Shown: piece by piece, positions 1 through 64,000 of the stretch
Position numbering within the stretch: the stretch's first letter is position 1
Layout: every line of letters begins with the position of its first letter
Origin: Chitinophagales bacterium
Lineage (GTDB): Bacteria > Bacteroidota > Bacteroidia > Chitinophagales > Chitinophagaceae
Assembly (NCBI GenBank): GCA_015654595.1
Contig: JAATGQ010000030.1
Span: forward strand, 1-64,000
DNA: 64,000 bases
Direction: 5' to 3'
Translations under genes and position numbers: made by a program
The notes under the pieces: generated by a model
What the model saw: only the letters and a program-made list of their open reading frames with translations
What the model was told of the DNA's origin: nothing
The model's database searches: none

Positions 1-2
1 CC

Positions 3-596
3 CCTCCATTTGGGGCCGCGGCTTCAGCCGGATCAATGCCGGCCGCCGCAACCCCCCCGGTCACCGGATCGACGTCCAGCCCCGGTTCGACGCCCGCCGC
101 TTCAGCGGGATCGACGCGCATCCCCGCCGGCGTGGGCGCCCCTGCCTCTGCCGCTTCGGGCGGCTCGACTCGCGCGGCGACGCCCGGCCTAAGCGCAAAG
201 ATCTTCACTGCCGGGCCTTTCCACAGCACCGCCGATATAAAGGGTGAACCCGTCCGCACAACGGTCCAGGATGCGGTGCATCTTCCTGCCGGTATGCCGA
301 TGGATGGGATGGGGATGAAGCTCGAAGGCTTTATCACCGTGCCAAAGACCGGTATCTATAGCTTTTATTTAGTGTCCGATGATGGCAGCCAGCTGCATAT
401 TGCCGGCCGGCTTGTCGTCGATAACGATGGCCTTCATCCGCCTGCCGAGCGCAGCGGGCAGGTGGCGTTAGCGGCGGGGGCGCATGTCTTTGCGTTGGAC
501 TATATCGATGGGGGAGGAGGCGGAACGCTGAAGTTATCCTATTCCATCAATGGGGGACCTGTCACCGAGGTGCCGGCGGACTGGCTGACGCATTAA
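3..596 (+). CDS. PA14-domain protein, C-terminal fragment (5' truncated)
   Basis: The reading frame is open to the left edge of the window, so this is only the 3' part of a gene; the first ATG at 36 is not a credible start. The first ~55 visible residues are a low-complexity Ala/Gly/Ser/Pro/Thr linker. The rest resembles the C-terminal half of a PA14 domain: a strand ending in GFITVPKTGIYSFYLVSDDGS, then DNDGLHPP, a hydrophobic strand, and a closing GGGGGTLKLSYSINGG segment. In Bacteroidota such domains usually sit at the end of secreted glycosidases (for example GH20 or GH3) and are thought to bind carbohydrate. The enzyme part lies outside the window, so the full function is unknown. It ends 4 bases into the convergent CDF transporter gene. 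Confidence 0.7.
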   Translation, partial: PPFGAAASAGSMPAAATPPVTGSTSSPGSTPAASAGSTRIPAGVGAPASAASGGSTRAATPGLSAKIFTAGPFHSTADIKGEPVRTTVQDAVHLPAGMPMDGMGMKLEGFITVPKTGIYSFYLVSDDGSQLHIAGRLVVDNDGLHPPAERSGQVALAAGAHVFALDYIDGGGGGTLKLSYSINGGPVTEVPADWLTH

Positions 597-1642
597 AGCT
601 TGTGGTGGGCGTCCAGCGGGCTTTGGTGTTTCTGATTCGAGATCACATTCGCCAGTGACCATTCCACCTGCGTTTCAAAGGCATGTTTGCGAACTTCGCA
701 GTCTTCTTTCGTGCAGATGCGGCAGGAAAATTCGACGCAGGGATCCGTGTGCACAAAGAACTCCATCGATTCGCCGAAGGCCTGCGTAAGCTCCGCGTGC
801 GAATCGGCGGGCGGCGCTGGTTTCTTCCGGATAAGCTCGGTCAGTTGATCGATCTCTTCGTGCGCTTCCCGTACATTCAGATACCAGGGCACCGTCAGAT
901 GACAGTCGACGTGCAGCAATCCGCCATACTTAATGACCCGCAGATTATGGAGGTCGATCCAGTTGCTGCGGCGGTGGCTGTTGATATAGGTGATCAGATC
1001 CTGTAGCAGCTTCATGTCCGCCTCATCCATAATGCCTGCGATACTGCTTCGGAGAATATGATAGCCCGTATATAATATGATACCCGCAAAAATGATCGAC
1101 ACGACGCCGTCAAGCCAGCTCAGTTTTGTAAACCAGATGATCAGCAGTCCGATGATGATGCCGGTGGTAGAATAAGTATCCGTTTGAAGGTGACGGCCGC
1201 CAGCCAGGAGCGCCATCGAGTTGTTCTTTCGCCCGCGATAGATACAGATATAACCGACGAGATAGTTGACGGCAGCCGTAAAGCCGATGATGTACATACC
1301 CCTGTCCAGCCGCTGGATCGGATGCGGATGAAGAAATCCGACGATGGCCTCGTAAATAATGATCAGGCCCGCCATAAGCACCAGCGCTCCTTCTACCGCG
1401 GCCGACAGAAATTCCGCCTTGCCATGACCGTATGGATGGTCCTGGTCCCGCGGTTTTGCGGCGACGTGCAGGCTATAAAGTCCGATAGAACCAGCGATGA
1501 CGTTCACTGTGCTTTCGAGCGCATCCGTCAAAACTGCGACGGACTGCGTGAGGTAATAGGCGGCCAGCTTCAGAAAGAAGAGGATGACGGCTACGGCCAC
1601 TACCCAGCGTTGGGTGCTGATATTTTCATTGCTGTTTTGCAT
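593..1642 (-). CDS. Cation diffusion facilitator (CDF) family metal transporter
   Basis: A CDF-type efflux protein of 349 aa that would export a divalent metal such as Zn, Fe or Mn across the inner membrane in exchange for protons. There are about six membrane segments in the first ~220 residues, the metal-site segment TDALESTVN in the second helix, the conserved loop HPYGHGKAEF, and an HxxxD-type site (HLQTD) in the later helix. A cytoplasmic tail follows and carries a cysteine-rich end (CVEFSCRICTKEDC) that could bind metal. The frame extends upstream to a GTG at 1684, but that extension lies in repeat DNA; the ATG at 1642 (MQNSNENIS) gives a normal N-terminus. It lies downstream of the LptG-like gene on the same strand. 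Substrate metal cannot be read from the sequence. Confidence 0.88.
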   Translation of the reverse strand: MQNSNENISTQRWVVAVAVILFFLKLAAYYLTQSVAVLTDALESTVNVIAGSIGLYSLHVAAKPRDQDHPYGHGKAEFLSAAVEGALVLMAGLIIIYEAIVGFLHPHPIQRLDRGMYIIGFTAAVNYLVGYICIYRGRKNNSMALLAGGRHLQTDTYSTTGIIIGLLIIWFTKLSWLDGVVSIIFAGIILYTGYHILRSSIAGIMDEADMKLLQDLITYINSHRRSNWIDLHNLRVIKYGGLLHVDCHLTVPWYLNVREAHEEIDQLTELIRKKPAPPADSHAELTQAFGESMEFFVHTDPCVEFSCRICTKEDCEVRKHAFETQVEWSLANVISNQKHQSPLDAHHKL

Positions 1643-1680
1643 GTTCTCGACTGGCTTTGTTGTGCCGCCTGCGTCCGCCG

Positions 1681-1848
1681 GCACCGCTTTCCGCTGGGCG
1701 GGCGCTCTACCGGGCGCCCTACGCTTCTGTCGATGGGGCAGCGTTCTGCCGCGAGCGCCCTACGCTTCTGCCAGTGGCGCCACAGGGCTATCCGGGCCGG
1801 GCGATCGCCCGCACCGCTTCCGCTGGGCGAGCGCCTTACGCCTCCGCC
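1681..1848. repeat. GC-rich repeats spanning the stop of the LptG-like gene
   Basis: The segment around the stop of the permease gene is repeated downstream of it. On the minus strand the real stop region reads AGGCGTAAGGCGCTCGC, and a copy near 1755-1771 reads AAGCGTAGGGCGCTCGC, keeping a stop (TAA to TAG). A shorter third copy lies near 1713-1730. A longer flank beginning GCACCGCTT also occurs twice, at 1681 and 1811. The array fills the gap to the CDF gene. Confidence 0.75.
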
Positions 1849-3575
1849 GGCGCGGACGCCTTTGGCTTCCGAAGACGGCGCACCAAAGATCTTATATTCC
1901 GGGTAATCCGGTGATAAAACTCCTTATTAAAGAGCTGTGAATCGTTCATGGCCTTATAGGTCAGGAAGAGACCGATGGGAGTAAGGACATAGGTCGACAA
2001 CCAGATACCGCCAAGGGGCGTCATTACCTCCTGGCTGGTCAGCTTCTTGCCGAAGTTGTTGAGCAGGAAGAAGACGACGAAGAAGATCACGGCAAAGACC
2101 AGGGGCATCCCGATACCACCCTTACGGATGATAGAGCCAAGCGGGGCCCCGATAAGAAACATAACGAGTACGGCAACGGCCATACTGATCTTTTCGTGCC
2201 AGTCTATTTCGTATTCGACGAGGTTATGTCTGTCGCCATTGATAAACAACAGCGGTTGCTCGATATTGACCTTGGCCGTGGTGGCAACCCCGAGGGCCTT
2301 GTCTACGACAAGCCTTCGGACACTATCCGGCAGAAGACTGGTAAAGGTCAGGGGCGGGGGCTCTTTCGAGACCGTGCTCTGGTGAGGCAGACCCGGAAGG
2401 GGAGCGTCGCCCAGGGGCTTCGGCTCGGCGGGAGCGGGTTTACCGGCCTTTTTCGCCGCAGCTACTGCTGCAGCATGGACCGAGTCCTGCGTTTTTTTCC
2501 GGGCCTTGTTCAGCGAGTCCTGGGCCTTGTCGAGAGAATCCGCCCGTCTGCGGTCCTTTTGCCAGGTCTTGTTGATAGAGTCACGGGCATAGGTCTCGGA
2601 GAGCAGGAACTTGCTGGGCGTACCGGGAGATCTTTCGATCTGGTCCCAGCCCGTAGTGTCCAGATACTTTGTAAAGGTCAACTCATTCTTAAGAGTGCGG
2701 GCGGAGGCGGCAATGCTCTCGCTATTTTTTTTCTTGATGGAATCGATCGCGTGCTGCAGCTCGGGCAGCTTCTTCATCTGGTGGTTATTCCGGAATGCGC
2801 TGTCACTGGTCCGGTTCATCTTGAAGGAGCTGAGGTCGAGGATCTTTTTATAGCGCGTAAACCCTATCCGTACCAGTGAGCTGCCCGTGGTGACCGTGCG
2901 GTCGTGGTGCTCCTCGTAGCGCCAGCCGTCGTGCAGCGTAAAGACAAGGGATTGCTTGTCGGGGCTCACGACCATCGTTCCCGAATTGGCCACGATCATA
3001 TTGTCCTGCTGGTTGGAGCTGTTTTGTTCGTAGATCACGACGTTGCGGATCGTCGAGTCGTCCTGTTCCTTCTTTCCGATCTTGATCACAAAGCCTTCTA
3101 TCTTATCGTAGAAAACACCTTCCTTGATGTCGAAGGCCGGTTTCTTGACGATGATGTCGTACTTGATGGTACTCATCTTCAGGTTGGCGAGGGGCAGGAT
3201 ATTGTTGTTGAAATAAAAGGCGATCAACGTAAGCAGGACTGAGACAAAGAAAAGGGGCCGCATAAAACGGAGCAGCGAGATACCCGCCGACTTGATGGCA
3301 ACCAGTTCAAAGGTCTCGCCCAGATTCCCGAGGGTCATTATCGAGGACAAAAGGACGGCCAAAGGCAGGGCCAGGGGCACGAGGGTGGCGCTCAGGTACA
3401 TGATCAGCTGAAGAACCGTCATGACGTCGATGCCTTTCCCGACGACGTCGTCGATATAGAGCCAGAAGAACTGCAGGACCAGTACGAACAGCGTAATAAA
3501 GAACGTAGCGATGAAAGGCCCGATAAAGGCCTTTACAATGAGGAGGTCCAGCTTTTTAAACAGGCGGCTAAGCAC
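1836..3575 (-). CDS. LptF/LptG family permease (LPS export)
   Basis: Predicted inner-membrane permease of the YjgP/YjgQ family, one of the two transmembrane partners of the LptB2FG ATPase that extracts lipopolysaccharide from the inner membrane. N-terminal helices (LDLLIVKAFIGPFIATFFITLF and two more) are followed by a long periplasmic region and three C-terminal helices (MAVAVLVMFLIGAPLGSII, MPLVFAVIFFVVFFLLN and a last one). The periplasmic part holds a charged Ala/Lys/Asp-rich insert (about residues 340-400 from this start), common in Bacteroidota members. The frame runs up to 3629, but a perfect TAnnTTTG promoter element lies at 3619-3626 on this strand, so the GTG at 3575 (MLSRLFKKLDLL) is preferred. 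LptF versus LptG cannot be told apart here. Confidence 0.85.
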   Translation of the reverse strand: MLSRLFKKLDLLIVKAFIGPFIATFFITLFVLVLQFFWLYIDDVVGKGIDVMTVLQLIMYLSATLVPLALPLAVLLSSIMTLGNLGETFELVAIKSAGISLLRFMRPLFFVSVLLTLIAFYFNNNILPLANLKMSTIKYDIIVKKPAFDIKEGVFYDKIEGFVIKIGKKEQDDSTIRNVVIYEQNSSNQQDNMIVANSGTMVVSPDKQSLVFTLHDGWRYEEHHDRTVTTGSSLVRIGFTRYKKILDLSSFKMNRTSDSAFRNNHQMKKLPELQHAIDSIKKKNSESIAASARTLKNELTFTKYLDTTGWDQIERSPGTPSKFLLSETYARDSINKTWQKDRRRADSLDKAQDSLNKARKKTQDSVHAAAVAAAKKAGKPAPAEPKPLGDAPLPGLPHQSTVSKEPPPLTFTSLLPDSVRRLVVDKALGVATTAKVNIEQPLLFINGDRHNLVEYEIDWHEKISMAVAVLVMFLIGAPLGSIIRKGGIGMPLVFAVIFFVVFFLLNNFGKKLTSQEVMTPLGGIWLSTYVLTPIGLFLTYKAMNDSQLFNKEFYHRITRNIRSLVRRLRKPKASAPAEA

Positions 3576-3608
3576 AGGCGATGATGTCTTATCTTTATAA
3601 CTAATTAT

Positions 3609-4205
3609 ATGACCGGCGCAAAAATACAACTTTCGACACAGGAAATCGGGCTGGTTACCGATGGAGCGTGGATTTTAACGAAGAATTCGATCGTAGAACG
3701 CGTGATTGCGCTGTTTGCGGCGCTAAGCGAGGAAAAGAGAACGCGCATGGCCGGGTTGGAAGCCGTGGCGGGGGTAGAGGGCCCAAGCCCGAAAATTTCC
3801 CGCGGCGAGAACTATCTCGGACTGCCCTATGTGATGCTCGATTATCCACGGGTCTTTGGCCGTGAGGACGTGCTTGCGATAAGGACCATGTTCTGGTGGG
3901 GCAACAGCATCAGCATAACCCTGCATCTGAAAGGAAGATATCAGCAGCTATTCCTGCCCGTGGTGAAGGCCCGCCAGGCCCGGTTGGCGCAGGCAGGGTT
4001 TCATATCGGGATCTCCGAAGATGAGTGGCGGCACGAGCACACCAAGGAGGTCTACCAGCCTTTGGAGGAAGGTGCCGACTGGGAAAAAAGCCGGGTTTTC
4101 TTAAAGTTGTCCGCAGCAATATCCCTGGACCGTATAAACGAGGCCCCGGTGTGGTTGTCAGAGAAGTACGAGAAGCTAATAGGAGTATTGTTGGAGGAAG
4201 ATTAG
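3609..4205 (+). CDS. Conserved hypothetical protein (198 aa)
   Basis: I do not recognise a named family. The protein is soluble, has no signal peptide or membrane segment, and is mixed alpha/beta by eye, with a recurring pattern of helical stretches (NSIVERVIALFAALSEEKR, DRINEAPVWLSEKYEKLIGVLLEED). Normal codon use over the whole length and the 4-base convergent overlap with the START-like gene support a real gene. The start at 3609 is the only ATG near the N-terminus. A TATCTTTA sequence at 3589-3596 is a plausible near-consensus -7 element. It is divergent from the LptG-like gene, and the two promoters must overlap. Confidence 0.65.
   Translation: MTGAKIQLSTQEIGLVTDGAWILTKNSIVERVIALFAALSEEKRTRMAGLEAVAGVEGPSPKISRGENYLGLPYVMLDYPRVFGREDVLAIRTMFWWGNSISITLHLKGRYQQLFLPVVKARQARLAQAGFHIGISEDEWRHEHTKEVYQPLEEGADWEKSRVFLKLSAAISLDRINEAPVWLSEKYEKLIGVLLEED
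3619..3626 (-). promoter_or_regulatory. -7 promoter element for the LptG-like gene
   Basis: TATTTTTG on the minus strand matches the Bacteroidota -7 consensus TAnnTTTG. Transcription would start near 3612, leaving a leader of about 37 bases to the GTG at 3575. The element overlaps the first codons of the divergent plus-strand gene at 3609. Confidence 0.55.
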
Positions 4206-4582
4206 TTGCCAAGCCGGTGGAAGAGGTCTTTGACCTGGTAATTCCAAAGCTGACTTTGGTCTTTTACTTCACCTTTGCCTGCAAAATCCTTTATGACGAG
4301 TATCGTCTGATTAGTGACTTCCGACTTTTCAATCCGGAATTCAAAATATTCTTCGTCCGGTGCGTCGACCCAGTGAAAGCGGATGAATTTCTCAAATTCA
4401 CTTTCCGTTACTTCCGCTTTATCCGTTGTTCCATTCCAGGAAAAACTAAAAACGCTGTCCCTTTCATCTACTTTATCGGCAAACCATTCCTGCAATCCCG
4501 CCGGGGTGCTCAGAAATTCATATAAGATCGCGGGTGAACATCTGACGGGAAACTCTAAGGTGAATATTTGTTTTTTACTCAT
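4202..4582 (-). CDS. START-like / SRPBCC domain protein
   Basis: A 126-aa single-domain protein of the SRPBCC (Bet v 1-like) fold, close to the Bacteroidota START-like domain and distantly to AHSA1 proteins. The usual order is visible: an N-terminal strand (FTLEFPVRCSPAILYEFLSTPAGLQEWFADKV), a run of strands (VFSFSWNGTTDKAEV, FIRFHWVDAPDEEYFEFRIE, TILVIKDFA), and a C-terminal helix ending LWNYQVKDLFHRLGN. Such proteins hold a hydrophobic ligand pocket or assist chaperones; the ligand here is unknown. The gene ends by overlapping the convergent hypothetical gene by 4 bases. The start at 4582 is the natural first Met. Confidence 0.8.
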   Translation of the reverse strand: MSKKQIFTLEFPVRCSPAILYEFLSTPAGLQEWFADKVDERDSVFSFSWNGTTDKAEVTESEFEKFIRFHWVDAPDEEYFEFRIEKSEVTNQTILVIKDFAGKGEVKDQSQLWNYQVKDLFHRLGN

Positions 4583-4981
4583 TAACTGCGATTGATACTG
4601 TGTTAGGTCCGTTAGTCCTTGTGATTGATTGGTTTAGGTCGTTTACATCCGCTTGGACCCCTTCCTTCCGTCACGCCACAATGATAAAAAAACTTTTCAA
4701 CCATCAAAATTTTTTTTTACTTGTAATTCATTATGGCCATGGGGTGGTTTTTAATCATGTTTTAACCTTTAGGGTCTGATAATCAATCAAATGTTAAAAA
4801 AATTGGTTACGAGGTCAAAAAAGGTTAAATTGCTATTCACATCTACCAGGACTCAAGCGACGACTCAGCGATACAAGAAAAGGATTGTTTATTCGTTTTT
4901 ACCAGAACTAAACACTAACTAAGCAGCCAATACCGATTTATAGCCTTTTAAAAACCTAAAACCCTTTAAAGACCTCTGCCT
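4583..4981. other. Intergenic region upstream of the primary sigma factor
   Basis: About 400 AT-rich bases between divergent genes. It must hold promoters for the START-like gene (minus) and rpoD (plus). Only near-matches to TAnnTTTG are seen (for example TAACCTTT near 4763 and TAGCCTTT near 4940), so no promoter is called. No ORF, RNA or strong hairpin was recognised. Confidence 0.5.
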
Positions 4982-5857
4982 ATGAGCATGCGTCAACTGA
5001 AGATCACGAAGAGCATCACTAATCGTGAATCTAAGACCCTGGAGAAGTACCTGCAGGAAATCGACAAATTCGAGTTGATCAGTCCCGAAGAAGAAGTCAA
5101 GCTCGCCATCCGTATCAAGCAGGGAGATCAAAAAGCTCTTGATAAACTTACAAAAGCTAACCTGCGATTCGTTGTATCGGTCGCAAAGCAGTATCAGAAC
5201 CAGGGATTGTCCCTTCCCGATCTGATCAATGAAGGAAACCTTGGTTTGATCAAAGCCGCACAGCGCTTTGATGAGACCCGCGGTTTTAAATTCATTTCCT
5301 ACGCTGTCTGGTGGATTCGCCAGAGTATTCTACAAGCATTAGCGGAACAGTCTCGTATCGTCAGACTTCCTTTGAACAAGGTGGGGTTGACCAATCGGAT
5401 CCAGAAAGCCTTTTCACAGCTGGAACAGGAGTTCGAACGGGAACCCTCAGCCGAAGAGTTGGCCGAGATCCTGGAGATGGACATCGAGGAAGTTTCTTCC
5501 ACACTGGGGATCTCTGCGCGTCACGTCAGTATGGATACTCCCCTTTCCGAAGGTGAGGACAACACGCTGATCGATGTGCTGGAAAATCCCAACGCTGAAA
5601 GAGCTGAAACAAACATCGAGCACAAAGAATCGCTGAAGCAGGAGATCGATCGTTCGCTCAAAACGTTGACCGAGCGGCAGAAGGAAGTCATTTGTTTCTT
5701 CTTTGGTATCGGGGTCGATCATCCGATGAGTCTCGAAGACATCGGCGAGAAATTCAACCTGACCCGCGAGCGTGTGCGACAGATCAAGGACAAGGCGATC
5801 ACAAAGCTCCGGAGCAATTCCCGGTCGAAGATGCTAAGAAGTTATCTGGGGAACTAG
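4982..5857 (+). CDS. rpoD: RNA polymerase primary sigma factor (RpoD/SigA family)
   Basis: A 291-aa sigma-70 family protein, the length of the Bacteroidota housekeeping sigma factor, which lacks region 1.1 and the long non-conserved region. Visible in order: region 1.2 ([26 protein letters not shown]), region 2 with core-binding and -10 melting residues ([37 protein letters not shown]), region 3, and region 4 with the helix-turn-helix ([28 protein letters not shown]). In this phylum it recognises TTG at -33 and TAnnTTTG at -7. Start at 4982 ([13 protein letters not shown]) matches the family N-terminus. It is monocistronic, with a long upstream region. Confidence 0.96.
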
Positions 5858-5993
5858 GGGAAGGGCGGCCCGGGTTTGGGCGGCCAGCGTTTGAGCGGTT
5901 CAAGTAAATCAGGCCCGGAGGGCATTTTTAAAAATTAAACGAAATCCAACTATAGACAACTTTACACTTTAAATTTTTGTAATTTCGCAGCCC

Positions 5994-6029
5994 GAGTGAA
6001 TGTATAAATACATTCACTCTTTTTATTTG
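5994..6029 (+). terminator. Perfect hairpin with T-tract in the ffh leader
   Basis: GAGTGAATGTAT (5994-6005) and ATACATTCACTC (6008-6019) form a perfect 12-bp stem with a 2-base spacer, followed by TTTTT at 6020-6024. It lies 40 bases before ffh. A promoter-like TAATTTCG sits just upstream at about 5980-5987, so the hairpin could be a terminator of upstream transcripts or an attenuator inside the ffh leader. The minimal spacer means a real RNA loop would open a few pairs. Confidence 0.6.
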
Positions 6030-6067
6030 AACCACGGCGGCCCCCGGGCCCCTCAAAATGTCAAAAA

Positions 6068-7381
6068 ATGTTCGAAAATCTTTCAGAGCGGCTAGACTCA
6101 GCGTTTAAGCAGATAAAAGGCGAAGGCCGGATAACCGAACTGAACATTGCGGCAACCGTAAAAGATATTCGTCGTGCGCTGATCGACGCCGATGTCAACT
6201 TCAAGATAGCAAAAGAATTTACCGATACAGTCCGGGAAAAAGCGCTGGGTAATAAGGTGTTGACCGCGGTCAGCCCCGGGCAGCTGATGGTCAAGATCGT
6301 AAAGGACGAGCTGGTAGAACTGATGGGGGGCTCCGAAAGCGAGCTCAACGCAAAGGGAAACCCCGCCGTCATCCTGATCGCCGGTCTGCAGGGTAGCGGT
6401 AAAACCACTTTCAGCGGCAAACTAGCCAACTACCTGAAGGGTCGTAAAGGACTTTCTCCCCTTCTCGTTGCGGCGGATATCTATCGCCCTGCGGCCATCG
6501 AGCAGCTGAAAGTACTCGGCAGCCAGATCGGCGTCGATGTCTACAATGAACCCGAGAACAAGGATGCCGTCTCCATCGCCCAAAATGCGATCAAAGAAGC
6601 CCGCTCAAAGAACAAGAACGTCGTCATCATCGATACGGCAGGCCGTCTCGCCATCGACGAGGTGATGATGCAGGAGGTCGCGGCCGTCAAGGCAGCCGTC
6701 AGTCCAAACGAGATCCTGTTTGTCGTCGACTCCATGACCGGCCAGGATGCCGTCAATACCGCCAAGGCCTTCAACGACCGCCTTGACTTCTCCGGTGTCG
6801 TACTGACAAAACTGGACGGTGATACCCGCGGCGGGGCCGCCCTTTCCATCAAATACACCGTCAACAAGCCCATCAAGTTTATCAGCAGCGGAGAAAAAAT
6901 GGATACGTTGGACGTATTCTATCCCGAGCGTATGGCGCAGCGTATCCTGGGTATGGGCGATATCACTACCCTGGTGGAAAAAGCACAGGCCCAATTCGAC
7001 GAGGCCGAGGCAAAGAAGCTGGAGAAGAAGATCAGGAAGAACCAGTTCGACTTCGAAGATTTCAAGCAGCAGCTGGAGCAGATCAAGAAGATGGGTAATA
7101 TCAAGGATCTGTTGGGCATGATCCCTGGTGTGGGCAAAGCCATCAAGGATATTGATATCAGCGACGACGCTTTCAAGGGTATCGAAGCGATCATCAATTC
7201 CATGACGCCCTTCGAGCGGGCCAATCCCGATACCATCGATCAAAGCCGCCGGAAGCGTCTGGCAAAGGGTTGTGGAAAGGATATCAACGAGATCAATGCT
7301 TTTCTGAAGCAATTCGAGCAGATGAAGCAGATGATGAAAATGATGAATAAAATGCCCATGGGGGCCATGCGCCGGCGGTAA
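6068..7381 (+). CDS. ffh: Signal recognition particle protein Ffh (SRP54)
   Basis: The 437-aa GTPase of the signal recognition particle. With 4.5S RNA it binds signal sequences of nascent membrane and secreted proteins and delivers ribosomes to FtsY. N domain: residues 1-95. G domain: P-loop GLQGSGKTT at about 106-114, DTAGRL near 190, and TKLDGDTRGGAALS near 247-260. The methionine-rich M domain runs from about 300 to the end (QMKQMMKMMNKMPMGAMRRR). Length is normal. No SRP RNA gene is recognised next to it. Its 3' end, including the TAA stop, is reiterated in the DNA that follows. Confidence 0.97.
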   Translation: MFENLSERLDSAFKQIKGEGRITELNIAATVKDIRRALIDADVNFKIAKEFTDTVREKALGNKVLTAVSPGQLMVKIVKDELVELMGGSESELNAKGNPAVILIAGLQGSGKTTFSGKLANYLKGRKGLSPLLVAADIYRPAAIEQLKVLGSQIGVDVYNEPENKDAVSIAQNAIKEARSKNKNVVIIDTAGRLAIDEVMMQEVAAVKAAVSPNEILFVVDSMTGQDAVNTAKAFNDRLDFSGVVLTKLDGDTRGGAALSIKYTVNKPIKFISSGEKMDTLDVFYPERMAQRILGMGDITTLVEKAQAQFDEAEAKKLEKKIRKNQFDFEDFKQQLEQIKKMGNIKDLLGMIPGVGKAIKDIDISDDAFKGIEAIINSMTPFERANPDTIDQSRRKRLAKGCGKDINEINAFLKQFEQMKQMMKMMNKMPMGAMRRR

Positions 7382-7510
7382 GCGCACCCGATATCGGCCA
7401 TCGCGCCGGTAGGGGGGGACCCACGGACATCGGCCATGGAGCCGATAGACGTCCGACATTCAGCCATGGCGCCGGTAAACGCGCCCGATATCGGCCATCG
7501 CCGGCGATAG
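7363..7510 (+). repeat. Five-copy repeat beginning at the ffh stop codon
   Basis: A core of the form GGCCATnGnGCCGGTAA/G occurs at about 7363, 7396, 7432, 7463 and 7493, spaced 30 to 36 bases apart. The first copy is the coding end of ffh with its TAA; the others end in TAG, TAG, TAA and TAG. The longer flank CCCGATATCGGCCATCG is identical at 7387-7403 and 7484-7500. The repeats are internally dyadic and could also fold. Confidence 0.8.
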
Positions 7511-7833
7511 TCCAAAGGGCCGAAAAAAAATACAAGCCCTCTACGGCAACTGACGGAGTGACCTTGTTGGGGTATATAATGGCTTTTGAGGATGACAGCA
7601 CGGTCAAACGGAGGCACGTATATTGCGATCTTTAAATATGAGGAAACCTAGACTGGGCAAGGATTTTGTGTTGCCCGTGTTAAAAATATCCCCATTCATA
7701 AAATAGTCGCCGCAACATTCGGTCTTTAATTCCTGAAGTATTATTTTTGAAATATGACAGTGGATAGCTAGTTTTGCAATCCCAAATTGGAAATGTAACC
7801 TTATTTGTTCACGCATTTAAATTTCTATTTAAA
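7511..7833 (+). other. Leader region upstream of rpsP
   Basis: About 320 bases between the ffh-associated repeats and rpsP, turning AT-rich towards the gene. It should contain the rpsP promoter, but no clear TAnnTTTG match is seen. No ORF of convincing codon use was found; the frame continuing upstream of rpsP to 7774 is not needed because a canonical S16 start lies at 7834. Confidence 0.45.
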
Positions 7834-8289
7834 ATGCCAGTTAAAATCAGACTGCAACGCCACGGGTCTAAAAAAAGGCCGTTTTACTTTATCGTAGTAG
7901 CGGATGCCCGTGCACCCCGGGATGGTAAATTCATCCAAAAAATCGGTACTTACAATCCTCTGACTGTTCCCGCTTCAGTACAATTGGATCGCCAGAAGGC
8001 GCTCGATTGGCTGCACAAAGGTGCTCAGCCTACGGATACAGTACGCCGTATTCTTTCTTACAAAGGTGTTCTCTATCTGAAACACTTATTGCGTGGTGTC
8101 AAATTAGGGTTATTCGATGACGCGGCTGCTATGGAAAAATTCAAGAAGTGGCATGGCGAGCACGAAGCCCAAATGAAGAAGCGCCAGGAAGAAAATCGTA
8201 AAGCACGCCCTGGTCGTAGAGGCCCTGGTGGAGCGCCCATGAGGAGAGTAGAAAGGAAGAGCGAAGGCGGTCCCGCCCAGGAAGCTTAA
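7834..8289 (+). CDS. rpsP: 30S ribosomal protein S16
   Basis: Small-subunit ribosomal protein needed for 30S assembly. The start [19 protein letters not shown] is the S16 signature, followed by [23 protein letters not shown]. At 151 aa it is nearly twice the E. coli length because of a C-terminal Lys/Arg/Ala/Gly-rich extension from about residue 95, as is usual in Bacteroidota. Upstream in-frame sequence (from 7774) has no S16 similarity, so the start is set at 7834. It is followed by a strong terminator and then rimM, the conserved rpsP-rimM order. Confidence 0.96.
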
Positions 8290-8329
8290 TCATCGACAAT
8301 CCTTCGAGTGTTCATTATGTAATTTTTGG

Positions 8330-8359
8330 CAGGAGGCTTTCGGGCCTCCTGTTTTTTTT
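8330..8359 (+). terminator. Rho-independent terminator between rpsP and rimM
   Basis: Stem CAGGAGGC (8330-8337) / GCCTCCTG (8344-8351), 6-base loop, then eight T at 8352-8359. It lies 40 bases after rpsP and 46 bases before rimM, so it would terminate or attenuate rimM transcription from the rpsP promoter. Confidence 0.85.
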
Positions 8360-8405
8360 GATCGACCAGCAGGTCGAAGTTGGGCCTCCCCGAGGCCGAC
8401 GATTT

Positions 8406-8927
8406 ATGAGCAATAGCTATAGAAATATCGGAAAGCTTGTAGCCGTATTTGGACTGCAGGGCGAATTGGTCCTCCAGCATCGGCTTGGCAAAAAAACCAC
8501 GCTAAAGGGCCTGAAAACCATCTTTATCGAAGAGCGGAAGGATGAGATGCTGCCCTGGTTTGTGGAAAGCACGCGTGCAAAGGGTCTCGAAGACGTCTAC
8601 ATCAAACTGGAAGGGCTCGATACCAAAGAAACCGCCCGTAAGATCGTGCAAAAAGAAGTCTGGCTGACAGAAGCAGATTTCGAACAATTCGCCGGCAAAT
8701 CCGCGCCGATCTCCCTTGTCGGATTCCGGTTATTCGACGGCACAACCGACCTTGGCGAGATCGTCGAAGTCATCGAGCAGCCCCACCAGGTGCTGTGCAA
8801 GATCGAGCTCGAAGGCGGCAAAGAAGCCCTGATCCCCGTTCACGAAGAGACCCTCCGGAAAATGGATCCCAAGAAAAAAGAAGTGCATGTGGATCTGCCC
8901 GATGGGCTGCTGGATATCTACCGGTGA
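8406..8927 (+). CDS. rimM: Ribosome maturation factor RimM
   Basis: A 173-aa 16S rRNA processing and 30S assembly factor that binds S19. It has the N-terminal RimM barrel (NIGKLVAVFGLQGELVLQHRLGK) and the C-terminal PRC-barrel-like half (LVGFRLFDGTTDLGEIVEVIEQPHQ ... EALIPVHEETLRKMDPKKKEVHVDLPDGLLDIYR). The frame is open to 8358, but that part overlaps the terminator T-tract; the ATG at 8406 gives the standard N-terminus. Its end overlaps the convergent SUKH gene by 10 bases. Confidence 0.94.
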   Translation: MSNSYRNIGKLVAVFGLQGELVLQHRLGKKTTLKGLKTIFIEERKDEMLPWFVESTRAKGLEDVYIKLEGLDTKETARKIVQKEVWLTEADFEQFAGKSAPISLVGFRLFDGTTDLGEIVEVIEQPHQVLCKIELEGGKEALIPVHEETLRKMDPKKKEVHVDLPDGLLDIYR

Positions 8928-9517
8928 TTGGAATCCTCCTTCTTCCAACCTGGTGTGCCGAGCCAGATATAGCCGTGCGCGGCTCTTTCAAAAACCTCCT
9001 CGAAATTATTCGTATACGGCAAAGGCTTCGTATACCCATCCTCGTGATCAAAGATGACAACCGGGTATTCGTGACCGGCCGCCGCGACATTCGCGTCGAA
9101 ACAGGCGACGCCCCAGTCTCCGTAGTTGGCAAAGGGCAGATAACCGCGGGGAGGAAGGTTGTCGTAGTAGCCGTTGATGATGTCTTCAAACCCGCTGTTC
9201 AGCTGACCCGGAAAACTGGGAAAGAAGGACAGACTATTCTGATCGAGGTAAAACTCCAAAAAATGCAGTTTTTGTAAAAAACCCCGGTAAGAGGGCGGCA
9301 GAGGATGTCCCAGAAAAGCTTCCAGCTCTTGCAGCTGATTTTCATTGACCGTGCTTGGAATAGGCTTCCAGACCAGGTATTCGTCGTCATCCTCCAGCGT
9401 CCGGGAGGTATCGACCATGTCGCTGGGAATGATCTCCGCGGATTGCGCCATCGCGTAGGGCGGCTGTGTGGACATATAGGCAAAATAAGCCTTCAGAACC
9501 TTGTCAATGTGGGACAT
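8918..9517 (-). CDS. SMI1/KNR4 (SUKH) family protein
   Basis: A 199-aa protein with a SUKH-type domain. The diagnostic stretch NENQLQELEAFLGHPLPPSYRGFLQK (about residues 58-83) matches the family pattern of a helix, 'LG xx LP x x Y x x FL', and is followed by strands and the GDWGVACFDAN and YPVVIFDHEDG segments and a final helix (FEEVFERAAHGYIWLG). SUKH proteins often act as immunity proteins against contact-dependent or polymorphic toxins, but many are solitary with unknown roles. No toxin gene is adjacent. It overlaps rimM by 10 bases at the 3' end. Confidence 0.8.
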   Translation of the reverse strand: MSHIDKVLKAYFAYMSTQPPYAMAQSAEIIPSDMVDTSRTLEDDDEYLVWKPIPSTVNENQLQELEAFLGHPLPPSYRGFLQKLHFLEFYLDQNSLSFFPSFPGQLNSGFEDIINGYYDNLPPRGYLPFANYGDWGVACFDANVAAAGHEYPVVIFDHEDGYTKPLPYTNNFEEVFERAAHGYIWLGTPGWKKEDSNHR

Positions 9518-9727
9518 GATGAACCTGGTTTTAACCCTTTAAAATTAGCGTTTTTATGCATACTTTACCGCCGCCACGGCGGTTAATTCTTCGCTGCCGT
9601 CCCCTTCTTCCTCCTGCTTTACTTTAGCTGGGTCCGGAGTTTTTATTTACGGGGAACAATAAACGATAAATTAATGTTGCTGCATTGGCTTTAAGTCTTA
9701 TCTTTTTGCAAATTAAACCTCACGCCA

Positions 9728-11152
9728 ATGAAACACACATTTACACTGCTGATTTGCTGCATTCTATTTCTTTCTCTTCATGCCAGGGCCGATCGCGGTC
9801 GTTTTAATGCCAATGATTCTACGCCGCCGTCCCCGCCGCATATTGCATTTTTTACACCCACGCAGGCCGACTCGGGTTCCGCTGTCTATATCTATGGACA
9901 GCATTTCAACGGCGCGACCGGCGTCTACTTTGGGGGCGTTGCGTCTCCCTATTTTATCGTCTCCTCCGACACCCTGATCCTTGCTCAGGTGGGCTATGGC
10001 GCTTCCGGTTCAGTCACAGTGTTTACTCCCTATGGGAGTGATTCGCTCAATGGGTTTACGTTTCTGCCGCCTGGTCCTAAGCCCGTGGTGACAGCTTTTA
10101 CGCCTCACAGCGGGAAGACAGGCGACACGATCTTTATCTGGGGCCGTTACTTTACGGGCGCTACAGCGGTTTCCTTTGGCGGTGCGCCGTCTCCGTCCTA
10201 TCATGTGTTGACTGATACTACGCTTTGGGCCGTTGTCGGCAACGGCGCGACCTGCTCTGTATCCGTATACAACAGGTGGGGTGCGGGGTCGCTGGACAGC
10301 TTTACGTATATCGTGTCGCCGCCGGTTGCGCTGCATCTGCTGTCGTTCAGTCCCGACTCTGCGCGCACAAACGATACGGTCTTTATCCATGGCTCCGGTT
10401 TGACGAATGCCGCCGGGGTTTATTTTGGAGGTACGCCGGCGGGTTTCTTTGCCGCCTTGTCGGATAGCCTGTTGCTGGCTACCGTTGGCGCTGGTTCTAC
10501 GGGCAGCGTGTTTGTGACGAGTATCAATAACGGGTCCGACAGTCTGCCTGGTTTCGTGTATATACCCAACAGGGTGGACACTACACCGCCTCCCCCGCCA
10601 GCGGATTCTTTTAAATTGCTCTATTTTGCAGCCGTTGACAGCACCTGGGGCATTATGGCGAACTGGACTGCACAGTATGATCAAGGTATCGCTTACTATA
10701 TTCTGTACGGCGGCCCGGATTCCTCCCATGTAACGTACGATGAAGGGTTCTATTCATCCAACCAGAGTAATATCTCCAATTACCACGGCGATCTGCTTAT
10801 CGGGTCTGGACAGCCAACCTGGTGGCTGCGGTTGACCATTGTAGATACCCTTGGCGACTCGACCCATAGCCCCGCTATTCTCGTCAGGCATGGAGGGGTG
10901 AACAGTCCGCTGATCAGCAGCCGACCCAATCCCGTTACGACGGGTCTGCTGACCGTCAATACACCCTCGGTGAATGCTGTGACCATGCTCGTGTTGTCCG
11001 ACCAGAGGGGCAATATTGTGCGGACCGTCCCGGTGCCGCCGAACACGACACAGATCTCCATTAATGTTTCGGGTTTGAATAATGGTATCTATACGATGGG
11101 ATATAATGATGGAAGAACAAAGACAGCCGTTACGATCCTGATCGCCAAATAA
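9728..11152 (+). CDS. Secreted IPT/TIG-repeat protein with T9SS sorting tail
   Basis: A 474-aa exported protein. A signal peptide (MKHTFTLLICCILFLSLHARA) is followed by three IPT/TIG immunoglobulin-like repeats, each starting with a pattern like 'F x P x x A x x G D T I F I x G x x F' (about residues 40-115, 120-195 and 200-280). A Pro-rich linker (DTTPPPPPAD) leads to a fourth beta domain, and the last ~75 residues (SRPNPVTTGLLTVNTPS to the end) look like a type A C-terminal sorting domain of the type IX secretion system. It is likely surface-attached or released; the ligand is unknown. Upstream DNA holds a promoter-like run TATCTTTTTG near 9705. Confidence 0.82.
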   Translation: MKHTFTLLICCILFLSLHARADRGRFNANDSTPPSPPHIAFFTPTQADSGSAVYIYGQHFNGATGVYFGGVASPYFIVSSDTLILAQVGYGASGSVTVFTPYGSDSLNGFTFLPPGPKPVVTAFTPHSGKTGDTIFIWGRYFTGATAVSFGGAPSPSYHVLTDTTLWAVVGNGATCSVSVYNRWGAGSLDSFTYIVSPPVALHLLSFSPDSARTNDTVFIHGSGLTNAAGVYFGGTPAGFFAALSDSLLLATVGAGSTGSVFVTSINNGSDSLPGFVYIPNRVDTTPPPPPADSFKLLYFAAVDSTWGIMANWTAQYDQGIAYYILYGGPDSSHVTYDEGFYSSNQSNISNYHGDLLIGSGQPTWWLRLTIVDTLGDSTHSPAILVRHGGVNSPLISSRPNPVTTGLLTVNTPSVNAVTMLVLSDQRGNIVRTVPVPPNTTQISINVSGLNNGIYTMGYNDGRTKTAVTILIAK

Positions 11153-11173
11153 AACCGTTTAAACAACCTTTAC

Positions 11174-11203
11174 AGCTCCGGGCCTGTGTGTCCGGAGCTT
11201 TTT
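11174..11203 (+). terminator. Rho-independent terminator after the IPT/TIG gene
   Basis: Stem AGCTCCGG (11174-11181) / CCGGAGCT (11192-11199) with a 10-base loop and a short T-run to 11203. It lies 21 bases after the stop codon. Confidence 0.8.
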
Positions 11204-11225
11204 ATTTGTATTATCTTTACGGGCT

Positions 11226-11741
11226 ATGGCAGATCTTCTTGCTGATATACAGGCGCAGACAGAATGGATCATACGCTGTTTTAAGTCCGACAAGCAGACC
11301 CTCGATTATTCTATTGAAAGCCTCAGGATACTGGATGAATTTTTTGACTGGAACCTGGATGCCGATGGCAAGCCAAAGGGCGATGGACGGCTGGCGGAGA
11401 ATGTTGGTCCTATATTGTTTGGCGTAGCCTCCTATGTGGGAGAGACGATTATAAAGAATAGTCCTGGAGCCGCCTGGGTGGTCGATAATGAAGATCCCGA
11501 CGGTGAGCTTACGATCCAGGTGAAGCTTAACAACGGCACGGTGCTGGCGCCCTCGCAGCGTGTTATCCGGAGGTTCCACAACGGCAAAGAAGATGGGCTC
11601 TACGCCTATGGGCTTGTCGCTGTCAGGGAACTTTCCAGGGCCGATTATTGGGAGAAGGCCGGGGCTGGGCAGAGTAGTGGCCGGATCGACCAGAAGATGG
11701 CCAAAAGCCTGCGTCCCTGGTGGAAGTTTTGGGAGAGATAA
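11226..11741 (+). CDS. Hypothetical protein (171 aa)
   Basis: Not assigned to a family. The protein is soluble, without signal peptide or membrane segment. An N-terminal helical part (DIQAQTEWIIRCFKSDKQTLDYSIESLRILDEFFDW) is followed by a Gly/Ala helix GPILFGVASYVGETIIKN, then a strand-rich part (WVVDNEDPDGELTIQVKLNNGTVLAPSQRVIRRF). The end is basic and Trp-rich (KSLRPWWKFWER). It lies 22 bases after a terminator and has a near-consensus TATCTTTA at 11213-11220, so it is probably transcribed alone. Coding evidence is good; function is unknown. Confidence 0.7.
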   Translation: MADLLADIQAQTEWIIRCFKSDKQTLDYSIESLRILDEFFDWNLDADGKPKGDGRLAENVGPILFGVASYVGETIIKNSPGAAWVVDNEDPDGELTIQVKLNNGTVLAPSQRVIRRFHNGKEDGLYAYGLVAVRELSRADYWEKAGAGQSSGRIDQKMAKSLRPWWKFWER

Positions 11742-11803
11742 GCGGCCTTGCCCCCATAGCCCTTAGGCCAGCGCGGCGAATTGCCCGCGCCTCCGGGCCC
11801 CTA

Positions 11804-11934
11804 GCCCCTGCCCGCGCCGGTTCCCTCGCCGCAGCCTCTTGCCCCTGCCCGCGCCGGTTCCCGCCCCCTGCGGTGAATTGCTCCTGCCCCCGGACCCTTG
11901 CTCCTGCCCCCGGACCCTTGCTCCTGCCCGCGCC
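11804..11934 (+). repeat. GC-rich direct repeats upstream of dinB
   Basis: Two copies of CCCCTGCCCGCGCCGGTTCC (about 11805-11824 and 11842-11861), then a 20-base unit TTGCTCCTGCCCCCGGACCC at 11878, 11898 and, shortened, 11918. The last copy supplies a TTG at 11918-11920 that lies 22 bases before the dinB -7 element and could serve as its -33 element. Confidence 0.75.
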
Positions 11935-11942
11935 AAAATAGC

Positions 11943-11950
11943 TATCTTTG
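11943..11950 (+). promoter_or_regulatory. -7 promoter element of dinB
   Basis: TATCTTTG, a perfect TAnnTTTG match. It ends 6 bases before the dinB ATG at 11957, so the transcript would be leaderless or nearly so. It also rules out the upstream in-frame TTG at 11948 as a start codon. Confidence 0.65.
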
Positions 11951-11956
11951 CAGGTG

Positions 11957-13165
11957 ATGTCGGAGCAGCAGCGTTATATTGCCCATTTTGATCTCGACGC
12001 TTTTTTTGTGTCGGTGGAGTGTATCAACAACCCTTCTCTGAAGGGCATCCCATTGCTGGTGGGCGGGCATAGCGAAAGAGGGGTAGTGGCGGCTTGCAGC
12101 TATGAGGCGCGTAAGTATGGCATTCACAGCGCGATGCCGATGAAGACGGCGCTGCGTCTCTGCCCGCATGCAACGGTGGTGGGCAATGCGCGGGGAGAAT
12201 ACAGCAAATACTCGCGCTGGGTGACCGAGATCATCGCCGCCAAGGCTCCCCTGTTCGAGAAGGCCTCCATCGATGAATTTTATCTTGATCTGACGGGTAT
12301 GGACCGCTATTTCGATCCCTGGAAATGGACCATCGAACTGCGGGAAGAGATCACAGGCGCGACAAAGCTGCCGATCTCTTTTGCGTTGGCATCGAATAAA
12401 ATGGTCTCGAAGATCGCCACCAACGAGGCCAAGCCCAATGGTTATATCCATGTGCCGGCAGGTTTGGAACAAGAGTTCCTGGCGCCGTTGAAAGTGGACC
12501 GCATCCCTGGTGTGGGCGAGCAGACCAACCTGGCCTTAAAAGAGATGGGGATCATCACGATCCGTGATCTTGGCAAGGCTTCGCTGGAAGACCTCGAAAA
12601 GCGATTCGGCAAATACGGGTCAGACCTTTACAATAAGGCCCGTGGTATCCATACCAGCGAGGTCGTGCCTTATCACGAGGCAAAGTCCATCTCGACGGAA
12701 AACACCTTCGAAGAAAACAAATCCGATCTCGATTTTCTGATGGCCGAGTTGGTGCGGATGACCGAGAAAGTAGCGTACGAGCTTCGGCAGGATAACAAGA
12801 CCGCGGGTTGTGTCGCCGTCAAGATCCGTTATGGCGACTTCGAGACGACTTCACGTCAGATGGCTATTCCTTATACCTTTTATGATGACGAGCTGATCGG
12901 AAAGGCAAAGGAGCTTTTTCACAAGCTGTGGCGGCGTGGTCAGCCGATCAGGCTTTTGGGAGTGCGGTTAAGCGAGCTGACATCAGAGGCGATCCAGACG
13001 AATCTTTTTGAGGACACGAAGAAGAAGACGAGCCTTTATAAGGCTATCGACGATGTGAAGAACAAGTTTGGTAAATATGCCGTGGTAAAGGCTGGTGGGC
13101 TGGGGCCGGCTGAGCCGCCTGCGGAGGAACCCAATAAGCCGGGTGAACAGGGGGGCGCAGGCTGA
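11957..13165 (+). CDS. dinB: DNA polymerase IV (Y-family, DinB)
   Basis: Translesion DNA polymerase of about 402 aa. The palm carries the metal-binding Asp in FDLDAFFVSVE near the N-terminus and the YEARKYGIHSAMPMKTALRLCP segment. The second acidic site is in ASIDEFYLDLTGMD. The helix-hairpin-helix thumb (VDRIPGVGEQTNLALKEMGI) and the little-finger domain follow. The last ~20 residues are Pro/Gly/Glu-rich and would be the flexible region before a clamp-binding motif, which is not obvious here. The ATG at 11957 is chosen over TTG 11948 because the latter lies within the -7 promoter box. No LexA-type operator was recognised. Confidence 0.94.
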   Translation: MSEQQRYIAHFDLDAFFVSVECINNPSLKGIPLLVGGHSERGVVAACSYEARKYGIHSAMPMKTALRLCPHATVVGNARGEYSKYSRWVTEIIAAKAPLFEKASIDEFYLDLTGMDRYFDPWKWTIELREEITGATKLPISFALASNKMVSKIATNEAKPNGYIHVPAGLEQEFLAPLKVDRIPGVGEQTNLALKEMGIITIRDLGKASLEDLEKRFGKYGSDLYNKARGIHTSEVVPYHEAKSISTENTFEENKSDLDFLMAELVRMTEKVAYELRQDNKTAGCVAVKIRYGDFETTSRQMAIPYTFYDDELIGKAKELFHKLWRRGQPIRLLGVRLSELTSEAIQTNLFEDTKKKTSLYKAIDDVKNKFGKYAVVKAGGLGPAEPPAEEPNKPGEQGGAG

Positions 13166-13422
13166 GCGGGGGATGGATTGTGAGAGGGGCGACGGATGCT
13201 GCTGCGAAAGACCGTTTGGGTTGAACAAGGGCTGTCTTGCCGCCGAAGCTGGCGGCCGATGGACAGCCGCTGCGAGCCGGGGAGGCCGGGTGTTTTCTCC
13301 GTATTTAACGAAAAATTCTTATTTAAGTCTACAAATTTGGTGGGGAATTAATACCTTTATTCCCCGGTTGGAACTTCTATCAAGGGTCCGACGGTATATA
13401 ATTAACCTCAAATCATTGATTT

Positions 13423-14058
13423 ATGAGTTTACGTCTCGGGGACAAAGCCCCAAATTTCCAGGCCAAGACATCAATTGGCGACATCGATTTTTACGAATAC
13501 CTGGGTGACTCCTGGGGAATTTTGTTTTCCCACCCCGCTGACTATACACCTGTTTGTACTACCGAATTAGGCAGAACAGCAGCATTGAAAGATGAGTTTG
13601 CAAAACGTGGTACAAAGGTGCTGGCGTTGAGCGTCGACCCGGTAGATAAGCACCTGGGTTGGATCGGAGATATCAACGAAACACAGAAGGTTACTGTGGA
13701 CTTCCCGATCATCGCTGACGAAGACAGGAAAGTAAGCACATTATATGAATTCATCCACCCCAATGCATCGGCAACGGCTACTGTCCGCAGCCTGGTGATC
13801 ATCGGACCGGATAAGCTGGTGAAGCTGATCATCACTTATCCCGCTTCTACCGGCCGTAACTTCATCGAAGTTCTCCGCGTACTGGATTCCCTGCAGCTGA
13901 CTGCCAACCACAGCGTGGCTACGCCTGCTGACTGGAAAGAAGGTGAAGACGTCATCGTCGTTCCTTCGATCTCTACGGAAGATGCGCAGAAGAAGTTCCC
14001 GAAAGGGGTTAAGGTGATCAAGCCTTACCTTAGGTACACTCCGCAGCCGAACAAATAG
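13423..14058 (+). CDS. Peroxiredoxin, 1-Cys (Prx6) family
   Basis: A 211-aa thiol peroxidase that reduces hydrogen peroxide and organic peroxides. The active-site motif is PADYTPVCTTE, with the peroxidatic Cys near residue 46 and the conserved Pro and Thr. A conserved Arg lies in ATVRSLVIIGPDK. No other Cys is present, which fits the 1-Cys type, and the long C-terminal arm (VATPADWKEGEDVIVVPSIS ... KPYLRYTPQP) is typical of Prx6. Start at 13423 (MSLRLGDKAPNF) is canonical. A dyad GGGGAAT / ATTCCCC upstream near 13343-13364 could be a regulatory site, but there is no direct evidence. Confidence 0.94.
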   Translation: MSLRLGDKAPNFQAKTSIGDIDFYEYLGDSWGILFSHPADYTPVCTTELGRTAALKDEFAKRGTKVLALSVDPVDKHLGWIGDINETQKVTVDFPIIADEDRKVSTLYEFIHPNASATATVRSLVIIGPDKLVKLIITYPASTGRNFIEVLRVLDSLQLTANHSVATPADWKEGEDVIVVPSISTEDAQKKFPKGVKVIKPYLRYTPQPNK

Positions 14059-14113
14059 TGAGACGATCGGCGGCGCATGGCCGCCGGCAAATGATATAGT
14101 CTGTTTTTAAGGT

Positions 14114-14144
14114 AAAAGCCCGCTGGTGTTTCCGGCGGGCTTTT
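14114..14144. terminator. Bidirectional terminator between peroxiredoxin and S41 protease genes
   Basis: AAAAGCCCGC (14114-14123) pairs with GCGGGCTTTT (14135-14144) around an 11-base loop. A-tract on one side and T-tract on the other allow it to serve both convergent genes. Confidence 0.85.
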
Positions 14145-14165
14145 GCTTTCGGGCATTGGCGGGGA

Positions 14166-15857
14166 TTATTTTGCTTGTTTCGCGAGCCACTCCAGCGCCT
14201 TTTGCTTTGCCCCGTCGATGCCGGCTTGCAGGTCACGTATGGTAGGCTGCACTTCGATCGTGGGTTTTATCCCTTTACCGACAAAGTCCCTGCCGTCGGG
14301 ATAACTATCTCTTTTCATACAGACACGGGCGCTGCCGCCGCCGGGAAGCTGGAAGACCATTGGTTGTCCGGAACTTCCGCCGGTGGCTTGTCCTATGATG
14401 GCCCCACGTTTCATACAGTCGAAAGCAAGCGCGCAATCTTCGGCTGCAGAGAACGTACGCGGGCCGACCAGCAACACGACCGGTTTTGTATAATAGCCCT
14501 TTTTGGAAGGATAGATATATCCGGTAAAAGGCTGCTGAAATTTTGTTTCATTACCAGGCCGGTAATCCCGCCATGTGGAGGTGAAGACCGCAACCGGCTT
14601 GTCGATCAGATAAGCCAGCAGGTGAAAGCCGATGTCGCTGCTGCCGCCGCCGTTGTTGCGGATGTCGATGATCAGCCCTTTGGTGTTCCGGATGTCGGCC
14701 CAGAGCGAATCCATTTTCTTTATCACCGAATAGTCTTCCATCGAGTTTAGGGTAAGGCAGCCGATACCGTTGATATCCGTATAATCCATCGTGGGCAGCG
14801 CTTTATTGCCCGTATAGCCGGAGCGGGGCAGCTCTCTTGTCCACAGATTGCCCTTGCTGTCCTTGAAGGTCAGTTTTATGGGTTTGGCGGCTGGCCCCAA
14901 CAGCAGTCCATAACTAAAGGATCTGACCAGCGAATCCTGCGGCGTACTGCTGCTTTGGTAGGGCGCAACATTTTTGGCGGCATAATCCAGCACGGGCTGA
15001 TCGTCTATCTTTACCATCTCAAGCCCGGGATAGATCCCTGTCTTTTGCAGGCTATCGTTGGATACCCTGGTGACGAATACGCGGCCTTCGATATACGAGG
15101 CAACGATGGGCGGACGGGACCAGAAGTCTTTCTGCAGCGCTGTTGGCGCATATACATTCGTGTGACCATCTTTTAGCTTCGCATAAAAACTCATCAACAC
15201 CTTATAATATTCTGCTGTGCTGGTCGTGTTCTTTACCTTGGTGAGATACTCCATATAGGTCTTGTCCCAGTCGATAACGACATGGTCGAACCACACAAAA
15301 TTATACTTGGCCTGCGACCAGAGCAGGGAGAGACCGGCGACCTTTTCCTCCAGTGAAATGTCGGGCTGATAGCCTGTTCTAAGAGCGGAGTCGTTCCAAA
15401 GACAGGTCTGGTTATGGATCTTTTCCAGTACGGCTTTGTAGCGGGGATGGTTCCAGATGGGTTGAAGCAGCGTATCGCTGTGAAAGATCTCGGAGCTCGA
15501 CCAGGCGCCGATGGCTAACTCCTTTTCGACATAATAAAGAGCGGAGTCCAGGTTGCCGGCTTGCGCGTGAGCCTCTGCGAGGTCGGCATAACTATCCTGG
15601 AATCTGGAACCATTTCCGCGGCGGCCATAAATGGTTTCGACGATAGCAGGGCTGTCCAGCAGCGGTAAGATACTATCGAGGATCTGTACGGCGCGTCGCG
15701 GGTCCTGGCCGGGGCTGGTGCGGTCATAATACTGACCGGCGCGGATGCGAAGGTTTTGTATCAGATCGAAATAGCGGGCTCCGGGAGTGTTTTCAGGCCC
15801 TTGGGCTAAAGAGGACAGGCAGGGGAATGCCAATAGCAGGAAAAGGAGGCTTCGCAT
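14166..15857 (-). CDS. S41 family peptidase (C-terminal processing type), secreted
   Basis: A 563-aa exported serine protease. The signal peptide is MRSLLFLLLAFPCLSSLAQG. The first ~130 residues after it are helical and TPR-like (YADLAEAHAQAGNLDSALYYVEKEL). A tricorn/CTP-like core follows, with DGHTNVYAP, a PDZ-like segment (IYPGLEMVKIDDQPVLDYA), and the S41 core: GLIIDIRNNGGGSSDIG, then the catalytic Ser in PRTFSAAEDCAL, and GQATGGSSGQP. This is a periplasmic or surface protease of unknown substrate. It is convergent with the peroxiredoxin gene and divergent from the GH30 gene. Confidence 0.9.
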   Translation of the reverse strand: MRSLLFLLLAFPCLSSLAQGPENTPGARYFDLIQNLRIRAGQYYDRTSPGQDPRRAVQILDSILPLLDSPAIVETIYGRRGNGSRFQDSYADLAEAHAQAGNLDSALYYVEKELAIGAWSSSEIFHSDTLLQPIWNHPRYKAVLEKIHNQTCLWNDSALRTGYQPDISLEEKVAGLSLLWSQAKYNFVWFDHVVIDWDKTYMEYLTKVKNTTSTAEYYKVLMSFYAKLKDGHTNVYAPTALQKDFWSRPPIVASYIEGRVFVTRVSNDSLQKTGIYPGLEMVKIDDQPVLDYAAKNVAPYQSSSTPQDSLVRSFSYGLLLGPAAKPIKLTFKDSKGNLWTRELPRSGYTGNKALPTMDYTDINGIGCLTLNSMEDYSVIKKMDSLWADIRNTKGLIIDIRNNGGGSSDIGFHLLAYLIDKPVAVFTSTWRDYRPGNETKFQQPFTGYIYPSKKGYYTKPVVLLVGPRTFSAAEDCALAFDCMKRGAIIGQATGGSSGQPMVFQLPGGGSARVCMKRDSYPDGRDFVGKGIKPTIEVQPTIRDLQAGIDGAKQKALEWLAKQAK

Positions 15858-15934
15858 GTATAGTAGTTTTGATTTTTTTAAAGTAGGATAAAATTTAAGA
15901 AATGTTGCACAGGGGCACGCGTTAAATTGCAGAT

Positions 15935-17476
15935 ATGAAAAGATTTTTCGGTTCCATACTTTTTGCGACTTGCCTGGGCGGGGCGGTGGTGGGGCAAGTC
16001 AAGCCGCCATTTGTGCGCTCGCAGCCGGTGGTCATCGACTTCCGGCAGCAGGGACAGCGGATCGATAATATCGGCGCTTCGGGCTGCTGGTTCTCGGAAT
16101 CTATCGGTAAATACTGGCCGAAGGAGAAAAAGGAGCAGATTGCCGAATGGCTGTTTAGCCGGGAGATTGATGCGAGCGGCAATCCAAAAGGCATCGGGAT
16201 GTCGGTGTTTCGTTTTAACATTGGAGGCGGTACCGCCGAACAAGGCGATAGCAGCGGGATCAGGATGGTTCCCCGCCGTGTCGAATGCTTCCAGCGCCCC
16301 GATGGGACTTATGACTGGAGCAAGCAGGAAGGGTATCTTTGGTTTGTCCGCCAGGCGAAACGCTATGGCGTGGAGCAGCTGATAGCGTTTAGCAATACGC
16401 CGCCGGTACAGATGACCAGCAATGGCTATGGATATAAGACCGTGAAGGACTTTGCTTCGAATCTGGCGCCGTCCAGGTATGAAGACTATGCCCAATTTTG
16501 TGCTGATGTAATAAAACACTTCGATTCCGAGGGGCTGCATTTCGACTATATCAGTCCCGTCAACGAGCCGCAGTGGGCTTGGATGGATAAACCCGGGGAA
16601 GCCAGCCAGGAGGGGACGGCCTGGAAGAACGACGAGATCGGGCATGTGGTAGGGGCGCTGGATAGTGCGCTCGCGGATCAGAAGCTGGATTCGAAGATAC
16701 TGATCACCGAGGCGGGCCAGCTGAATTATCTCTATGGGGGCAGCGGTTTGGCTGGGAGCCAGATACAGACTTTCTTTCCTGGTCGCAGCACGGCGGCGCA
16801 TCTGCCTCGCCTGATCGGAGGCCACAGCTATTTTACCGAGAGCAATGACAGCACGCTTGTAGCCGTCCGCAAAAAGCTGGCGGATACGGCGCATAAATAT
16901 GCCGTCGATTTTTGGGAGACCGAGTATTCGATGCTTGCCGATGGATTCCGGGATGGCGCGAAGGGGAGCCGGTCGGCGATCGACTGTGCGTTGTTCCTGG
17001 CGAAGGTCATCTATGCCGATCTGACGGTGGCGAATGCATCGGCGTGGCAGTTCTGGAACTCATATGAGCCGGGTAGTGCTGATTCCAATACACGGTACTA
17101 TCTCATCGCGTTGAAACCCGATAAAGATTTTAAAGACGGTGGCTTTGCCGCAACAAAGAACCTTTGGGTGTTGGGCAACTATAGCCGCTGGATAAGACCG
17201 GGTATGCACCGGGTGCTCATCGATCAGGATGCCCTTAACGCGGTTAGGCGGGTGATGGTGTCGGCTTTTACCGATGGACATAGGACGGTGATAGTGGCGG
17301 TGAATTATACGAACGAGCCGCAGGAGCTGGACTTGCGGTTTTTGCATGGGCCAAAGGTCAAGAGGATCAGCAGTTACGTGACTTCGGCTGCGGATAATCT
17401 GAAATATTATCCGGTGGCGGTGAAGGGGGCGAAGAGTCTGCTGCCGCGGTCGGTTACGACGTTGGTGGTCAATTAG
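15935..17476 (+). CDS. GH30-family glycoside hydrolase (endo-beta-1,6-galactanase-like)
   Basis: A 513-aa secreted retaining glycosidase of clan GH-A. The signal peptide is MKRFFGSILFATCLGGAVVGQ. The N-terminal segment IDNIGASGCWFSESIGKYW and FRFNIGGGTAEQ are typical of GH30 (beta/alpha)8 barrels. The acid/base is Glu211 in SPVNEPQWAW; the nucleophile is most likely Glu330 in FWETEYSM. A C-terminal beta domain runs from about 420 to the end. The 'GASGCW' type N-terminus resembles bacterial endo-beta-1,6-galactanases more than glucosylceramidases, but substrate cannot be fixed by eye. It is divergent from the S41 protease gene. Confidence 0.87.
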   Translation: MKRFFGSILFATCLGGAVVGQVKPPFVRSQPVVIDFRQQGQRIDNIGASGCWFSESIGKYWPKEKKEQIAEWLFSREIDASGNPKGIGMSVFRFNIGGGTAEQGDSSGIRMVPRRVECFQRPDGTYDWSKQEGYLWFVRQAKRYGVEQLIAFSNTPPVQMTSNGYGYKTVKDFASNLAPSRYEDYAQFCADVIKHFDSEGLHFDYISPVNEPQWAWMDKPGEASQEGTAWKNDEIGHVVGALDSALADQKLDSKILITEAGQLNYLYGGSGLAGSQIQTFFPGRSTAAHLPRLIGGHSYFTESNDSTLVAVRKKLADTAHKYAVDFWETEYSMLADGFRDGAKGSRSAIDCALFLAKVIYADLTVANASAWQFWNSYEPGSADSNTRYYLIALKPDKDFKDGGFAATKNLWVLGNYSRWIRPGMHRVLIDQDALNAVRRVMVSAFTDGHRTVIVAVNYTNEPQELDLRFLHGPKVKRISSYVTSAADNLKYYPVAVKGAKSLLPRSVTTLVVN

Positions 17477-17557
17477 CAGGATCGCAGGGGGTGGAGCGCC
17501 GCGGGCGCGAGGGGCTGTGGGCGCGAGGGCTGTGGATGCACGGAGCATGCTTGGACG

Positions 17558-17740
17558 CGGCCGGCAGTTGTGTGCTGCCCGGCTCGGTCGGCAGCTGCAC
17601 GGAGCGTTGCATGTCGTGGCCGGCAGTTGTGTGCCGCCCGGTGTGGCCGGCAGCTGCACGGGGCGTTGTGTGGGCAGAGGAGAATGTGGATGCCCGGAGC
17701 GTTGAATGGTCGTTGCCGGCAGTTGCGTGCCGCCCGGTGC
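17558..17740. repeat. GC-rich repeats between the GH30 and RluA-type genes
   Basis: GCCGGCAGTTGTGTGCCGCC and close variants occur three times (about 17560, 17622 and 17715). A second unit GGCAGCTGCACGGAGCGTTG, with one base changed in the other copy, occurs at about 17588 and 17648. Together they form a roughly 62-base tandem duplication plus a third partial copy that abuts the stop of the pseudouridine synthase gene. No ORF of normal codon use spans it. Confidence 0.75.
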
Positions 17741-17743
17741 GTC

Positions 17744-18460
17744 CTAGGCTTTCCATTTCTTCAGCTGCTGCAGCAGGGCGCGGATGTCCTTTGGCAGCGG
17801 GGCTTCGATGGTATGGAACTCGCCGGCTGCGTCTTTGAAGTGAAGCAGGTGCGAGTGCAGGGCGAGACGCGAAAGGATGGGGCGCTCTTCTTCTTCGGCT
17901 TTGGAGAGCTTGTATCGTTTTTTGAAGGAAGATATAAGGATTGGTTTTGGGTCGCCATAAAGTTCATCGCAGACGATTGGATGACCCATTGCCTGCATAT
18001 GCACTCTGATCTGGTGTGTACGGCCGGTGTGGATGCGGAACTGGACCAGGGAATATAGTTCGAGGTCTTCGATGACCTGGTAGTCGGTCAAAGAGGCCTT
18101 ACCCCGTTGGTTTACCGTCATGATCCCCGCTTTGGCGGGGTGTTCCATGATGGGCAGGTCGATGCTGCCTTCGGGCTGGGGCAGGGAGCCTTGTACAAGC
18201 CCCTGGTAGAATTTTTCAACGTCGCGGTGTTGGAAGGCTTCCGACAGGAATTTGTGCGTCGTTTCATCTTTTGCGAAGACGATGACGCCGCTGGTGTCCC
18301 GGTCAAGACGGTGAACGGTAAATATGTTGCCGTATTTCTGCCTTAAGATCGTTTTCAGCGAGGTTTCTTTGCCTTCGCGGTCCGGAATGCTGAGCAGGCC
18401 AGCGGGTTTATTGATGGCGATGAACTGATCATTCTCGAATAATATCTCGGGCTTGTACAT
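17744..18460 (-). CDS. RluA-family pseudouridine synthase
   Basis: A 238-aa enzyme that isomerises uridine to pseudouridine in rRNA or tRNA. The catalytic Asp lies in the family motif HRLDRDTSG (about residues 50-58). The N-terminal strand ILFENDQFIAINKPAGLLSIP and the RIHTGRTHQIRVHMQAMGHPIVCDELYG segment are characteristic. There is no S4 domain, so it is closer to RluA/TruC types than RluC/RluD. It lies 13 bases downstream of the RsuA/RluB-type synthase on the same strand and is probably co-transcribed. Target site is unknown. Confidence 0.92.
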   Translation of the reverse strand: MYKPEILFENDQFIAINKPAGLLSIPDREGKETSLKTILRQKYGNIFTVHRLDRDTSGVIVFAKDETTHKFLSEAFQHRDVEKFYQGLVQGSLPQPEGSIDLPIMEHPAKAGIMTVNQRGKASLTDYQVIEDLELYSLVQFRIHTGRTHQIRVHMQAMGHPIVCDELYGDPKPILISSFKKRYKLSKAEEEERPILSRLALHSHLLHFKDAAGEFHTIEAPLPKDIRALLQQLKKWKA

Positions 18461-18473
18461 GCGGGACGATTAA

Positions 18474-20264
18474 TCAACTTTTACGTTTGGAAGAGCGGAA
18501 GTTCTTTTTTGCGGCGGGGCGGCCTTTGGCGGGGCGGCTTGCCCCTGGTCGGCTGGAGCTGCTGCCTGGGCGGCCTGCGCCTGGGCGGTTGGAGCTGCTG
18601 CTTGGACGGCTTGCGCCACCGCGGGCTGTGCGTTCGGAACTGCGTGCGCTGCTCGAGCTGGGGCGGCCCGAAGAGGGACGGGATGAGTTGCCGCGGGCCG
18701 GACGATCGAAGGGGCGGTTGCCGCGGTCGGAGCGGTTGCCGTGGTCGGAGCGATTGCCGCGATCGGAGCGGTTGCCATGATCAGAATGATCGCTTCGATC
18801 AGAACGTTCCCCACGACCAGAACGGTCGCTGCGATTAGAACGTTCGCTGCGATCAGAACGTTCGCTGCGATCAGAACGTTCGCTGCGATCAGAACGTTCG
18901 CTGCGATCAAAGCTGCCCTTTGACGCCGGGCGTTTGGGACCTCGGTCGCTGCGATCGGAACTGCGTTCGGGTTTGCCCTTCGACACAGGGCGCTTGGGGC
19001 CGCGTTCGGAGCGGTCGAAGCTGCGTTCGGGGCGATCGGCCTTATCCTCAGCTGCCTTGGCGGGGCGTTTTGCCGCAGGCTTCGCAGGGCGATCGGCCGA
19101 AGCCTTGGGGGCACGTTCAGCCGGTGCTTCAGGCGCGCGATCGGCCGAAGCCTTTGGCGCGTAGCTGGCTGCTGCTTTTGCCGACCGTTCGTTTGCTTCG
19201 ATCTCGGCCGCTGCTGCCCATTCTTTGGCGCGTGCAGGGGAGCCTTTGATCGAAGAGTTCAGATATTTTAAAATGCGTATTTCCTTTTCCGTTAGAAAGC
19301 GCCATTTGCCGCGTTGTACGTTCTTCTTGGTCAGACCGGCGTATGTGACGCGGTCCAGTCCGCGAACGTCGTAACCCAGGTGCTCGAAGATACGGCGAAC
19401 GATACGGTTCTTGCCGCTGTGGATCTCTATCCCGATCTGCGTCTTGTCCTTTGCGTCCGCATAAGCCAGTACGTCTACATGCGCGACGCCGTCTTCCAGC
19501 TTTACTTCGTCATTGATGATCTTGTCGAAGTCGGCCTTTGTCAGCGGCTTGTCGAGCGAAACGTGATAGATCTTTTTGATCTCGTGGCTGGGGTGAGCCA
19601 GCTTTTGCGCCAGGTCGCCGTCGTTGGTCAACAGCAGCACGCCGGAGGTGTTGCGGTCCAGGCGGCCTACGGGATAGACGCGTTCTGGCGTGGCATTGCG
19701 GATGAGGTCGAGGACCGTCTTACGGCCTTGCGGGTCGTCGGTCGTCGTGATATAATCTTTGGGTTTATTCAATAGAATATACGCGAAGTTCTTTGAGATC
19801 GTGACCTTCTTTCCATTGACCTTTACCAAGTCCGTTGCGATGACCTTGGTACCAGGTTCCATGACCGCTTTGCCATTGACCGTCACTTTGCCCTGACGGA
19901 TCAGTTCCGCGGCGTCGCGCCGGGAGCAGATACCCGAGTGGGCGATATATTTATTTAAAGGGAGTTGTTCGCCTGTGGTGACCGCGGAGGGTGTTGCGTC
20001 CTTGCCTGCGGCGGCTCCTTTGGTGAAGGCGGATGGTGTTGAATCGGCGCCGGAGGCTTTGCCGGTACGGCCAAACTTTGAGCGGGGTTCGGCGGGCTGC
20101 CCTTGCTGGGCTTCGCGGGCCTGGCGTTTCTTTTCAAAATGCCTTTCGATGGCCTCTTTCCGCTCTTTCTTTTCGGCTTTCTTTTCCTGCCGAATCTCTT
20201 CTTTTACAGCGCTGTTCCGTTTTTTATTATAGAACTTGCTGAAATTATCCGTTTTACGTTTCAT
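18474..20264 (-). CDS. RsuA/RluB-family pseudouridine synthase with long basic/acidic repeat tail
   Basis: A 596-aa rRNA pseudouridine synthase. The N-terminal ~60 residues are a Lys/Glu-rich helix. An S4 RNA-binding domain follows (LPLNKYIAHSGICSRRDAAEL, about 101-150), then the catalytic core with the Asp of VGRLDRNTSG near 203 and GKNRIVRRIFEHLGYDVRGLDRV. From about residue 355 to the end is a ~240-residue disordered tail rich in Ser, Arg, Asp, Lys, Ala and Pro, including SDRSER repeats. This is far longer than the ~240-290 aa of E. coli RluB/RsuA. The ATG at 20264 is chosen because a perfect -7 promoter element lies at 20311-20318, inside the longer frame. Confidence 0.9.
   Translation of the reverse strand: MKRKTDNFSKFYNKKRNSAVKEEIRQEKKAEKKERKEAIERHFEKKRQAREAQQGQPAEPRSKFGRTGKASGADSTPSAFTKGAAAGKDATPSAVTTGEQLPLNKYIAHSGICSRRDAAELIRQGKVTVNGKAVMEPGTKVIATDLVKVNGKKVTISKNFAYILLNKPKDYITTTDDPQGRKTVLDLIRNATPERVYPVGRLDRNTSGVLLLTNDGDLAQKLAHPSHEIKKIYHVSLDKPLTKADFDKIINDEVKLEDGVAHVDVLAYADAKDKTQIGIEIHSGKNRIVRRIFEHLGYDVRGLDRVTYAGLTKKNVQRGKWRFLTEKEIRILKYLNSSIKGSPARAKEWAAAAEIEANERSAKAAASYAPKASADRAPEAPAERAPKASADRPAKPAAKRPAKAAEDKADRPERSFDRSERGPKRPVSKGKPERSSDRSDRGPKRPASKGSFDRSERSDRSERSDRSERSDRSERSNRSDRSGRGERSDRSDHSDHGNRSDRGNRSDHGNRSDRGNRPFDRPARGNSSRPSSGRPSSSSARSSERTARGGASRPSSSSNRPGAGRPGSSSSRPGASRPAKGRPAAKKNFRSSKRKS
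18823..18912 (-). repeat. 18-bp tandem repeat encoding SDRSER units
   Basis: Five consecutive 18-base units with plus-strand sequence CGTTCGCTGCGATCAGAA; the three from 18841 to 18894 are identical and the two at the ends are slightly changed. They encode repeating Ser-Asp-Arg-Ser-Glu-Arg in the pseudouridine synthase tail. The near identity of the copies points to recent expansion. Confidence 0.9.
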
Positions 20265-20310
20265 GACGTGGGGAATTGCTGTTTTACAACAGTAAGTTTT
20301 AATTAAACGG

Positions 20311-20318
20311 CAAATATA
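20311..20318 (-). promoter_or_regulatory. -7 promoter element for the pseudouridine synthase operon
   Basis: TATATTTG on the minus strand, a perfect TAnnTTTG match. It lies 46 bases upstream of the ATG at 20264 and directly downstream of the terminator of the small upstream gene. Confidence 0.65.
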
Positions 20319-20321
20319 CAC

Positions 20322-20356
20322 CAAAAAAAACAAAGCCCCCGAATCGTTTCGGGGGC
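20322..20356 (-). terminator. Rho-independent terminator of the 64-aa gene
   Basis: GCCCCCGAA (20335-20343) pairs with TTCGGGGGC (20348-20356) around a 4-base loop. Read on the minus strand it is followed by TTTGTTTTTTTT (about 20334 down to 20323). It lies 17 bases after the small gene. Confidence 0.85.
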
Positions 20357-20373
20357 CTCTTGCTGAACCGAGC

Positions 20374-20568
20374 CTATAAACCGGATGCGTGTGAATTACT
20401 TCTGGTCCTGTTCAGGTGGTTGATTGCCGTATCTTTTTTCTTACTGTGATGCGCTCGCTTATTGTGAGTAGTATCATTGCCCTTCCAATCCTGCTCTTCA
20501 CCGGTGCGGGCATCGAGGTTGCCCCTGATCTCGCGTACGGGATTGTTTGTGTTTTTTGACTTTGTCAT
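20374..20568 (-). CDS. Small hydrophilic protein (64 aa), unknown
   Basis: A short, very hydrophilic protein rich in Asn, Lys, Thr, Arg and His with no membrane segment (for example NNPVREIRGNLDARTGEEQDW). I do not recognise a family. It is accepted as a gene because a strong minus-strand terminator begins 17 bases after its stop, with no other gene on that strand to use it. A promoter was not identified with confidence. Probably intrinsically disordered; function is unknown. Confidence 0.55.
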   Translation of the reverse strand: MTKSKNTNNPVREIRGNLDARTGEEQDWKGNDTTHNKRAHHSKKKDTAINHLNRTRSNSHASGL

Positions 20569-20709
20569 AACAATCGTTTCGGATATTGCTTCAATTCGCT
20601 GGCCAACGGCTTCCGTCCCCCTTGTTCGCCTTTTTTCGTGTCAAAAAATACCTCTTTCGTGGAAATAAATCCATGCTTTTGTATCTTTATCCTGTTTGTC
20701 ATAATATAC

Positions 20710-21291
20710 ATGGGAAAAGACCTCTTCAAGATAAAACAGCTTCAGGAGAAAATTGCCTTATATGAAGATATGAAGGCCTATGAAGAATTGTATGAGGTGT
20801 TGGGAAAAGGGTTGAGACGTTTCGCCAATATTTTTGTAAAATCGAATGAGGTTGCCGAAGAGATCGTTTCAGACGTATTTATCAAGCTCTGGCAGATGCG
20901 GAGCCGCCTCCCCGAAATAGACAACCTCAAAGTGTATTGTTATACCATCACGCGCAATTTTTCCTACAACTATCTCACTCGTCATTACAAGACCGTTGTC
21001 GTTAGTCTCGATGATGTCAGCCCCGAAACAATGATTGCGATCGGCGATCCCGAAAGCCTTTGTATCTCTGGCGAGATGGTGGACAGGATAAAGGCGGCTA
21101 TCGATAGTTTGCCCCCACAGTGCCGGATCATCTTTCAGCTGGTACGCGATGAAGGCCTGCGCTATAAAGAGGCGGCGGAAGTGCTGAATGTGTCGGTGCT
21201 GACGGTGCGGAACCAGGTTGCGATCGCGACGAGGAAGATTGCGGCCTTGTTGCCGGCGGGGATTATGCCGGCTTGGAAGGAAGTAAAATAA
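20710..21291 (+). CDS. ECF RNA polymerase sigma-70 factor (Bacteroidota family)
   Basis: A 193-aa extracytoplasmic-function sigma factor. Region 2 is visible (YEELYEVLGKGLRRFANIFVKSNEVAEEIVSDVFIKLWQMRSRL, with NLKVYCYTITRNFSYNYL) and region 4 (SLPPQCRIIFQLVRDEGLRYKEAAEVLNVSVLTVRNQVAIATRKI). The frame extends to 20638 but the ATG at 20710 gives the normal N-terminus, with a TATCTTTA -7-like element upstream near 20685. It is convergent with the GH genes of the polysaccharide locus; the FecR gene of that locus lies 7.6 kb away on the other strand and is its likely partner. Confidence 0.9.
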   Translation: MGKDLFKIKQLQEKIALYEDMKAYEELYEVLGKGLRRFANIFVKSNEVAEEIVSDVFIKLWQMRSRLPEIDNLKVYCYTITRNFSYNYLTRHYKTVVVSLDDVSPETMIAIGDPESLCISGEMVDRIKAAIDSLPPQCRIIFQLVRDEGLRYKEAAEVLNVSVLTVRNQVAIATRKIAALLPAGIMPAWKEVK

Positions 21292-21292
21292 C

Positions 21293-21314
21293 AATCCCCG
21301 CTGGTGCGGGGATT
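21293..21314. terminator. Hairpin between convergent sigma factor and GH genes
   Basis: AATCCCCGC (21293-21301) pairs with GCGGGGATT (21306-21314) around a 4-base loop. It occupies nearly the whole 27-base gap between the two stop codons, so it likely ends both transcripts, although T-tracts are short. Confidence 0.65.
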
Positions 21315-21318
21315 TGTG

Positions 21319-22440
21319 TTATTGGGTGAGCGACTTTATAAAATCAACTTCTTTTGGATCGTAAGGTGTCCCATCGGGGCGGAAAATGTCGTGGAACCAG
21401 ACCTTTGGTTCTGACCCATCGGGAATGGGGGTGTCCCAGGCGTATTTGGTGTTGGTCTTGCCGGCGACGAGGCCCCAGTTGATGGCAGCGACGTGCTCTT
21501 TCTTCAACATTGGCATTACGTTGAAGAAGGTGCTGTTGCGCAGCCGCGCCATGTATTCTGTGCAGATCAGCGGGCGGCCATAAGCTTTCAGGGTGTCGAT
21601 CGTGTGCTGGTGTTTTTCGGGCGACTGGTAATCATGATAGGTGATCACGTCGGAATGGGAGAGCTGGAAGGCGTTGAGCTCGGGCAGCTCGGAACTCCAG
21701 ACCCCTGCCGACAACGGCTGATCGGGGTTTGCTTCTCTTGCCCAATGGAAGATCTTTTCGAGCAGGGGAAGGCTTGCGTTCTTATTGTTGGAATTGCCGG
21801 GTTCATTATACAAATCCCAAAGCAGGATGCGTTTGTCGTGGCGGAAGCTGTTGAGGACATCGTGTACGTAAGTGTGAAGCGTAGGTTCGAGAGCCCCGGC
21901 ATCTGCTGTAGAGCCGTAGTACAGTTTGCCCGGATCGCGCAGCCATCCGGAGTTGTGGATGCCTGGTTTTGGAGCGGGCTGCGGGCCGGCCTTGTAGGAT
22001 TCGTTCCAGCAGTCGTCGAAGAAAACGAAAATGGTGCTGATATGGTGTTTTCCGGCAATGTCAAGATATTTGTTGACGCGATCCTTAAAACCTTTTGGAT
22101 CTTCTTCCCAGGCGACATGGTGTAGAAAAACGCGCATGCAATTGAGGCCGATAGACTCGGCAAAGCCAAGTTCCTTGTCGATCGTCATCGGATCAAAGGT
22201 TTGGGCCTGCCACATTTCGAGCTGGTTGACAGCGGTGCTGGGGATAAAGTCACTGCCGCGCAGCCAGCCTTTTGTCGCATACCATTCGCGGGCATGCCCG
22301 GCGGACCAGACGGGACGCTCGCTCTCGTCCTGGTGCTGCGCGGCGACGGGACGAGTGGCCGGGGCCGGATGTGCTGGCGGTTTTGCCGCGGAAAGCGCGA
22401 GCAACCCCGCGGCGATAAGACTGAATTTTGTAAAAGCCAT
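21319..22440 (-). CDS. Clan GH-A glycoside hydrolase (GH5/cellulase-like), secreted
   Basis: A 373-aa exported (beta/alpha)8-barrel hydrolase. The N-terminus MAFTKFSLIAAGLLALSAAKP is a signal peptide. Visible barrel motifs: IGLNCMRVFLHHVAWEEDP, HHISTIFVFFDDCWNESY, the acid/base Glu in LLWDLYNEPGNSNN, and the nucleophile Glu in RPLICTEYMAR; the Trp segment VAAINWGLVAGKTNT follows. Proteins of this type are often annotated as 1,4-beta-xylanases, and an arabinoxylan or related target would fit the GH43 neighbour, but substrate is inference. Last gene of the FecR-SusC-SusD-GH43 cluster, 174 bases after GH43. Confidence 0.83.
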   Translation of the reverse strand: MAFTKFSLIAAGLLALSAAKPPAHPAPATRPVAAQHQDESERPVWSAGHAREWYATKGWLRGSDFIPSTAVNQLEMWQAQTFDPMTIDKELGFAESIGLNCMRVFLHHVAWEEDPKGFKDRVNKYLDIAGKHHISTIFVFFDDCWNESYKAGPQPAPKPGIHNSGWLRDPGKLYYGSTADAGALEPTLHTYVHDVLNSFRHDKRILLWDLYNEPGNSNNKNASLPLLEKIFHWAREANPDQPLSAGVWSSELPELNAFQLSHSDVITYHDYQSPEKHQHTIDTLKAYGRPLICTEYMARLRNSTFFNVMPMLKKEHVAAINWGLVAGKTNTKYAWDTPIPDGSEPKVWFHDIFRPDGTPYDPKEVDFIKSLTQ

Positions 22441-22614
22441 AGAAAGGAATTAGAGATGCAATTTAAGGAATAGGACCGGGAACACTGGGCCGGGGCGAGA
22501 GGGGCTGGAATAAGATGGACGCCAGAAACCGGGGACGCCAAGCCAGGAATCGTGAAGCCAGGCCGGAAGCAGAATACGCCGGCGGCGGAAACGCGAGTCC
22601 GATGGCGGTCAGGC

Positions 22615-23676
22615 TCAATATTCTCCCCCAGGTTTTGTGATCGATCCGCCTGTGGCCACGGGCGTCCCGAAGTTGGGCGTCCCATCCGGGTTCCAGGTGA
22701 ATTGCTGGATACGTGGGCTGCGGGCGTTGCCGCAACCGGCACCGGCGGTGGAGTTCGCATGATAGAGTATCCAGTTCTGTTTTCCGTCGCGGGATACAAA
22801 GAATCCGTTGTGACCCGGTGCGTAAGCGTTACCGCTGGTCGAGGTGCTAAACACGGGATTGGCGGACTTTGTCCAGTCGGAAGGATTTAGCGGATCGCCG
22901 CCTGCCTTCAGGGTCAGCAGTCCCAGACAATAGTTATCCGTCCAGCAGGCGCTGCCGGAGAAGGTGAGGAATAGCCGGCCGGATGGATTGATCAGTGCTT
23001 CGGGACCTTCGTTGATAATGGGCGGCGCTCCTGAAGTCTCCCAGGAATAGGTCGGCGTAGAGATCTTGATACGGCTGCTCTTGAGGCTTAGCGGCGTAGC
23101 CATTTCTGCGATATAAATATCCTGTTCTCCGTTGACTTCGCCCGGCCAGCCCGACCAGATCATATACAATTTATTATTGTATTGAAAAGTAGAAGCGTCG
23201 ATGGCCCAGTGGTCGCTGTCGTCTGCGATCTTGCCCTTGAAAGTCCAGTTGGCGGACAGCGGATCGGCGTCGTCATTTTCGAGCGCATAGATCCGATGGT
23301 TGTCATTGTTGCCGTCGTCGGCGGCGAAGTACATGAACCATTTGTTATTGAATTGGTGTAATTCGGGCGCCCAGATCTCTTTTGAATAGGGTCCGCTGGC
23401 TGGCGGCGTCCAGATGGTGACAGGCGCGGCCTGGGAGAGTGCCGACATTTTGCTGGTCTTATAGATCGCGATATGGTCGCCCATCGTATGGGTATAGAAA
23501 TAATTCGTGTCGGACTGGATGACCCATGGATCGGGACCACCAGACAGGAGCGGATTTTTGAAGGTCGTGTCGGGGACGACGGTGCTATAGTTTCCGTTGC
23601 CGCCATGACTGCCCTTCCCGCAGGCGCAGGCGCCGGCGAGAAGGGAGATAGCGAATAAGAACAGTTTTGTGTTCAT
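22615..23676 (-). CDS. GH43-family hydrolase (alpha-L-arabinofuranosidase-like)
   Basis: A 353-aa inverting glycosidase with a five-bladed beta-propeller. The three acidic residues of the family are visible: general base Asp49 in GGPDPWVI, pKa-modulating Asp160 in WAIDASTF, and general acid Glu223 in NEGPEALIN. EIWAPELHQFNNKWFMYFAADDG and a late GHNGFFVSRDGK segment are also typical. The N-terminus MNTKLFLFAISLLAGACACG suggests an exported, probably lipid-anchored protein. Arabinofuranosidase or xylosidase activity is the likely role. It lies 52 bases after susD on the same strand. Confidence 0.9.
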   Translation of the reverse strand: MNTKLFLFAISLLAGACACGKGSHGGNGNYSTVVPDTTFKNPLLSGGPDPWVIQSDTNYFYTHTMGDHIAIYKTSKMSALSQAAPVTIWTPPASGPYSKEIWAPELHQFNNKWFMYFAADDGNNDNHRIYALENDDADPLSANWTFKGKIADDSDHWAIDASTFQYNNKLYMIWSGWPGEVNGEQDIYIAEMATPLSLKSSRIKISTPTYSWETSGAPPIINEGPEALINPSGRLFLTFSGSACWTDNYCLGLLTLKAGGDPLNPSDWTKSANPVFSTSTSGNAYAPGHNGFFVSRDGKQNWILYHANSTAGAGCGNARSPRIQQFTWNPDGTPNFGTPVATGGSITKPGGEY

Positions 23677-23728
23677 AGTGCTTATTTTAAAAGTGAAGGG
23701 ACCGGCCTTTCGGTGTGATAAGTTAGTC

Positions 23729-25285
23729 TCAGTACCCAGGATTTTGCTTAAGGTTTGGATTCACGTCAATATCGAATTCGGGAATGGGATAAAACTCATC
23801 CCGGCCCGTTTTAAAATATTTAAAATTCGCATCGCGGGAAGCCAGCGATGCGTTGTAATCGCCCCAGCGTACGAGGTCTTCGAGTCGATGTCCTTCACCG
23901 CAAAGTTCCGTGACGCGTTCGTGTTTCAGCTGGGTGAGGAAGTCGGCCTGGCTGAGACCGGGTTTGACGGAGCTGAGGGTAGCAAGGCCTGCGCGCTGCC
24001 GGACCTGGTCGACGTAGGGGTAAGCGTCAGCGGTCTGGCCGAGGGCATTGAGGCATTCTGCGTACAACAGAAGTATGTCGGCATAGCGAAGGTAGCGCCA
24101 GTTGTTACCGGAGTGAAAGACTTCCGCGCTCATGGTCGAGTCATCCAGCTGTTTGCGGAAACAAACCTCGGAGGTGTTGCTATGCGCAACATTGGGATCG
24201 GTGGCAAGGCCGAGGGAGGTCCAGGTGCGGCCATAGGCCAGGGTATAGTCAGGGCCTCTTTCATCGGTGGAGTCATAGAGGAAGGTGGCGGCGAGGCGCG
24301 GATCACGTTTACCGTCTGTGGTCTTTTCCTGCAGGAATTCCCAGACGCACCAGCGGCGGGCTTGTCCATCCGTATAGCCGATGGGAGAAGGGGCAAAGAA
24401 AGGGGGAATGGAAGTACCGTAGTTCAACTGATCCGACGTGCCTACCTGTGTATCATCGTCATGGTTGTCGGAGGTGTTCATGGCGTTCTGGAATTCGAAG
24501 ACGGATTCGGAGTTGTTTTCCGAAGTCTCGATAAAGTTGCTGCGATAGTTGGGGACGAGCGAATAGATGCTTTTGCCGGGCCCTGTCACGAGCCAGGCGA
24601 GCGCGGTCTGAGCGGCCTGGTAGTTGTGCTGCTGCATGTAGCATTTGCCCAGCATTGCATAAGCGGCGCCCATCGTAGCGCGACCGATATTGGCGGCATC
24701 ATAGGACTGGGGCAGGACCGCGGCCGCGTCTGAAAAATCGCGTTCGCATTGCGCGAAAACACTGTCCTGCGGGCTTGTTGGCGGATAGTCGGTCACCTGT
24801 GAGGTATGCAGCTGGAGAGCTACGTTGCCGAACAAGGTCGCCAGGTTGAAATAGAAGAAGCCGCGGAAGAATTTTGCTTCGCCCAGCAGCTGTGATTTCA
24901 GCGTGGCGTCCATGTCGATCTTGGGGACATAATCGAGCACCTGGTTACAGCGGTTGATACCAATGTAGTCGTCCTGGTACACGGAAGAGAACTGCCAGTC
25001 GTTGAGATCGGTGATGTTAAAAGCGTCGTAGACGTTTATGATATCCGAGTTGGGGCTTGTGCTGTATCCTTCGTCGGAACGGATGGTAGTCATAAAAGGC
25101 AGCCAGCGGTTCAGACCTACGCGATGATAGGTGCTGTAGATGGCGTTGATGCCTTCCTGTGCGTCACTGGCCGTCTTCCAGAAGGCACTGGTGGTGACAT
25201 CGTTGGGATCGGAGATGGTCAGGTCTTTTTTGCATCCTGCAGCGGCCACGGCAAGGAAGGTGACGATATATAAATACTTTTTCAT
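23729..25285 (-). CDS. RagB/SusD family surface glycan-binding lipoprotein
   Basis: A 518-aa outer-membrane lipoprotein that would cap the adjacent SusC-like transporter and capture oligosaccharides. The signal peptide ends in an Ala-rich lipobox with Cys18 (VAAAGCKKD). Helical TPR-like scaffold segments are visible (AYAMLGKCYMQQHNYQAAQTALAWL). The C-terminal SusD motif is present: KHERVTELCGEGHRLEDLVRWG, then FYPIPEFDIDVNPNLKQNPGY. It lies 11 bases downstream of susC, the standard paired arrangement. Confidence 0.96.
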   Translation of the reverse strand: MKKYLYIVTFLAVAAAGCKKDLTISDPNDVTTSAFWKTASDAQEGINAIYSTYHRVGLNRWLPFMTTIRSDEGYSTSPNSDIINVYDAFNITDLNDWQFSSVYQDDYIGINRCNQVLDYVPKIDMDATLKSQLLGEAKFFRGFFYFNLATLFGNVALQLHTSQVTDYPPTSPQDSVFAQCERDFSDAAAVLPQSYDAANIGRATMGAAYAMLGKCYMQQHNYQAAQTALAWLVTGPGKSIYSLVPNYRSNFIETSENNSESVFEFQNAMNTSDNHDDDTQVGTSDQLNYGTSIPPFFAPSPIGYTDGQARRWCVWEFLQEKTTDGKRDPRLAATFLYDSTDERGPDYTLAYGRTWTSLGLATDPNVAHSNTSEVCFRKQLDDSTMSAEVFHSGNNWRYLRYADILLLYAECLNALGQTADAYPYVDQVRQRAGLATLSSVKPGLSQADFLTQLKHERVTELCGEGHRLEDLVRWGDYNASLASRDANFKYFKTGRDEFYPIPEFDIDVNPNLKQNPGY

Positions 25286-25296
25286 TGTTGTTTTTT

Positions 25297-28200
25297 TTAG
25301 AAATCAAATTGAAGACCGGCGGACAATACGCGGCTTGGAGGCCAGTTGCCGGTGTCATATCCTCTTTCCAGGATACCATTACCGACGACGTCCGGGTCGA
25401 GTCCTTTATAGCTGGTGATGGTGAACAGGTTTTGACCGCTGATATAGATGCGGGCATTGTTGATACCTGCTTTTGCCAGGTTAGCTTTTGGCAGGTAGTA
25501 ACCGATCTCGACATTGCGGACCCGGAGGTAGCTGCCGTTTTCGAGCCAGCGGGAGCTCTGCGCATAGTTGTTGACAGCCACCTGTGGGTCGTTGGGATCA
25601 ACCGCCAGGCGTGGGTCCTTCCCGTTGGGATTGGATGGCGACCAGGGATCGATATCTTTCCGGAAGTTGGTCAGCTGATAGCCGTCCAGTACGTGGCGGA
25701 CGTCGTCATAAATCTTTAGGCCAAAGACGCCGACGAGCTGGATGTTAAGTGTGAAATTTTTATAAGAAGCGTTGAACTGTGCGCCGCCCTGCAGTTTGGG
25801 CCAAGGGGATCCGACATATTGGCGATCCTTGTCGGTAATGCTTCCGTCGCCGTCTTTGTCGGCGTATTTGACATCGCCGGGTTTCGCATTGGGTTGGATG
25901 AGCTGGCCTGCCTTATTCTTGTAGTTGTTGATCTCATCCTGGCTTTTGAAGATACCAATGTCTTTGATCACATACCACTGTCCGATGGAGTGTCCAACCT
26001 CTGCGCGGATAAAGTCGGTTGCCTGGATATAGTCCACTCGGTTGCCGTTGGCATCGATACCCTGGTTGCCTACGGACCTCACTTTGTTGTCGATGGTTGT
26101 CAGGTTGGCAGAAATGTCCCATTTGAATGCAGTGCCAGGAGCGCTGCGGTAGGTAGCGCTCAATTCGACACCTTTGTTCTGGGTAGAGGCTGCGTTGATG
26201 ACAGTAGTCTGTGCGACGGTCGTGCCGGCCGGGGGCTGAACGGCGCCGAGGTATTCTGCCAGCTGGGGTGCGATCAATACGCCTGTTCCCAAAGAGCTGT
26301 AGAGGTCAACGGTGAGGGATACCCGATTGTTGAAAAGATTGGCGTCGAAGCCAATGTTCTTTTCTGTACGCGTTTCCCAGTGGATATTCGGGTTTGCCAG
26401 GCTTGCCGTGTAGGCGCCAACGACGGGTGTCTGACCGACGCCATAGACAGCGCGGGGAGCGGTATTGATCACGGCTGCATAAGGGAAGCTGCTATAGGCG
26501 TCCAGGCCGCTGCTGATCCCGAGTTTACCATAGGAACCGCGGATCTTCAGGTCGTTGACCCAGGAAACATTAAAGAACTTTTCCTTGCTGATCCGCCAGC
26601 CCAGGGCTGCGGAGGGAAAGTAGCCGGTGCGGTTGTCGGGACCAAAGCGCGTATCCTGGTCGATGCGTCCCGTCAGGGTCAGCAGGTATTTGTCGCTATA
26701 GGTGTAGTTGATGCGACCCAGGTATCCATGCTGCCGCCAGAATACCGACGTTCCGCCGGAGGCGCTTGGCGTACCCGATGCCGAAGAGATCGTATTGTAA
26801 GTGTAGCCATTGACGGTTGTAAGGTAGGTACGGCCGGCGCTGGTAAATTCCCTTTCCTGCTGCGTCCGGGAGAAACCTGCAACGGCGCTGATGGTATGTT
26901 CTCCAAAGGTCTTGTTGAAGTTGAGTGTATGTTCCAGCAGGAAGTTGGTAAAGGTCGACCGGGTGTTCGATATGCTGGTTGCCGGCGGCTGGTTGCCATA
27001 GCGCCAGATGCCCGAGTCCCTTACTTCCCGGGAATAGTCGAAACTTGCTTCAACGCCTGCATTAAAGCGGTAGGAGAGCCAGTCCGTAAATTTAAAATCC
27101 GCATACCCGTTGCCAATAATCTTTGCGTAATTGTAGGTAATCTGGTCGAGGGCTGCCACTGCTGCGTAATTCGAGGAATAGGTCGGATAGTCGACCGAGC
27201 CAAAACCCCAGTCTCCGGGGTTGGAGGGCAGACTGGCGTATTGAGGGCCTTTGACGGCGATGATCGGTAACATGTCCGCCGCTTCGTAAAAAGCATTGAT
27301 CCCACCGCCTGGCGCTTCGCCGCTGCTGTTGCTGAGCATGAGATTTTCGCCGATGGTGAGTCTTCCTTTGCGCGTATCCGTATTGATACGGATGCTCGAG
27401 CGCTGGAAGTCGTTGCCGATCAGGATACCTTGATTTTTATAGTAGCTGCCGGAGATCAGGTAGCTGCTGTAGGGCGAGCCGCCGGAGACGGACAGGTTAT
27501 AGTCCTGGTCGTTCACGGTGCGGGTGACGGCGTCCTGCCAGTTGGTATTGATGGTGTTATTCGCCAGCTGGGCTGCATAGCCGGCAGGCAGGGCAACTCC
27601 CGTATTGGCATATTCCGTCTGAACGGTCTTAAGCCATTGGGGAGCATCCATGACGTTCCATTTCCTGGGCATGTTTTGCATCCCGACTTTTGTAGAGAGG
27701 GCAATCCTTGCGGGGCCGCTCTTGCCTTTTTTCGTGGTGATGATGATCACGCCGTTGCCTGCACGGGCGCCATAAATGGCTGCGGCGGAGGCGTCTTTGA
27801 GGATCTGTATGCTGGCGACGTCGTCGGGGTTGACGGTCGTGTTGGCATCCGAGAGCATTCCATCGATCACATAGAGGGGCGCCGTGCTTGAAAAGCTCGT
27901 GACGCCGCGGATCTCGACGGAGGGGTTGGCGCCGGGATTACCAGCATTGCGGACAGTTACGCCTGGGACGAGGCCCTGGATGGATTCAACAACCGAGCCG
28001 CCGGTGATTTTTGTTGCCTGCTCCATGTTTACGATACCGGTGGCGCCGGTGAGGTCTTTGCGTCTGACGGTTTGATACCCAATCACGATGGCATCATTGA
28101 GGTTGGAGACTTCGGCGCTCAGGATGATCTTCAGGTTGGTACTACCGGCGATGGGTACTTCCTGCTGCTGGTAGCCGACATAGGTAAAGACCAGCGTGTC

Positions 28201-28734
28201 GTTGGGGTTGGTCACCTGGAGGGTAAAGGTTCCGTCGTCTTTTGTGCTGGTCCCGTTGTTGGTGCCTTTCTCCACGACGCTGACCCCGGAGAGGGGTTCA
28301 CCTTTATTGTTGGTGACCTTTCCTGTGACCGGCGGGGCTGCAGCGGGCGTCTGTGCCGCGGTATTGTTATCGCTGGTGATAACGACCAGGTTATCGCTCA
28401 GTTGTTTGTAGTGCAGGCTGGTATTGGCGAGGACTTTGGCCAGCACTTCGTCCAGCGGGGCGTTTTGAACGCGGATGCTGATCTGTTGTTCGCGTGGAAG
28501 AATATCATCTTTGTAAACAAAGCGGAAGAAGCCCTGGTCTTCGATAGCCTTGAAAACCTTCTTGATGGAAGCCTTTTCGAGGCGCAGGCTAATAGCGTTT
28601 TTCTGGCCGTAACTCTTTGCAAAAGACTGTGTAGAGAAGGCAAAAAGTAAGATAATGGCAAATTTCGTCATCAGCAGATGTTTGATGATAGAGCTGCGTG
28701 CATAGAATAATGCACGACATCTAAATTTTTGCAT
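25297..28734 (-). CDS. SusC/RagA TonB-linked outer-membrane receptor
   Basis: A 1145-aa TonB-dependent transporter for glycan import. In order: a signal region (HLLMTKFAIILLFAFSTQSFA), an STN domain (SIKKVFKAIEDQGFFRFVYKDD ... LVVITSD, about 50-120) that signals to the FecR anti-sigma factor, a CarboxypepD-like domain (VTGKVTNNKGEPLSGVSVVEKGTN), the plug with VVESIQGLVPGVTVRNAGNPG and SIQILKDASAAAIYGARAGNGVIIITTK, and a ~22-strand barrel ending in RVLSAGLQFDF. The STN domain makes it a regulator as well as a transporter. It follows fecR on the same strand. Confidence 0.96.
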   Translation of the reverse strand: MQKFRCRALFYARSSIIKHLLMTKFAIILLFAFSTQSFAKSYGQKNAISLRLEKASIKKVFKAIEDQGFFRFVYKDDILPREQQISIRVQNAPLDEVLAKVLANTSLHYKQLSDNLVVITSDNNTAAQTPAAAPPVTGKVTNNKGEPLSGVSVVEKGTNNGTSTKDDGTFTLQVTNPNDTLVFTYVGYQQQEVPIAGSTNLKIILSAEVSNLNDAIVIGYQTVRRKDLTGATGIVNMEQATKITGGSVVESIQGLVPGVTVRNAGNPGANPSVEIRGVTSFSSTAPLYVIDGMLSDANTTVNPDDVASIQILKDASAAAIYGARAGNGVIIITTKKGKSGPARIALSTKVGMQNMPRKWNVMDAPQWLKTVQTEYANTGVALPAGYAAQLANNTINTNWQDAVTRTVNDQDYNLSVSGGSPYSSYLISGSYYKNQGILIGNDFQRSSIRINTDTRKGRLTIGENLMLSNSSGEAPGGGINAFYEAADMLPIIAVKGPQYASLPSNPGDWGFGSVDYPTYSSNYAAVAALDQITYNYAKIIGNGYADFKFTDWLSYRFNAGVEASFDYSREVRDSGIWRYGNQPPATSISNTRSTFTNFLLEHTLNFNKTFGEHTISAVAGFSRTQQEREFTSAGRTYLTTVNGYTYNTISSASGTPSASGGTSVFWRQHGYLGRINYTYSDKYLLTLTGRIDQDTRFGPDNRTGYFPSAALGWRISKEKFFNVSWVNDLKIRGSYGKLGISSGLDAYSSFPYAAVINTAPRAVYGVGQTPVVGAYTASLANPNIHWETRTEKNIGFDANLFNNRVSLTVDLYSSLGTGVLIAPQLAEYLGAVQPPAGTTVAQTTVINAASTQNKGVELSATYRSAPGTAFKWDISANLTTIDNKVRSVGNQGIDANGNRVDYIQATDFIRAEVGHSIGQWYVIKDIGIFKSQDEINNYKNKAGQLIQPNAKPGDVKYADKDGDGSITDKDRQYVGSPWPKLQGGAQFNASYKNFTLNIQLVGVFGLKIYDDVRHVLDGYQLTNFRKDIDPWSPSNPNGKDPRLAVDPNDPQVAVNNYAQSSRWLENGSYLRVRNVEIGYYLPKANLAKAGINNARIYISGQNLFTITSYKGLDPDVVGNGILERGYDTGNWPPSRVLSAGLQFDF

Positions 28735-28764
28735 AATTTAGTATTGTAGGTAAAATGATAGATG

Positions 28765-28782
28765 TTGCCCCGTCAGGGGCAA
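28765..28782 (-). other. Hairpin between fecR and susC
   Basis: TTGCCCC (28765-28771) and GGGGCAA (28776-28782) form a 7-bp stem with a 4-base loop in the 163-base gap between fecR and susC. It has no T-tract, so it may be an mRNA processing or stability element or a weak attenuator separating low regulator expression from high transporter expression. Confidence 0.4.
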
Positions 28783-28897
28783 TATCTCTGTCTGTTATCG
28801 GGCGGGGATGCCGCAATCATCTTCCGCCTTCTTTCTTTAGTATGTGTGGGAATTTTTAAGTGATTCTTTTCATATAAGCAATTTTGGTTTACAATCG

Positions 28898-30127
28898 TTA
28901 TGGGGCGATGAGGACTTCTTTGTTTTGGATCGTGTAGTGGAAATTCCCGGTTAGTCTGAGGGCTTCCATTACCTGTTGTAGATCTTCGTTCTCGAAAATG
29001 CCTGAATACTTGACCTTTCTTAACCTCTCTTCGGTGATCGTTACTTCAACACCATACCAGTGCCGCAACAGCGATGCAACTTGATCGAGGGACATGTCGT
29101 CGAAAGCGAGCTGGTTCCTTGTCCAGAGCGTTTCTACGACGGCGCTGTCCTTTTTCTGAAAGTGGAGGTTGCTGACGGTGAGCAGCGGTTCGTTGGTGTC
29201 GTCGTTTTTTCTGGCGAGCGGTTGTCGGGAGCGGATCGTTTCGGTGGGAACCGTCAGCCGCTCGTGGGTCTGAAGGATGATCTTTTTGCTGTTCTGATTG
29301 TGAAGGGTCACTTCGACGGAGCCTTGTATCAGGTCGGTCTCGGTGTTTTTTTCGTTGGTATAGCAACGGACGTTAAAGCTTGTGCCGAGGACCCGTATAT
29401 CGAGGGTGCTCGTATGGATCAGGAAGGGATGGTCTTTGTCTCTTGCCACGTCGAAGAAGGCTTCTCCGGTAAGGAGGACTTCGCGGGAGCTGTCGCTCAT
29501 GCGATAGTCGAGGCGGCTGTCGGCGTTGAGCCAGACCTGGGTTCCGTCGGGCAGCTGGAGGCGCGAGCGGGAGCCGGGGCGGGTTGTTACCGTGTTGTAG
29601 AAGACGGGCGCCGCGGGGCGGTGGTTTAGCCAGGCGAATGCGACTGCCCCGATGATCGTCGCAGCCGCGGCCAGGGAGGCTGGGAGGAGCCAGCGCCGGA
29701 TTTTACGCGCGGGGGTGTCTTGGTCGGGAAGGGGGATGGATGCGCCGTTGGCGGATTGTGTGTTTGCTGGCAGTGCGGATGCTGCCTGAATGCTGGCCGC
29801 CGGCTGCTCGTATTTTAGCGCCGGCTCGGACAGATGGCTGCTGAGCCGCTGGAGGTGGCGGCTGAAGCTGTCCGAATGGGAGCCGGGGTTCTCGCCGTGG
29901 TGGACAGTTACCGCGCGGCCGCGGCCGGCTGTATCGGCGAGGCCGCTGTTTGGGGAAGCTGTCCCGGTTTCCGCCGAAGGTTGTTTCCAGAAGTTGGCAA
30001 AGACCTCGAACCGCAGGCTCCATTCGGGGTGGTCCTTCAGGGCCTGCGCCAATTCCCCGGCTTCTTCCGGGGTTGCCTCCCCGGAGAGCTTCAGACTTGC
30101 CAAAAACCAGAATCTTTCTTCCTGCAT
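28898..30127 (-). CDS. FecR family anti-sigma factor
   Basis: A 409-aa inner-membrane regulator that holds an ECF sigma factor until the SusC STN domain signals. The N-terminal ~90 residues are a cytoplasmic sigma-binding part (FWFLASLKLSGEATPEEAGELAQALKDHPEW). A membrane helix follows (RRWLLPASLAAAATIIGAVAFAW, about 140-165). The periplasmic FecR domain carries TRPGSRSRLQLPDGTQVWLNADSRLDY and EVLLTGEAFFDVARDKDHPFLI, and the C-terminal DUF4974-type domain is FDDMSLDQVASLLRHWYGVEVTI ... LRLTGNFHYTIQNKEVLI. Its likely sigma partner is the ECF gene at 20710, since no sigma gene adjoins it. Confidence 0.95.
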   Translation of the reverse strand: MQEERFWFLASLKLSGEATPEEAGELAQALKDHPEWSLRFEVFANFWKQPSAETGTASPNSGLADTAGRGRAVTVHHGENPGSHSDSFSRHLQRLSSHLSEPALKYEQPAASIQAASALPANTQSANGASIPLPDQDTPARKIRRWLLPASLAAAATIIGAVAFAWLNHRPAAPVFYNTVTTRPGSRSRLQLPDGTQVWLNADSRLDYRMSDSSREVLLTGEAFFDVARDKDHPFLIHTSTLDIRVLGTSFNVRCYTNEKNTETDLIQGSVEVTLHNQNSKKIILQTHERLTVPTETIRSRQPLARKNDDTNEPLLTVSNLHFQKKDSAVVETLWTRNQLAFDDMSLDQVASLLRHWYGVEVTITEERLRKVKYSGIFENEDLQQVMEALRLTGNFHYTIQNKEVLIAP

Positions 30128-30258
30128 GCAGGCATAGACACTTCAACGGCCCCGGATGTACCAAAGGCGATGAAAAATATTTTTCCCCTATCCTATGTGT
30201 TTGATAATCAGTCAGTATCTTTAGTTGCGCCCTTCTTTTTATTTCCGTATTTTAAAAC

Positions 30259-30266
30259 TAAATTTG
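30259..30266 (+). promoter_or_regulatory. -7 promoter element of the toxin-antitoxin operon
   Basis: TAAATTTG, a perfect TAnnTTTG match, ends 5 bases before the first ATG of the antitoxin at 30272, implying a leaderless transcript or use of the second ATG at 30281. Confidence 0.6.
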
Positions 30267-30271
30267 TAAAA

Positions 30272-30523
30272 ATGTCCTTTATGCAAGCGCAATCTGTGGA
30301 TAATGATTTTATGAAATATTGGATGCGACTATCCGTTGTGGAGAAGCAGACACTGCTCCATGTTGCGAAGCATTATGTTGAGCTGAAGGACGACACTGGT
30401 CCCATCAGTGTTGAACAATACAATGCCGAAATCGACCAGGCCATGAAAAGGATGGATGCAGGTCAGGAAACCAGCCACAAAGACGTGGTGGAAATGACAA
30501 AGGGCTGGCTCCATGGAAAGTAG
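30272..30523 (+). CDS. Putative type II antitoxin (ParD-like position)
   Basis: An 83-aa protein overlapping the following ParE-type gene by 11 bases. It is predominantly helical and acidic (FMKYWMRLSVVEKQTLLHVAKHYVEL, then YNAEIDQAMKRMDAGQETSHKDVVEMTKGWL). The C-terminal 'Y x x E I D x A x x R x x x G x x x x H x x V' pattern is typical of antitoxins paired with RelE/ParE toxins, where it wraps the toxin. The frame is open far upstream through fecR antisense DNA, but the ATG at 30272 follows a clear promoter element. It would neutralise the toxin and repress its own promoter. Confidence 0.8.
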   Translation: MSFMQAQSVDNDFMKYWMRLSVVEKQTLLHVAKHYVELKDDTGPISVEQYNAEIDQAMKRMDAGQETSHKDVVEMTKGWLHGK

Positions 30524-30812
30524 AAGAATCAGCTGGGATGATGAGGGGATAAAACAATTCAATAAAGCAATTCTCCATATCGCCGAAGATTCCATTCAAA
30601 ACGCAGAAAGTGTTATGGCCGATGTGCTCGATAAAATTGAATCGCTCGCATCGAGGCCGGAAAAGTTTCCCCCTGACAAATTTAAAGTTAACAATGATGG
30701 CAGTTATCGGGCGTTCGAGCTGCATCGATTAAGAGTAGCTTATTATGTTGGTGAAGAGGTGATTCGGATCTTGAGAGTGAGGCATACCAGTCGGGAGCCC
30801 AAGAATTACTAA
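30513..30812 (+). CDS. RelE/ParE superfamily toxin
   Basis: A 99-aa small basic protein with the RelE/ParE fold: an N-terminal strand (RRISWDDEGIKQFNKAILHIAEDS), two helices, SLASRPEKFPPDKFKVNNDGSYRAFELHRLRVAYYV and the final strand EEVIRILRVRHTSREPKNY. The 'Y R x F E x x R x R V x Y x V' arrangement is typical of the superfamily. It could inhibit gyrase (ParE) or cleave mRNA (RelE); sequence does not decide. Its start overlaps the antitoxin end by 11 bases, so the two are translationally coupled. Confidence 0.85.
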   Translation: MESRRISWDDEGIKQFNKAILHIAEDSIQNAESVMADVLDKIESLASRPEKFPPDKFKVNNDGSYRAFELHRLRVAYYVGEEVIRILRVRHTSREPKNY

Positions 30813-30826
30813 GATTATATTGATGC

Positions 30827-31612
30827 TTAATGACTCCGGTAGGCGAGGAAGACCGACTCGGTCTCCTGTATCCCATATCTGCGGAAGGGGGCGAGTTCGG
30901 AGGGGGTGAGGACCCGTACGCGGAAGCCGGTCTGGATCAGGCGGAGGACGTAGTCGTCGAGGGAGTAGATGCGGACATGCTCTTTATCGCCGAACAGGGC
31001 GGCCTGCTGCTGCGGATCGCGGAGGGTGGGATATTCTATCGTGCCGGGAAGGAAAGAGGAATAATGGACCTGTAGGATGGCTGCCCCGTTCCTGCTCAGT
31101 ACGCGGTGGATCTCGCGCATCGCCTTTTGGTCATCGGGGATGGATTCGAAGATATGGTTGGCGATCACCAGGTCGAAGGCGCCATTGCGGAAGGGGAGGT
31201 TGGCGGCATAGCTGCCATCGACGGCGGATACGTCGGAGAATTGTCCCATCCATTCGAACAGCCGCCTTTCGGGCGCGCAATGCAGTACTTTCTTCTTGTG
31301 GATGGGGAGATAGCTGGAGATGACCGCCTTTATCAGCCGCTCGGCATTCCTGCTGCCGCAGTCAGGACAGTAGACGTTTTCTCCATAGGCGGCGATCACC
31401 TGGTTTGTCGTCAGCGCTTTTTCGATATCGTATCCCGGATATTCGGGCACCATTTTCATATAGGCGGCCCCGCAAAAATTGCAGGTATAACCCCTGCCTT
31501 TGTACTTGCGGTAAACGATCCTGTTGATGAAAGAAGGCCATCTGCCGTAGACAGACCGCAGCGGACGGTACAGGGAGATGCTTTTTAGAAAAGACTTCCA
31601 GTTTTCTTTCAT
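30827..31612 (-). CDS. Class I SAM-dependent methyltransferase with N-terminal zinc ribbon
   Basis: A 261-aa methyltransferase of the Methyltransf_11 type. The N-terminal part carries two CxxC pairs (YTCNFCGAAY and VYCPDCGSRN) that look like a zinc ribbon. The SAM domain follows: KKVLHCAPERRLFEWMGQFSDVSAVDGSY, the motif AFDLVIANHIFESIPDDQKAMREIHRVLSRNGAAIL, and a C-terminal segment with LDDYVLRLIQTGFRVRVL. The motif I 'CAPE' in place of the usual E/DxGxG Gly-rich loop is seen in related proteins. Substrate is unknown. It is divergent from the carboxylesterase and convergent with the TA operon. Confidence 0.85.
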   Translation of the reverse strand: MKENWKSFLKSISLYRPLRSVYGRWPSFINRIVYRKYKGRGYTCNFCGAAYMKMVPEYPGYDIEKALTTNQVIAAYGENVYCPDCGSRNAERLIKAVISSYLPIHKKKVLHCAPERRLFEWMGQFSDVSAVDGSYAANLPFRNGAFDLVIANHIFESIPDDQKAMREIHRVLSRNGAAILQVHYSSFLPGTIEYPTLRDPQQQAALFGDKEHVRIYSLDDYVLRLIQTGFRVRVLTPSELAPFRRYGIQETESVFLAYRSH

Positions 31613-31627
31613 TGAGCAAAGAAAATA

Positions 31628-31635
31628 TAAATTTG
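31628..31635 (+). promoter_or_regulatory. -7 promoter element of the carboxylesterase gene
   Basis: TAAATTTG, a perfect TAnnTTTG match, 19 bases before the ATG at 31655. Confidence 0.6.
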
Positions 31636-31654
31636 ACTACAATACTGTAGTCCC

Positions 31655-33199
31655 ATGATGAAATTTGCTATATGTTTTCTCGCGCTTGGGTTCGTCTATT
31701 CCACTACCCTCTTCGCACAGTCAAAGCCGCCAGTCCTCACTATTTCAACCGGAAAAATCGAAGGGGTCATCGAAGCCAGCGGCGTGCATTCCTTTAAGGG
31801 TATTCCATATGCAGCGCCGCCGGTGGGCGCCTTGCGTTTTAGGGAGCCCCAGCCGGCTAAGTCCTGGACAGGGGTGAGAAAGGCGGATCATTTTGGGCCG
31901 AGGGCGATGCAGCTGGGGCTGTTTTCCGATATGCAGTTTCGCAGCGATGGGATGAGCGAGGATTGTCTTTATCTGAATGTGTGGACGCCGGGTTCGGGCA
32001 GCAAACTTCCCGTCCTTGTATACTTCTACGGCGGCGGATTCCGGGGCGGCGACGGATCGGAATATCGTTATGATGGAGAAAGCCTGGCGACAAAGGGATG
32101 TGTCACCGTTACGCTGAACTATCGGTTAGGCATATTCGGATTTCTTTCTTTACCGGAGCTGACAAAGGAGTCTCCGAATCACGCGTCGGGGAACTATGGT
32201 TTGCTCGATCAGCATGCGGCGCTGGAATGGGTCAAACAGAATATTGCGGCGTTTGGGGGCGACCCGGAGCATGTTACGATAGCCGGTGAGTCGGCGGGTT
32301 CTTTTTCCGTGAGCGCGCAGATGGCGTCTCCTTTGTCGAAAGGGCTGTTTGCTGCGGCGATAGGAGAGAGCGGGAGTTTGCTGGGGAAGAATTCGGCGCA
32401 GCCATTAGAGGCCGGGGAGAGGGATGGATCGAGTTTTGGTGGGAAGCTAGTGGGCGATATCACGGGCCTGCTGGCAAAGCTAAGAGCGATGCCAGCGGAT
32501 TCCTTGCTGGCGGCTACGGCGAAGAGCGGCTGGTTCCCGGTAGTCGTAGACGGTTACTTCTTCCCCAAGACGCCGCGGGCGATCTTTGCGGCGGGCGAGC
32601 AGATGCATGTGCCTCTGCTGGCAGGCTGGAACAGTGCGGAGCAAAATTATAAGGCTCTCGTGGGCAACGACACGTCTGTTGAACATTACCAGCAGGAGGT
32701 ACACAAGGCTTTTGGCGATAAGGCCGATAAGATCCTGGAAGTGTATAAGGCTACTACGCCGGCTGAAGTAAAAAAAGCGGCTACCGCATTGGAGTCGGAT
32801 AATTGGATTGCCTATGGTACCTGGAAATGGCTGGTAGAGCATCTGGGCACCGGCGGGTCGCCTGTCTACCGGTATTGGTTTGCGCATCCGCGGCCCGCAT
32901 CCGTAGATGGAAAGACGCCCGCTGCGGAGGGCGCTGGACATTCCTGGGAGATCGAATACGCGCTGGGTAATCTGAAGACAAATAAGGTATATGCGTGGAC
33001 ACCGCTGGACTACCGCGTATCCGACATCATGGAAAATTATTTTGCCAATTTTATAAAGACGTATAATCCGAATGGCAATGGTTTACCCAACTGGCAGCCG
33101 CTGTCGGCGGATGATCCGTCGTTCATGGTCATCGATGGTCTGCCACATATGGAGAAAGATCATCATGCGGACAGGTATCGACTATTGGATAGTTTCTGA
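31655..33199 (+). CDS. Carboxylesterase type B family protein, secreted
   Basis: A 514-aa alpha/beta hydrolase. The signal peptide is MMKFAICFLALGFVYSTTLFAQ. The family hallmarks are SFKGIPYAAPPVGALRFREPQP, SEDCLYLNVWTP, PVLVYFYGGGFRGGDGS (oxyanion hole), and the nucleophile Ser in ITIAGESAGSFSVS (GESAG). The Glu is probably in AGWNSAEQNY and the His in GAGHSWEIEYALGN. It would hydrolyse carboxylic esters, for example acetyl or feruloyl groups on plant polysaccharides, given the nearby glycan locus, but this is inference. It is 35 bases upstream of the chaperone-like module. Confidence 0.9.
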   Translation: MMKFAICFLALGFVYSTTLFAQSKPPVLTISTGKIEGVIEASGVHSFKGIPYAAPPVGALRFREPQPAKSWTGVRKADHFGPRAMQLGLFSDMQFRSDGMSEDCLYLNVWTPGSGSKLPVLVYFYGGGFRGGDGSEYRYDGESLATKGCVTVTLNYRLGIFGFLSLPELTKESPNHASGNYGLLDQHAALEWVKQNIAAFGGDPEHVTIAGESAGSFSVSAQMASPLSKGLFAAAIGESGSLLGKNSAQPLEAGERDGSSFGGKLVGDITGLLAKLRAMPADSLLAATAKSGWFPVVVDGYFFPKTPRAIFAAGEQMHVPLLAGWNSAEQNYKALVGNDTSVEHYQQEVHKAFGDKADKILEVYKATTPAEVKKAATALESDNWIAYGTWKWLVEHLGTGGSPVYRYWFAHPRPASVDGKTPAAEGAGHSWEIEYALGNLKTNKVYAWTPLDYRVSDIMENYFANFIKTYNPNGNGLPNWQPLSADDPSFMVIDGLPHMEKDHHADRYRLLDSF

Positions 33200-33234
33200 T
33201 TCCTCTCTATTATTGTGGGATTAAATAGCTCCCG

Positions 33235-33555
33235 ATGTCCCAGAATCTATGGATCAAAATGGGTAATCTTGTTTTTGAACTGGAGAAAAAGCTTGGCGCA
33301 CAGCCTGCTTCTCCCGCTGTGGCGCGTAATCTCGAGCGCATGAAAGCCGTACTGGAAGAGGCCGGTCTGCTGGTGCTCAACCCGAACGGAGAAGCCTATT
33401 CGGAGACCCGAACCGATCTGGAGGCCAGCATTACGGGGGCATCATCGGCCCGCCCCATGGTCGTTTTGGAGGTCATCAAACCTGTCATTTATTCCAACCA
33501 GGATGGAATCCGATCGCTTGTACAAAAAGGGGTGGTTATCGTTGGGAATAAATAA
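33235..33555 (+). CDS. Small protein preceding Hsp70, possibly GrpE-like
   Basis: A 106-aa protein that I cannot assign firmly. An N-terminal helix (MSQNLWIKMGNLVFELEKKLGAQ, then NLERMKAVLEEAGLLVLNPNGEAY) is followed by a small beta part PMVVLEVIKPVIYSNQDGIRSLVQKGVVIVGNK. That last segment resembles the beta-wing of GrpE nucleotide-exchange factors, which reads 'VxEVxxPGYxxxGxVIRxAxVxVG', and the order helix then beta-wing is the same, though much shorter. It lies only 14 bases upstream of the Hsp70 gene, so it is almost certainly co-transcribed. A cofactor role is inference from position and this local likeness. Confidence 0.55.
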   Translation: MSQNLWIKMGNLVFELEKKLGAQPASPAVARNLERMKAVLEEAGLLVLNPNGEAYSETRTDLEASITGASSARPMVVLEVIKPVIYSNQDGIRSLVQKGVVIVGNK

Positions 33556-33569
33556 GAAAAAAAGTAACT

Positions 33570-36077
33570 ATGTCTGGAACTATCAACTTTGCGATCGATC
33601 TTGGGACAACCAACTCACTGATTGCAAAGTCAAGTAATGGAAACGTCGATATTTTTAAGAATCCGGCCGGTATGAAAATGACCTTACCCAGTGTGGTTGC
33701 TTTTCGGAAGGACCGGATATTGATCGGAGACAAGGCGAGAGAATATGTGGAGAAGGATGCCGCCAATGTGTTTGCGGGCTTCAAGCGGAAGATGGGAACA
33801 AGCGAGAGCTTTTTCATACCTAACAGCGCAGAATTTAAAACCCCGATCGAGCTCAGCACGCTCGTGCTGCAGGAGCTGCGCAACTTTATCTTTACCGGAG
33901 AGACGCCCGAAAGCGTCGTGATCACGATCCCTGCCAGCTTCGACACGATACAGAGCAACGCCACGAAGGAGGCGGGCTATGCCGCCGGCTTTAAAGAAGT
34001 CGTATTATTACAGGAACCTATTGCGGCCAGCCTTGCGTTTGCCAATAAAGAGGGCAAGAGCGGCTTGAACGGTCAATGGCTCGTCTATGATCTTGGCGGT
34101 GGAACCTTCGACGTCGCGCTTGTAAAGATCGACGAAGACGAGATGAAGGTCGTCGATCACGAAGGCGATAACTTTTTGGGCGGCCTTGACTTCGACCAGC
34201 TGATCATTACCAGGGTCTTTGTGCCTTATCTCGAACAGAAGTTCCCAATTACCGACCTGGCGACGAAAATGCTAAGTGCCGGGGGTAAATACAACAAGCT
34301 TTATTATCAGCTTTTGTATAGGGCGGAAGAGGCAAAGATCGCGCTCAGTAATTATCCGAGCGCCGATATTGAATTTGACTTTACCGATGAGTCGGGCGAA
34401 GAACATGAAGTGTTCTTTACTATGGACCGCTCACAGCTGGATGACTGTATAAAAGACAAGATCGTGTATTCGATCTCTTTTATTCAGCGGTTGTTGGAAC
34501 GGAACAATCTTACGTCGAAGGACATCGCCGAAGTCGTCCTGGTTGGCGGCAGCACCTATATTCCGCTGGTTCGGACCTTGTTGAATGAGAGTCTGCAGAT
34601 TGCCGTGAACACGTCGATCGACCCGACAACGGCCGTGGTAGAAGGAGCTGCCTGGTATGCCGGCGGGAAGACCAGCCGGTTGGACAAGGCAGCTGCGGCA
34701 CAGGGACAGGCTGCGTCCAAGGCCGCTGCTGCGTCGGGTATCGAAGTAAAGATGGCTTATCAGGCAACCAGCCGGGACAGCGAAGAATACTTTGCCGCTT
34801 CTCTGAAAAACGTGCCTCCCGGCAGCTTTTACCGGATCACAAGAGGCGATGGCGGGATGGATAGCGGTCTTAAACCTGCGGCGGATCGTATAAGCGAGAT
34901 GCTGGCGCTTGTACCCAATGCCGTCAACAACTTTCATTTCAAACTTTACGATAGCCAGGGCGCGTCGTTGCCGGCGGATATTCCCGAGATCTATATCTCG
35001 CAAGGCAGGTTTTCGATCTTTGGTCAGCCCCTGCCCAATGATATCTGCCTGGAAGTGGATGATATCGCCAATAATACTACCCATCTCGAGGTGATCTTTG
35101 AACGGAACGCGATTTTACCCATCCGTAAATCCGTCACCAAGACGCTGAGCAGGACCATCACACGCGGCAGCGATGATCAGTTGCTGATCAATGTCGTGGA
35201 AGGTAGTCGTTACGCGTCCCCCCAATCCAATCTTACGATCGGCGTTATTGCGATCTCCGGTAAAGATCTGACCGCGGACCTGATCAAGGGGTGCGATATC
35301 GATCTGACCTTTGAGGTCAGCGAGAGCCGGGATATAACCGTTAACGCCTATATCAGCATGGCCGATCTTGATTTTAAGGAAGTGTTTAGCCCTTCGGCCC
35401 GCACCGTCAACGTCGTTAGGATGCAGGAGGAGACGGATTATCTCCAACGGGTTGGCCGTAGGCAGCTGGACAAACTCCTTGCAAAGGAACTCTATGAAGA
35501 AAGCAGCGAGCTGCAGCTGGCGTTGACCGAACTGGAAGGCATCCAGCGGCGGCTGAAGACCCTGCCGCAGGATGACGTTACGGATACGAAATATCAGCTC
35601 GACGACCACAAGCGGCGTATAGCGCAAGTCATCGACTCCGTCGAGAAAGGCGAAGGAATGCAGGTGCTGAAAGAAGAATATTTCGGAAAGAAGGCTTATT
35701 TACAGGAGTTCCTTGAAGAGAAGAAGAACCCTGAGATGCAACGGCGGTTTGACGCGTTGACGGCGGAGGAAGGCCAGTGGATCAACCATTGCAGCAGACA
35801 GTTCCTGCGCCTGAAGATAAACGAGCTGAACACGATGACCTGGGAGGCAAAGAAGCGCGATATCGGGTTCGTGACGGCCGTGTATATGAACTACGCAATG
35901 AAGCCCGACAACCAGTATGAAAATATTTCTGAGATACGCGCATTGAAGAAGAGAGGCGATGAGGCGTTGACCCGTCAGAACGTCGATGAGATCCTTGCAA
36001 TCGTCTATCGGATGTACGAGCTGCTTATCGACAAGCGCGGCGCTGACGAAACGATCAAGGGAACTGGCTTAGGCTAA
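33570..36077 (+). CDS. Divergent Hsp70-family ATPase (835 aa)
   Basis: An Hsp70-like chaperone or actin-like ATPase longer than DnaK (~640 aa). The nucleotide-binding domain (1-~370) keeps all motifs: FAIDLGTTNSLIA (phosphate 1), WLVYDLGGGTFDVALVKI (phosphate 2), and VVLVGGSTYIPLVRTLL (adenosine). The canonical hydrophobic linker (DVLLLDV) is absent; instead there is an Ala/Gln-rich stretch (KAAAAQGQAASKAAAASG, about 372-392). A beta region with two separable parts follows (~400-610), then a long helical C-terminus (~620-835). It lacks the EEVD-like end. It follows the possible GrpE-like gene by 14 bases and overlaps the convergent membrane-protein gene by 4 bases. Not the housekeeping DnaK. 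Confidence 0.88.
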   Translation: MSGTINFAIDLGTTNSLIAKSSNGNVDIFKNPAGMKMTLPSVVAFRKDRILIGDKAREYVEKDAANVFAGFKRKMGTSESFFIPNSAEFKTPIELSTLVLQELRNFIFTGETPESVVITIPASFDTIQSNATKEAGYAAGFKEVVLLQEPIAASLAFANKEGKSGLNGQWLVYDLGGGTFDVALVKIDEDEMKVVDHEGDNFLGGLDFDQLIITRVFVPYLEQKFPITDLATKMLSAGGKYNKLYYQLLYRAEEAKIALSNYPSADIEFDFTDESGEEHEVFFTMDRSQLDDCIKDKIVYSISFIQRLLERNNLTSKDIAEVVLVGGSTYIPLVRTLLNESLQIAVNTSIDPTTAVVEGAAWYAGGKTSRLDKAAAAQGQAASKAAAASGIEVKMAYQATSRDSEEYFAASLKNVPPGSFYRITRGDGGMDSGLKPAADRISEMLALVPNAVNNFHFKLYDSQGASLPADIPEIYISQGRFSIFGQPLPNDICLEVDDIANNTTHLEVIFERNAILPIRKSVTKTLSRTITRGSDDQLLINVVEGSRYASPQSNLTIGVIAISGKDLTADLIKGCDIDLTFEVSESRDITVNAYISMADLDFKEVFSPSARTVNVVRMQEETDYLQRVGRRQLDKLLAKELYEESSELQLALTELEGIQRRLKTLPQDDVTDTKYQLDDHKRRIAQVIDSVEKGEGMQVLKEEYFGKKAYLQEFLEEKKNPEMQRRFDALTAEEGQWINHCSRQFLRLKINELNTMTWEAKKRDIGFVTAVYMNYAMKPDNQYENISEIRALKKRGDEALTRQNVDEILAIVYRMYELLIDKRGADETIKGTGLG

Positions 36078-37087
36078 TGGGGCTTACTGTGCAGCTTTAT
36101 CGAATCCGCGTTGTGTCTTAGGATGGAGTCGGTGATACTGTCGAATAGCTGTTTTTTCATCTGGTAGGTCGGCTCTGCGTCTTGCTGATCCCCTTCGCTT
36201 TCCTTATGGGGAGAGGTGAAGAAAACAAATACAGCGAACAAACCGCCAATGACGGCTCCGATCCACTGGCGCCGCTGGACCTTCGAGCGGTGTTTTTCTA
36301 TCCGCTGCATTTCCAGCTGCTTGAATTCCAGTTCATTCTTTAGCTCTGCGGAGATTGCCAGCTCATAAGCATTGTCTATCCAGCTAAGCGCGAGTTTGCG
36401 ATGACGGGTATGTCTGTTGAATACCTTGATCGACACCTGCATCATCGTAAACGCGTACTTGTCTTTTATAAACCCATTATACGTATTGGGAAGAAGCCTG
36501 ATCATCGCGATGTAGGATGCGCTTAAAAGAAAAGTGATCCTTTTCAGGTTGGGGTCCCAGGGCAGGTTGTTCTTCTTTTCCAGATAGTGTTGGAGAAGCG
36601 CAAGACTGTGTTCCAGCATTTTTATGCCCGTCAGCCATGCTTTTGAATTATCTGCGCTGGTCATCAGGACGGGCTGGGCAAGAAGAGCTTTGAGGCCATC
36701 GACATTATCCTGGGACAGACAATCCTGCAGTACGTGCGTAAAGGCCGTTTGGAACCAGGGGCTGACCCAGGCGATAAAGTTAGGGTCTTTATAAAGCGGG
36801 TTGGAGGCAAAGTGCGCGGCTGGGCGGTATTCTTCGAGGAAGGTAAGGAGGTTCGTGTCGGCCGTTATTGCTTCGTGCCAGAAGAGGAGGGTCTCGTCCT
36901 GCAGTTCTTCGAAGTATTGGAGGATATCATTCTTGCTCCATTTTATTCCTTTGATGTCAAGCGTGTCGCCGTTAAGCTCTAATTCCGCCAATAGCTTCTT
37001 CCGCTGCAACAGAATAGCTTTTTTGTCAAAAGGGTGCGGCAAATTTCCATCGAAAAACACAACGGGAGATACATATCTCATTTCCAA
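36074..37087 (-). CDS. Membrane-anchored paralogue A of the Hsp70 module (337 aa)
   Basis: Unrecognised protein, paralogous to the next gene. Shared features: NLPHPFDKKAILLQRKKLLAELELN near residue 15-40, 'W S K x D I x x Y F E x L Q' near 50-63, 'H x A I x x D x x L L x F L' and 'N P L Y x D P x F x x W x S P'. The body is helical. One membrane helix lies near the C-terminus (QWIGAVIGGLFAVFVFFTS, about 271-290), with a ~45-residue charged tail after it. No catalytic motif is visible. It overlaps the stop of the convergent Hsp70 gene by 4 bases. The N-terminal pattern recalls proteins that accompany J-domain partners of Hsp70, but no HPD motif is present. Confidence 0.7.
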   Translation of the reverse strand: MEMRYVSPVVFFDGNLPHPFDKKAILLQRKKLLAELELNGDTLDIKGIKWSKNDILQYFEELQDETLLFWHEAITADTNLLTFLEEYRPAAHFASNPLYKDPNFIAWVSPWFQTAFTHVLQDCLSQDNVDGLKALLAQPVLMTSADNSKAWLTGIKMLEHSLALLQHYLEKKNNLPWDPNLKRITFLLSASYIAMIRLLPNTYNGFIKDKYAFTMMQVSIKVFNRHTRHRKLALSWIDNAYELAISAELKNELEFKQLEMQRIEKHRSKVQRRQWIGAVIGGLFAVFVFFTSPHKESEGDQQDAEPTYQMKKQLFDSITDSILRHNADSIKLHSKPH

Positions 37088-37161
37088 CGACTCATTTAAG
37101 CCCCGAAGCTACGGATTGTCCGGCGTATTTGGGGGGTATCTTTTTGCGTGGAGAAGCCTTC

Positions 37162-38127
37162 TCAGCGAATCGCGGTCGTGTAGGATAGCTGCTGCGTCTG
37201 TTGGTTGTGATGGATGGGTGAAGGGCCGGATGTCGACTGGCTGCGGAATGACTTACAGGTGAGCAGTTTTATCAGTATCACCAGCGCAAGCCATATAAAC
37301 CTTGGAAATTCGCGTGGCTTTTCCGCTTTTTTCCGGATGGAAGACATTTCTGCCATCTTTGCCTGGAGCTGTTGTTTTATGCTTTCCGATACCGCAACCG
37401 ACAACGCGTTGTCCATCCATATTTCGGTGAGTGACCGGTTGTGGCCGCTCTTATTGAAGGTGTAGATGGCTGCCTGCATAATGGCGAAGGCGTATTTATC
37501 TCTTATGCCTCCAAAGCGGTTGTATGGAAGCTTCTGTATAACCAGCACATAAAGATGCGACATCAGCGGCGACACGTCGTCTATCCCGAGATCCGTTTTT
37601 TCGGGAAGCTTGTTTTTATAGTGTTCGATCAGCGAGATATTGTTTTGCAGGATATTGCCGATCTGTATCCAGGCTCTTTCCTGGTCATATTCGGTCATCA
37701 GCAGAGGGTTGGCCAGCAGGTTTTCGAGACCGGCGTCGTCGATTTGCTGGAAGCAGCTGTTCGCCATGCCGATAAAGGCGTCGTAGTAATAGGGGCTTAT
37801 CCAGGAGAGAAAGCCTGGGTCGGTATACAGTGGGTTATGAATAAAACGATCCTTTGGCAGGAAACGGCGGCCGTCCTGCAGGAAGCCGAGGAGGACCGGG
37901 TCTTCGGCTATAGCTTGATGATAGGGAAGCGCGTCGTCCTGCTGGAGGGTTTCGAAATAGTCGATGATATCGCTTTTGGACCAGGTATGGCCGGAGAGCT
38001 CGATCGTTTCACTGGCGTTCAGGTCGAGTTCGGCCAGCAACTTTTTACGTTGTAACTGAATGGATCTTTTGTCCAGGGGATTTGGAAGGGCGCCGCCGAA
38101 TAAGGTGCCGGGGGAAAGGTAGGGCAT
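37162..38127 (-). CDS. Membrane-anchored paralogue B of the Hsp70 module (321 aa)
   Basis: Paralogue of the 36074-37087 gene, same strand, 74 bases upstream of it. Shared stretches include ALPNPLDKRSIQLQRKKLLAELDLN, HTWSKSDIIDYFETLQQDDALPYHQAI, FIHNPLYTDPGFLSWISPYYYDAF and the closing IRDKYAFAIMQAAIYTFNKSGHNRSLTEIWMDNALSVAVS. A membrane helix (PRFIWLALVILIKLLTC, about 280-296) is near the C-terminus. The tandem duplication and the conserved context suggest they form a heteromeric membrane complex linked to the Hsp70, which is inference. A TATATTG near-consensus promoter element lies just before the ATG. Confidence 0.7.
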   Translation of the reverse strand: MPYLSPGTLFGGALPNPLDKRSIQLQRKKLLAELDLNASETIELSGHTWSKSDIIDYFETLQQDDALPYHQAIAEDPVLLGFLQDGRRFLPKDRFIHNPLYTDPGFLSWISPYYYDAFIGMANSCFQQIDDAGLENLLANPLLMTEYDQERAWIQIGNILQNNISLIEHYKNKLPEKTDLGIDDVSPLMSHLYVLVIQKLPYNRFGGIRDKYAFAIMQAAIYTFNKSGHNRSLTEIWMDNALSVAVSESIKQQLQAKMAEMSSIRKKAEKPREFPRFIWLALVILIKLLTCKSFRSQSTSGPSPIHHNQQTQQLSYTTAIR

Positions 38128-38140
38128 GGAGGCAATATAT

Positions 38141-38186
38141 AAAAAAAGATGCTGTCATTAAAAAAAAGTAGACGGCATCTTTTTTC
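38141..38186 (-). terminator. Terminator downstream of the Spy/CpxP-like gene
   Basis: GATGCTGTC (38148-38156) pairs with GACGGCATC (38171-38179) allowing one G-T, and the stem is extended by A-tract and T-tract on the two sides. Read on the minus strand it ends in a T-run after 38148, about 60-100 bases after the Spy-like gene and just before paralogue B starts. Confidence 0.7.
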
Positions 38187-38194
38187 GCGTATGT

Positions 38195-38216
38195 CCGGCA
38201 AAGATATCTTTGCCGG
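38195..38216. promoter_or_regulatory. Perfect 22-bp palindrome containing two -7-like boxes
   Basis: A perfect 22-base palindrome whose half-site is CCGGCAAAGAT. Each strand reads TATCTTTG inside it (38205-38212 on plus), a perfect match to the TAnnTTTG promoter element. It may be an operator, a divergent promoter core, or a hairpin in the 3' UTR of the Spy-like mRNA. Confidence 0.55.
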
Positions 38217-38246
38217 GAAATGGGAGCTTAAAGGCTCTCCGTTTTT

Positions 38247-39137
38247 TTATCGGGCTTCGCCGGGGCCTCCTGGGCCGCGGTGATGTTGATCCATGTTTTC
38301 GAACTGGCTGTACTGGTCGGGTGTCAGCACAGATTTAAACGCGTCCTTACGTTTAGCAAAGAGCGCTTTTTCCTGTTCTCTCTTTTGTTCGGGCAGCAGG
38401 TCATCGTTTTCATGGATGGCCTTCATCTGGTCGCGAAGAGATTTTTCACCTGTCTTGATCTTTGCCACTTGGTCATCGCTCAGGTTCAGGCGCAGCTTTA
38501 GCCTTTCCAGACGGGCAGCTTCCATTACCTGCATGTCTTCGGACATTTTCTTCTTATGATTGGCGATCTCTTCCTTCTGCTGAGGGGTCAGCAGCGCTTC
38601 GAGTTTGCCTTTCTTTTCCTTGCGAAGTGCAACCAATTGTGCCTTGTACTCTTTCAGCGTCATATTATCCTTTTTATACAAGTCTTCTTCTTTCTGGCGA
38701 TAGTCCTTATTGATCGCCATCAGCTGCCTGCGTTGTTCGGGTGTATAACGGATATGTTCAAATCCGCCGCGGCGTCCGTGATGTCCCATTGCGAATCCTT
38801 CACCACCATGTTCTCCGGGGCGGCCCCAGCCTTCTCGGCCACGTTCGCCTCCTGGACGATGACCCCGTTCTCCGCGGCCACGTTCGCCTCCGGGACGATG
38901 ATCCCAGCCTCCGCGGCCGGCCCAGCCATCCGGACCGCCGGGGCGTCCATCAGGACCACGGTGAAAATCGCCTCTGCGGGCTGTACTGTCTTTGCCATTA
39001 CTCCAGTGGCGGTGCAAACCGTCGCGGTGGGGGATGGAATCGGTCGCTGCCGGTGTCTGAGCATGGGCTGCCCAGCCGAGGAAGAGGACTCCTGCCGATA
39101 GGATCGTCTTTTTAAGGGAAAGGGAAGAAATATTCAT
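38247..39137 (-). CDS. Spy/CpxP-like periplasmic protein with Gly/Arg/His-rich region
   Basis: A 296-aa exported protein. After a signal peptide (LKKTILSAGVLFLGWAAHAQ) comes a ~100-residue Gly/Arg/His/Pro-rich low-complexity region with GGERGRG-type repeats. From about 130 to the end it is a long helical hairpin with LTxxQ-type motifs of the Spy/CpxP family (YTPEQRRQLMAIN, LLTPQQKEEIANHKK, LNLSDDQVAKI, VLTPDQYSQFENM). Such proteins are periplasmic chaperones or metal-sensing inhibitors of envelope stress systems. The His/Arg-rich segment could bind metal or polyanions. No two-component gene is adjacent. Confidence 0.8.
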   Translation of the reverse strand: MNISSLSLKKTILSAGVLFLGWAAHAQTPAATDSIPHRDGLHRHWSNGKDSTARRGDFHRGPDGRPGGPDGWAGRGGWDHRPGGERGRGERGHRPGGERGREGWGRPGEHGGEGFAMGHHGRRGGFEHIRYTPEQRRQLMAINKDYRQKEEDLYKKDNMTLKEYKAQLVALRKEKKGKLEALLTPQQKEEIANHKKKMSEDMQVMEAARLERLKLRLNLSDDQVAKIKTGEKSLRDQMKAIHENDDLLPEQKREQEKALFAKRKDAFKSVLTPDQYSQFENMDQHHRGPGGPGEAR

Positions 39138-39279
39138 AGCATTGCTGTTTTATACTTTTTAAGACCCTTGAAGGGAGGCGATGTTTAAAGCGAAAAATTC
39201 CTAATTACCTCTAAAAAATTGGTTTTCGCCGATTGGGTGTCGTTTCGGGTGAACGCATTTTTCGTATTTTACAGGCCAT

Positions 39280-39858
39280 ATGGCTTCTATATTCAATATC
39301 TTCCAGCGGTCCCCCGAAGGGGGCGGCGAACCTGAAAGACCCATCGCCTTTGGCCAGTCCTGTACCTGGCTTGCACTGAAAACGACTGACACTGTCCAGG
39401 TTGTCAAGGCATTAGGCCTTAAAAAAGCAAAACCCTGTAATTGGACAAAGGGGCTTGAGTACTCCGCAAACGGACTTTGTTTTGTAACCCCGCCGGTAGA
39501 TGGCTGGACCCTGGTGGTTAGCTCGAAGCAGCTGCCCTTGCTGGATGGAACCGTGGGGCGGGTATATACTAAAAGACTGCTGGAACGTCTTAGCATCACT
39601 TTTGGGGAGGCCCAATATTTTGCGTCTTATACCTCTATAAATGTGGAGAGCTGGGCGCGGGCGAGACATGGAAACGTGGGACGAATCTTTCATCGAACTT
39701 CTATATTATTGAGTATCAACGAGGGGAATGCAGGAGAAGGCGAGACAACGACAGCCAGCGCCGCAGCCGTTGCCGGGCTTTGGAGTGTGAATCCCCTTAC
39801 CCTTTGGGAGAGGACCGAGAAGGGGATGGGCGTAGCGGGCAGGCTGCAAAAGGTATAA
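39280..39858 (+). CDS. Hypothetical protein (192 aa)
   Basis: Not assigned to a named family. A soluble protein without signal peptide. Visible features are FGQSCTWLALKTTDTVQVVKALGLKK, then NWTKGLEYSANGLCFVTPPVDGWTLVVSSKQLP, and LSITFGEAQYFASYTSINVESWARARHG. The combination of 'P P x D G W T L V V' and 'F G E x Q Y F A' with 'W A R A x x G' recurs in uncharacterised proteins of several bacterial phyla. The coding frame is well supported; it starts just after an AT-rich promoter-like stretch (TTCGTATTTTACAGGC). Its end is followed by a GC-rich gap before rlmN. Confidence 0.65.
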   Translation: MASIFNIFQRSPEGGGEPERPIAFGQSCTWLALKTTDTVQVVKALGLKKAKPCNWTKGLEYSANGLCFVTPPVDGWTLVVSSKQLPLLDGTVGRVYTKRLLERLSITFGEAQYFASYTSINVESWARARHGNVGRIFHRTSILLSINEGNAGEGETTTASAAAVAGLWSVNPLTLWERTEKGMGVAGRLQKV

Positions 39859-39914
39859 CCGGCCGGGAGCTGGGGGCTGGCGGCCGCGGTCGCGGTTGGG
39901 CTCCGATTTTTTCG

Positions 39915-39922
39915 TACCTTCG
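39915..39922 (+). promoter_or_regulatory. Promoter-like -7 element of rlmN
   Basis: TACCTTCG, one mismatch to TAnnTTTG. Transcription from it would start near 39928, which makes the in-frame ATG at 39896 unlikely and supports the GTG at 39965. Confidence 0.45.
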
Positions 39923-39964
39923 CGCCCTTGGACCCGCCTCGCAAAACGGGTTCTACCTTACACA

Positions 39965-41014
39965 GTGGCAAAGACAACGGAGAAGAAGAACATCAGGCAC
40001 CTGAGCCTTTCTGAACTGGAAGAATACTTCGGTTCTATCGGGGACAAAAAATTCCGGGCAAAACAAGCCTATGAGTGGATCTGGCAGAAGCATGCCCATT
40101 CTTTTGAAGAGATGACCAATCTCTCGAAGGAGTTGAGGCAGCGGCTGGCCGATGATTTCTCTTTCCCCGCGCTGAAGGTCGATGCGACGCAGTATTCAGC
40201 TGATGGGACGGTCAAAAGCCGCTTTAGAACCTCGGACAATCACATGGTGGAGGGCGTTCTTATCCCAACGGATGAACGTAAGACCGCCTGTGTCTCTTCG
40301 CAGATCGGCTGTTCGCTGAGCTGTAAGTTTTGCGCTACCGGTTATATGGATCGCAAGCGCAACCTCGACTACGACGAAATTTATGACGAGGTGGTGTTGA
40401 TCAATCAGCAGTCTCAGCGGGTATACGAAAAGAATCTTTCGAATATCGTTTTTATGGGTATGGGAGAACCATTGCTCAACTACAAGAACGTGTTGAAAGC
40501 GATCGAGCGTATCACCTCTCCCGATGGTCTTGGCATGAGCCCCCGTCGTATCACCGTCTCTACGGCAGGTGTGGCGAAAATGATTCGTCAGTTGGGTGAC
40601 GACAAGGTAAAGTTCAAGCTGGCGCTTTCCTTGCACGCGGCGAATGATAAGAAGCGCAATGAGATCATGCCGATCAATGAGAGCAATTCCATCGCGGCCC
40701 TTGTTGAAGCGTTGAATTATTTCTATAAGCAGACCGGCAATGAAATTACGTTTGAATACATCCTCTTCAGAGATTTCAACGATAGCAAACAGGATGCGGA
40801 TGAGCTGGTAAAGCTTTATCGCCAGGTTCCCGCGGATCTCGTCAACATCATCGAATACAACCCGATCGAGCAGGCGCTCTTCTCGAAGCCGGAAGAAGAC
40901 GTGGTCGAGCTCTTTATGCAGCACCTTGAAAAGAACAAGGTCAATGCCCGTCTTCGCCGCAGCCGCGGGAAAGACATCGATGCTGCCTGCGGACAGCTGG
41001 CGAACAAAGAATAA
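39965..41014 (+). CDS. rlmN: Dual-specificity RNA methyltransferase RlmN
   Basis: A 349-aa radical-SAM enzyme that methylates C2 of A2503 in 23S rRNA and A37 in some tRNAs. The radical-SAM cluster motif CSLSCKFCATG (CxxxCxxC) is present, as are the N-terminal helical domain (KKFRAKQAYEWIWQKHAHSFEEMTNLSKELRQRL), NIVFMGMGEPLLNYKNV, and the conserved C-terminal 'R x S R G x D I D A A C G Q L' with the methyl-carrying Cys. Start is set to GTG 39965 (VAKTTEKKNIRHLSL) rather than 39896. The 38-base unit that contains its last codons and TAA is tandemly repeated after the gene. Confidence 0.95.
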   Translation: MAKTTEKKNIRHLSLSELEEYFGSIGDKKFRAKQAYEWIWQKHAHSFEEMTNLSKELRQRLADDFSFPALKVDATQYSADGTVKSRFRTSDNHMVEGVLIPTDERKTACVSSQIGCSLSCKFCATGYMDRKRNLDYDEIYDEVVLINQQSQRVYEKNLSNIVFMGMGEPLLNYKNVLKAIERITSPDGLGMSPRRITVSTAGVAKMIRQLGDDKVKFKLALSLHAANDKKRNEIMPINESNSIAALVEALNYFYKQTGNEITFEYILFRDFNDSKQDADELVKLYRQVPADLVNIIEYNPIEQALFSKPEEDVVELFMQHLEKNKVNARLRRSRGKDIDAACGQLANKE

Positions 41015-41128
41015 TCGATGCTGCCTGCGGACAGTTGGCGGACAAAGAATAATCGATGCTGTCTGCGGACAGTTGGCGAACAAAGAATAATCGATGCTGT
41101 CTGCGGACAGTTGGCGGACAAAGAATAA
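40977..41128 (+). repeat. Four tandem copies of a 38-bp unit including the rlmN stop
   Basis: Units start at 40977, 41015, 41053 and 41091, each exactly 38 bases. Unit one encodes the end of RlmN (IDAACGQLANKE and TAA); the next three differ at only a few positions (C/T in CTGC, C/T in ACAGYTGG, A/G in GCGRACA). All end AAAGAATAA. Because 38 is not a multiple of three, the TAA stops fall in all three frames. The array ends 2 bases before the Crp-like ATG. Confidence 0.95.
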
Positions 41129-41130
41129 TT

Positions 41131-41721
41131 ATGGATACAGCGCTTCTCTTCGAACATATCGGCCGCCATATAAGCCTTACCGAGGAAGAGAAAGCCTATT
41201 TTGTTACCCTGCTCCATGAAAGAAAGCTTAAGAAGAAACAGTTCCTCAACCAGGAAGGAGAAGTCGTTAAAGGGCCTGCCTTTGTGGTGTCGGGTTTGCT
41301 GCGTTCTTATTCGATGGATCGCAACGGCTTCGAGCATGTCATCCAGTTTGCTCCGCCGGGCTGGTGGATTGGAGATATCCGGAGTATGACAAAGAAGGAG
41401 CCGGGGACGCTGTATGTCGATGCATTGGAGGATAGCGAGATCCTCTGGATGTGGGCGGCGGACCGCGATATCCTTTTTACGAAGGTCCCGAAGTTCGAGC
41501 GGTTTTTCAGGATACTTTCCGAAAATGCGCTTGGCGCACACCAGGAGCGGCTGGTGAACATTCTCAGTCTGCCGGCTGTCGACAGATATGCCAGCTTTTG
41601 TAAGCTCTATCCAACACTTATTGGCTGTCTGCCGCAGAAGCAGGTGGCTTCCTATATCGGCGTTACGCCGGAATTTCTCAGTAAGATGCTGAATACGACC
41701 CCGGTGCGGGGTAAGAAGTAG
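41131..41721 (+). CDS. Crp/Fnr family transcriptional regulator
   Basis: A 196-aa regulator. The N-terminal cyclic-nucleotide-binding-like beta barrel is visible (LKKKQFLNQEGEVVKGPAFVVSGLLRSYSMDRNGFEHVIQFAPPGWWIGD), then the long dimerisation helix (FFRILSENALGAHQERLVNILS) and a short C-terminal helix-turn-helix (CLPQKQVASYIGVTPEFLSKML). Bacteroidota have many such single-gene Crp-like regulators; the ligand is unknown. The frame extends into the repeat array up to 41056, but the ATG at 41131 directly follows the array and gives the usual N-terminus. It has no promoter outside the repeats, so it may be read from the rlmN promoter. Confidence 0.88.
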   Translation: MDTALLFEHIGRHISLTEEEKAYFVTLLHERKLKKKQFLNQEGEVVKGPAFVVSGLLRSYSMDRNGFEHVIQFAPPGWWIGDIRSMTKKEPGTLYVDALEDSEILWMWAADRDILFTKVPKFERFFRILSENALGAHQERLVNILSLPAVDRYASFCKLYPTLIGCLPQKQVASYIGVTPEFLSKMLNTTPVRGKK

Positions 41722-41875
41722 TCGGGCACCTGCTTTGTGCGCCCTGCGGTGCACGCGGGAAGGGGGCGCTTGCGGTGTGCGCCCTGTGGTGCACGCGGGA
41801 AGAAATAGTCGGGCGCCTGCGTTGTGCGCTCTGTGGTGCACGCGGGAAGGGGGCGCCTGCGTTGTGCGCTCCACG
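41704..41875 (+). repeat. Four-copy GC-rich repeat starting at the Crp-like gene stop
   Basis: Units start near 41704, 41749, 41789 and 41836, of the form GTGCACGCGGGAAG, optional AAATAGTC, GGGCGCCTGCGTTGTGCGC, TCTGTG. The first is the end of the Crp-like gene (AAGAAGTAGTCGGGC) and the third keeps AAGAAATAGTCGGGC with its stop; the second and fourth have lost 8 bases there. Confidence 0.85.
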
Positions 41876-41922
41876 GTTTCCACGGCTTAATCTACATTAT
41901 TTTCCTGCGGTCGTCCTGGTGG

Positions 41923-41930
41923 TAACTTTG
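41923..41930 (+). promoter_or_regulatory. -7 promoter element of the pirin operon
   Basis: TAACTTTG, a perfect TAnnTTTG match, 20 bases before the ATG at 41951. Confidence 0.6.
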
Positions 41931-41950
41931 TATCACAAAAGGAACGATAT

Positions 41951-42814
41951 ATGAACAGAAGAATAGAACGCGTCATTGCACAACCCGAAGCTCCCGGCAT
42001 GGTCGGTGACGGTTTCAGGGTCTACAATTATATACCAGGCGACAGTATTCCTCAACAACGGATCAGCCCTTTCCTGATGCTGGATTTTGCCGCAGAGATC
42101 GACTTTGCCCCTTCCGGGCATCAACGTGGTGTTGGCGTGCATCCTCACAAAGGATTCGAGACGGTGACCATCGCGTACAAGGGTAGTGTTGCGCATAATG
42201 ACAGTGCGGGCAACAGCGGTGTGGTCAACCCTGGCGACGTCCAATGGATGACTGCCGGTTCGGGTATATTGCATAAAGAGTATCACGAGGAAGCCTATTC
42301 GAAAAAAGGCGGCCCCTTTGAAATGGTGCAGCTTTGGGTCAACCTGCCAAAGAAAGACAAGCTGACGGCGCCGCATTATCAGGCTTTGACCAAGGACCAG
42401 ATGGGCAGGGTATCGCTTGCCGATGGAGAGGTCGATGTCATAGCTGGGGAGTTTGATGGCGTAAAGGGGCCGGCCGAGACGTATACGCCGGTTGAACTTT
42501 ATAACGCCAGGATTCGCAAGGGCGGGCGTTTGAGTATGACGCTGCCTGCGGAATATAATACGGCCATACTGGTAGTGAATGGGAGTGTTGTCGTGAATGG
42601 CCGTGATGCGGCTGCGCATAGTTTTGTGTTTTTCGCAAATGAAGAAGGGGACATTGCTATTACCGCTGCTGAAGATGCCGTGTTGCTGGTGTTGAGTGGA
42701 GAGCCGATCGATGAGCCTATTGCGGCCTATGGTCCGTTTGTGATGAATACCCATGAGGAGCTGGTGGAGTCGTTTCGGGAGATGAATGCAGGGAAGTTTG
42801 GGGTGTTGGAGTAA
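41951..42814 (+). CDS. Pirin family protein (first copy)
   Basis: A 287-aa bicupin of the pirin family. The N-terminal cupin carries the metal ligands in VGVHPHKGFETVTIAYKGSVAHNDSAGN and SGILHKEYHEE. The second cupin is degenerate. Some pirins have quercetinase activity or act as redox-sensing cofactors; the role here is unknown. The C-terminal end (LSGEPIDEPIAAYGPFVMNTHEEL) is a family hallmark. A second pirin gene follows 59 bases later; a GC-rich hairpin (GCCGGCGGG / CCTGCCGGC, about 42830-42857) lies in the gap. Confidence 0.93.
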   Translation: MNRRIERVIAQPEAPGMVGDGFRVYNYIPGDSIPQQRISPFLMLDFAAEIDFAPSGHQRGVGVHPHKGFETVTIAYKGSVAHNDSAGNSGVVNPGDVQWMTAGSGILHKEYHEEAYSKKGGPFEMVQLWVNLPKKDKLTAPHYQALTKDQMGRVSLADGEVDVIAGEFDGVKGPAETYTPVELYNARIRKGGRLSMTLPAEYNTAILVVNGSVVVNGRDAAAHSFVFFANEEGDIAITAAEDAVLLVLSGEPIDEPIAAYGPFVMNTHEELVESFREMNAGKFGVLE

Positions 42815-42873
42815 GACCTTGAAGAATAATCGCCGGCGGGTTTCAGGGCCTGCCGGCGCCCAAAAAGAATGTT

Positions 42874-43728
42874 ATGCAAAAGAAGATCGATCATATACTA
42901 AGCGGCCGCGTGAAACAGATCACGCCTGATGAGACGGTACGTCAGCCTTTGCCGCATGCCGAGTTTCGGTTTGCCAATCCTTTCATCGTGATCCACCATC
43001 TTGGGCCGGAGACGATCGCCGCAGGGTCTAAGTTTAGGATCCATCCCCATCCGCATCGCGGCTTTGCACCCGTGACCTTTCAATTGCAGGGCGAAGGTTA
43101 TCACAAGGACAATGCGGGACATGACGAGACGATTGTTGCCGGCGATGTGCAGTGGATGTTTGCCGGGAAGGGGGTCCTGCATAGCGAGGGGCCATCTGCG
43201 CGTTTGCTCGAAACCGGCGGCACGCAGGAGTTGATTCAGCTTTGGATCAATGCGCCTGCTGTGCATAAGGGGGAGGAACCTTTTTACCAATCGGCGCGTA
43301 AGAGTGAGCAGCCTTTGGTTTTACAGCAGGAGGGCGTGTCGCTGCGGTTGGCCAGCGGCGAATATGAAGGGCAGAAGGGGCCGTTGAAAAGCTTTACGCC
43401 GGTGACGATGCTATCCGGGAGGATGGAGAAAGGCAGCCGCGTGCAGTTGACGGCTGAGCCTGGATATTGGACCTTGCTTTATGTTGCGCATGGGTCTGTG
43501 CTGGTTAATTGCGAGACGGTGAATGAGGGGCAGCTTATCGTTTTTGAGAAAGAGAATGATGAGATCATCGTTTCGGCTGAAGAGGATACACAACTGCTCT
43601 TTTTATCCGGTGAGCCCATCGATGAGCCGGTGGCTGCGAAGGATAATTTTGTGATGAACACGGCTGCGGAGATAGAGCAGGCGCTGGATGATGCAAAGAA
43701 CGGGAGGTTTGGTACCCTGGAATATTGA
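42874..43728 (+). CDS. Pirin family protein (second copy)
   Basis: A 284-aa pirin, paralogous to its upstream neighbour. The ligand segments are FRIHPHPHRGFAPVTFQLQGEGYHKDNAGHDE and GKGVLHSEGPS, and the C-terminal LSGEPIDEPVAAKDNFVMNTAAEIEQA is shared. The shared ends and tandem position suggest an old duplication, though the sequences have diverged considerably. Same operon as the first copy, and its stop codon is directly adjacent to that of the convergent GNAT-like gene. Confidence 0.92.
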   Translation: MQKKIDHILSGRVKQITPDETVRQPLPHAEFRFANPFIVIHHLGPETIAAGSKFRIHPHPHRGFAPVTFQLQGEGYHKDNAGHDETIVAGDVQWMFAGKGVLHSEGPSARLLETGGTQELIQLWINAPAVHKGEEPFYQSARKSEQPLVLQQEGVSLRLASGEYEGQKGPLKSFTPVTMLSGRMEKGSRVQLTAEPGYWTLLYVAHGSVLVNCETVNEGQLIVFEKENDEIIVSAEEDTQLLFLSGEPIDEPVAAKDNFVMNTAAEIEQALDDAKNGRFGTLEY

Positions 43729-44178
43729 TCAGAGGATCAATTTGCAGGTGGATCCTTTTGCAGTATGCCAGCAGGAAAATCCCAACTCTATTAATACAGC
43801 GGCTTCAACTTGCCGATCGTCGGCCAGGTGCACGACGAAAGTTTTTCTTTTCTCTACTTTAAGAAGGTGAATGATGACTGCGCTCCAGATGAGGCGGGCG
43901 TTGCCTGTATGCTGAAGGACGGCGATCGGCGCGGTGAGGAAGATCTCTTCCCCGGCCGTCTCGAGCAGGAAGAGCCGTGTGCGGCCTGTAACGGCTATCC
44001 AGCTGTCCTGGCGGGATGGTATTCTTGTCTTTATGGATTGGTCTGTCAACATGCGGAATATTTTCCATTGCCAGTATTCCGATTGATGGGCTTCTTCGCC
44101 AAACCATCTGCAAACGTGCATCCAGTCAGCTTCTGTCAATGGACGGAAACGAAAGGATGGAGGTATTGAGTAGAACAT
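43729..44178 (-). CDS. Possible GNAT-fold acetyltransferase (149 aa)
   Basis: A weakly recognised protein. The N-terminus FYSIPPSFRFRPLTEADWMHVCRWFGEEAHQSEYWQW resembles the first strand and helix of GNAT acetyltransferases ('R x L x x x D x x x x x x W'), and the end VVHLADDRQVEAAVLIELGFSCWHTAKGSTCKLIL could be the last helix-strand pair. The acetyl-CoA pyrophosphate-loop motif (Q/RxxGxG/A) is not evident, so activity is doubtful. The frame is open to an ATG at 44232; the Met at 44178 gives a better N-terminus. The gene abuts the convergent pirin gene. Confidence 0.5.
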   Translation of the reverse strand: MFYSIPPSFRFRPLTEADWMHVCRWFGEEAHQSEYWQWKIFRMLTDQSIKTRIPSRQDSWIAVTGRTRLFLLETAGEEIFLTAPIAVLQHTGNARLIWSAVIIHLLKVEKRKTFVVHLADDRQVEAAVLIELGFSCWHTAKGSTCKLIL

Positions 44179-44314
44179 GGGTATAAAAAATGATGAGTAG
44201 ATACCTTTAATTTCTCTAAAAGGTATTTTCAATACTTTTAGAAGATTACTTATGTGATTATATTTAATAGAGCGCTCCTGGAATCAAAAATTTTAACCGT
44301 TAAACCACGCTACA

Positions 44315-44623
44315 ATGAAATCTCTACTCTTTGTCGCAATCGCGGCTATTACGCTTTTTGTATGTGGATCTTATACTTCTAAGGGCAAGCAAAGGCCTAT
44401 CCCGCACCAGGCGCAGAATTTAAAGACAGCGTACTATTTTTATTTTTCCGACAATGACAGTTTCGACCAGTATGCTCAGCTTTCAGCAGAGATCACTCAT
44501 CTGGAAGATATCTACCAGACTATAATCAGCACGGACCCATTTGGCGGGACGTTGGTCGCCAATGGATATACGAACAATCTCCTTCCGCACAATACCTGGC
44601 CGGTTGAGCTTTACGCTCATTAA
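44315..44623 (+). CDS. Small secreted hypothetical protein (102 aa)
   Basis: An N-terminal signal peptide (MKSLLFVAIAAITLFVCGSYT) is followed by ~80 residues with many aromatics (TAYYFYFSDNDSFDQYAQLSAEI). No family is recognised. Many Bacteroidota carry several small exported proteins of this kind in series; here it stands alone, convergent with the second susC-like gene and 19 bases from its end. The ATG at 44315 follows an AT-rich promoter-like stretch. Confidence 0.6.
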   Translation: MKSLLFVAIAAITLFVCGSYTSKGKQRPIPHQAQNLKTAYYFYFSDNDSFDQYAQLSAEITHLEDIYQTIISTDPFGGTLVANGYTNNLLPHNTWPVELYAH

Positions 44624-44642
44624 CATTTCTACAGGCATGCCA

Positions 44643-47600
44643 TTAAAAATGGATCTTGCAACCTGCAAGAAAAGTTCGTAATGGGTTTAGCGTTTCGGCG
44701 CTGTTAGTTTCGGGGTCGACTCCCTTATAAGAAGTGATCAGAAACAGGTTCTGTGCCTGTATATAGATATCAATCTGACATTTCTTGTGTTTTACAGAAT
44801 CGATATGATAATTCAACTGGACATTTTGCAGTCGGAAAAAGGATGTATTTTTAAGCATGTAATCCGAATTGATCAAATAAGCGAGCGTTTTTGCAGCCGG
44901 TGAATTTTGTGATGTGGTCAATTTTTGGAATCGGGCTTTATCTCCCGGCTTTTCCCAGTAGCCGGTCACGTCTGCGGGCATATTTGAATAGAGACCTCCC
45001 TTTATGGAGCCGGGAGGGTTGCTGGCGAAAATACTGGCATGGTAGTCAATATTTCTGCCGGTCTCCCATTGGCCTAAGACATCCAGCTGCAAAGGTCCAT
45101 AGTTGAAAGTATTGGTAATACCGCCAAAGCAGGTAATGTCTGTCTTGCCGACAATGGATTGGACACTGGTATTCAGGTTGCCGTTGGGGTCCATGCCTTT
45201 GAATTGCGATAGACCGGTATTGGGGTTGACGCCAAGGTACCGATAGGCTTTTACGACGTTTAAAGATTGTCCGATGACCAGCTTTTTTGAGAAGTCATAG
45301 ATCGGGGCGGGAGGGGTTGGATAGGAGAGTAATCTATTCGATGGCAAGGTAAGATTGATGGAGGCAGACCAGCTAAACTTTGAGAAGTTGATTTTTCCGC
45401 TTGAGAGGCTGAGTTCCCATCCTTTATTCTCGATGGCCGCCTTTTCACTTTCTAAAACGATGGCTGTCCCTTTAATGGGGAAGTCCCTTGGAAGCAATTG
45501 GTTTTCGCTGACGCTTCTGAAGTAAGTGATGCTAATGCTAAACAGATTTTTGAGTAGGGCAAGATATAGGGTTGCTTCTTCCTTTTTGATCGTCTCCCAT
45601 GGCTTGTCGTGGCCCTGGAGGATAGGATTGTAATAGGCAGGCATACTTTGCAGAAGAATGGGCATTTTTCCCGGAAAATAGTTGTTGTTGCCTGTCAATT
45701 GGTTACCCGTTGTGCCGTAGCTTAGATTCAATTGTCCGAAGTTCAGGATATGTTCCAGCGGCTTGAAGAATTTTTCCCTGGAAAAGATCCATGAAGTTCC
45801 TGCGGCTCCGAAAAAGCCATATCGAAAAGGGTTGGGACTGATCTTACAGCCATCTTCCGTTGCTGCAAGGGTTAGAATGATTTTTTCTAAAAGGGTGTCT
45901 GTCAGACGAGCAAAGGCGGACTGGTGTTGGATTGCGTTACTGAAGTGGGTTTGTTGTAAAGAAGGGGCCAGGTCCAGCCGGTTGAGATTGCTGTCATTGA
46001 TATAGCCTGAACCGGTCAGTGTTTCGATGGAGTTGTTCTGCTGGTCTATCGGGACTGCGAGTTGCGCAAATAATTTGTGTCCGCCAAAGTGAAGTTTATA
46101 TTCAAGTGTGGGTTTGATAACAAAACTTTTGGCGGCAGTTACAGCATAATAGCTGCTGGCTGTAACCGGACCTTGTGCAGTATCGAGAGAATTCAAGGGG
46201 ATGTGGCTGAACTCCCTTGTTTTGATGTTGTTGGCGCCGATGGTAATTCCCAACGTTAGCGACTTTGAGATGGAATAGGTACTTATAATGCTACCCAGCG
46301 CATTATACGATAGTGCTTTATACATATCGAGCGTATATGCATCCGGATTGTCTATAGGGAGGTAATTGTTATAGAATACTATTTGTCCTGCATTGTTGGT
46401 GGTTTTTGGAGCATCGCGCACCATGAATTGGAATCGGGTAAGATCAAACGTAAACTGGTGGTTCCAGTCCAGATCAAACAGATAAGAAAGGGTAGTATTC
46501 CATTTGCCGTTGCTGCTCTTATGGATAAATGCGCCTGTATTAGAAAATGATTGATGCACTGGCCGGTCGAGGAGGACGCTTTCTTCATAATTCCAGCCAA
46601 AGCTTTCCGCATATCTGTTGTATTGCGTATTCTTACTCGCACGTATATGAAAGTTAACCGAACTGGCAAGATGTTCATAGAAGTGTTTTGCCCAGTCGTA
46701 GTTTCTTGTCGTATCGAGAACCGTCAGGTCTGGTGCGTTACTGGCGTTGGGAATATATCCGTCATTTGCCAGGGCGCTTCTTCTGGCTGCATAATAATTC
46801 GAGTTTGACATCAACTGCAATTTTCTATCGGGCAGGCTAAATCCAGAGGAAATGTCCATGGTCAGACTTGGTCGTCCGGGTTTTCCCTGGTTGGTAGTGA
46901 TGAGGATCACTCCTCCTGCGCCTCTGGCGCCATAGATAGCGGTAGCGACCGGGCCTTTTAGTACTTCGACCGTGTCGATGTCGCCCAGCGCAAGCAATGA
47001 GAGGGGGTTTAGCGAGCCGGCTGAGTTGCCGGATGGAATATTGCTGATGGAGAAGTCGAATGTTGGGAAGGGGACGCCGTCTATTACAAAAAGGGGAGCA
47101 TGTACGTTCATGATGGATTGAATACCGCGAAGCAGCATCAAAACAGATGAGCCGGCTATTCCATTGATCGGGATAATCTGCAGGCCGGGTATTTTCGCTA
47201 CAAGAGCCATAGGCAGCGGCCCTGAGAGCTGGTGGTTAAATTGCTCGCCGGCGAGTTTAACCCCGTCGCCGGCAGCGGTCGTAATATGCGTGTGCTTAGA
47301 ATAAGCGGTAGCTTCTTTACTGCTCGTACTTACATCCATTTGAATGAGCAATGATCCGGAGTGAGCGAGTTTCTGAATTTGGGGCTGCATACCTGCATAG
47401 GAGATTTTAACGGTTTGCGGGAAATGGCGGACTTTTAATGTGACTATGCCTTCCTGGTCCGAAGAATAGGATTTTTGATTGCCGTTCACGGTGTTATTGG
47501 CATTCTTCAGATAGTCGCCAGTGCTCGTGACAATGCGAAGGGTTACGACTGGTATCGTCAGTAAAAAGGTTGTTCCCTTTTTGTGGAGATCGTATCCAAT

Positions 47601-47873
47601 TGTTTTGGCTATCAGGATTATAACTGATGTACAGGACATGTCGTTGTTAACGTTGATAGTGTTATTAAGACATTCGTTGCAATCCTCAATGGTGAATCCT
47701 GTATCGGTTTTGTGGAAAATGCTGTCTTGCAGCTGGTATACAGAATATTGTCCTTTTTTAATAAGCTTTGAATTGGATTTCGCTTGAGCCAGGAGATTGA
47801 AAGGAAGAATAATGCATGTGGCGAAAGCGATCCATAACATAAACAGTGTAGACTGATTATTGCTACAAACCAT
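44643..47873 (-). CDS. SusC/RagA-type TonB-linked receptor lacking a SusD partner
   Basis: A 1076-aa TonB-dependent outer-membrane receptor. Signal region (LFMLWIAFATCIILPFNLLAQ), a divergent STN-like segment (DTGFTIEDCNECLNNTINVNNDMSCTSVIILIAK ... TFLLTIPVV) with extra Cys, a beta-sandwich part, plug motifs (ALVAKIPGLQIIPINGIAG, VEVLKGPVATAIYGARGAGGVILITT), and a barrel ending in TFLAGCKIHF. The frame extends to 47924 but the ATG at 47873 gives a normal signal peptide. Downstream there is no susD, only a convergent small gene. The two regulators on the same strand (FecR and ECF sigma) indicate a cell-surface signalling system. Codon use is more AT-rich than in the first SusC. Confidence 0.92.
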   Translation of the reverse strand: MVCSNNQSTLFMLWIAFATCIILPFNLLAQAKSNSKLIKKGQYSVYQLQDSIFHKTDTGFTIEDCNECLNNTINVNNDMSCTSVIILIAKTIGYDLHKKGTTFLLTIPVVTLRIVTSTGDYLKNANNTVNGNQKSYSSDQEGIVTLKVRHFPQTVKISYAGMQPQIQKLAHSGSLLIQMDVSTSSKEATAYSKHTHITTAAGDGVKLAGEQFNHQLSGPLPMALVAKIPGLQIIPINGIAGSSVLMLLRGIQSIMNVHAPLFVIDGVPFPTFDFSISNIPSGNSAGSLNPLSLLALGDIDTVEVLKGPVATAIYGARGAGGVILITTNQGKPGRPSLTMDISSGFSLPDRKLQLMSNSNYYAARRSALANDGYIPNASNAPDLTVLDTTRNYDWAKHFYEHLASSVNFHIRASKNTQYNRYAESFGWNYEESVLLDRPVHQSFSNTGAFIHKSSNGKWNTTLSYLFDLDWNHQFTFDLTRFQFMVRDAPKTTNNAGQIVFYNNYLPIDNPDAYTLDMYKALSYNALGSIISTYSISKSLTLGITIGANNIKTREFSHIPLNSLDTAQGPVTASSYYAVTAAKSFVIKPTLEYKLHFGGHKLFAQLAVPIDQQNNSIETLTGSGYINDSNLNRLDLAPSLQQTHFSNAIQHQSAFARLTDTLLEKIILTLAATEDGCKISPNPFRYGFFGAAGTSWIFSREKFFKPLEHILNFGQLNLSYGTTGNQLTGNNNYFPGKMPILLQSMPAYYNPILQGHDKPWETIKKEEATLYLALLKNLFSISITYFRSVSENQLLPRDFPIKGTAIVLESEKAAIENKGWELSLSSGKINFSKFSWSASINLTLPSNRLLSYPTPPAPIYDFSKKLVIGQSLNVVKAYRYLGVNPNTGLSQFKGMDPNGNLNTSVQSIVGKTDITCFGGITNTFNYGPLQLDVLGQWETGRNIDYHASIFASNPPGSIKGGLYSNMPADVTGYWEKPGDKARFQKLTTSQNSPAAKTLAYLINSDYMLKNTSFFRLQNVQLNYHIDSVKHKKCQIDIYIQAQNLFLITSYKGVDPETNSAETLNPLRTFLAGCKIHF

Positions 47874-47981
47874 AGTTTTGGTTGTTTTAAACTTTTTAAA
47901 AACCTTAACCTTTTTGCACGTCAAATCTGATCTCTGGACGTGCAGATCTTCTATTTGCAGTTAGGGAAGAGTAGGGTTGAC

Positions 47982-49295
47982 TTATTTTGTTATCATTATA
48001 TGATTGTTTTTTATGATCAAATGGTAGTTTGAATTTGTCTTGATGATCTGCAATAAATCGATCAGATACTCGCCATCTTTGGGGATAAGCCCATTTCCGG
48101 CCTTTCCTAAAGTGAGCGTGTCGATATCATTGTCGAAGACCGGGGCATCCAGATTATACCAATTGGAGACCTCAATCAATGATTGCCGTAGGTTTTGTTT
48201 CCTGAAATCAAAGTATCCGAGGTGAGTTGTATTGTCAAATAATTGCTGTCGAAGCAAAGTAGTATCAGTATTGACAACTATAGTTGGACTATTTCTATCG
48301 ATGATGGCTTCCTGACCTTCTTTTACGATCTTTTCGTCGGTTCCGTTTGAGAACTTAACTTTTCCACGGATCATTTTAAGCGATGCCTGGTCTCTATTAG
48401 CGAAGTCCTGGATAGAGAAAGCTGTTCCGATTACCGATATATTGCTCTTGCTGCCTTTTATAAGGCAGTGTCTTGACATGTTTGGCGGAATATCATAACT
48501 TATATCGCCATTCATTTCAAATATTACTTTTTCTACAGAGGTCCCTGCCTGCCAAATGGTGTACGATATACGCGAGCCGCGCATGACGATAAGTTTTATT
48601 CCTGATGGGAGGGAGACATTAAGGGGCGACGAGTTTTCTGGAACGGTGATGCTATGTGTTTCTGGATTTTTATCCGTTCCCTTGTTTGGAAATTTGGCCG
48701 CGGGACCGGGAGTGTAACTCAGGAGATCAGTTTTCGATTTTCTGATAATCCAGCCTTTTGCATTTAAAAAACTTCCTGAGGGAAGGCTGTCGAATCTTAT
48801 CATTCCCGAGTGGCTGGTATTAAATACTATATTGGCAGTGGTGTCTTTGTGCGGGATGGACGAAGCCGACTGGTAGTCGGATGGCTTGTCAATGGATTCA
48901 GATCGATGTCGATGTGTGATAGCAAACGTAGTGAGGAGGATTATCGATACCAATACTGTTAGTCCGATGGCGTTTACCCAAAACGGACGATTGGGGAATG
49001 GCAGGTTTTTTCTGATCTTTCTCCATACGTTTATTTTTGGCATGGTCCAGATATCCGGATCAGGATAAAGTTCATCCAGCATTTTGTAGAATCGCTGATC
49101 CATTTTGTCATAAGGAAGGTTTAACATTAGTTCAAATTCTTTGATGTATTGGCCCGAATGGACATAAGAATCGACAAAAGATTTATTATTCTCAGATTGG
49201 GCGATCCATGCCTCCAGCTCGGTTTTTTCCTCTGGCGTAAGTTCCTTTCGAGCATATTTCGAAAGGAGGTAGCCAATTCTAGAAAGATCAGCCAT
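47982..49295 (-). CDS. FecR family anti-sigma factor (second set)
   Basis: A 437-aa inner-membrane anti-sigma factor. Cytoplasmic N-terminus (IGYLLSKYARKELTPEEKTELEAWIAQSENN), a membrane helix near 115-137 (FWVNAIGLTVLVSIILLTTFAI), the FecR domain with PLNVSLPSGIKLIVMRGSRISY and DQASLKMIRGKVKFSNG, and a DUF4974-type C-terminus (GYFDFRKQNLRQSLIEVSNWYN ... LLQIIKTNSNYHLIIKNNHIMI). It lies between the ECF sigma gene and the SusC-like gene on the same strand, the canonical order. Confidence 0.93.
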   Translation of the reverse strand: MADLSRIGYLLSKYARKELTPEEKTELEAWIAQSENNKSFVDSYVHSGQYIKEFELMLNLPYDKMDQRFYKMLDELYPDPDIWTMPKINVWRKIRKNLPFPNRPFWVNAIGLTVLVSIILLTTFAITHRHRSESIDKPSDYQSASSIPHKDTTANIVFNTSHSGMIRFDSLPSGSFLNAKGWIIRKSKTDLLSYTPGPAAKFPNKGTDKNPETHSITVPENSSPLNVSLPSGIKLIVMRGSRISYTIWQAGTSVEKVIFEMNGDISYDIPPNMSRHCLIKGSKSNISVIGTAFSIQDFANRDQASLKMIRGKVKFSNGTDEKIVKEGQEAIIDRNSPTIVVNTDTTLLRQQLFDNTTHLGYFDFRKQNLRQSLIEVSNWYNLDAPVFDNDIDTLTLGKAGNGLIPKDGEYLIDLLQIIKTNSNYHLIIKNNHIMITK

Positions 49296-49365
49296 GGGTG
49301 TTATTTAATAAAGGTTTAAAAAAGTTGATGTTTCGATGCTTTCCCGAAGACAAAAGAAGAGAAAG

Positions 49366-50025
49366 CTAAAATCTCCCCCAGTGCGGGAAAAAAAATGTAA
49401 AAACTTTATGAGAAAGTAGAAGAGCGATTCCCGCCAGCGTCAATAGATCGGATTTTCTCTTGTTGAAAAGTTTTTTGATCGATTGTATGGCTTTATATTT
49501 CTGTTTGTGTATGTAGTCGGCATTCAGCCCCATACTTTCAGCAATATCACTGGGAGATCGGTTATCAAAATATTGAGAAAGAATAATCTGCCGTTGTTTC
49601 AGAGGCAGTTTTTTCAGGCAATCTTTTAGGAATTCCACTTTTAGTCCGTGTAGCATTTCGACTTTCAGCAGGTCAGTTTCCTGTTCCTGTTCACGGGATC
49701 GGGATAGCGTTTCGTGCAGGGGGTCAAGGTATAAGAGACTATGCCGTTGTTTGAGTACTCTGTTGCATTCATTGATTGCTGCGCGGATCAAATAGTACCT
49801 GATCTCTTCAGATGTATTGAATTGGGTCTGGGTTTTGGCCAGATTTTCAATAGCGGCATGCGCAGCCTCGTCCGCGTCTACGTTCATTCCGCTGGGATCG
49901 TTGAACCTGATGTGACAAAGTGCTCTCACTTCAGCAAAATAATGGATATAAAGCTGATTAAGTGTAGTTTCTCTATCTCGCCTGTTGAAGGCTTCAATAT
50001 CAAACTGTAAATTATCATTAGCCAT
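49366..50025 (-). CDS. ECF RNA polymerase sigma-70 factor (second set)
   Basis: A 219-aa sigma factor. The region 2 analogue is divergent (TTLNQLYIHYFAEVRALCHIRFNDPSGMNVDADEAAHAAIENL ... IRYYLIRAAINECNRVLKQR) and region 4 is clear (CLKKLPLKQRQIILSQYFDNRSPSDIAESMGLNADYIHKQKYKAIQSIKKLF). A C-terminal hydrophobic stretch (LLTLAGIALLLSHKVFTFFF) could touch the membrane and is unusual for an ECF factor. It starts the sigma-FecR-SusC cluster. No promoter match was found. Confidence 0.85.
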   Translation of the reverse strand: MANDNLQFDIEAFNRRDRETTLNQLYIHYFAEVRALCHIRFNDPSGMNVDADEAAHAAIENLAKTQTQFNTSEEIRYYLIRAAINECNRVLKQRHSLLYLDPLHETLSRSREQEQETDLLKVEMLHGLKVEFLKDCLKKLPLKQRQIILSQYFDNRSPSDIAESMGLNADYIHKQKYKAIQSIKKLFNKRKSDLLTLAGIALLLSHKVFTFFFPHWGRF

Positions 50026-50270
50026 GTGAATGAAGTTTTAATGTTTTTGGGAAAGCATGTAGAACCATCATTCATTTCTGGCATCTGTTCGCACGGGAAC
50101 AATCATAGAAGAAGGTGAAATGGCTTGAACAGAAAGAAAGGACTCCTTTCTGAATAGCTTTACGAAGGCTTGATAATTTTAACTAGTGGTCTTCGAATAT
50201 TTTGTAAAACGTTCTTAACTGTCGAATAAATTCGACAGGGTATTTTACGACAATGCGTGGCGCAAAGCCT

Positions 50271-51056
50271 CTATGGTTTTTCTGCCAGCAGCACACGAAG
50301 CTTGTTGTGAAAGACGACATGACCGTCTGGCTGTGTATAATGCTGGATGACGATGTTGACAGCAGCTTCGACTTTTTGGATTCCGCTGTGTTCGATGGCG
50401 CGGGTGACGGGCCCGGCGGAGAGGAGGCCTTCGAGCGCAATAGTAGTGTTGGGATAGTCCCATGTGTTGGGTATATCGTCAACGGTCAGGATGGTGAAGC
50501 CTGCGGCTTCGATTGCTTTTTCGAGGCGCTGGTCTTCGCTTAGCGCAAAGGGACCCGGGGCCCCTGGTGGCGGAGGCGGCATCAGGCTGCCCACTGCTGC
50601 GAGATAGGCGGCTGCTTCGCAATCGGATTTGTTTCCCCAGATCATCGCAATCAGACGGCCCTTTGGTATGAGGACCCGTTTTGCTTCGGCAAAGGCTTTG
50701 GAAATATCGGCTGCATATTGAAAGGAGTTGAAGCCGGTGACTACCTCGTAGCTATCGTCCTGAAAGGGCAGGTCTTCCATTTCTCCAACGAGAAAGGGGA
50801 TTTGCGGTGCGCGTTGTGTTGCCGCTTCCGTGAGTTCGGCTGTCGCGTCGATCCCGGTGATGTACTTTGTATACTGATAAGCCAGGCTGGCAAGCAGGCC
50901 GGAACCGCATCCGATATCCAACAGACGGTCGGCTGGTTTCAGGCCGAGCAATCGTAGCGCATGGTCGTAGCCGGATCGACCGGTGGCTTCCTGGATAGAG
51001 GACCATGCTTTGGGACTGCGTCCCCAGAGATGCGCCTGGATTGCCTGAGAGCCCAT
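50271..51056 (-). CDS. Class I SAM-dependent methyltransferase
   Basis: A 261-aa methyltransferase of the UbiE/Methyltransf_11 type. Motif I RLLDIGCGSGLLASLA, motif II VVTGFNSFQYAADISKAFAEAKRVLIPKGRLIAMIWG, and a C-terminal beta part are visible. A Pro-rich insert (MPPPPPGAPGPF) lies at about 165-178. The frame extends upstream to 51269, but the ATG at 51056 (MGSQAIQAHLWGR) gives the natural N-terminus. Substrate is unknown. It is divergent from the thiolase gene and does not belong to the ECF operon downstream of it. Confidence 0.85.
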   Translation of the reverse strand: MGSQAIQAHLWGRSPKAWSSIQEATGRSGYDHALRLLGLKPADRLLDIGCGSGLLASLAYQYTKYITGIDATAELTEAATQRAPQIPFLVGEMEDLPFQDDSYEVVTGFNSFQYAADISKAFAEAKRVLIPKGRLIAMIWGNKSDCEAAAYLAAVGSLMPPPPPGAPGPFALSEDQRLEKAIEAAGFTILTVDDIPNTWDYPNTTIALEGLLSAGPVTRAIEHSGIQKVEAAVNIVIQHYTQPDGHVVFHNKLRVLLAEKP

Positions 51057-51173
51057 GGTTGTTCGTTTTTGGGAAGGTAGGAAAGTTTTATGAACATTAC
51101 CCCGATATGCTACGAACGGCCCTGGATGGATGACTAACAGCATGTTGGATAATTCGTGTAAATTGCCGGAATT

Positions 51174-52370
51174 ATGAATACTGTATATGTCATTGACGCC
51201 GTCAGGACTCCTATAGGAAAGTATGGCGGAGGGCTTAGTTCTATACGACCCGACGATATGCTGGCGCATGTGATAAAGGCGCTGTTACAGCGAAACCCAA
51301 CCGTGGAACCGGCTGCGATCGAAGACGTTATTGCGGGAGATGCCAACCAGGCTGGGGAAGACAACCGGGACGTGGCGCGTATGGCTGCCTTGCTTGCCGG
51401 TCTGCCGATAACAGTGCCGGGTACTACCGTTAACCGGCTTTGCGCTTCGGGATTGCAAGCCATCATGGATGCATCCAGGGCCATCGCCTGCGGCGACGGA
51501 GACCTGTTCATCGCATCGGGTGTGGAGAGTATGACGCGCGCGCCTTTCGTGATGGCCAAGGCGACGCACGCCTTCAACCGCAGCACGGAAATTCATGATA
51601 CGACGATCGGGTGGCGATTTACGAATAAGAAGCTGGCGGATCAGTATTATCCCTACTCGATGGGAGAGACGGCAGAGAACGTGGCTAAGCGCTGGAATGT
51701 TTCGAGGGAAGCGCAGGATCAGTTTGGCCTGGCTTCACAGCTGAAGTATTTTGCGGCACTGGAAGCTGGTAAATGGGCCGACGAGTTGGCGCCGATAGAG
51801 ATCCTCGGCGGCAAACAAGAGAAGATCTACTTTGACAAGGACGAACAGCACCGGCAGACTTCTATGGAGAAGCTGGCAGCTTTGCGTCCTGCCTTTATAA
51901 AAGATGGCAGCGTTACCGCGGGTAACTCGGCTGGTATAAACGACGGCGCAGCAGCGATGTTGCTGGCCAGCGAATCAGCCGTAAAACGATTTGGCCTTAC
52001 ACCCCGTGCCCGTGTAGTCAGCATGGGTGTCGTCGGCGTAGATCCTGCGATTATGGGCGTTGGTCCGATCCCGGCAACGCAAAAGGCTCTGCAGCGCGCA
52101 GGATTGAAGGCCAGCGACCTGGGTCTGGTGGAATTGAATGAGGCCTTCGCGGTACAGGCGCTTGTCTGTATGAATGAACTTGGATTAGACCCGAATATCG
52201 TCAATGTGAATGGCGGTTCGATCGCGATCGGCCATCCGCTGGGCTGTAGCGGCGTTCGTATTTCGACGACCCTGCTGCACGAGATGCAACGGCGGGATGT
52301 ACGCTATACGCTGGCTACGATGTGCGTCGGTGTTGGACAGGGCGCGGCGATCGTGTATGAGAAGATATAA
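51174..52370 (+). CDS. Acetyl-CoA acyltransferase (thiolase; 3-oxoadipyl-CoA thiolase-like)
   Basis: A 398-aa thiolase. It has the acyl-enzyme Cys in VNRLCASGLQAIMDA, the NEAFA motif, the catalytic His in GHPLGCSGVR, and the second Cys in MCVGVGQGAAIVYE. The N-terminus MNTVYVIDAVRTPIGKYGGGLSSIRPDDMLAHVIKAL is close to the PcaF/PaaJ type (3-oxoadipyl-CoA thiolase, beta-ketoadipate or phenylacetate breakdown) rather than biosynthetic AtoB. No other aromatic-pathway gene adjoins, so the exact role is open. Its stop region is duplicated just downstream. Confidence 0.9.
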   Translation: MNTVYVIDAVRTPIGKYGGGLSSIRPDDMLAHVIKALLQRNPTVEPAAIEDVIAGDANQAGEDNRDVARMAALLAGLPITVPGTTVNRLCASGLQAIMDASRAIACGDGDLFIASGVESMTRAPFVMAKATHAFNRSTEIHDTTIGWRFTNKKLADQYYPYSMGETAENVAKRWNVSREAQDQFGLASQLKYFAALEAGKWADELAPIEILGGKQEKIYFDKDEQHRQTSMEKLAALRPAFIKDGSVTAGNSAGINDGAAAMLLASESAVKRFGLTPRARVVSMGVVGVDPAIMGVGPIPATQKALQRAGLKASDLGLVELNEAFAVQALVCMNELGLDPNIVNVNGGSIAIGHPLGCSGVRISTTLLHEMQRRDVRYTLATMCVGVGQGAAIVYEKI

Positions 52371-52440
52371 CGGCCTGACTTGCCGTGTTTGATGCCGGCC
52401 TGGCGTAGGGATCATCCATGTGAAAATATAGCGGCCGGCT
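52357..52440 (+). repeat. Duplicated stop region of the thiolase gene
   Basis: The gene end ATGAGAAGATATAACGGCC (52358-52376) is repeated at 52418-52436 as ATGTGAAAATATAGCGGCC, with the stop changed from TAA to TAG and a spacer of about 41 bases between copies. It fills most of the 86-base gap to the next gene. Confidence 0.75.
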
Positions 52441-52456
52441 TTTGCGTTGATAAACC

Positions 52457-53047
52457 ATGACTATGGAATTTAGAACCCAACTTGTCGTTTGGCGCCGGAA
52501 CAAGCGGTCTTATGTGGCCTATCTTGGGCTTTTGGTGGCGCTTTCCTCCTTTCTGCTGGTCTTTGTTCCGTCCTGGAATGATTATATCCCTTATGTTTTT
52601 GGCATAGGCGTGGCGATCGTCATCATTGGCGCCGTGATCGCGCGGGGGGATGTCCGGCAGTATGGACTGTCGGAGGAGGAGCTGGTGGTTAGCACGGATG
52701 GGATCACTATCGGCGCGGTTCATTATCCGCTCCGGTTAGTGAAGAATATGGATTTTAACGTGGAGGCGTTTGCGGGGCGATATGTCAATGACCGGGCGAT
52801 GATCTCGGGCTCGCATTCGGATGGGATGACGAATGATCTGAAATTCGAGTCGGGTGGGGCGAAGGTGACGTGCGGGTTCTTTTTGAGGGATAAGGCGCAT
52901 GTGTATGAGCTTGGTGCTGTGTTTGAGGAATTTTATCGGGGGCATATTCCTTTTATTGAAAGGAATAAGTCGAAAAGGACGTATTTGTTTCAGTTTTTGA
53001 GTGGGGCGGAGCTGGAGGCGTTTAAAAGGAAGTATGGGTATGCTTAA
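52457..53047 (+). CDS. Hypothetical membrane protein (196 aa)
   Basis: Two N-terminal membrane helices (AYLGLLVALSSFLLVFVP and IPYVFGIGVAIVIIGAVIA, residues ~20-60) are followed by a soluble beta-rich part with VSTDGITIGAVHYPLRLVKNMDFNVEAF. That arrangement resembles bacterial membrane proteins with a PH-like domain facing the cytoplasm, but I cannot name the family. The coding frame is well supported. Its stop codon is 1 base from the end of the convergent blaR1-like gene. Confidence 0.65.
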   Translation: MTMEFRTQLVVWRRNKRSYVAYLGLLVALSSFLLVFVPSWNDYIPYVFGIGVAIVIIGAVIARGDVRQYGLSEEELVVSTDGITIGAVHYPLRLVKNMDFNVEAFAGRYVNDRAMISGSHSDGMTNDLKFESGGAKVTCGFFLRDKAHVYELGAVFEEFYRGHIPFIERNKSKRTYLFQFLSGAELEAFKRKYGYA

Positions 53048-53048
53048 T

Positions 53049-54572
53049 TTATGATCGATTGTATTGCTTCGCCTGCTGGCTTTGATAACGGACTATCCCT
53101 TCCAAAATATTGCGGGCGATCTTTTCTCGGTTCTGGTCGTTGGACACGAACGCAAGGTCCTGGCTGTTGTTGATGTTGCCGCACAGGATCAGGATCGAGG
53201 GCATCGTTGCACTCTTCAAAACCCAGGTCCCTTCTCTTCTCTCTCTCAGGCTTTGAGCCGTTGTATAGGTTGACTTCAAAGACTCTATCATATCGGACCC
53301 TGCCTGCCGACACTGTTGGTAGTGGCTGTTGTCGGGAGAGATATAGATCGTGAATCCACGCTGCTCGCTGCTGTTGCTGGCATCGGTATGCAGCGATACA
53401 AAAAGATCGGCGCGCTGTTCGGCAGCAAACTGGGTCCGGTAAACCAGCGACTCGCGGATCGACGCTTTGTCTCCGGAAAGCTCGTCTCCGCTCCGCGTTA
53501 ACAACACATTGACATGATAGGCAGCGCTAAGCTCTTTAATCTTGAGCGCTAATGCCAGGTTGAGATCCTTTTCTTTGTAGTCGCCCGCAATAGCGCCTGC
53601 ATCCGACCCGCCATGACCCGCGTCGATCACGACAGTGAACTCGGACATGCCCATTGTTTTGGGACCGGTCGGATCAGAGGAATGGATACTTTTTGCAAAA
53701 GCGCAAAGCAATAGAAACAGCAAGGGTAGAACCATCAGGCGGCTGGCGTAGCCAGGGGCCTTTGTTGTGAACTTTGTAATCATAGTTATTCGACGTTTGA
53801 TTGGTGACTGAAAGAAGGGATGCAAAATGGCAGAAGACTGACGGACCGTTTGCCATACCAGCATCTCGGCATATTGAAAGCGATTGCCGCTTGCCGCCGC
53901 ATGGGCGTCGGCCTGAAACTCATGGATGGTCCGCAATTCCCGGTATAGTAAATGAAAGAAAGGGTTGAACCAGAAAAGGATCAACTGTGGTCTAACGAAT
54001 AGCAGATCAAGCGTATGCTTTTGCCGGACATGATATAACTCGTGCTCGAAGATTTGCCGACCCTCCGGTGTTTCGGAGTCGAGTTGCTCACTCCAGAAGA
54101 TATTCTTCAGAAAGGAAAAGGGCGCCCCGGGTTCAGCGGTGATGAAAAAGGAAATGTTGTGTTTTGTCTCGCGGCTATATTTTGCCGGCAACCGAAGGAC
54201 ATACATGATCTGTCTGACAAACGCATAGATCAGATAGCCGGCTATACTGGCATAGAACAACAGGAGTGCTGTCGACCATAATGAAATACCATTGGCCGGA
54301 GCGGCTGGCCTGGGGCTAGACTCCTGCCAGTCGCCAGGAGTGATCGCATGCAACGCGCCGGAGACATTGGACAAGGTATGATGGCTCATGACTGCCAGTC
54401 CAGGCAAGGACGTCAAGGGCAGCAACAGCGAAGCGGGGATTGCAGCCAGCAGATACCAGCGATTAAAGCGGTGGAAAGAACGATCCCTCAGCCAAAGCCT
54501 GTAGTACCCCAGGAGTAACCCGGACAGAATGATGACTTTTAGTATGTATACCAGCAGCGTGGTCATGGGCAT
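53049..54572 (-). CDS. BlaR1/M56 family membrane metallopeptidase fused to an N-acetylmuramoyl-L-alanine amidase-like domain
   Basis: A 507-aa fusion. The N-terminal ~290 residues form an M56 (BlaR1/MecR1) peptidase: four membrane helices with the zinc motif HELYHVRQKH, preceded by a short cytoplasmic loop. Usually this senses an antibiotic or cell-wall signal through a C-terminal domain and cleaves BlaI. Here the C-terminal ~195 residues are an Amidase_3 fold: DAGHGGSDAGAI (first Zn His), KEKDLNLALALKIKEL (Zn Glu), SLHTDASNS (second Zn His). The usual catalytic Glu of the 'V L V E x G' strand appears as Leu in PSILILCGNINN, so the domain may bind peptidoglycan rather than cut it. It lies 3 bases after blaI. 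Confidence 0.88.
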   Translation of the reverse strand: MPMTTLLVYILKVIILSGLLLGYYRLWLRDRSFHRFNRWYLLAAIPASLLLPLTSLPGLAVMSHHTLSNVSGALHAITPGDWQESSPRPAAPANGISLWSTALLLFYASIAGYLIYAFVRQIMYVLRLPAKYSRETKHNISFFITAEPGAPFSFLKNIFWSEQLDSETPEGRQIFEHELYHVRQKHTLDLLFVRPQLILFWFNPFFHLLYRELRTIHEFQADAHAAASGNRFQYAEMLVWQTVRQSSAILHPFFQSPIKRRITMITKFTTKAPGYASRLMVLPLLFLLLCAFAKSIHSSDPTGPKTMGMSEFTVVIDAGHGGSDAGAIAGDYKEKDLNLALALKIKELSAAYHVNVLLTRSGDELSGDKASIRESLVYRTQFAAEQRADLFVSLHTDASNSSEQRGFTIYISPDNSHYQQCRQAGSDMIESLKSTYTTAQSLRERREGTWVLKSATMPSILILCGNINNSQDLAFVSNDQNREKIARNILEGIVRYQSQQAKQYNRS

Positions 54573-54575
54573 AGT

Positions 54576-54944
54576 TTAACGTGATTTCTGAGCTGTCTTG
54601 ATCTGTTGAAGCAATTCCTCCAACTCCTGCAGACTGATCTTTTTATCGTCGACGAACTGCGAAACGAGCTTTGCAGCGCTGTCCTCGAAGTAGCCTTTTA
54701 CCAGCTGGTTGGCCGAGGACTTTCCATATTCTGTCTTGGAGATGGTTGGCTCGTAAAGGTTATTGCGCCCCTGCGTGGTGTAGGTGACATAGCCTTTTTC
54801 AACGAGTATCTTTAAAAGGGTGGCTATGGTATTGGAATGTGGACGGGGCTCGGATGTGGCGTCGAGGATGTCTTTCAGAAAGCCCTGGCCGAGCTGCCAT
54901 ATGACCAGCATAACCTGCTCTTCCGCTTTTGTCAACGGTTTCAT
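54576..54944 (-). CDS. BlaI/MecI/CopY family transcriptional repressor
   Basis: A 122-aa winged-helix repressor. The DNA-binding part is KPLTKAEEQVMLVIWQLGQGFLKDIL ... PHSNTIATLLKILVEKGYVTYTTQGRNNLYEPTI; the C-terminal helices mediate dimerisation (YFEDSAAKLVSQFVDDKKISLQELEELL). In this family the membrane M56 partner cleaves the repressor to derepress the operon. The blaR1-like partner follows directly (3 bases). The upstream promoter contains two dyads that fit BlaI operators. Confidence 0.94.
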   Translation of the reverse strand: MKPLTKAEEQVMLVIWQLGQGFLKDILDATSEPRPHSNTIATLLKILVEKGYVTYTTQGRNNLYEPTISKTEYGKSSANQLVKGYFEDSAAKLVSQFVDDKKISLQELEELLQQIKTAQKSR

Positions 54945-54946
54945 TA

Positions 54947-54996
54947 AACTAAGTTTTTAGTTAAACGAAGCTATGACTAAATATTTAGTTATTCAA
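54947..54996 (-). promoter_or_regulatory. BlaI-type operators and promoter of the blaI-blaR1 operon
   Basis: On the minus strand TTG at 54994-54996 and TAGCTTCG at 54966-54973 are separated by 20 bases, fitting the Bacteroidota -33/-7 layout. The spacer contains the perfect palindrome ACTAAATATTTAGT (54976-54989). A second dyad AACTAA-N4-TTAGTT (54947-54962) covers the expected start site. Binding by BlaI would block both sites; the assignment is inferred from position and dyad symmetry. Confidence 0.6.
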
Positions 54997-55245
54997 AAAA
55001 ATTGAAGATTTTTTTTTCGCGTGCGGACGGACAGGGGCGGATTTTGCGGGGCGATGAAAAGTGGGCGGGTTGGCTTTGTGAAGGTCAAATATAGGACGGA
55101 AGTCGGCGGCCTAGCGCGCGGCTGACTCGGCCGGCAGTGGAGATAGCCGAGTAATCGGGCGGTGTAAAGGTGGAGTGGTACTCTCAACGACCTCAAATGG
55201 CCTATGCTTGTACGGCTTTAAAGTAAGGAAATTGTACCTTGTAGG
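54997..55245. other. Intergenic region between blaI and the M24 peptidase gene
   Basis: About 250 bases. Near 55086-55093 the minus strand reads TATATTTG, a second perfect -7 element that could give a longer blaI transcript. Upstream of the M24 gene a TACCTTGT at about 55234-55241 is a weak -7 candidate. No ORF or RNA is recognised. Confidence 0.4.
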
Positions 55246-55920
55246 ATGGATACGATCAAAACAAAATTGATGGAGGCCGAAGAAAAAGCGGCCGGGCTAT
55301 TCAAGGCGGCAGAAGACCGCGGACTTATCGTTGCCGGCAAAACGGAAAAGGAATTGAACGAAGAAATGTTTGTCCTTGCCAAAGAGCTTTTCGGCATCGA
55401 AAAATACTGGCATAAACGCATTATCCGCAGCGGGCCTAATACGCTACAGCCCTATAATGAGAATCCGCCCACGCTGACCCTGCAGCCCGACGATATTCTC
55501 TTCTTTGATTTTGGTCCCATCTTCGAAGACTACGAGGCAGACCTGGGAAGAACTTATGTGATAGGAAATGATCCTGTCAAACAAAAGCTGCGAAACGATA
55601 TCGAAACTGGCTGGAAGGAAGCCAAAGACTGGTTCCACCAGCAGACCCGGCTGACCGGCGCCGAATACTTTGAATACATCGTGGAATTAACGGGCCGCTA
55701 TGGCTGGGAATATGGGGGTGAGATAGCCGGGCACCTGATCGGGCATTTTCCGCATGAGAAATTGGAAAAGGGAAATTATGGATTATATGTACATCCCGGA
55801 AATCACAATGACATGTTTGCGCCGGATGAGCAGGGGAAAAAAAGGCATTGGATATTGGAAATGCACTTTGTAGATCGGCAAAGACAAATAGGCGGATTTT
55901 ACGAGCAGTTGTTGACATAA
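55246..55920 (+). CDS. M24 family metallopeptidase (Xaa-Pro aminopeptidase-like)
   Basis: A 224-aa two-metal peptidase of the pita-bread fold, shorter than full Xaa-Pro aminopeptidases because the N-terminal domain is absent. Metal ligands appear in FFDFGPIFEDYEADLGRTY (two Asp), GEIAGHLIGHFPHE (His), ILEMHFVD (Glu) and GGFYEQLL (last Glu). The helical segment QKLRNDIETGWKEAKDWF matches the family. Substrate is unknown. Its stop lies within the A-tract of the terminator serving the convergent gene. Confidence 0.86.
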   Translation: MDTIKTKLMEAEEKAAGLFKAAEDRGLIVAGKTEKELNEEMFVLAKELFGIEKYWHKRIIRSGPNTLQPYNENPPTLTLQPDDILFFDFGPIFEDYEADLGRTYVIGNDPVKQKLRNDIETGWKEAKDWFHQQTRLTGAEYFEYIVELTGRYGWEYGGEIAGHLIGHFPHEKLEKGNYGLYVHPGNHNDMFAPDEQGKKRHWILEMHFVDRQRQIGGFYEQLLT

Positions 55921-55953
55921 AAAAGCCCCCAAATGCGACTAACATTTGGGGGC
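55919..55953 (-). terminator. Terminator of the LMW-PTP/hisS/DUF4836 operon
   Basis: GCCCCCAAATG (55925-55935) pairs with CATTTGGGGGC (55943-55953) around a 7-base loop. Read on the minus strand it is followed by TTTTTT (55924-55919). It lies 23 bases after the last gene of that operon. Confidence 0.9.
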
Positions 55954-55976
55954 GTATCAAGGATGAGGGAGGGGGC

Positions 55977-57644
55977 TTAGTGACCTGGGTTGAGCAGTTC
56001 AAAAAGGCTCTCGAGACTATTTTTAGATTGATCGGTCATTTTGATCTCGATCTTGGTGAGCACATCGCCGTCGGGCGTTTTGCCGATCGTAAGGTTGAGA
56101 GTATTCAGCTTGTTCATAAACATGGCGGCTTGCATGGCTTTCATATTTGTTTGCATACTGGGATCGGAAAGGAAGGCGGCCAGTGTTTTAAAGTCGACGA
56201 CAAGGGCGACGGGATTGTCACGAATCTCGCTGGTCACGAGATCAGAATGACCGCGGCCGGGGCTGGCAAAATACCCATCCGTGAGTTCCTGGCTTTTACC
56301 CAAAACAAGGATATTGTCCTTAAGGGTATGGCCCATCGGCTTTTTGGGGGTGGGGGCTGCACCGGTATCGGTGACGATGATTTTCGCCGTGTCATCTTCG
56401 CTGGGGGCCTTTTGTTTAAACAGTTCCAGCTTGTCCGCTATTTTGTTGAACTTATCGGCGTCGTTGAGCGCAATGACAAAATAGAAGTTGATAGTTGGTT
56501 TGGCCGGTGTCGAATCAGCGTTGGATTTCACGGGTGGCGCTGCAATAGCTGCAACGAGAACATCGCCTTTTATGGCTTTTACAAAATCATCCAATGATAG
56601 ATCTTTTGCGGAAAGGGCAGAATCCAGGATATGCCTGCTGCCTGTCTTGTCCAGCACTGAAGAGTAGTTGCTGAGGTCGATATGGATCGATGCAAAACCA
56701 AGCAGGTCGCCTTTGGGAAGACGATTGACCAGGTCTTCGTTCAGCGGATGGCTGGTGAAGGACTTGATCAGATCGGTCATCTCGGGAGAATAATGAACGC
56801 GGTAAGAAAAAAGAATACGGCCGTTCTCGAAGAACAGAGAACCCAGCGTTGCCTGCGGTTTATTGGACGATTGTTTATCTGCCAGCAGACTGCCCATATT
56901 ACCGGGTATGGGCGCGCGTTTCAGGTTTTTCTTCAGATTGCCGAAAATGCCTTCTTGTCCCCATATATGCAGGGCGGCGCCATCGGAGAGGCCTTGTATA
57001 AGCCAGGTGTCGGTCAGGAAAGGCGAGTTTGGATAGCCGGCAAGAGCGGCGACGCTATAATGGACGTTGGTTAACCAAAGCGGCTCTGCGGGTTTTGCCG
57101 GCTGCGGGTGAGTTCCTTTTGGGTGAGCTGCTTTATGTTGGGCTTCCAGGTTTTCCGCAGTTCCCTGTTTTGACTTTTTCGCGAATGTGACGATCATCAG
57201 CTTGTCGTTCCAGGCATAGCCCTCGTCGTTCTGATGGCCTGAGCGGATCTTTCCGGGGCGAATGACAAAGCTGTTATACTCGCTTGTTTCTTTTAAAGCC
57301 TTTAAAAACGTTCCCGAGTCGGCCAGCGGGATGATGGCGAAGGTTTTTTCGTTAGCCGTGGCGACAAAAATAGTGCGATGAACATCGATGCCAATACTGG
57401 CAGGATCGGCCAGCATGCCGGCAATTTTTTTGTCGTTGGGTTTGCCTGATGACCCCGCCAGTGTGGTGATGATCGATCCCCAGCCGTCTTTTGTGATCAA
57501 TTGGGAAAGGTCAACCTGATAGATCGCGGAAGCGCTAGCAGGGATATGGCTGAGTAATTCGTTGTTGTCTGATGTCTGGGCTATCGTGGTTGTATAGGCG
57601 AAGAATGCCGTACAAAGGCTTATTAGCAGGCGGGTATTTTTCAT
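55977..57644 (-). CDS. Secreted DUF4836-like protein (555 aa)
   Basis: An exported protein (signal peptide MKNTRLLISLCTAFFAYTTTIAQ). The opening HIPASASAIYQVDLSQLITKDGW and the repeated 'P K G D L L G F A S I H I D L' and 'V A L V V D F K T L' segments resemble the DUF4836 family of Bacteroidota, whose function is unknown. A Pro/Lys/His-rich stretch occurs near 165-185 and a Pro/Asp stretch near 370-385. It may be periplasmic or surface-exposed. It lies 9 bases after hisS in a minus-strand operon with LMW-PTP; a functional link to either is not evident. Confidence 0.7.
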   Translation of the reverse strand: MKNTRLLISLCTAFFAYTTTIAQTSDNNELLSHIPASASAIYQVDLSQLITKDGWGSIITTLAGSSGKPNDKKIAGMLADPASIGIDVHRTIFVATANEKTFAIIPLADSGTFLKALKETSEYNSFVIRPGKIRSGHQNDEGYAWNDKLMIVTFAKKSKQGTAENLEAQHKAAHPKGTHPQPAKPAEPLWLTNVHYSVAALAGYPNSPFLTDTWLIQGLSDGAALHIWGQEGIFGNLKKNLKRAPIPGNMGSLLADKQSSNKPQATLGSLFFENGRILFSYRVHYSPEMTDLIKSFTSHPLNEDLVNRLPKGDLLGFASIHIDLSNYSSVLDKTGSRHILDSALSAKDLSLDDFVKAIKGDVLVAAIAAPPVKSNADSTPAKPTINFYFVIALNDADKFNKIADKLELFKQKAPSEDDTAKIIVTDTGAAPTPKKPMGHTLKDNILVLGKSQELTDGYFASPGRGHSDLVTSEIRDNPVALVVDFKTLAAFLSDPSMQTNMKAMQAAMFMNKLNTLNLTIGKTPDGDVLTKIEIKMTDQSKNSLESLFELLNPGH

Positions 57645-57653
57645 TATAGAGGC

Positions 57654-59072
57654 TTAAAAGGTTCTACTTAATAGTTGATCAAATGTAATGGATTCCTGCT
57701 GTCCTGTCGACAAGTTTTTGAGCTGGACGGTCTGGCTGGCAAGTTCCTGGCTGCCCAGAATAACGATATAGGGTATCCCCTTTTTTTCAGCGTATTTGAA
57801 TTGTTTGTCAAATTTGGCCTGTTCGTGGAAGAGTTCGGCTGCAACCTCCTGGGCGCGTAGGCTTTGCAGTAAGCGGAATGCCTCGCGGGATTCCTTTTCG
57901 CCAAGGTTGAAGAACAGGACCTTTGTGCCGGTGTGGACACTGTCGGGGAAGGCTTTCAGTTCTTCCATTACATCGTAGATGCGGTCTACGCCAAAGGAGA
58001 TGCCGACTCCGGGTATGCCTTTTACTCCAAAGGTACCAGTGAGGTCGTCATAACGGCCGCCGCCGCCGATGCTGCCCATCTGGACACCGATGGCTTTTAC
58101 TTCGAAGATGGTGCCCGTATAGTAGTTGAGGCCGCGGGCGAGGGTGAGATCGACGAGGATGGGGCCGGCTGCGCTGGTGTTGGATAAGCTTGCGTCGGAG
58201 GCAGCGACATTTTTGATGCCGGCGGAGGCCGCGTATTCCAGCAGGAATTCCAGTTCCGAGATGCCTTTCAGACCCGTTTCGTTGCCGGCAAAGAGGGTTT
58301 TCAGGGCCTCGAGCTTTTGGGTGTTGTCGCCGCTGATCAACAGGAACTTTTCGATGGCCGCGGTCTGATCCGTATTGAGTCCGCGTTCGGCGAGTTCTTC
58401 CTTGACCTTTTCGAAACCGATCTTGTCGAGTTTGTCGATGGCAACGGTGATATCGACCATTTTATCGGCTCCTCCGCAGACTTCGGCGAGGGCGGCGAGG
58501 ATCTTGCGGTTGTTGACGCGGAGTTCGACGGGAACGCCCAGTTTTTTGAAGGCGGTGAGGTAGATCGAGGACAGTTCTACTTCATTGATCAGCGAGTAGC
58601 TGCCAACGACGTCGGCGTCGCATTGATAGAATTCCCGGTAGCGGCCTTTTTGAGGACGGTCGGCTCTCCAGACCGGCTGCATCTGGTAACGGCGGAACGG
58701 GAAAGTCAACTGAGCGTGGTTCATCGCCACGTAACGGGCGAAGGGGATGGTCAGGTCATAGCGGAGCGCGCGCTCGGTCAGGTTCATATCGTTCTTGCCT
58801 GTCAAGGCTTTTTCAAAGGCGGCCCGGGACTTCTCTATGTTCTTGGGATCGCCCAATCCATTGTTTAAGATCTTGAAAATCAATTTGTCGCCTTCTTCTC
58901 CATACTTCCCCATCAGCGTGTCGAGGTTCTCCATCGCTGGAGTTTCGAGGGGTTGATAGCCGTACAGTTCAAAGACAGCGCGAATGGTATCGAAGATGAA
59001 TTTCCGTTTGCGGACGATCTCGGGGCTGAAATCCCGGGTTCCCTGGGGCAGGGATGGTTTATTGTTGCTCAT
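57654..59072 (-). CDS. hisS: Histidyl-tRNA synthetase
   Basis: A 472-aa class II aminoacyl-tRNA synthetase that charges tRNA-His. Class II motif 1 is seen near ETPAMENLDTLMGKYGEEGDKL, motif 2 around FRRYQMQPVWRADRPQKGRYREFYQCDADVVG, the histidine-specific loop LVDLTLARGLNYYTGTIFEVKA, and motif 3 around IPGVGISFGVDRIYDVM. The C-terminal anticodon-binding domain begins near TKVLFFNLGEKESR. Start at 59072 (MSNNKPSLPQGTRDFSPE) is canonical. It is 2 bases after the LMW-PTP gene. Confidence 0.97.
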   Translation of the reverse strand: MSNNKPSLPQGTRDFSPEIVRKRKFIFDTIRAVFELYGYQPLETPAMENLDTLMGKYGEEGDKLIFKILNNGLGDPKNIEKSRAAFEKALTGKNDMNLTERALRYDLTIPFARYVAMNHAQLTFPFRRYQMQPVWRADRPQKGRYREFYQCDADVVGSYSLINEVELSSIYLTAFKKLGVPVELRVNNRKILAALAEVCGGADKMVDITVAIDKLDKIGFEKVKEELAERGLNTDQTAAIEKFLLISGDNTQKLEALKTLFAGNETGLKGISELEFLLEYAASAGIKNVAASDASLSNTSAAGPILVDLTLARGLNYYTGTIFEVKAIGVQMGSIGGGGRYDDLTGTFGVKGIPGVGISFGVDRIYDVMEELKAFPDSVHTGTKVLFFNLGEKESREAFRLLQSLRAQEVAAELFHEQAKFDKQFKYAEKKGIPYIVILGSQELASQTVQLKNLSTGQQESITFDQLLSRTF

Positions 59073-59074
59073 GA

Positions 59075-59590
59075 TTATTTTGATTGCCCATTGGGCGCGT
59101 ATTTTTTTATGACCTGGTCGGCGGCTGCGTCGATCATTTTATAGACTTCGTGGTAGCCGGGTTCCGAGCCGTAATAGGGGTCGGGAACGTCGATGTCTTC
59201 GCCGGGATGCAGCTCGTCCATCAGCAGGGAGACTTTGGAGGGATCGAACTGGCGGCCGGCGATACGGCGCATTTCGTCCACGACGTCGCCTGCCATGGCA
59301 TATATTTTGTCAAATTTCAGGAAATCGTCGGCGGTAAAGCGGCGTGACTGTTGGTCGCTGATATCGAGACCGTTGTGACGGGCCACCTTCTGGGATAGGG
59401 GATGGGGGGCTTCACCGGTGTGATAGCCGTTGGTGCCTGCGCTGTCGATGATCCAGTCGAGGCCTGCAGCTTCCGCTTTTTGCCGGAGGATGCCTTCGGC
59501 AAGGGGGCTGCGGCAGATATTGCCGAGACAGACCATGAGAAAAGATGACGGCCGGGATTGTCCAGGGCTGTCATTATTAAAAGATTGCAT
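59075..59590 (-). CDS. Low-molecular-weight protein-tyrosine phosphatase
   Basis: A 171-aa cytoplasmic phosphatase. The P-loop VCLGNICRSP (CxxxxxR) is complete and the general acid Asp lies in DVPDPYYG. Possible substrates are tyrosine-phosphorylated proteins, for example of exopolysaccharide systems, although none is adjacent. A TACCTTTG -7 element at 59596-59603 on this strand lies 6 bases before the ATG at 59590, so the transcript may be leaderless; the alternative Met at 59536 would remove part of the first strand and is less likely. Confidence 0.92.
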   Translation of the reverse strand: MQSFNNDSPGQSRPSSFLMVCLGNICRSPLAEGILRQKAEAAGLDWIIDSAGTNGYHTGEAPHPLSQKVARHNGLDISDQQSRRFTADDFLKFDKIYAMAGDVVDEMRRIAGRQFDPSKVSLLMDELHPGEDIDVPDPYYGSEPGYHEVYKMIDAAADQVIKKYAPNGQSK

Positions 59591-59595
59591 AGCCG

Positions 59596-59603
59596 CAAAG
59601 GTA
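59596..59603 (-). promoter_or_regulatory. -7 promoter element of the LMW-PTP/hisS operon
   Basis: TACCTTTG on the minus strand, a perfect TAnnTTTG match, ending 6 bases before the first codon of the phosphatase gene. Confidence 0.6.
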
Positions 59604-59820
59604 TGTGGATGACCTTAAATAATTATGGAATCCGGGGTGGATGGCATCTTAAATATAGTGGAACTCGTAAAGGTGAGTGGGTAAATGGGATTGTCCATCT
59701 TACGGTTGGAGATAACAGATTAAATGTAAATTAATAAGTAATCTACCCGATGCAGATGGTACTTTTTACCGGTTATTTCCTTAATTTGCCCGGCCAAGGC
59801 ATCAAATAAAGCGGACTAAA

Positions 59821-60054
59821 ATGGAAAATGGGACCAGGGATGGCCAGAAAAAGCGATATTCCCTTAGGCGGGCTATTCTGGATTATGGCATGGGCGTCAT
59901 TATTTTCGCAATAGGCATTGTGATACTTTTGGCTCCGAAATTAGGTATATCCCTCATCCTCGATTCGACGCAGCGGTATATGATCGGCGGACTGTTCCTT
60001 TTATATGGAGCATTCCGGTTCTACCGCGGCAGCAAAAAGGATTATTATAACTAA
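59821..60054 (+). CDS. Small two-helix membrane protein (77 aa)
   Basis: A short protein with a basic N-terminus (GQKKRYSLRRAILDYG) and two membrane helices (MGVIIFAIGIVILLAPKLGI and YMIGGLFLLYGAFRFYRG). No family is recognised. It lies 17 bases before the PstS-like lipoprotein gene on the same strand, so it is likely co-transcribed. In related genomes such small membrane proteins are found with ExbB/ExbD/TonB and PstS-like genes, which suggests an envelope role; this is inference. Confidence 0.7.
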   Translation: MENGTRDGQKKRYSLRRAILDYGMGVIIFAIGIVILLAPKLGISLILDSTQRYMIGGLFLLYGAFRFYRGSKKDYYN

Positions 60055-60071
60055 AGAACGGTCATTTTCCG

Positions 60072-60995
60072 ATGATTAGTATGAAAGGTAAAGGCATTTG
60101 GATGGGATTAGTAGGCAGCTGTCTATTTTTCAGCTGTGGCGGAAATGGGCATAAAGTGCCTGTGGAGACGCCTACTTCCGGCACGATCAATATCAGCATT
60201 GACGAGTCCTTTAAACCCGTGATGGACTCCCAGATAAAGGTTTTTGAATCCTCTTTCCCTGATGTGAGAATTGTTCCTCATTATAAGTCCGAGGCGGAGT
60301 GTTTCCGGGATCTGACGACTGACAGCACCCGGATGGTGATCGTAACCCGTGGGTTGAGCAGGGATGAAGAGAAGTTTTATGTCGATTCTTTCCATCTGAC
60401 ACCGAGCCAGGGCGAGCCGCTGGCGTATGATGCGATTGCCGTTATTGTCAACAAGGCGTCAAAGGATTCCCTTTTTAAGCGAAAGGATCTTGCGGCGATG
60501 TTGGATGGCACGGATACAAAGCATATTCCGGTCATGGATGGGAATAAGGAGACGAGCACGGTCCGATTTGCAATCGACAGCGTATTAAAGGGAAAGCCTT
60601 TGGGTAAGAATGTGACGGCGGCCAAGTCGAGTGCGGATGTTATCGACTATGTGGCGGGAAATCCCCGTGCGGTTGGTTTTATTGGAGTCGAGTGGATTGG
60701 AGACCGGGGTGATCCTGGCGATACCAGTTTTAACAAGAATGTGATCGTGGCTGCGATTCAGTGCGATAGTTGCCTCGGTGAGACTTATGTTCGCCCTTAT
60801 CAGGCAAATATTGCTATGAAGAGGTATCCACTGGTGCGGAGTTTGTATTACATCCTGAAGGAAAATTTTAGCGGCGTTGGCAGCAATTTTGCCAATTTTC
60901 TGCAATTCGAGCGCGGCCAGTTGATTTTTAGTAAAGCGTACCTGTGGCCCGCGCGTATGAATTTCGTGATTCGTACTTCACAGATAAGCAAATAA
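60072..60995 (+). CDS. PstS-like phosphate-binding lipoprotein
   Basis: A 307-aa periplasmic-binding-protein-fold lipoprotein. The signal peptide ends in a lipobox-like FFSCGGNG. The PstS-type segments are SGTINISIDESFKPVMDSQIKVFESSFP, MVIVTRGLSRDEEKFY, EPLAYDAIAVIVNKAS, and the late YPLVRSLYYILKENFSGVGSNFANFL. A pstCAB transporter is not adjacent, so it may be used for another anion or in signalling. Start at 60072 or the Met at 60081. It is followed 86 bases later by the TPR gene. Confidence 0.82.
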   Translation: MISMKGKGIWMGLVGSCLFFSCGGNGHKVPVETPTSGTINISIDESFKPVMDSQIKVFESSFPDVRIVPHYKSEAECFRDLTTDSTRMVIVTRGLSRDEEKFYVDSFHLTPSQGEPLAYDAIAVIVNKASKDSLFKRKDLAAMLDGTDTKHIPVMDGNKETSTVRFAIDSVLKGKPLGKNVTAAKSSADVIDYVAGNPRAVGFIGVEWIGDRGDPGDTSFNKNVIVAAIQCDSCLGETYVRPYQANIAMKRYPLVRSLYYILKENFSGVGSNFANFLQFERGQLIFSKAYLWPARMNFVIRTSQISK

Positions 60996-61081
60996 TTTAC
61001 GAGGTTTTGTATAGCAGGTTTTCACAAAATGTTAAACCAGATTTTAATAAATTTACACACACTACTAAACAAGTTCAAGTA

Positions 61082-62803
61082 ATGATCAAAAACAAGATGC
61101 GATTCGGCTTACTGGTGGCAGGCATTGCGTGTCTGTGTAATGCAACGATGGCGCAGTCGGTGGATCAGGGAAAGAAATTCCTGTACTACCAGCGGTACAA
61201 GAGCGCTAATGATGTGTTCGACAAGATCCTGGCTTCAAACCCCAATAATATAGAGGCGGTTTACTGGAAAGGGCAGACTCTTCTGGCGACTCATGATTCT
61301 GCTGGCGCCAATGATTTGTATTCAAAAGCATTGCAAAGCAATGGAAATGCTCCTTTGCTGCTTGTCGGGATGGGAAATGTGGAGTTGCGGATGCACAAGA
61401 CACAGGATGCCCGTCAACGTTTTGAGACAGCGATCAGCCTTTCCAAAGGAAAGGATATCAATGTATTGAACGCTATTGGGGATGCCAATACGGACGCGCA
61501 TGACGGGGATGCCCAGTATGCGATCGAGAAGCTGACCCAGGCTACGCAGGTCAAGAACTTCAACAGCGCTGAGACTTATGTGCTGATGGGGGACGCTTAT
61601 CGTAAGCTGATCGATGGCGGTAACGCTGTTCAGTCTTATACGAAGGCGTTGGCGATCGACTCCAAGTATGCAGAAGCGAAATACAAGATCGGCAAGATCT
61701 ATGAAACGCAGAACAACAAGGAGATCTTCCTGCCTGCTTTCGAGGATGCGATCACGCTCGATCCGCTGTATGCTCCCGCCTATTTTGAACTGTACTATTA
61801 CTGGTATTTCCGGGATGTCAACAAGGCTTCCGGTTACCTGGACAAGTATATCGCCAATTCCGACCCCGGTCCGGATGTCGAGTATATGAAGACCGACTTC
61901 CTGTTTGCTTCGGCTAAGTATTCTGATGCAAAGGACAAGGCTCAGGGGCTGATCACTTCGCTGGGCGACAAGGTTTCTCCCCGTATGTACAAGCTGATCG
62001 CTTATGCTTGCGATACATTGGGTGATCTGGCTTGTGCGAATCAGAACATCGCTACTTATTTCACCAAGCAGGACCCTGCTAATGTAGTGCCGGCCGATTA
62101 CGAAGAAAGAGCGCATATCAAGGGCAAATCCACCGATTCTGCTGTTGTATTGTCTGCTTTCGACGACTATAGCCTGGCCATATCCAAGGATACCCTTGCT
62201 GCCGATAAGGCTCGTATGGCTGCTGAAGCAAGCGACCTGGCGCGTAAGATGGGTAACAAGAAGGCCGCAGCCCAGGTTGCCGGTATTCTTTACTCTACAA
62301 AGGCAAATCCTACGAATACAGACCTGTACAACTGGGGTATGGCCAACTACCAGGCCGGCAATTTCAAGACTTCCGACAGTATCTTCTGCGGTATCTATGA
62401 AACGAAGTATCCTGGTGAGATCTACGGTTATCTCTGGTGTATGCGCAGCAAAGTAGGGGAGGATGATTCCTTAGGTTCTAACGGTTATGCGGTAGATGCT
62501 TACGAGCGCCTGGCGGTGGTTTCCGATTCTCTTTATAAGGACGCGAAGACGACAAAGCCCGCCGATACTGCAAAGTATAAGAGGCTGATCATCGAGTCTT
62601 ATTCCCAGCTGGCTGGTTATTACAATAACATCAAGAAGGATAAAGAAAAGGCGATCGCGTATCTGAACAAGATATTGGACGTTGATCCGGATAACGCGGA
62701 TGCGAAGCGTTTCATCAGTATTTTGAACAGGGCCAGCCAAAAACAGCCTGCGGCAAAGCCCGCTGCTGGCGCGGCAGCAAAGCCCAAGGGGGCAGCCAAA
62801 TAG
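61082..62803 (+). CDS. Exported TPR-repeat protein (573 aa)
   Basis: Signal peptide KMRFGLLVAGIACLCNATMAQ, then a chain of tetratricopeptide repeats across most of the protein (for example NAVQSYTKALAIDSKYAEAKYKIGKIYE, FLPAFEDAITLDPLYAPAYFELYYYW, and KEKAIAYLNKILDVDPDNADAKRFISIL near the end). The last ~20 residues are Ala/Lys/Pro-rich. It should be a periplasmic scaffold. The frame is open from 60944 but that part overlaps the PstS-like gene; ATG 61082 (or 61097) gives the signal peptide. Likely in one operon with the PstS-like gene. Confidence 0.85.
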   Translation: MIKNKMRFGLLVAGIACLCNATMAQSVDQGKKFLYYQRYKSANDVFDKILASNPNNIEAVYWKGQTLLATHDSAGANDLYSKALQSNGNAPLLLVGMGNVELRMHKTQDARQRFETAISLSKGKDINVLNAIGDANTDAHDGDAQYAIEKLTQATQVKNFNSAETYVLMGDAYRKLIDGGNAVQSYTKALAIDSKYAEAKYKIGKIYETQNNKEIFLPAFEDAITLDPLYAPAYFELYYYWYFRDVNKASGYLDKYIANSDPGPDVEYMKTDFLFASAKYSDAKDKAQGLITSLGDKVSPRMYKLIAYACDTLGDLACANQNIATYFTKQDPANVVPADYEERAHIKGKSTDSAVVLSAFDDYSLAISKDTLAADKARMAAEASDLARKMGNKKAAAQVAGILYSTKANPTNTDLYNWGMANYQAGNFKTSDSIFCGIYETKYPGEIYGYLWCMRSKVGEDDSLGSNGYAVDAYERLAVVSDSLYKDAKTTKPADTAKYKRLIIESYSQLAGYYNNIKKDKEKAIAYLNKILDVDPDNADAKRFISILNRASQKQPAAKPAAGAAAKPKGAAK

Positions 62804-62966
62804 ATCGTATAAGTTATATTTAACTGATAATGAGCGGCCCGGATAACACCTGGCCGCTTTTTATTTTAACAAAAGGGCTTGGAAATTCAGAAGGCTGGCT
62901 TAAATTTGCGCTTGGAGGTTTTCGATTTCCGGAAATTTTCACTTTAATGAGATTAATCCTTAACAA

Positions 62967-63380
62967 ATGGACATCTTTTTACTACAGGCCAATACCCTTG
63001 CGACCAATTCTTCTCTGAACAGCTCCTTCAGCTATTTTCCTATCGGTGTCCAGTTAGTTTTCGCGCTTGGTTTTGTTGGTATGGTCCTTGGCGTCACTCA
63101 CCTGCTTGGTCCTAAGAGAAAAACGGCCGAAAAGCTTCAAAATCTTGAATCTGGTATCGAAGCTGTGGGTAATGCCCGTCAGCCGATGGCCATCAAATAT
63201 TTCCTGGTAGCGATCTTATTTGTGCTGTTTGACGTTGAAGTCATCTTCTTTTATCCTTACGCGGTCAATTTCCGTGCATTGGGATGGGGTGGCTTTGTCG
63301 AAGTCTTATTGTTTGTTTTCTTCTTCCTGGCGGGCTTTATCTATATCATCAAGAAAGGCGCCTTGACCTGGGAAGACTAA
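62967..63380 (+). CDS. nuoA: NADH-quinone oxidoreductase subunit A
   Basis: A 137-aa membrane subunit of respiratory complex I. It has three transmembrane helices (LVFALGFVGMVLGVTHLL, KYFLVAILFVLFDVEVIFFYPYAV, FVEVLLFVFFFLAGFIYII) and the conserved ESG and LFDVEVIFFYPYAVNF motifs, with a C-terminal KKGALTWED. The ATG at 62967 overlaps the end of no other gene. It is the first gene of a nuo operon, 15 bases before nuoB. Confidence 0.95.
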   Translation: MDIFLLQANTLATNSSLNSSFSYFPIGVQLVFALGFVGMVLGVTHLLGPKRKTAEKLQNLESGIEAVGNARQPMAIKYFLVAILFVLFDVEVIFFYPYAVNFRALGWGGFVEVLLFVFFFLAGFIYIIKKGALTWED

Positions 63381-63395
63381 TAAAATTATTATAAT

Positions 63396-63986
63396 ATGGC
63401 ACGTCCGGTAAGGTTCAACGTACACCCCATTGGCGCTGATGTTAAAGATAACATCACCTACGCCGCGGCACCCGAAGGGTTTGCAGGGGATGGTTTTTTT
63501 ACCACGAGTTTGAGCAGTGTGGTTGGTTTGGCGCGTAAGAATTCGCTTTGGCCTATGCCTTTTGCCACTTCCTGTTGTGGTATCGAGTTTATGGCGACGA
63601 TGGCTTCGCATTACGATCTGGCCCGCTTTGGAGCGGAAAGACTTGGCTTTTCGCCGCGTCAGTGTGATCTGCTGATGGTGATGGGAACGATTGCGAAGAA
63701 GATGGGACCGATCGTGAAGCAGGTTTATCTGCAGATGGCGGAACCTCGTTGGGTGATGGCTGTTGGGGCCTGCGCTTCCAGTGGAGGCATTTTCGATACT
63801 TATTCTGTGTTACAGGGTATCGACCAGGTGGTTCCGGTAGACGTGTATGTCCCTGGTTGTCCTCCCCGGCCCGAGGCTATTCTGGATGGCTTTATGCGTA
63901 TCCAGGACCTGGTTGGCCAGGAGAGCGTTCGTCGTCGAAACAGCGATGAGTACAAGGGTTTGTTAAATAGCTACGGCATACAATAA
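63396..63986 (+). CDS. nuoB: NADH-quinone oxidoreductase subunit B
   Basis: A 196-aa complex I subunit that carries iron-sulphur cluster N2, the last cluster before quinone. The ligands are the CC pair in TSCCGIEFM, the Cys in VGACASSGG, and the Cys in VPGCPPRPEA. The helix and loop order is that of the family. It is complete in the window; the next nuo genes would lie beyond the right edge. Confidence 0.97.
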   Translation: MARPVRFNVHPIGADVKDNITYAAAPEGFAGDGFFTTSLSSVVGLARKNSLWPMPFATSCCGIEFMATMASHYDLARFGAERLGFSPRQCDLLMVMGTIAKKMGPIVKQVYLQMAEPRWVMAVGACASSGGIFDTYSVLQGIDQVVPVDVYVPGCPPRPEAILDGFMRIQDLVGQESVRRRNSDEYKGLLNSYGIQ

Positions 63987-64000
63987 ACGAAAAATAAGGC

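Follow-up and report, generated by a model that had tools for sequence, protein, structure and literature searches.

Local repeats are normally to slightly over-represented in the intergenic regions of most prokaryotes, as far as the available text of a survey of close direct repeats goes (PMC4060949). The anatomy of these close direct repeats matches that of the arrays described here. There is a difference of scale, as that text reports counts of short motifs, whereas the units considered here are 38-97 nt long and owe the stop codon that they hold to their position. A second comparison is offered by the tandem repeats of the archaeal Borg elements (PMC9879509), in which, according to the accessible part of that paper, units inside genes are divisible by three and only 14-38% of the intergenic ones are. 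Independently arisen units and in-gene units divisible by three are common to the Borg elements and to the present DNA. Nevertheless, the Borg repeats are described there as perfect and enriched in A, whereas the identity of the copies found here ranges from 95% to about 70%, and the degenerate copies are rich in G and C; as nucleotide-identical copies are needed for the Borg type and the rlmN array described below reaches 95% at best, this assignment was rejected. The third system is formed by the TAACTGA direct repeats of the Beggiatoaceae (PMC4679880), which, in the portion of the paper at hand, are intergenic and carry stops in all frames, with 13 sets overlapping the stop codon of the upstream gene. 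The present array is likewise made of direct repeats and has stops in every frame. The Beggiatoaceae repeats, however, use a single invariant heptamer, which recurs at many loci and mostly precedes starts, whereas here a longer unit is private to each locus. The heptamer in tandem is absent from our unit sequences, and membership of this class was also rejected.

Among the matches listed in a search of open-licence PMC articles, represented by their titles and the beginnings of their abstracts, no paper treats bacterial stop-spanning tandem repeats as a class of their own, which is weak evidence of absence. Here, we describe such repeats in a 64,000-nucleotide stretch of a Chitinophagales draft genome, referred to below as the window, and centre on an array between rlmN and a Crp-like gene (Table 1), which we judge to be a fresh example of the known close direct repeats, or short tandem duplications.

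Stop-spanning repeats in the window

The preliminary description of this DNA had reported four tandem 38-bp units over the stop codon of rlmN, and Tandem Repeats Finder (TRF) recovers them with the same unit starts (40977, 41015, 41053 and 41091): 4.1 copies with 95% matches and no indels, over a length of 154 nt, or 4 x 38 + 2. Unit 1 corresponds to the end of the rlmN reading frame, with the TAA at 41012-41014. The gap between this stop and the ATG of the Crp-like gene at 41131 measures 116 nt, or 3 x 38 + 2, so that copies 2-4 fill all but 2 nt of it. The four TAAs (at 41012, 41050, 41088 and 41126) cover all three reading frames, the fourth being back in the frame of rlmN; simple arithmetic thus bears out the earlier remark that this follows from 38 not being a multiple of three. 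For rlmN the best stop-spanning score is 106, and the maximum among 400 shuffled versions of the 200 nt downstream is 12. The array sequence is found at a single place in the draft genome, which comprises 265 contigs and 6.03 Mb. The TTG start first listed for rlmN is probably too far upstream.

Table 1. Coordinates of the rlmN array, its flanking genes and the other stop-spanning repeats in the window
Feature	Position	Strand	Basis or remark
Tandem array, period 38, four copies + 2 nt	40976..41129	+	TRF; one place in genome
Copy 1, the original: end of conserved DIDAACGQLANKE, then TAA	40977..41014	+	Relatives with the same peptide end
Copies 2-4, not coding for rlmN	41015..41128	+	Unit comparison
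rlmN (RlmN_N and radical SAM domains)	39896..41014	+	Pfam PF21016, PF04055
Crp-like regulator, cyclic-nucleotide-binding domain	41131..41721	+	PF00027; start agrees with relatives
Degenerate array over crp stop, spacings 40 + 47, higher-order period 87	41707..41871	+	One place in genome
Degenerate repeats over ffh stop, spacings 30-36 and 97	7373..7509	+	One place in genome
Two-copy duplication over thiolase stop, old; lag 61, 32/46 identical	52341..52447	+	Missed by 8-mer seeded search
Degenerate repeats over LptF/G-like stop at 1836	1681..1848	-	Stop-spanning score

The units differ from one another at unit positions 10, 21 and 27 only. Each of copies 2-4 has at least one substitution by which a conserved residue would be replaced, namely A by V (position 10) or N by D (position 27), the change at position 21 being synonymous; the coding constraint therefore apparently acts on copy 1 only, and the C-terminus of rlmN that is conserved in relatives is kept by that copy only. 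Position 27 alternates among the copies and position 10 separates copies 1-2 from copies 3-4, a pattern that suggests at least two rounds of copying.

The same junction is single-copy in two relatives. In Puia dinghuensis (G001) the TAA of rlmN is followed by 5 nt and the Crp-like ATG, and in a second relative (G022) a TAG is followed by 20 nt and the Crp-like ATG, each with one copy of the unit. The Crp-like genes of these genomes, directly after rlmN, are 71% and 74% identical to that of the window. When the array was searched as DNA against 33 genomes, seven matched, namely its own genome and six of the 32 relatives, and the relatives match over 35-40 nt only, i.e. one copy. Since the relatives are single-copy at this site, the lineage of the window gained 3 x 38 bp. 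RlmN itself is matched in 27 of the 33 genus genomes, its own included, the other full-length matches being 76-87% identical; this genus set includes P. dinghuensis and holds no second genome of the species of the window. Among 83 distinct rlmN ends of relatives, two (L037 and L026) score T >= 16, compared with seven of 1375 other ends (P = 0.09), in a survey that missed nine of 106 loci owing to too narrow a motif or a contig end; two of the nine are from P. dinghuensis and were read by eye. The L037 end (Flavitalea sp. BT771) carries an independent stop-spanning array of three 24-bp copies shared with the end of the facing gene, and the L026 end is a simple-sequence, 7-mer-like case.

Stop-spanning repeats had been named at four further loci, and direct repeats above shuffles are indeed present at all four, each locus beating its 400 shuffles at P <= 0.0025. 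The best alignments are 67 of 76 positions identical at lag 87 for crp, 29 of 32 (91%) at lag 97 for ffh and 32 of 46 (70%) at lag 61 for thiolase, with 0/400 shuffles as good in each case, and 19 of 22 at lag 76 for LptF/G, with 1/400 as good. With the stop-spanning score used for all genomes (T; match +1, mismatch -1, with at least 6 units inside the gene) and a threshold of T >= 14, five of the 49 gene ends in the window are retained, exactly the five loci first named, although this result is not blind, as the list of loci was known and the score was loosened after they had been inspected. At rlmN, crp, ffh and LptF/G the copies of a local segment are adjacent and head-to-tail, i.e. short tandem duplications; the two thiolase copies are old and lie apart. 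The suggestion that all loci share the same geometry was too strong, as the periods are 38 for rlmN, 40, 47 and 87 for crp, 30-36 and 97 for ffh, 61 for thiolase and 76 for LptF/G. It had also been stated that TAA or TAG persists in most copies; by eye, this holds for rlmN, ffh, LptF/G and thiolase, but fails for crp, where one of the three further copies does so.

By eye, no such repeat follows crp in G001 and G022, nor ffh and LptF/G in the Flavitalea BT771 genome (G028). The orthologous thiolase of P. dinghuensis carries at its end (L158 at 3135) a stop-spanning repeat that is unrelated in sequence to that of the window (T = 18, lag 78). The four other loci are best explained as older duplications of the same ordinary kind as the rlmN array. 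Dispersed repeats, whether of the MITE/REP or the CRISPR type, were rejected as candidates, because the rlmN, crp and ffh arrays each occur at one place in the genome.

Placement of arrays relative to genes

Array placement was surveyed in 2.23 Mb outside the window, of which 875 kb are from the same genome; the genome stretches were picked by contig number and the loci L030-L109 were fetched by rlmN, so neither is a random sample. Genes were called with a home-made hexamer caller, without annotation. Strict arrays were classified with 5 nt of slack, as the rlmN array would otherwise be 'partial' by one base; the array at L202 was counted both as stop and as start, and seven arrays at contig edges were dropped, among them one that spans a stop (L172) and one that is start-classed under a looser overlap rule (L125). 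We also dropped one array at L037, since it is the rlmN array again, viewed from the facing gene, and a 50-kb E. coli control (0 arrays found), which was too short to train the gene caller (25 calls against about 50 annotated genes).

Outside the window, 28 strict arrays lie outside coding sequences. When the units are placed uniformly in non-coding DNA, 22.4 of these are expected to be purely intergenic, 2.08 to span a stop, 2.2 to span a start and 1.05 to be partial; the numbers seen are 22, 2, 0 and 4, respectively. Taken by itself, the shortage at starts does not reach significance (P = 0.11). Three of the four partial arrays lie next to a stop, at a distance of no more than 5 nt, and counting them as stops gives five against at most about 3.1 expected. 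All 26 in-gene arrays have a period divisible by three, some of them sharing a gene, compared with 17 of the 41 others (all six sets). This bias is the signature left by purifying selection where the duplication process is blind to gene boundaries.

The more sensitive score T was applied to gene ends and starts. At T >= 16, the ends retained are 1/604 in the same genome outside the window, 2/181 in G001, 4/315 in G028, 0/109 in G010 and 0/166 in G017; an additional gene-end set gave 4/260, of which one was dropped, with L031 and L034 left out owing to overlap with the G001 and G017 stretches, and with rlmN ends left out. Ends exceed starts outside the window, both at T >= 16 (10/1634 versus 2/1695, P = 0.020) and at T >= 14 (14/1634 versus 3/1695, P = 0.0065). 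They also exceed a cross-gene control (10/1634 versus 7/8061), although any real duplication in non-coding DNA would give such an excess; an early version of this control, which counted purely intergenic arrays as stop-spanning, was not used. For starts, the cross-gene control in the additional set at T >= 16 gave 4/1457, above the 0/316 of real starts. Real stop-spanning duplications thus exist, and starts have fewer of them. The preliminary description had called for a scan of direct repeats at stops and elsewhere. The strict arrays sit at the non-coding expectation, which on small counts comes close to contradicting a preference for stops; the sensitive score gives more ends than starts (P = 0.02). 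An excess of ends over starts together with strict placement at expectation fits starts being avoided rather than stops being favoured.

Origin of the rlmN array and competing explanations

Very probably, the rlmN array is an ordinary tandem duplication over a stop codon, tolerated since both genes remain intact, with the other loci alike and selection acting as a filter on what is seen. On this reading, a 38-bp segment that spanned the rlmN stop by chance was duplicated in tandem, probably through replication misalignment at a 2-nt edge match, and then expanded to four copies via slippage or recombination between the copies. The length of 4 x 38 + 2 nt implies an edge match of 2 nt, presumably too little for homologous recombination to have made the first copy; we infer slippage or template switching as the molecular step. 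The slippage- or repair-type duplication proposed earlier is supported by the single-copy site in two relatives, the different unit at each locus and the diverged copies. Such an array would be tolerated because rlmN stays intact in copy 1 and the 38 nt ahead of the Crp-like ATG are kept in the last copy, and it is probably neutral or nearly so, to judge from the sequence. Short duplications would arise genome-wide, and selection would remove any that disrupt a gene or its start, with in-gene duplications surviving as multiples of three and start-spanning ones seemingly lost; through this filtering, frame-breaking duplications would be seen at gene ends and in spacers. The array is a clean example of how a spacer can grow by duplication of the end of the upstream gene, as the site is single-copy in two relatives. 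Arrays can gather at gene ends without any mechanism linked to stops, since the protein is saved by the first copy and the leader of the next gene by the last. Some caution is also due with extra stop codons after a gene, which may be by-products of duplication.

An alternative is a mutational process that targets gene ends, such as break repair where transcription or translation ends, by which stop-spanning segments would be preferentially duplicated. The excess of ends over starts outside the window is in its favour, as are the stop-spanning arrays of the window (three versus 0.71 expected) and the independent repeats at the same gene ends in relatives (rlmN in L037 and L026; thiolase in P. 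dinghuensis). It is nonetheless unlikely, because the strict stop-spanning arrays outside the window, although few, fit uniform non-coding placement, 22 of the 28 non-CDS arrays there are purely intergenic and only one in 604 ends of the same genome reaches T >= 16 outside the window; the earlier idea of a process tied to gene ends is therefore not upheld. Backup stop codons, maintained by selection for stop-bearing copies, are barely credible as an explanation: TAA or TAG is present in all rlmN copies and, by eye, in those at ffh and LptF/G, yet at rlmN, the locus considered here, the next in-frame stop lies 37 codons downstream with the array and 14 with one copy, so the array delays it, and the early in-frame stop after the primary stop that a fail-safe codon requires is absent. 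In the available part of their paper, Ho and Hurst 2019 likewise find no evidence in eubacteria of selection for fail-safe additional stops.

Regulation of the Crp-like gene by the array, through termination, uncoupling from rlmN, a copy-number switch or an alternative start, is very unlikely. An in-frame upstream ATG at -75 does read through copies 3 and 4 into crp and could lengthen the Crp-like protein, although the alignable Crp-like relatives start at the downstream ATG and not at this one. The upstream frame is the same with three to six copies and differs with one or two, and thus a copy-number change from the present state would be no simple switch; a frame switch of crp at three to six copies was rejected on this ground. 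The array also lacks promoter-like and terminator-like sites, no intrinsic terminator (a G+C stem-loop followed by a T run) being found within it, which speaks against the selection for termination suggested earlier, and the same gene pair does without the array in two relatives. Hairpins of the unit are weak (z from -0.28 to -1.35), and a hairpin-driven unit was rejected with z no better than -1.35. Finally, an artefact of assembly or binning might be suspected in a draft of 265 contigs that is 87% complete, but it is highly improbable: the four copies carry different substitutions, hardly an assembler's invention, and the tetranucleotide signature and third-position GC (GC3) of the contig fit the rest of the genome, by which a misbinned contig was rejected.

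Array density in the window

The window is rich in arrays, with 11 strict ones (six non-CDS, five CDS) in 64 kb compared with 20 (11 and nine, respectively) in the 875 kb sampled elsewhere in the genome. The excess affects genic and non-genic arrays alike (P = 0.0006 and 0.0002 before allowing for selection of the window); a single gene holds four of the five CDS arrays. Gene ends with T >= 16 number 5/49 in the window and 1/604 in the rest of the genome sample (Fisher P = 1.1e-5). The excess of strict arrays that span a stop, given above, is to be read with the window having been chosen for its repeats; this choice alone seems a thin account of its array richness. The excess points to a local burst of duplication, whatever its kind, or to the choice of the window, rather than to a stop-linked process. 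A bolder reading, rather doubtful at present, is that some chromosomal regions of the Chitinophagaceae undergo bursts of tandem duplication, in which stop-spanning copies of gene ends would serve as recurrent spacer material and starts would be protected by selection, the window being one such hot region.

Several other repeats were noted in passing. More intergenic repeat tracts, short of the strict stop-spanning definition, lie at 11797-11932 and 17556-17739 in the window (lags 37, 20 and 59). On the minus strand, a called gene (18474-20264) contains four in-frame repeat arrays at 18532-19160, with lags of 18, 36, 48 and 60. In Flavitalea BT771, long arrays with 41-bp and 19-bp units lie beside gene ends (L172, 1-220; L179, 6118-6271).
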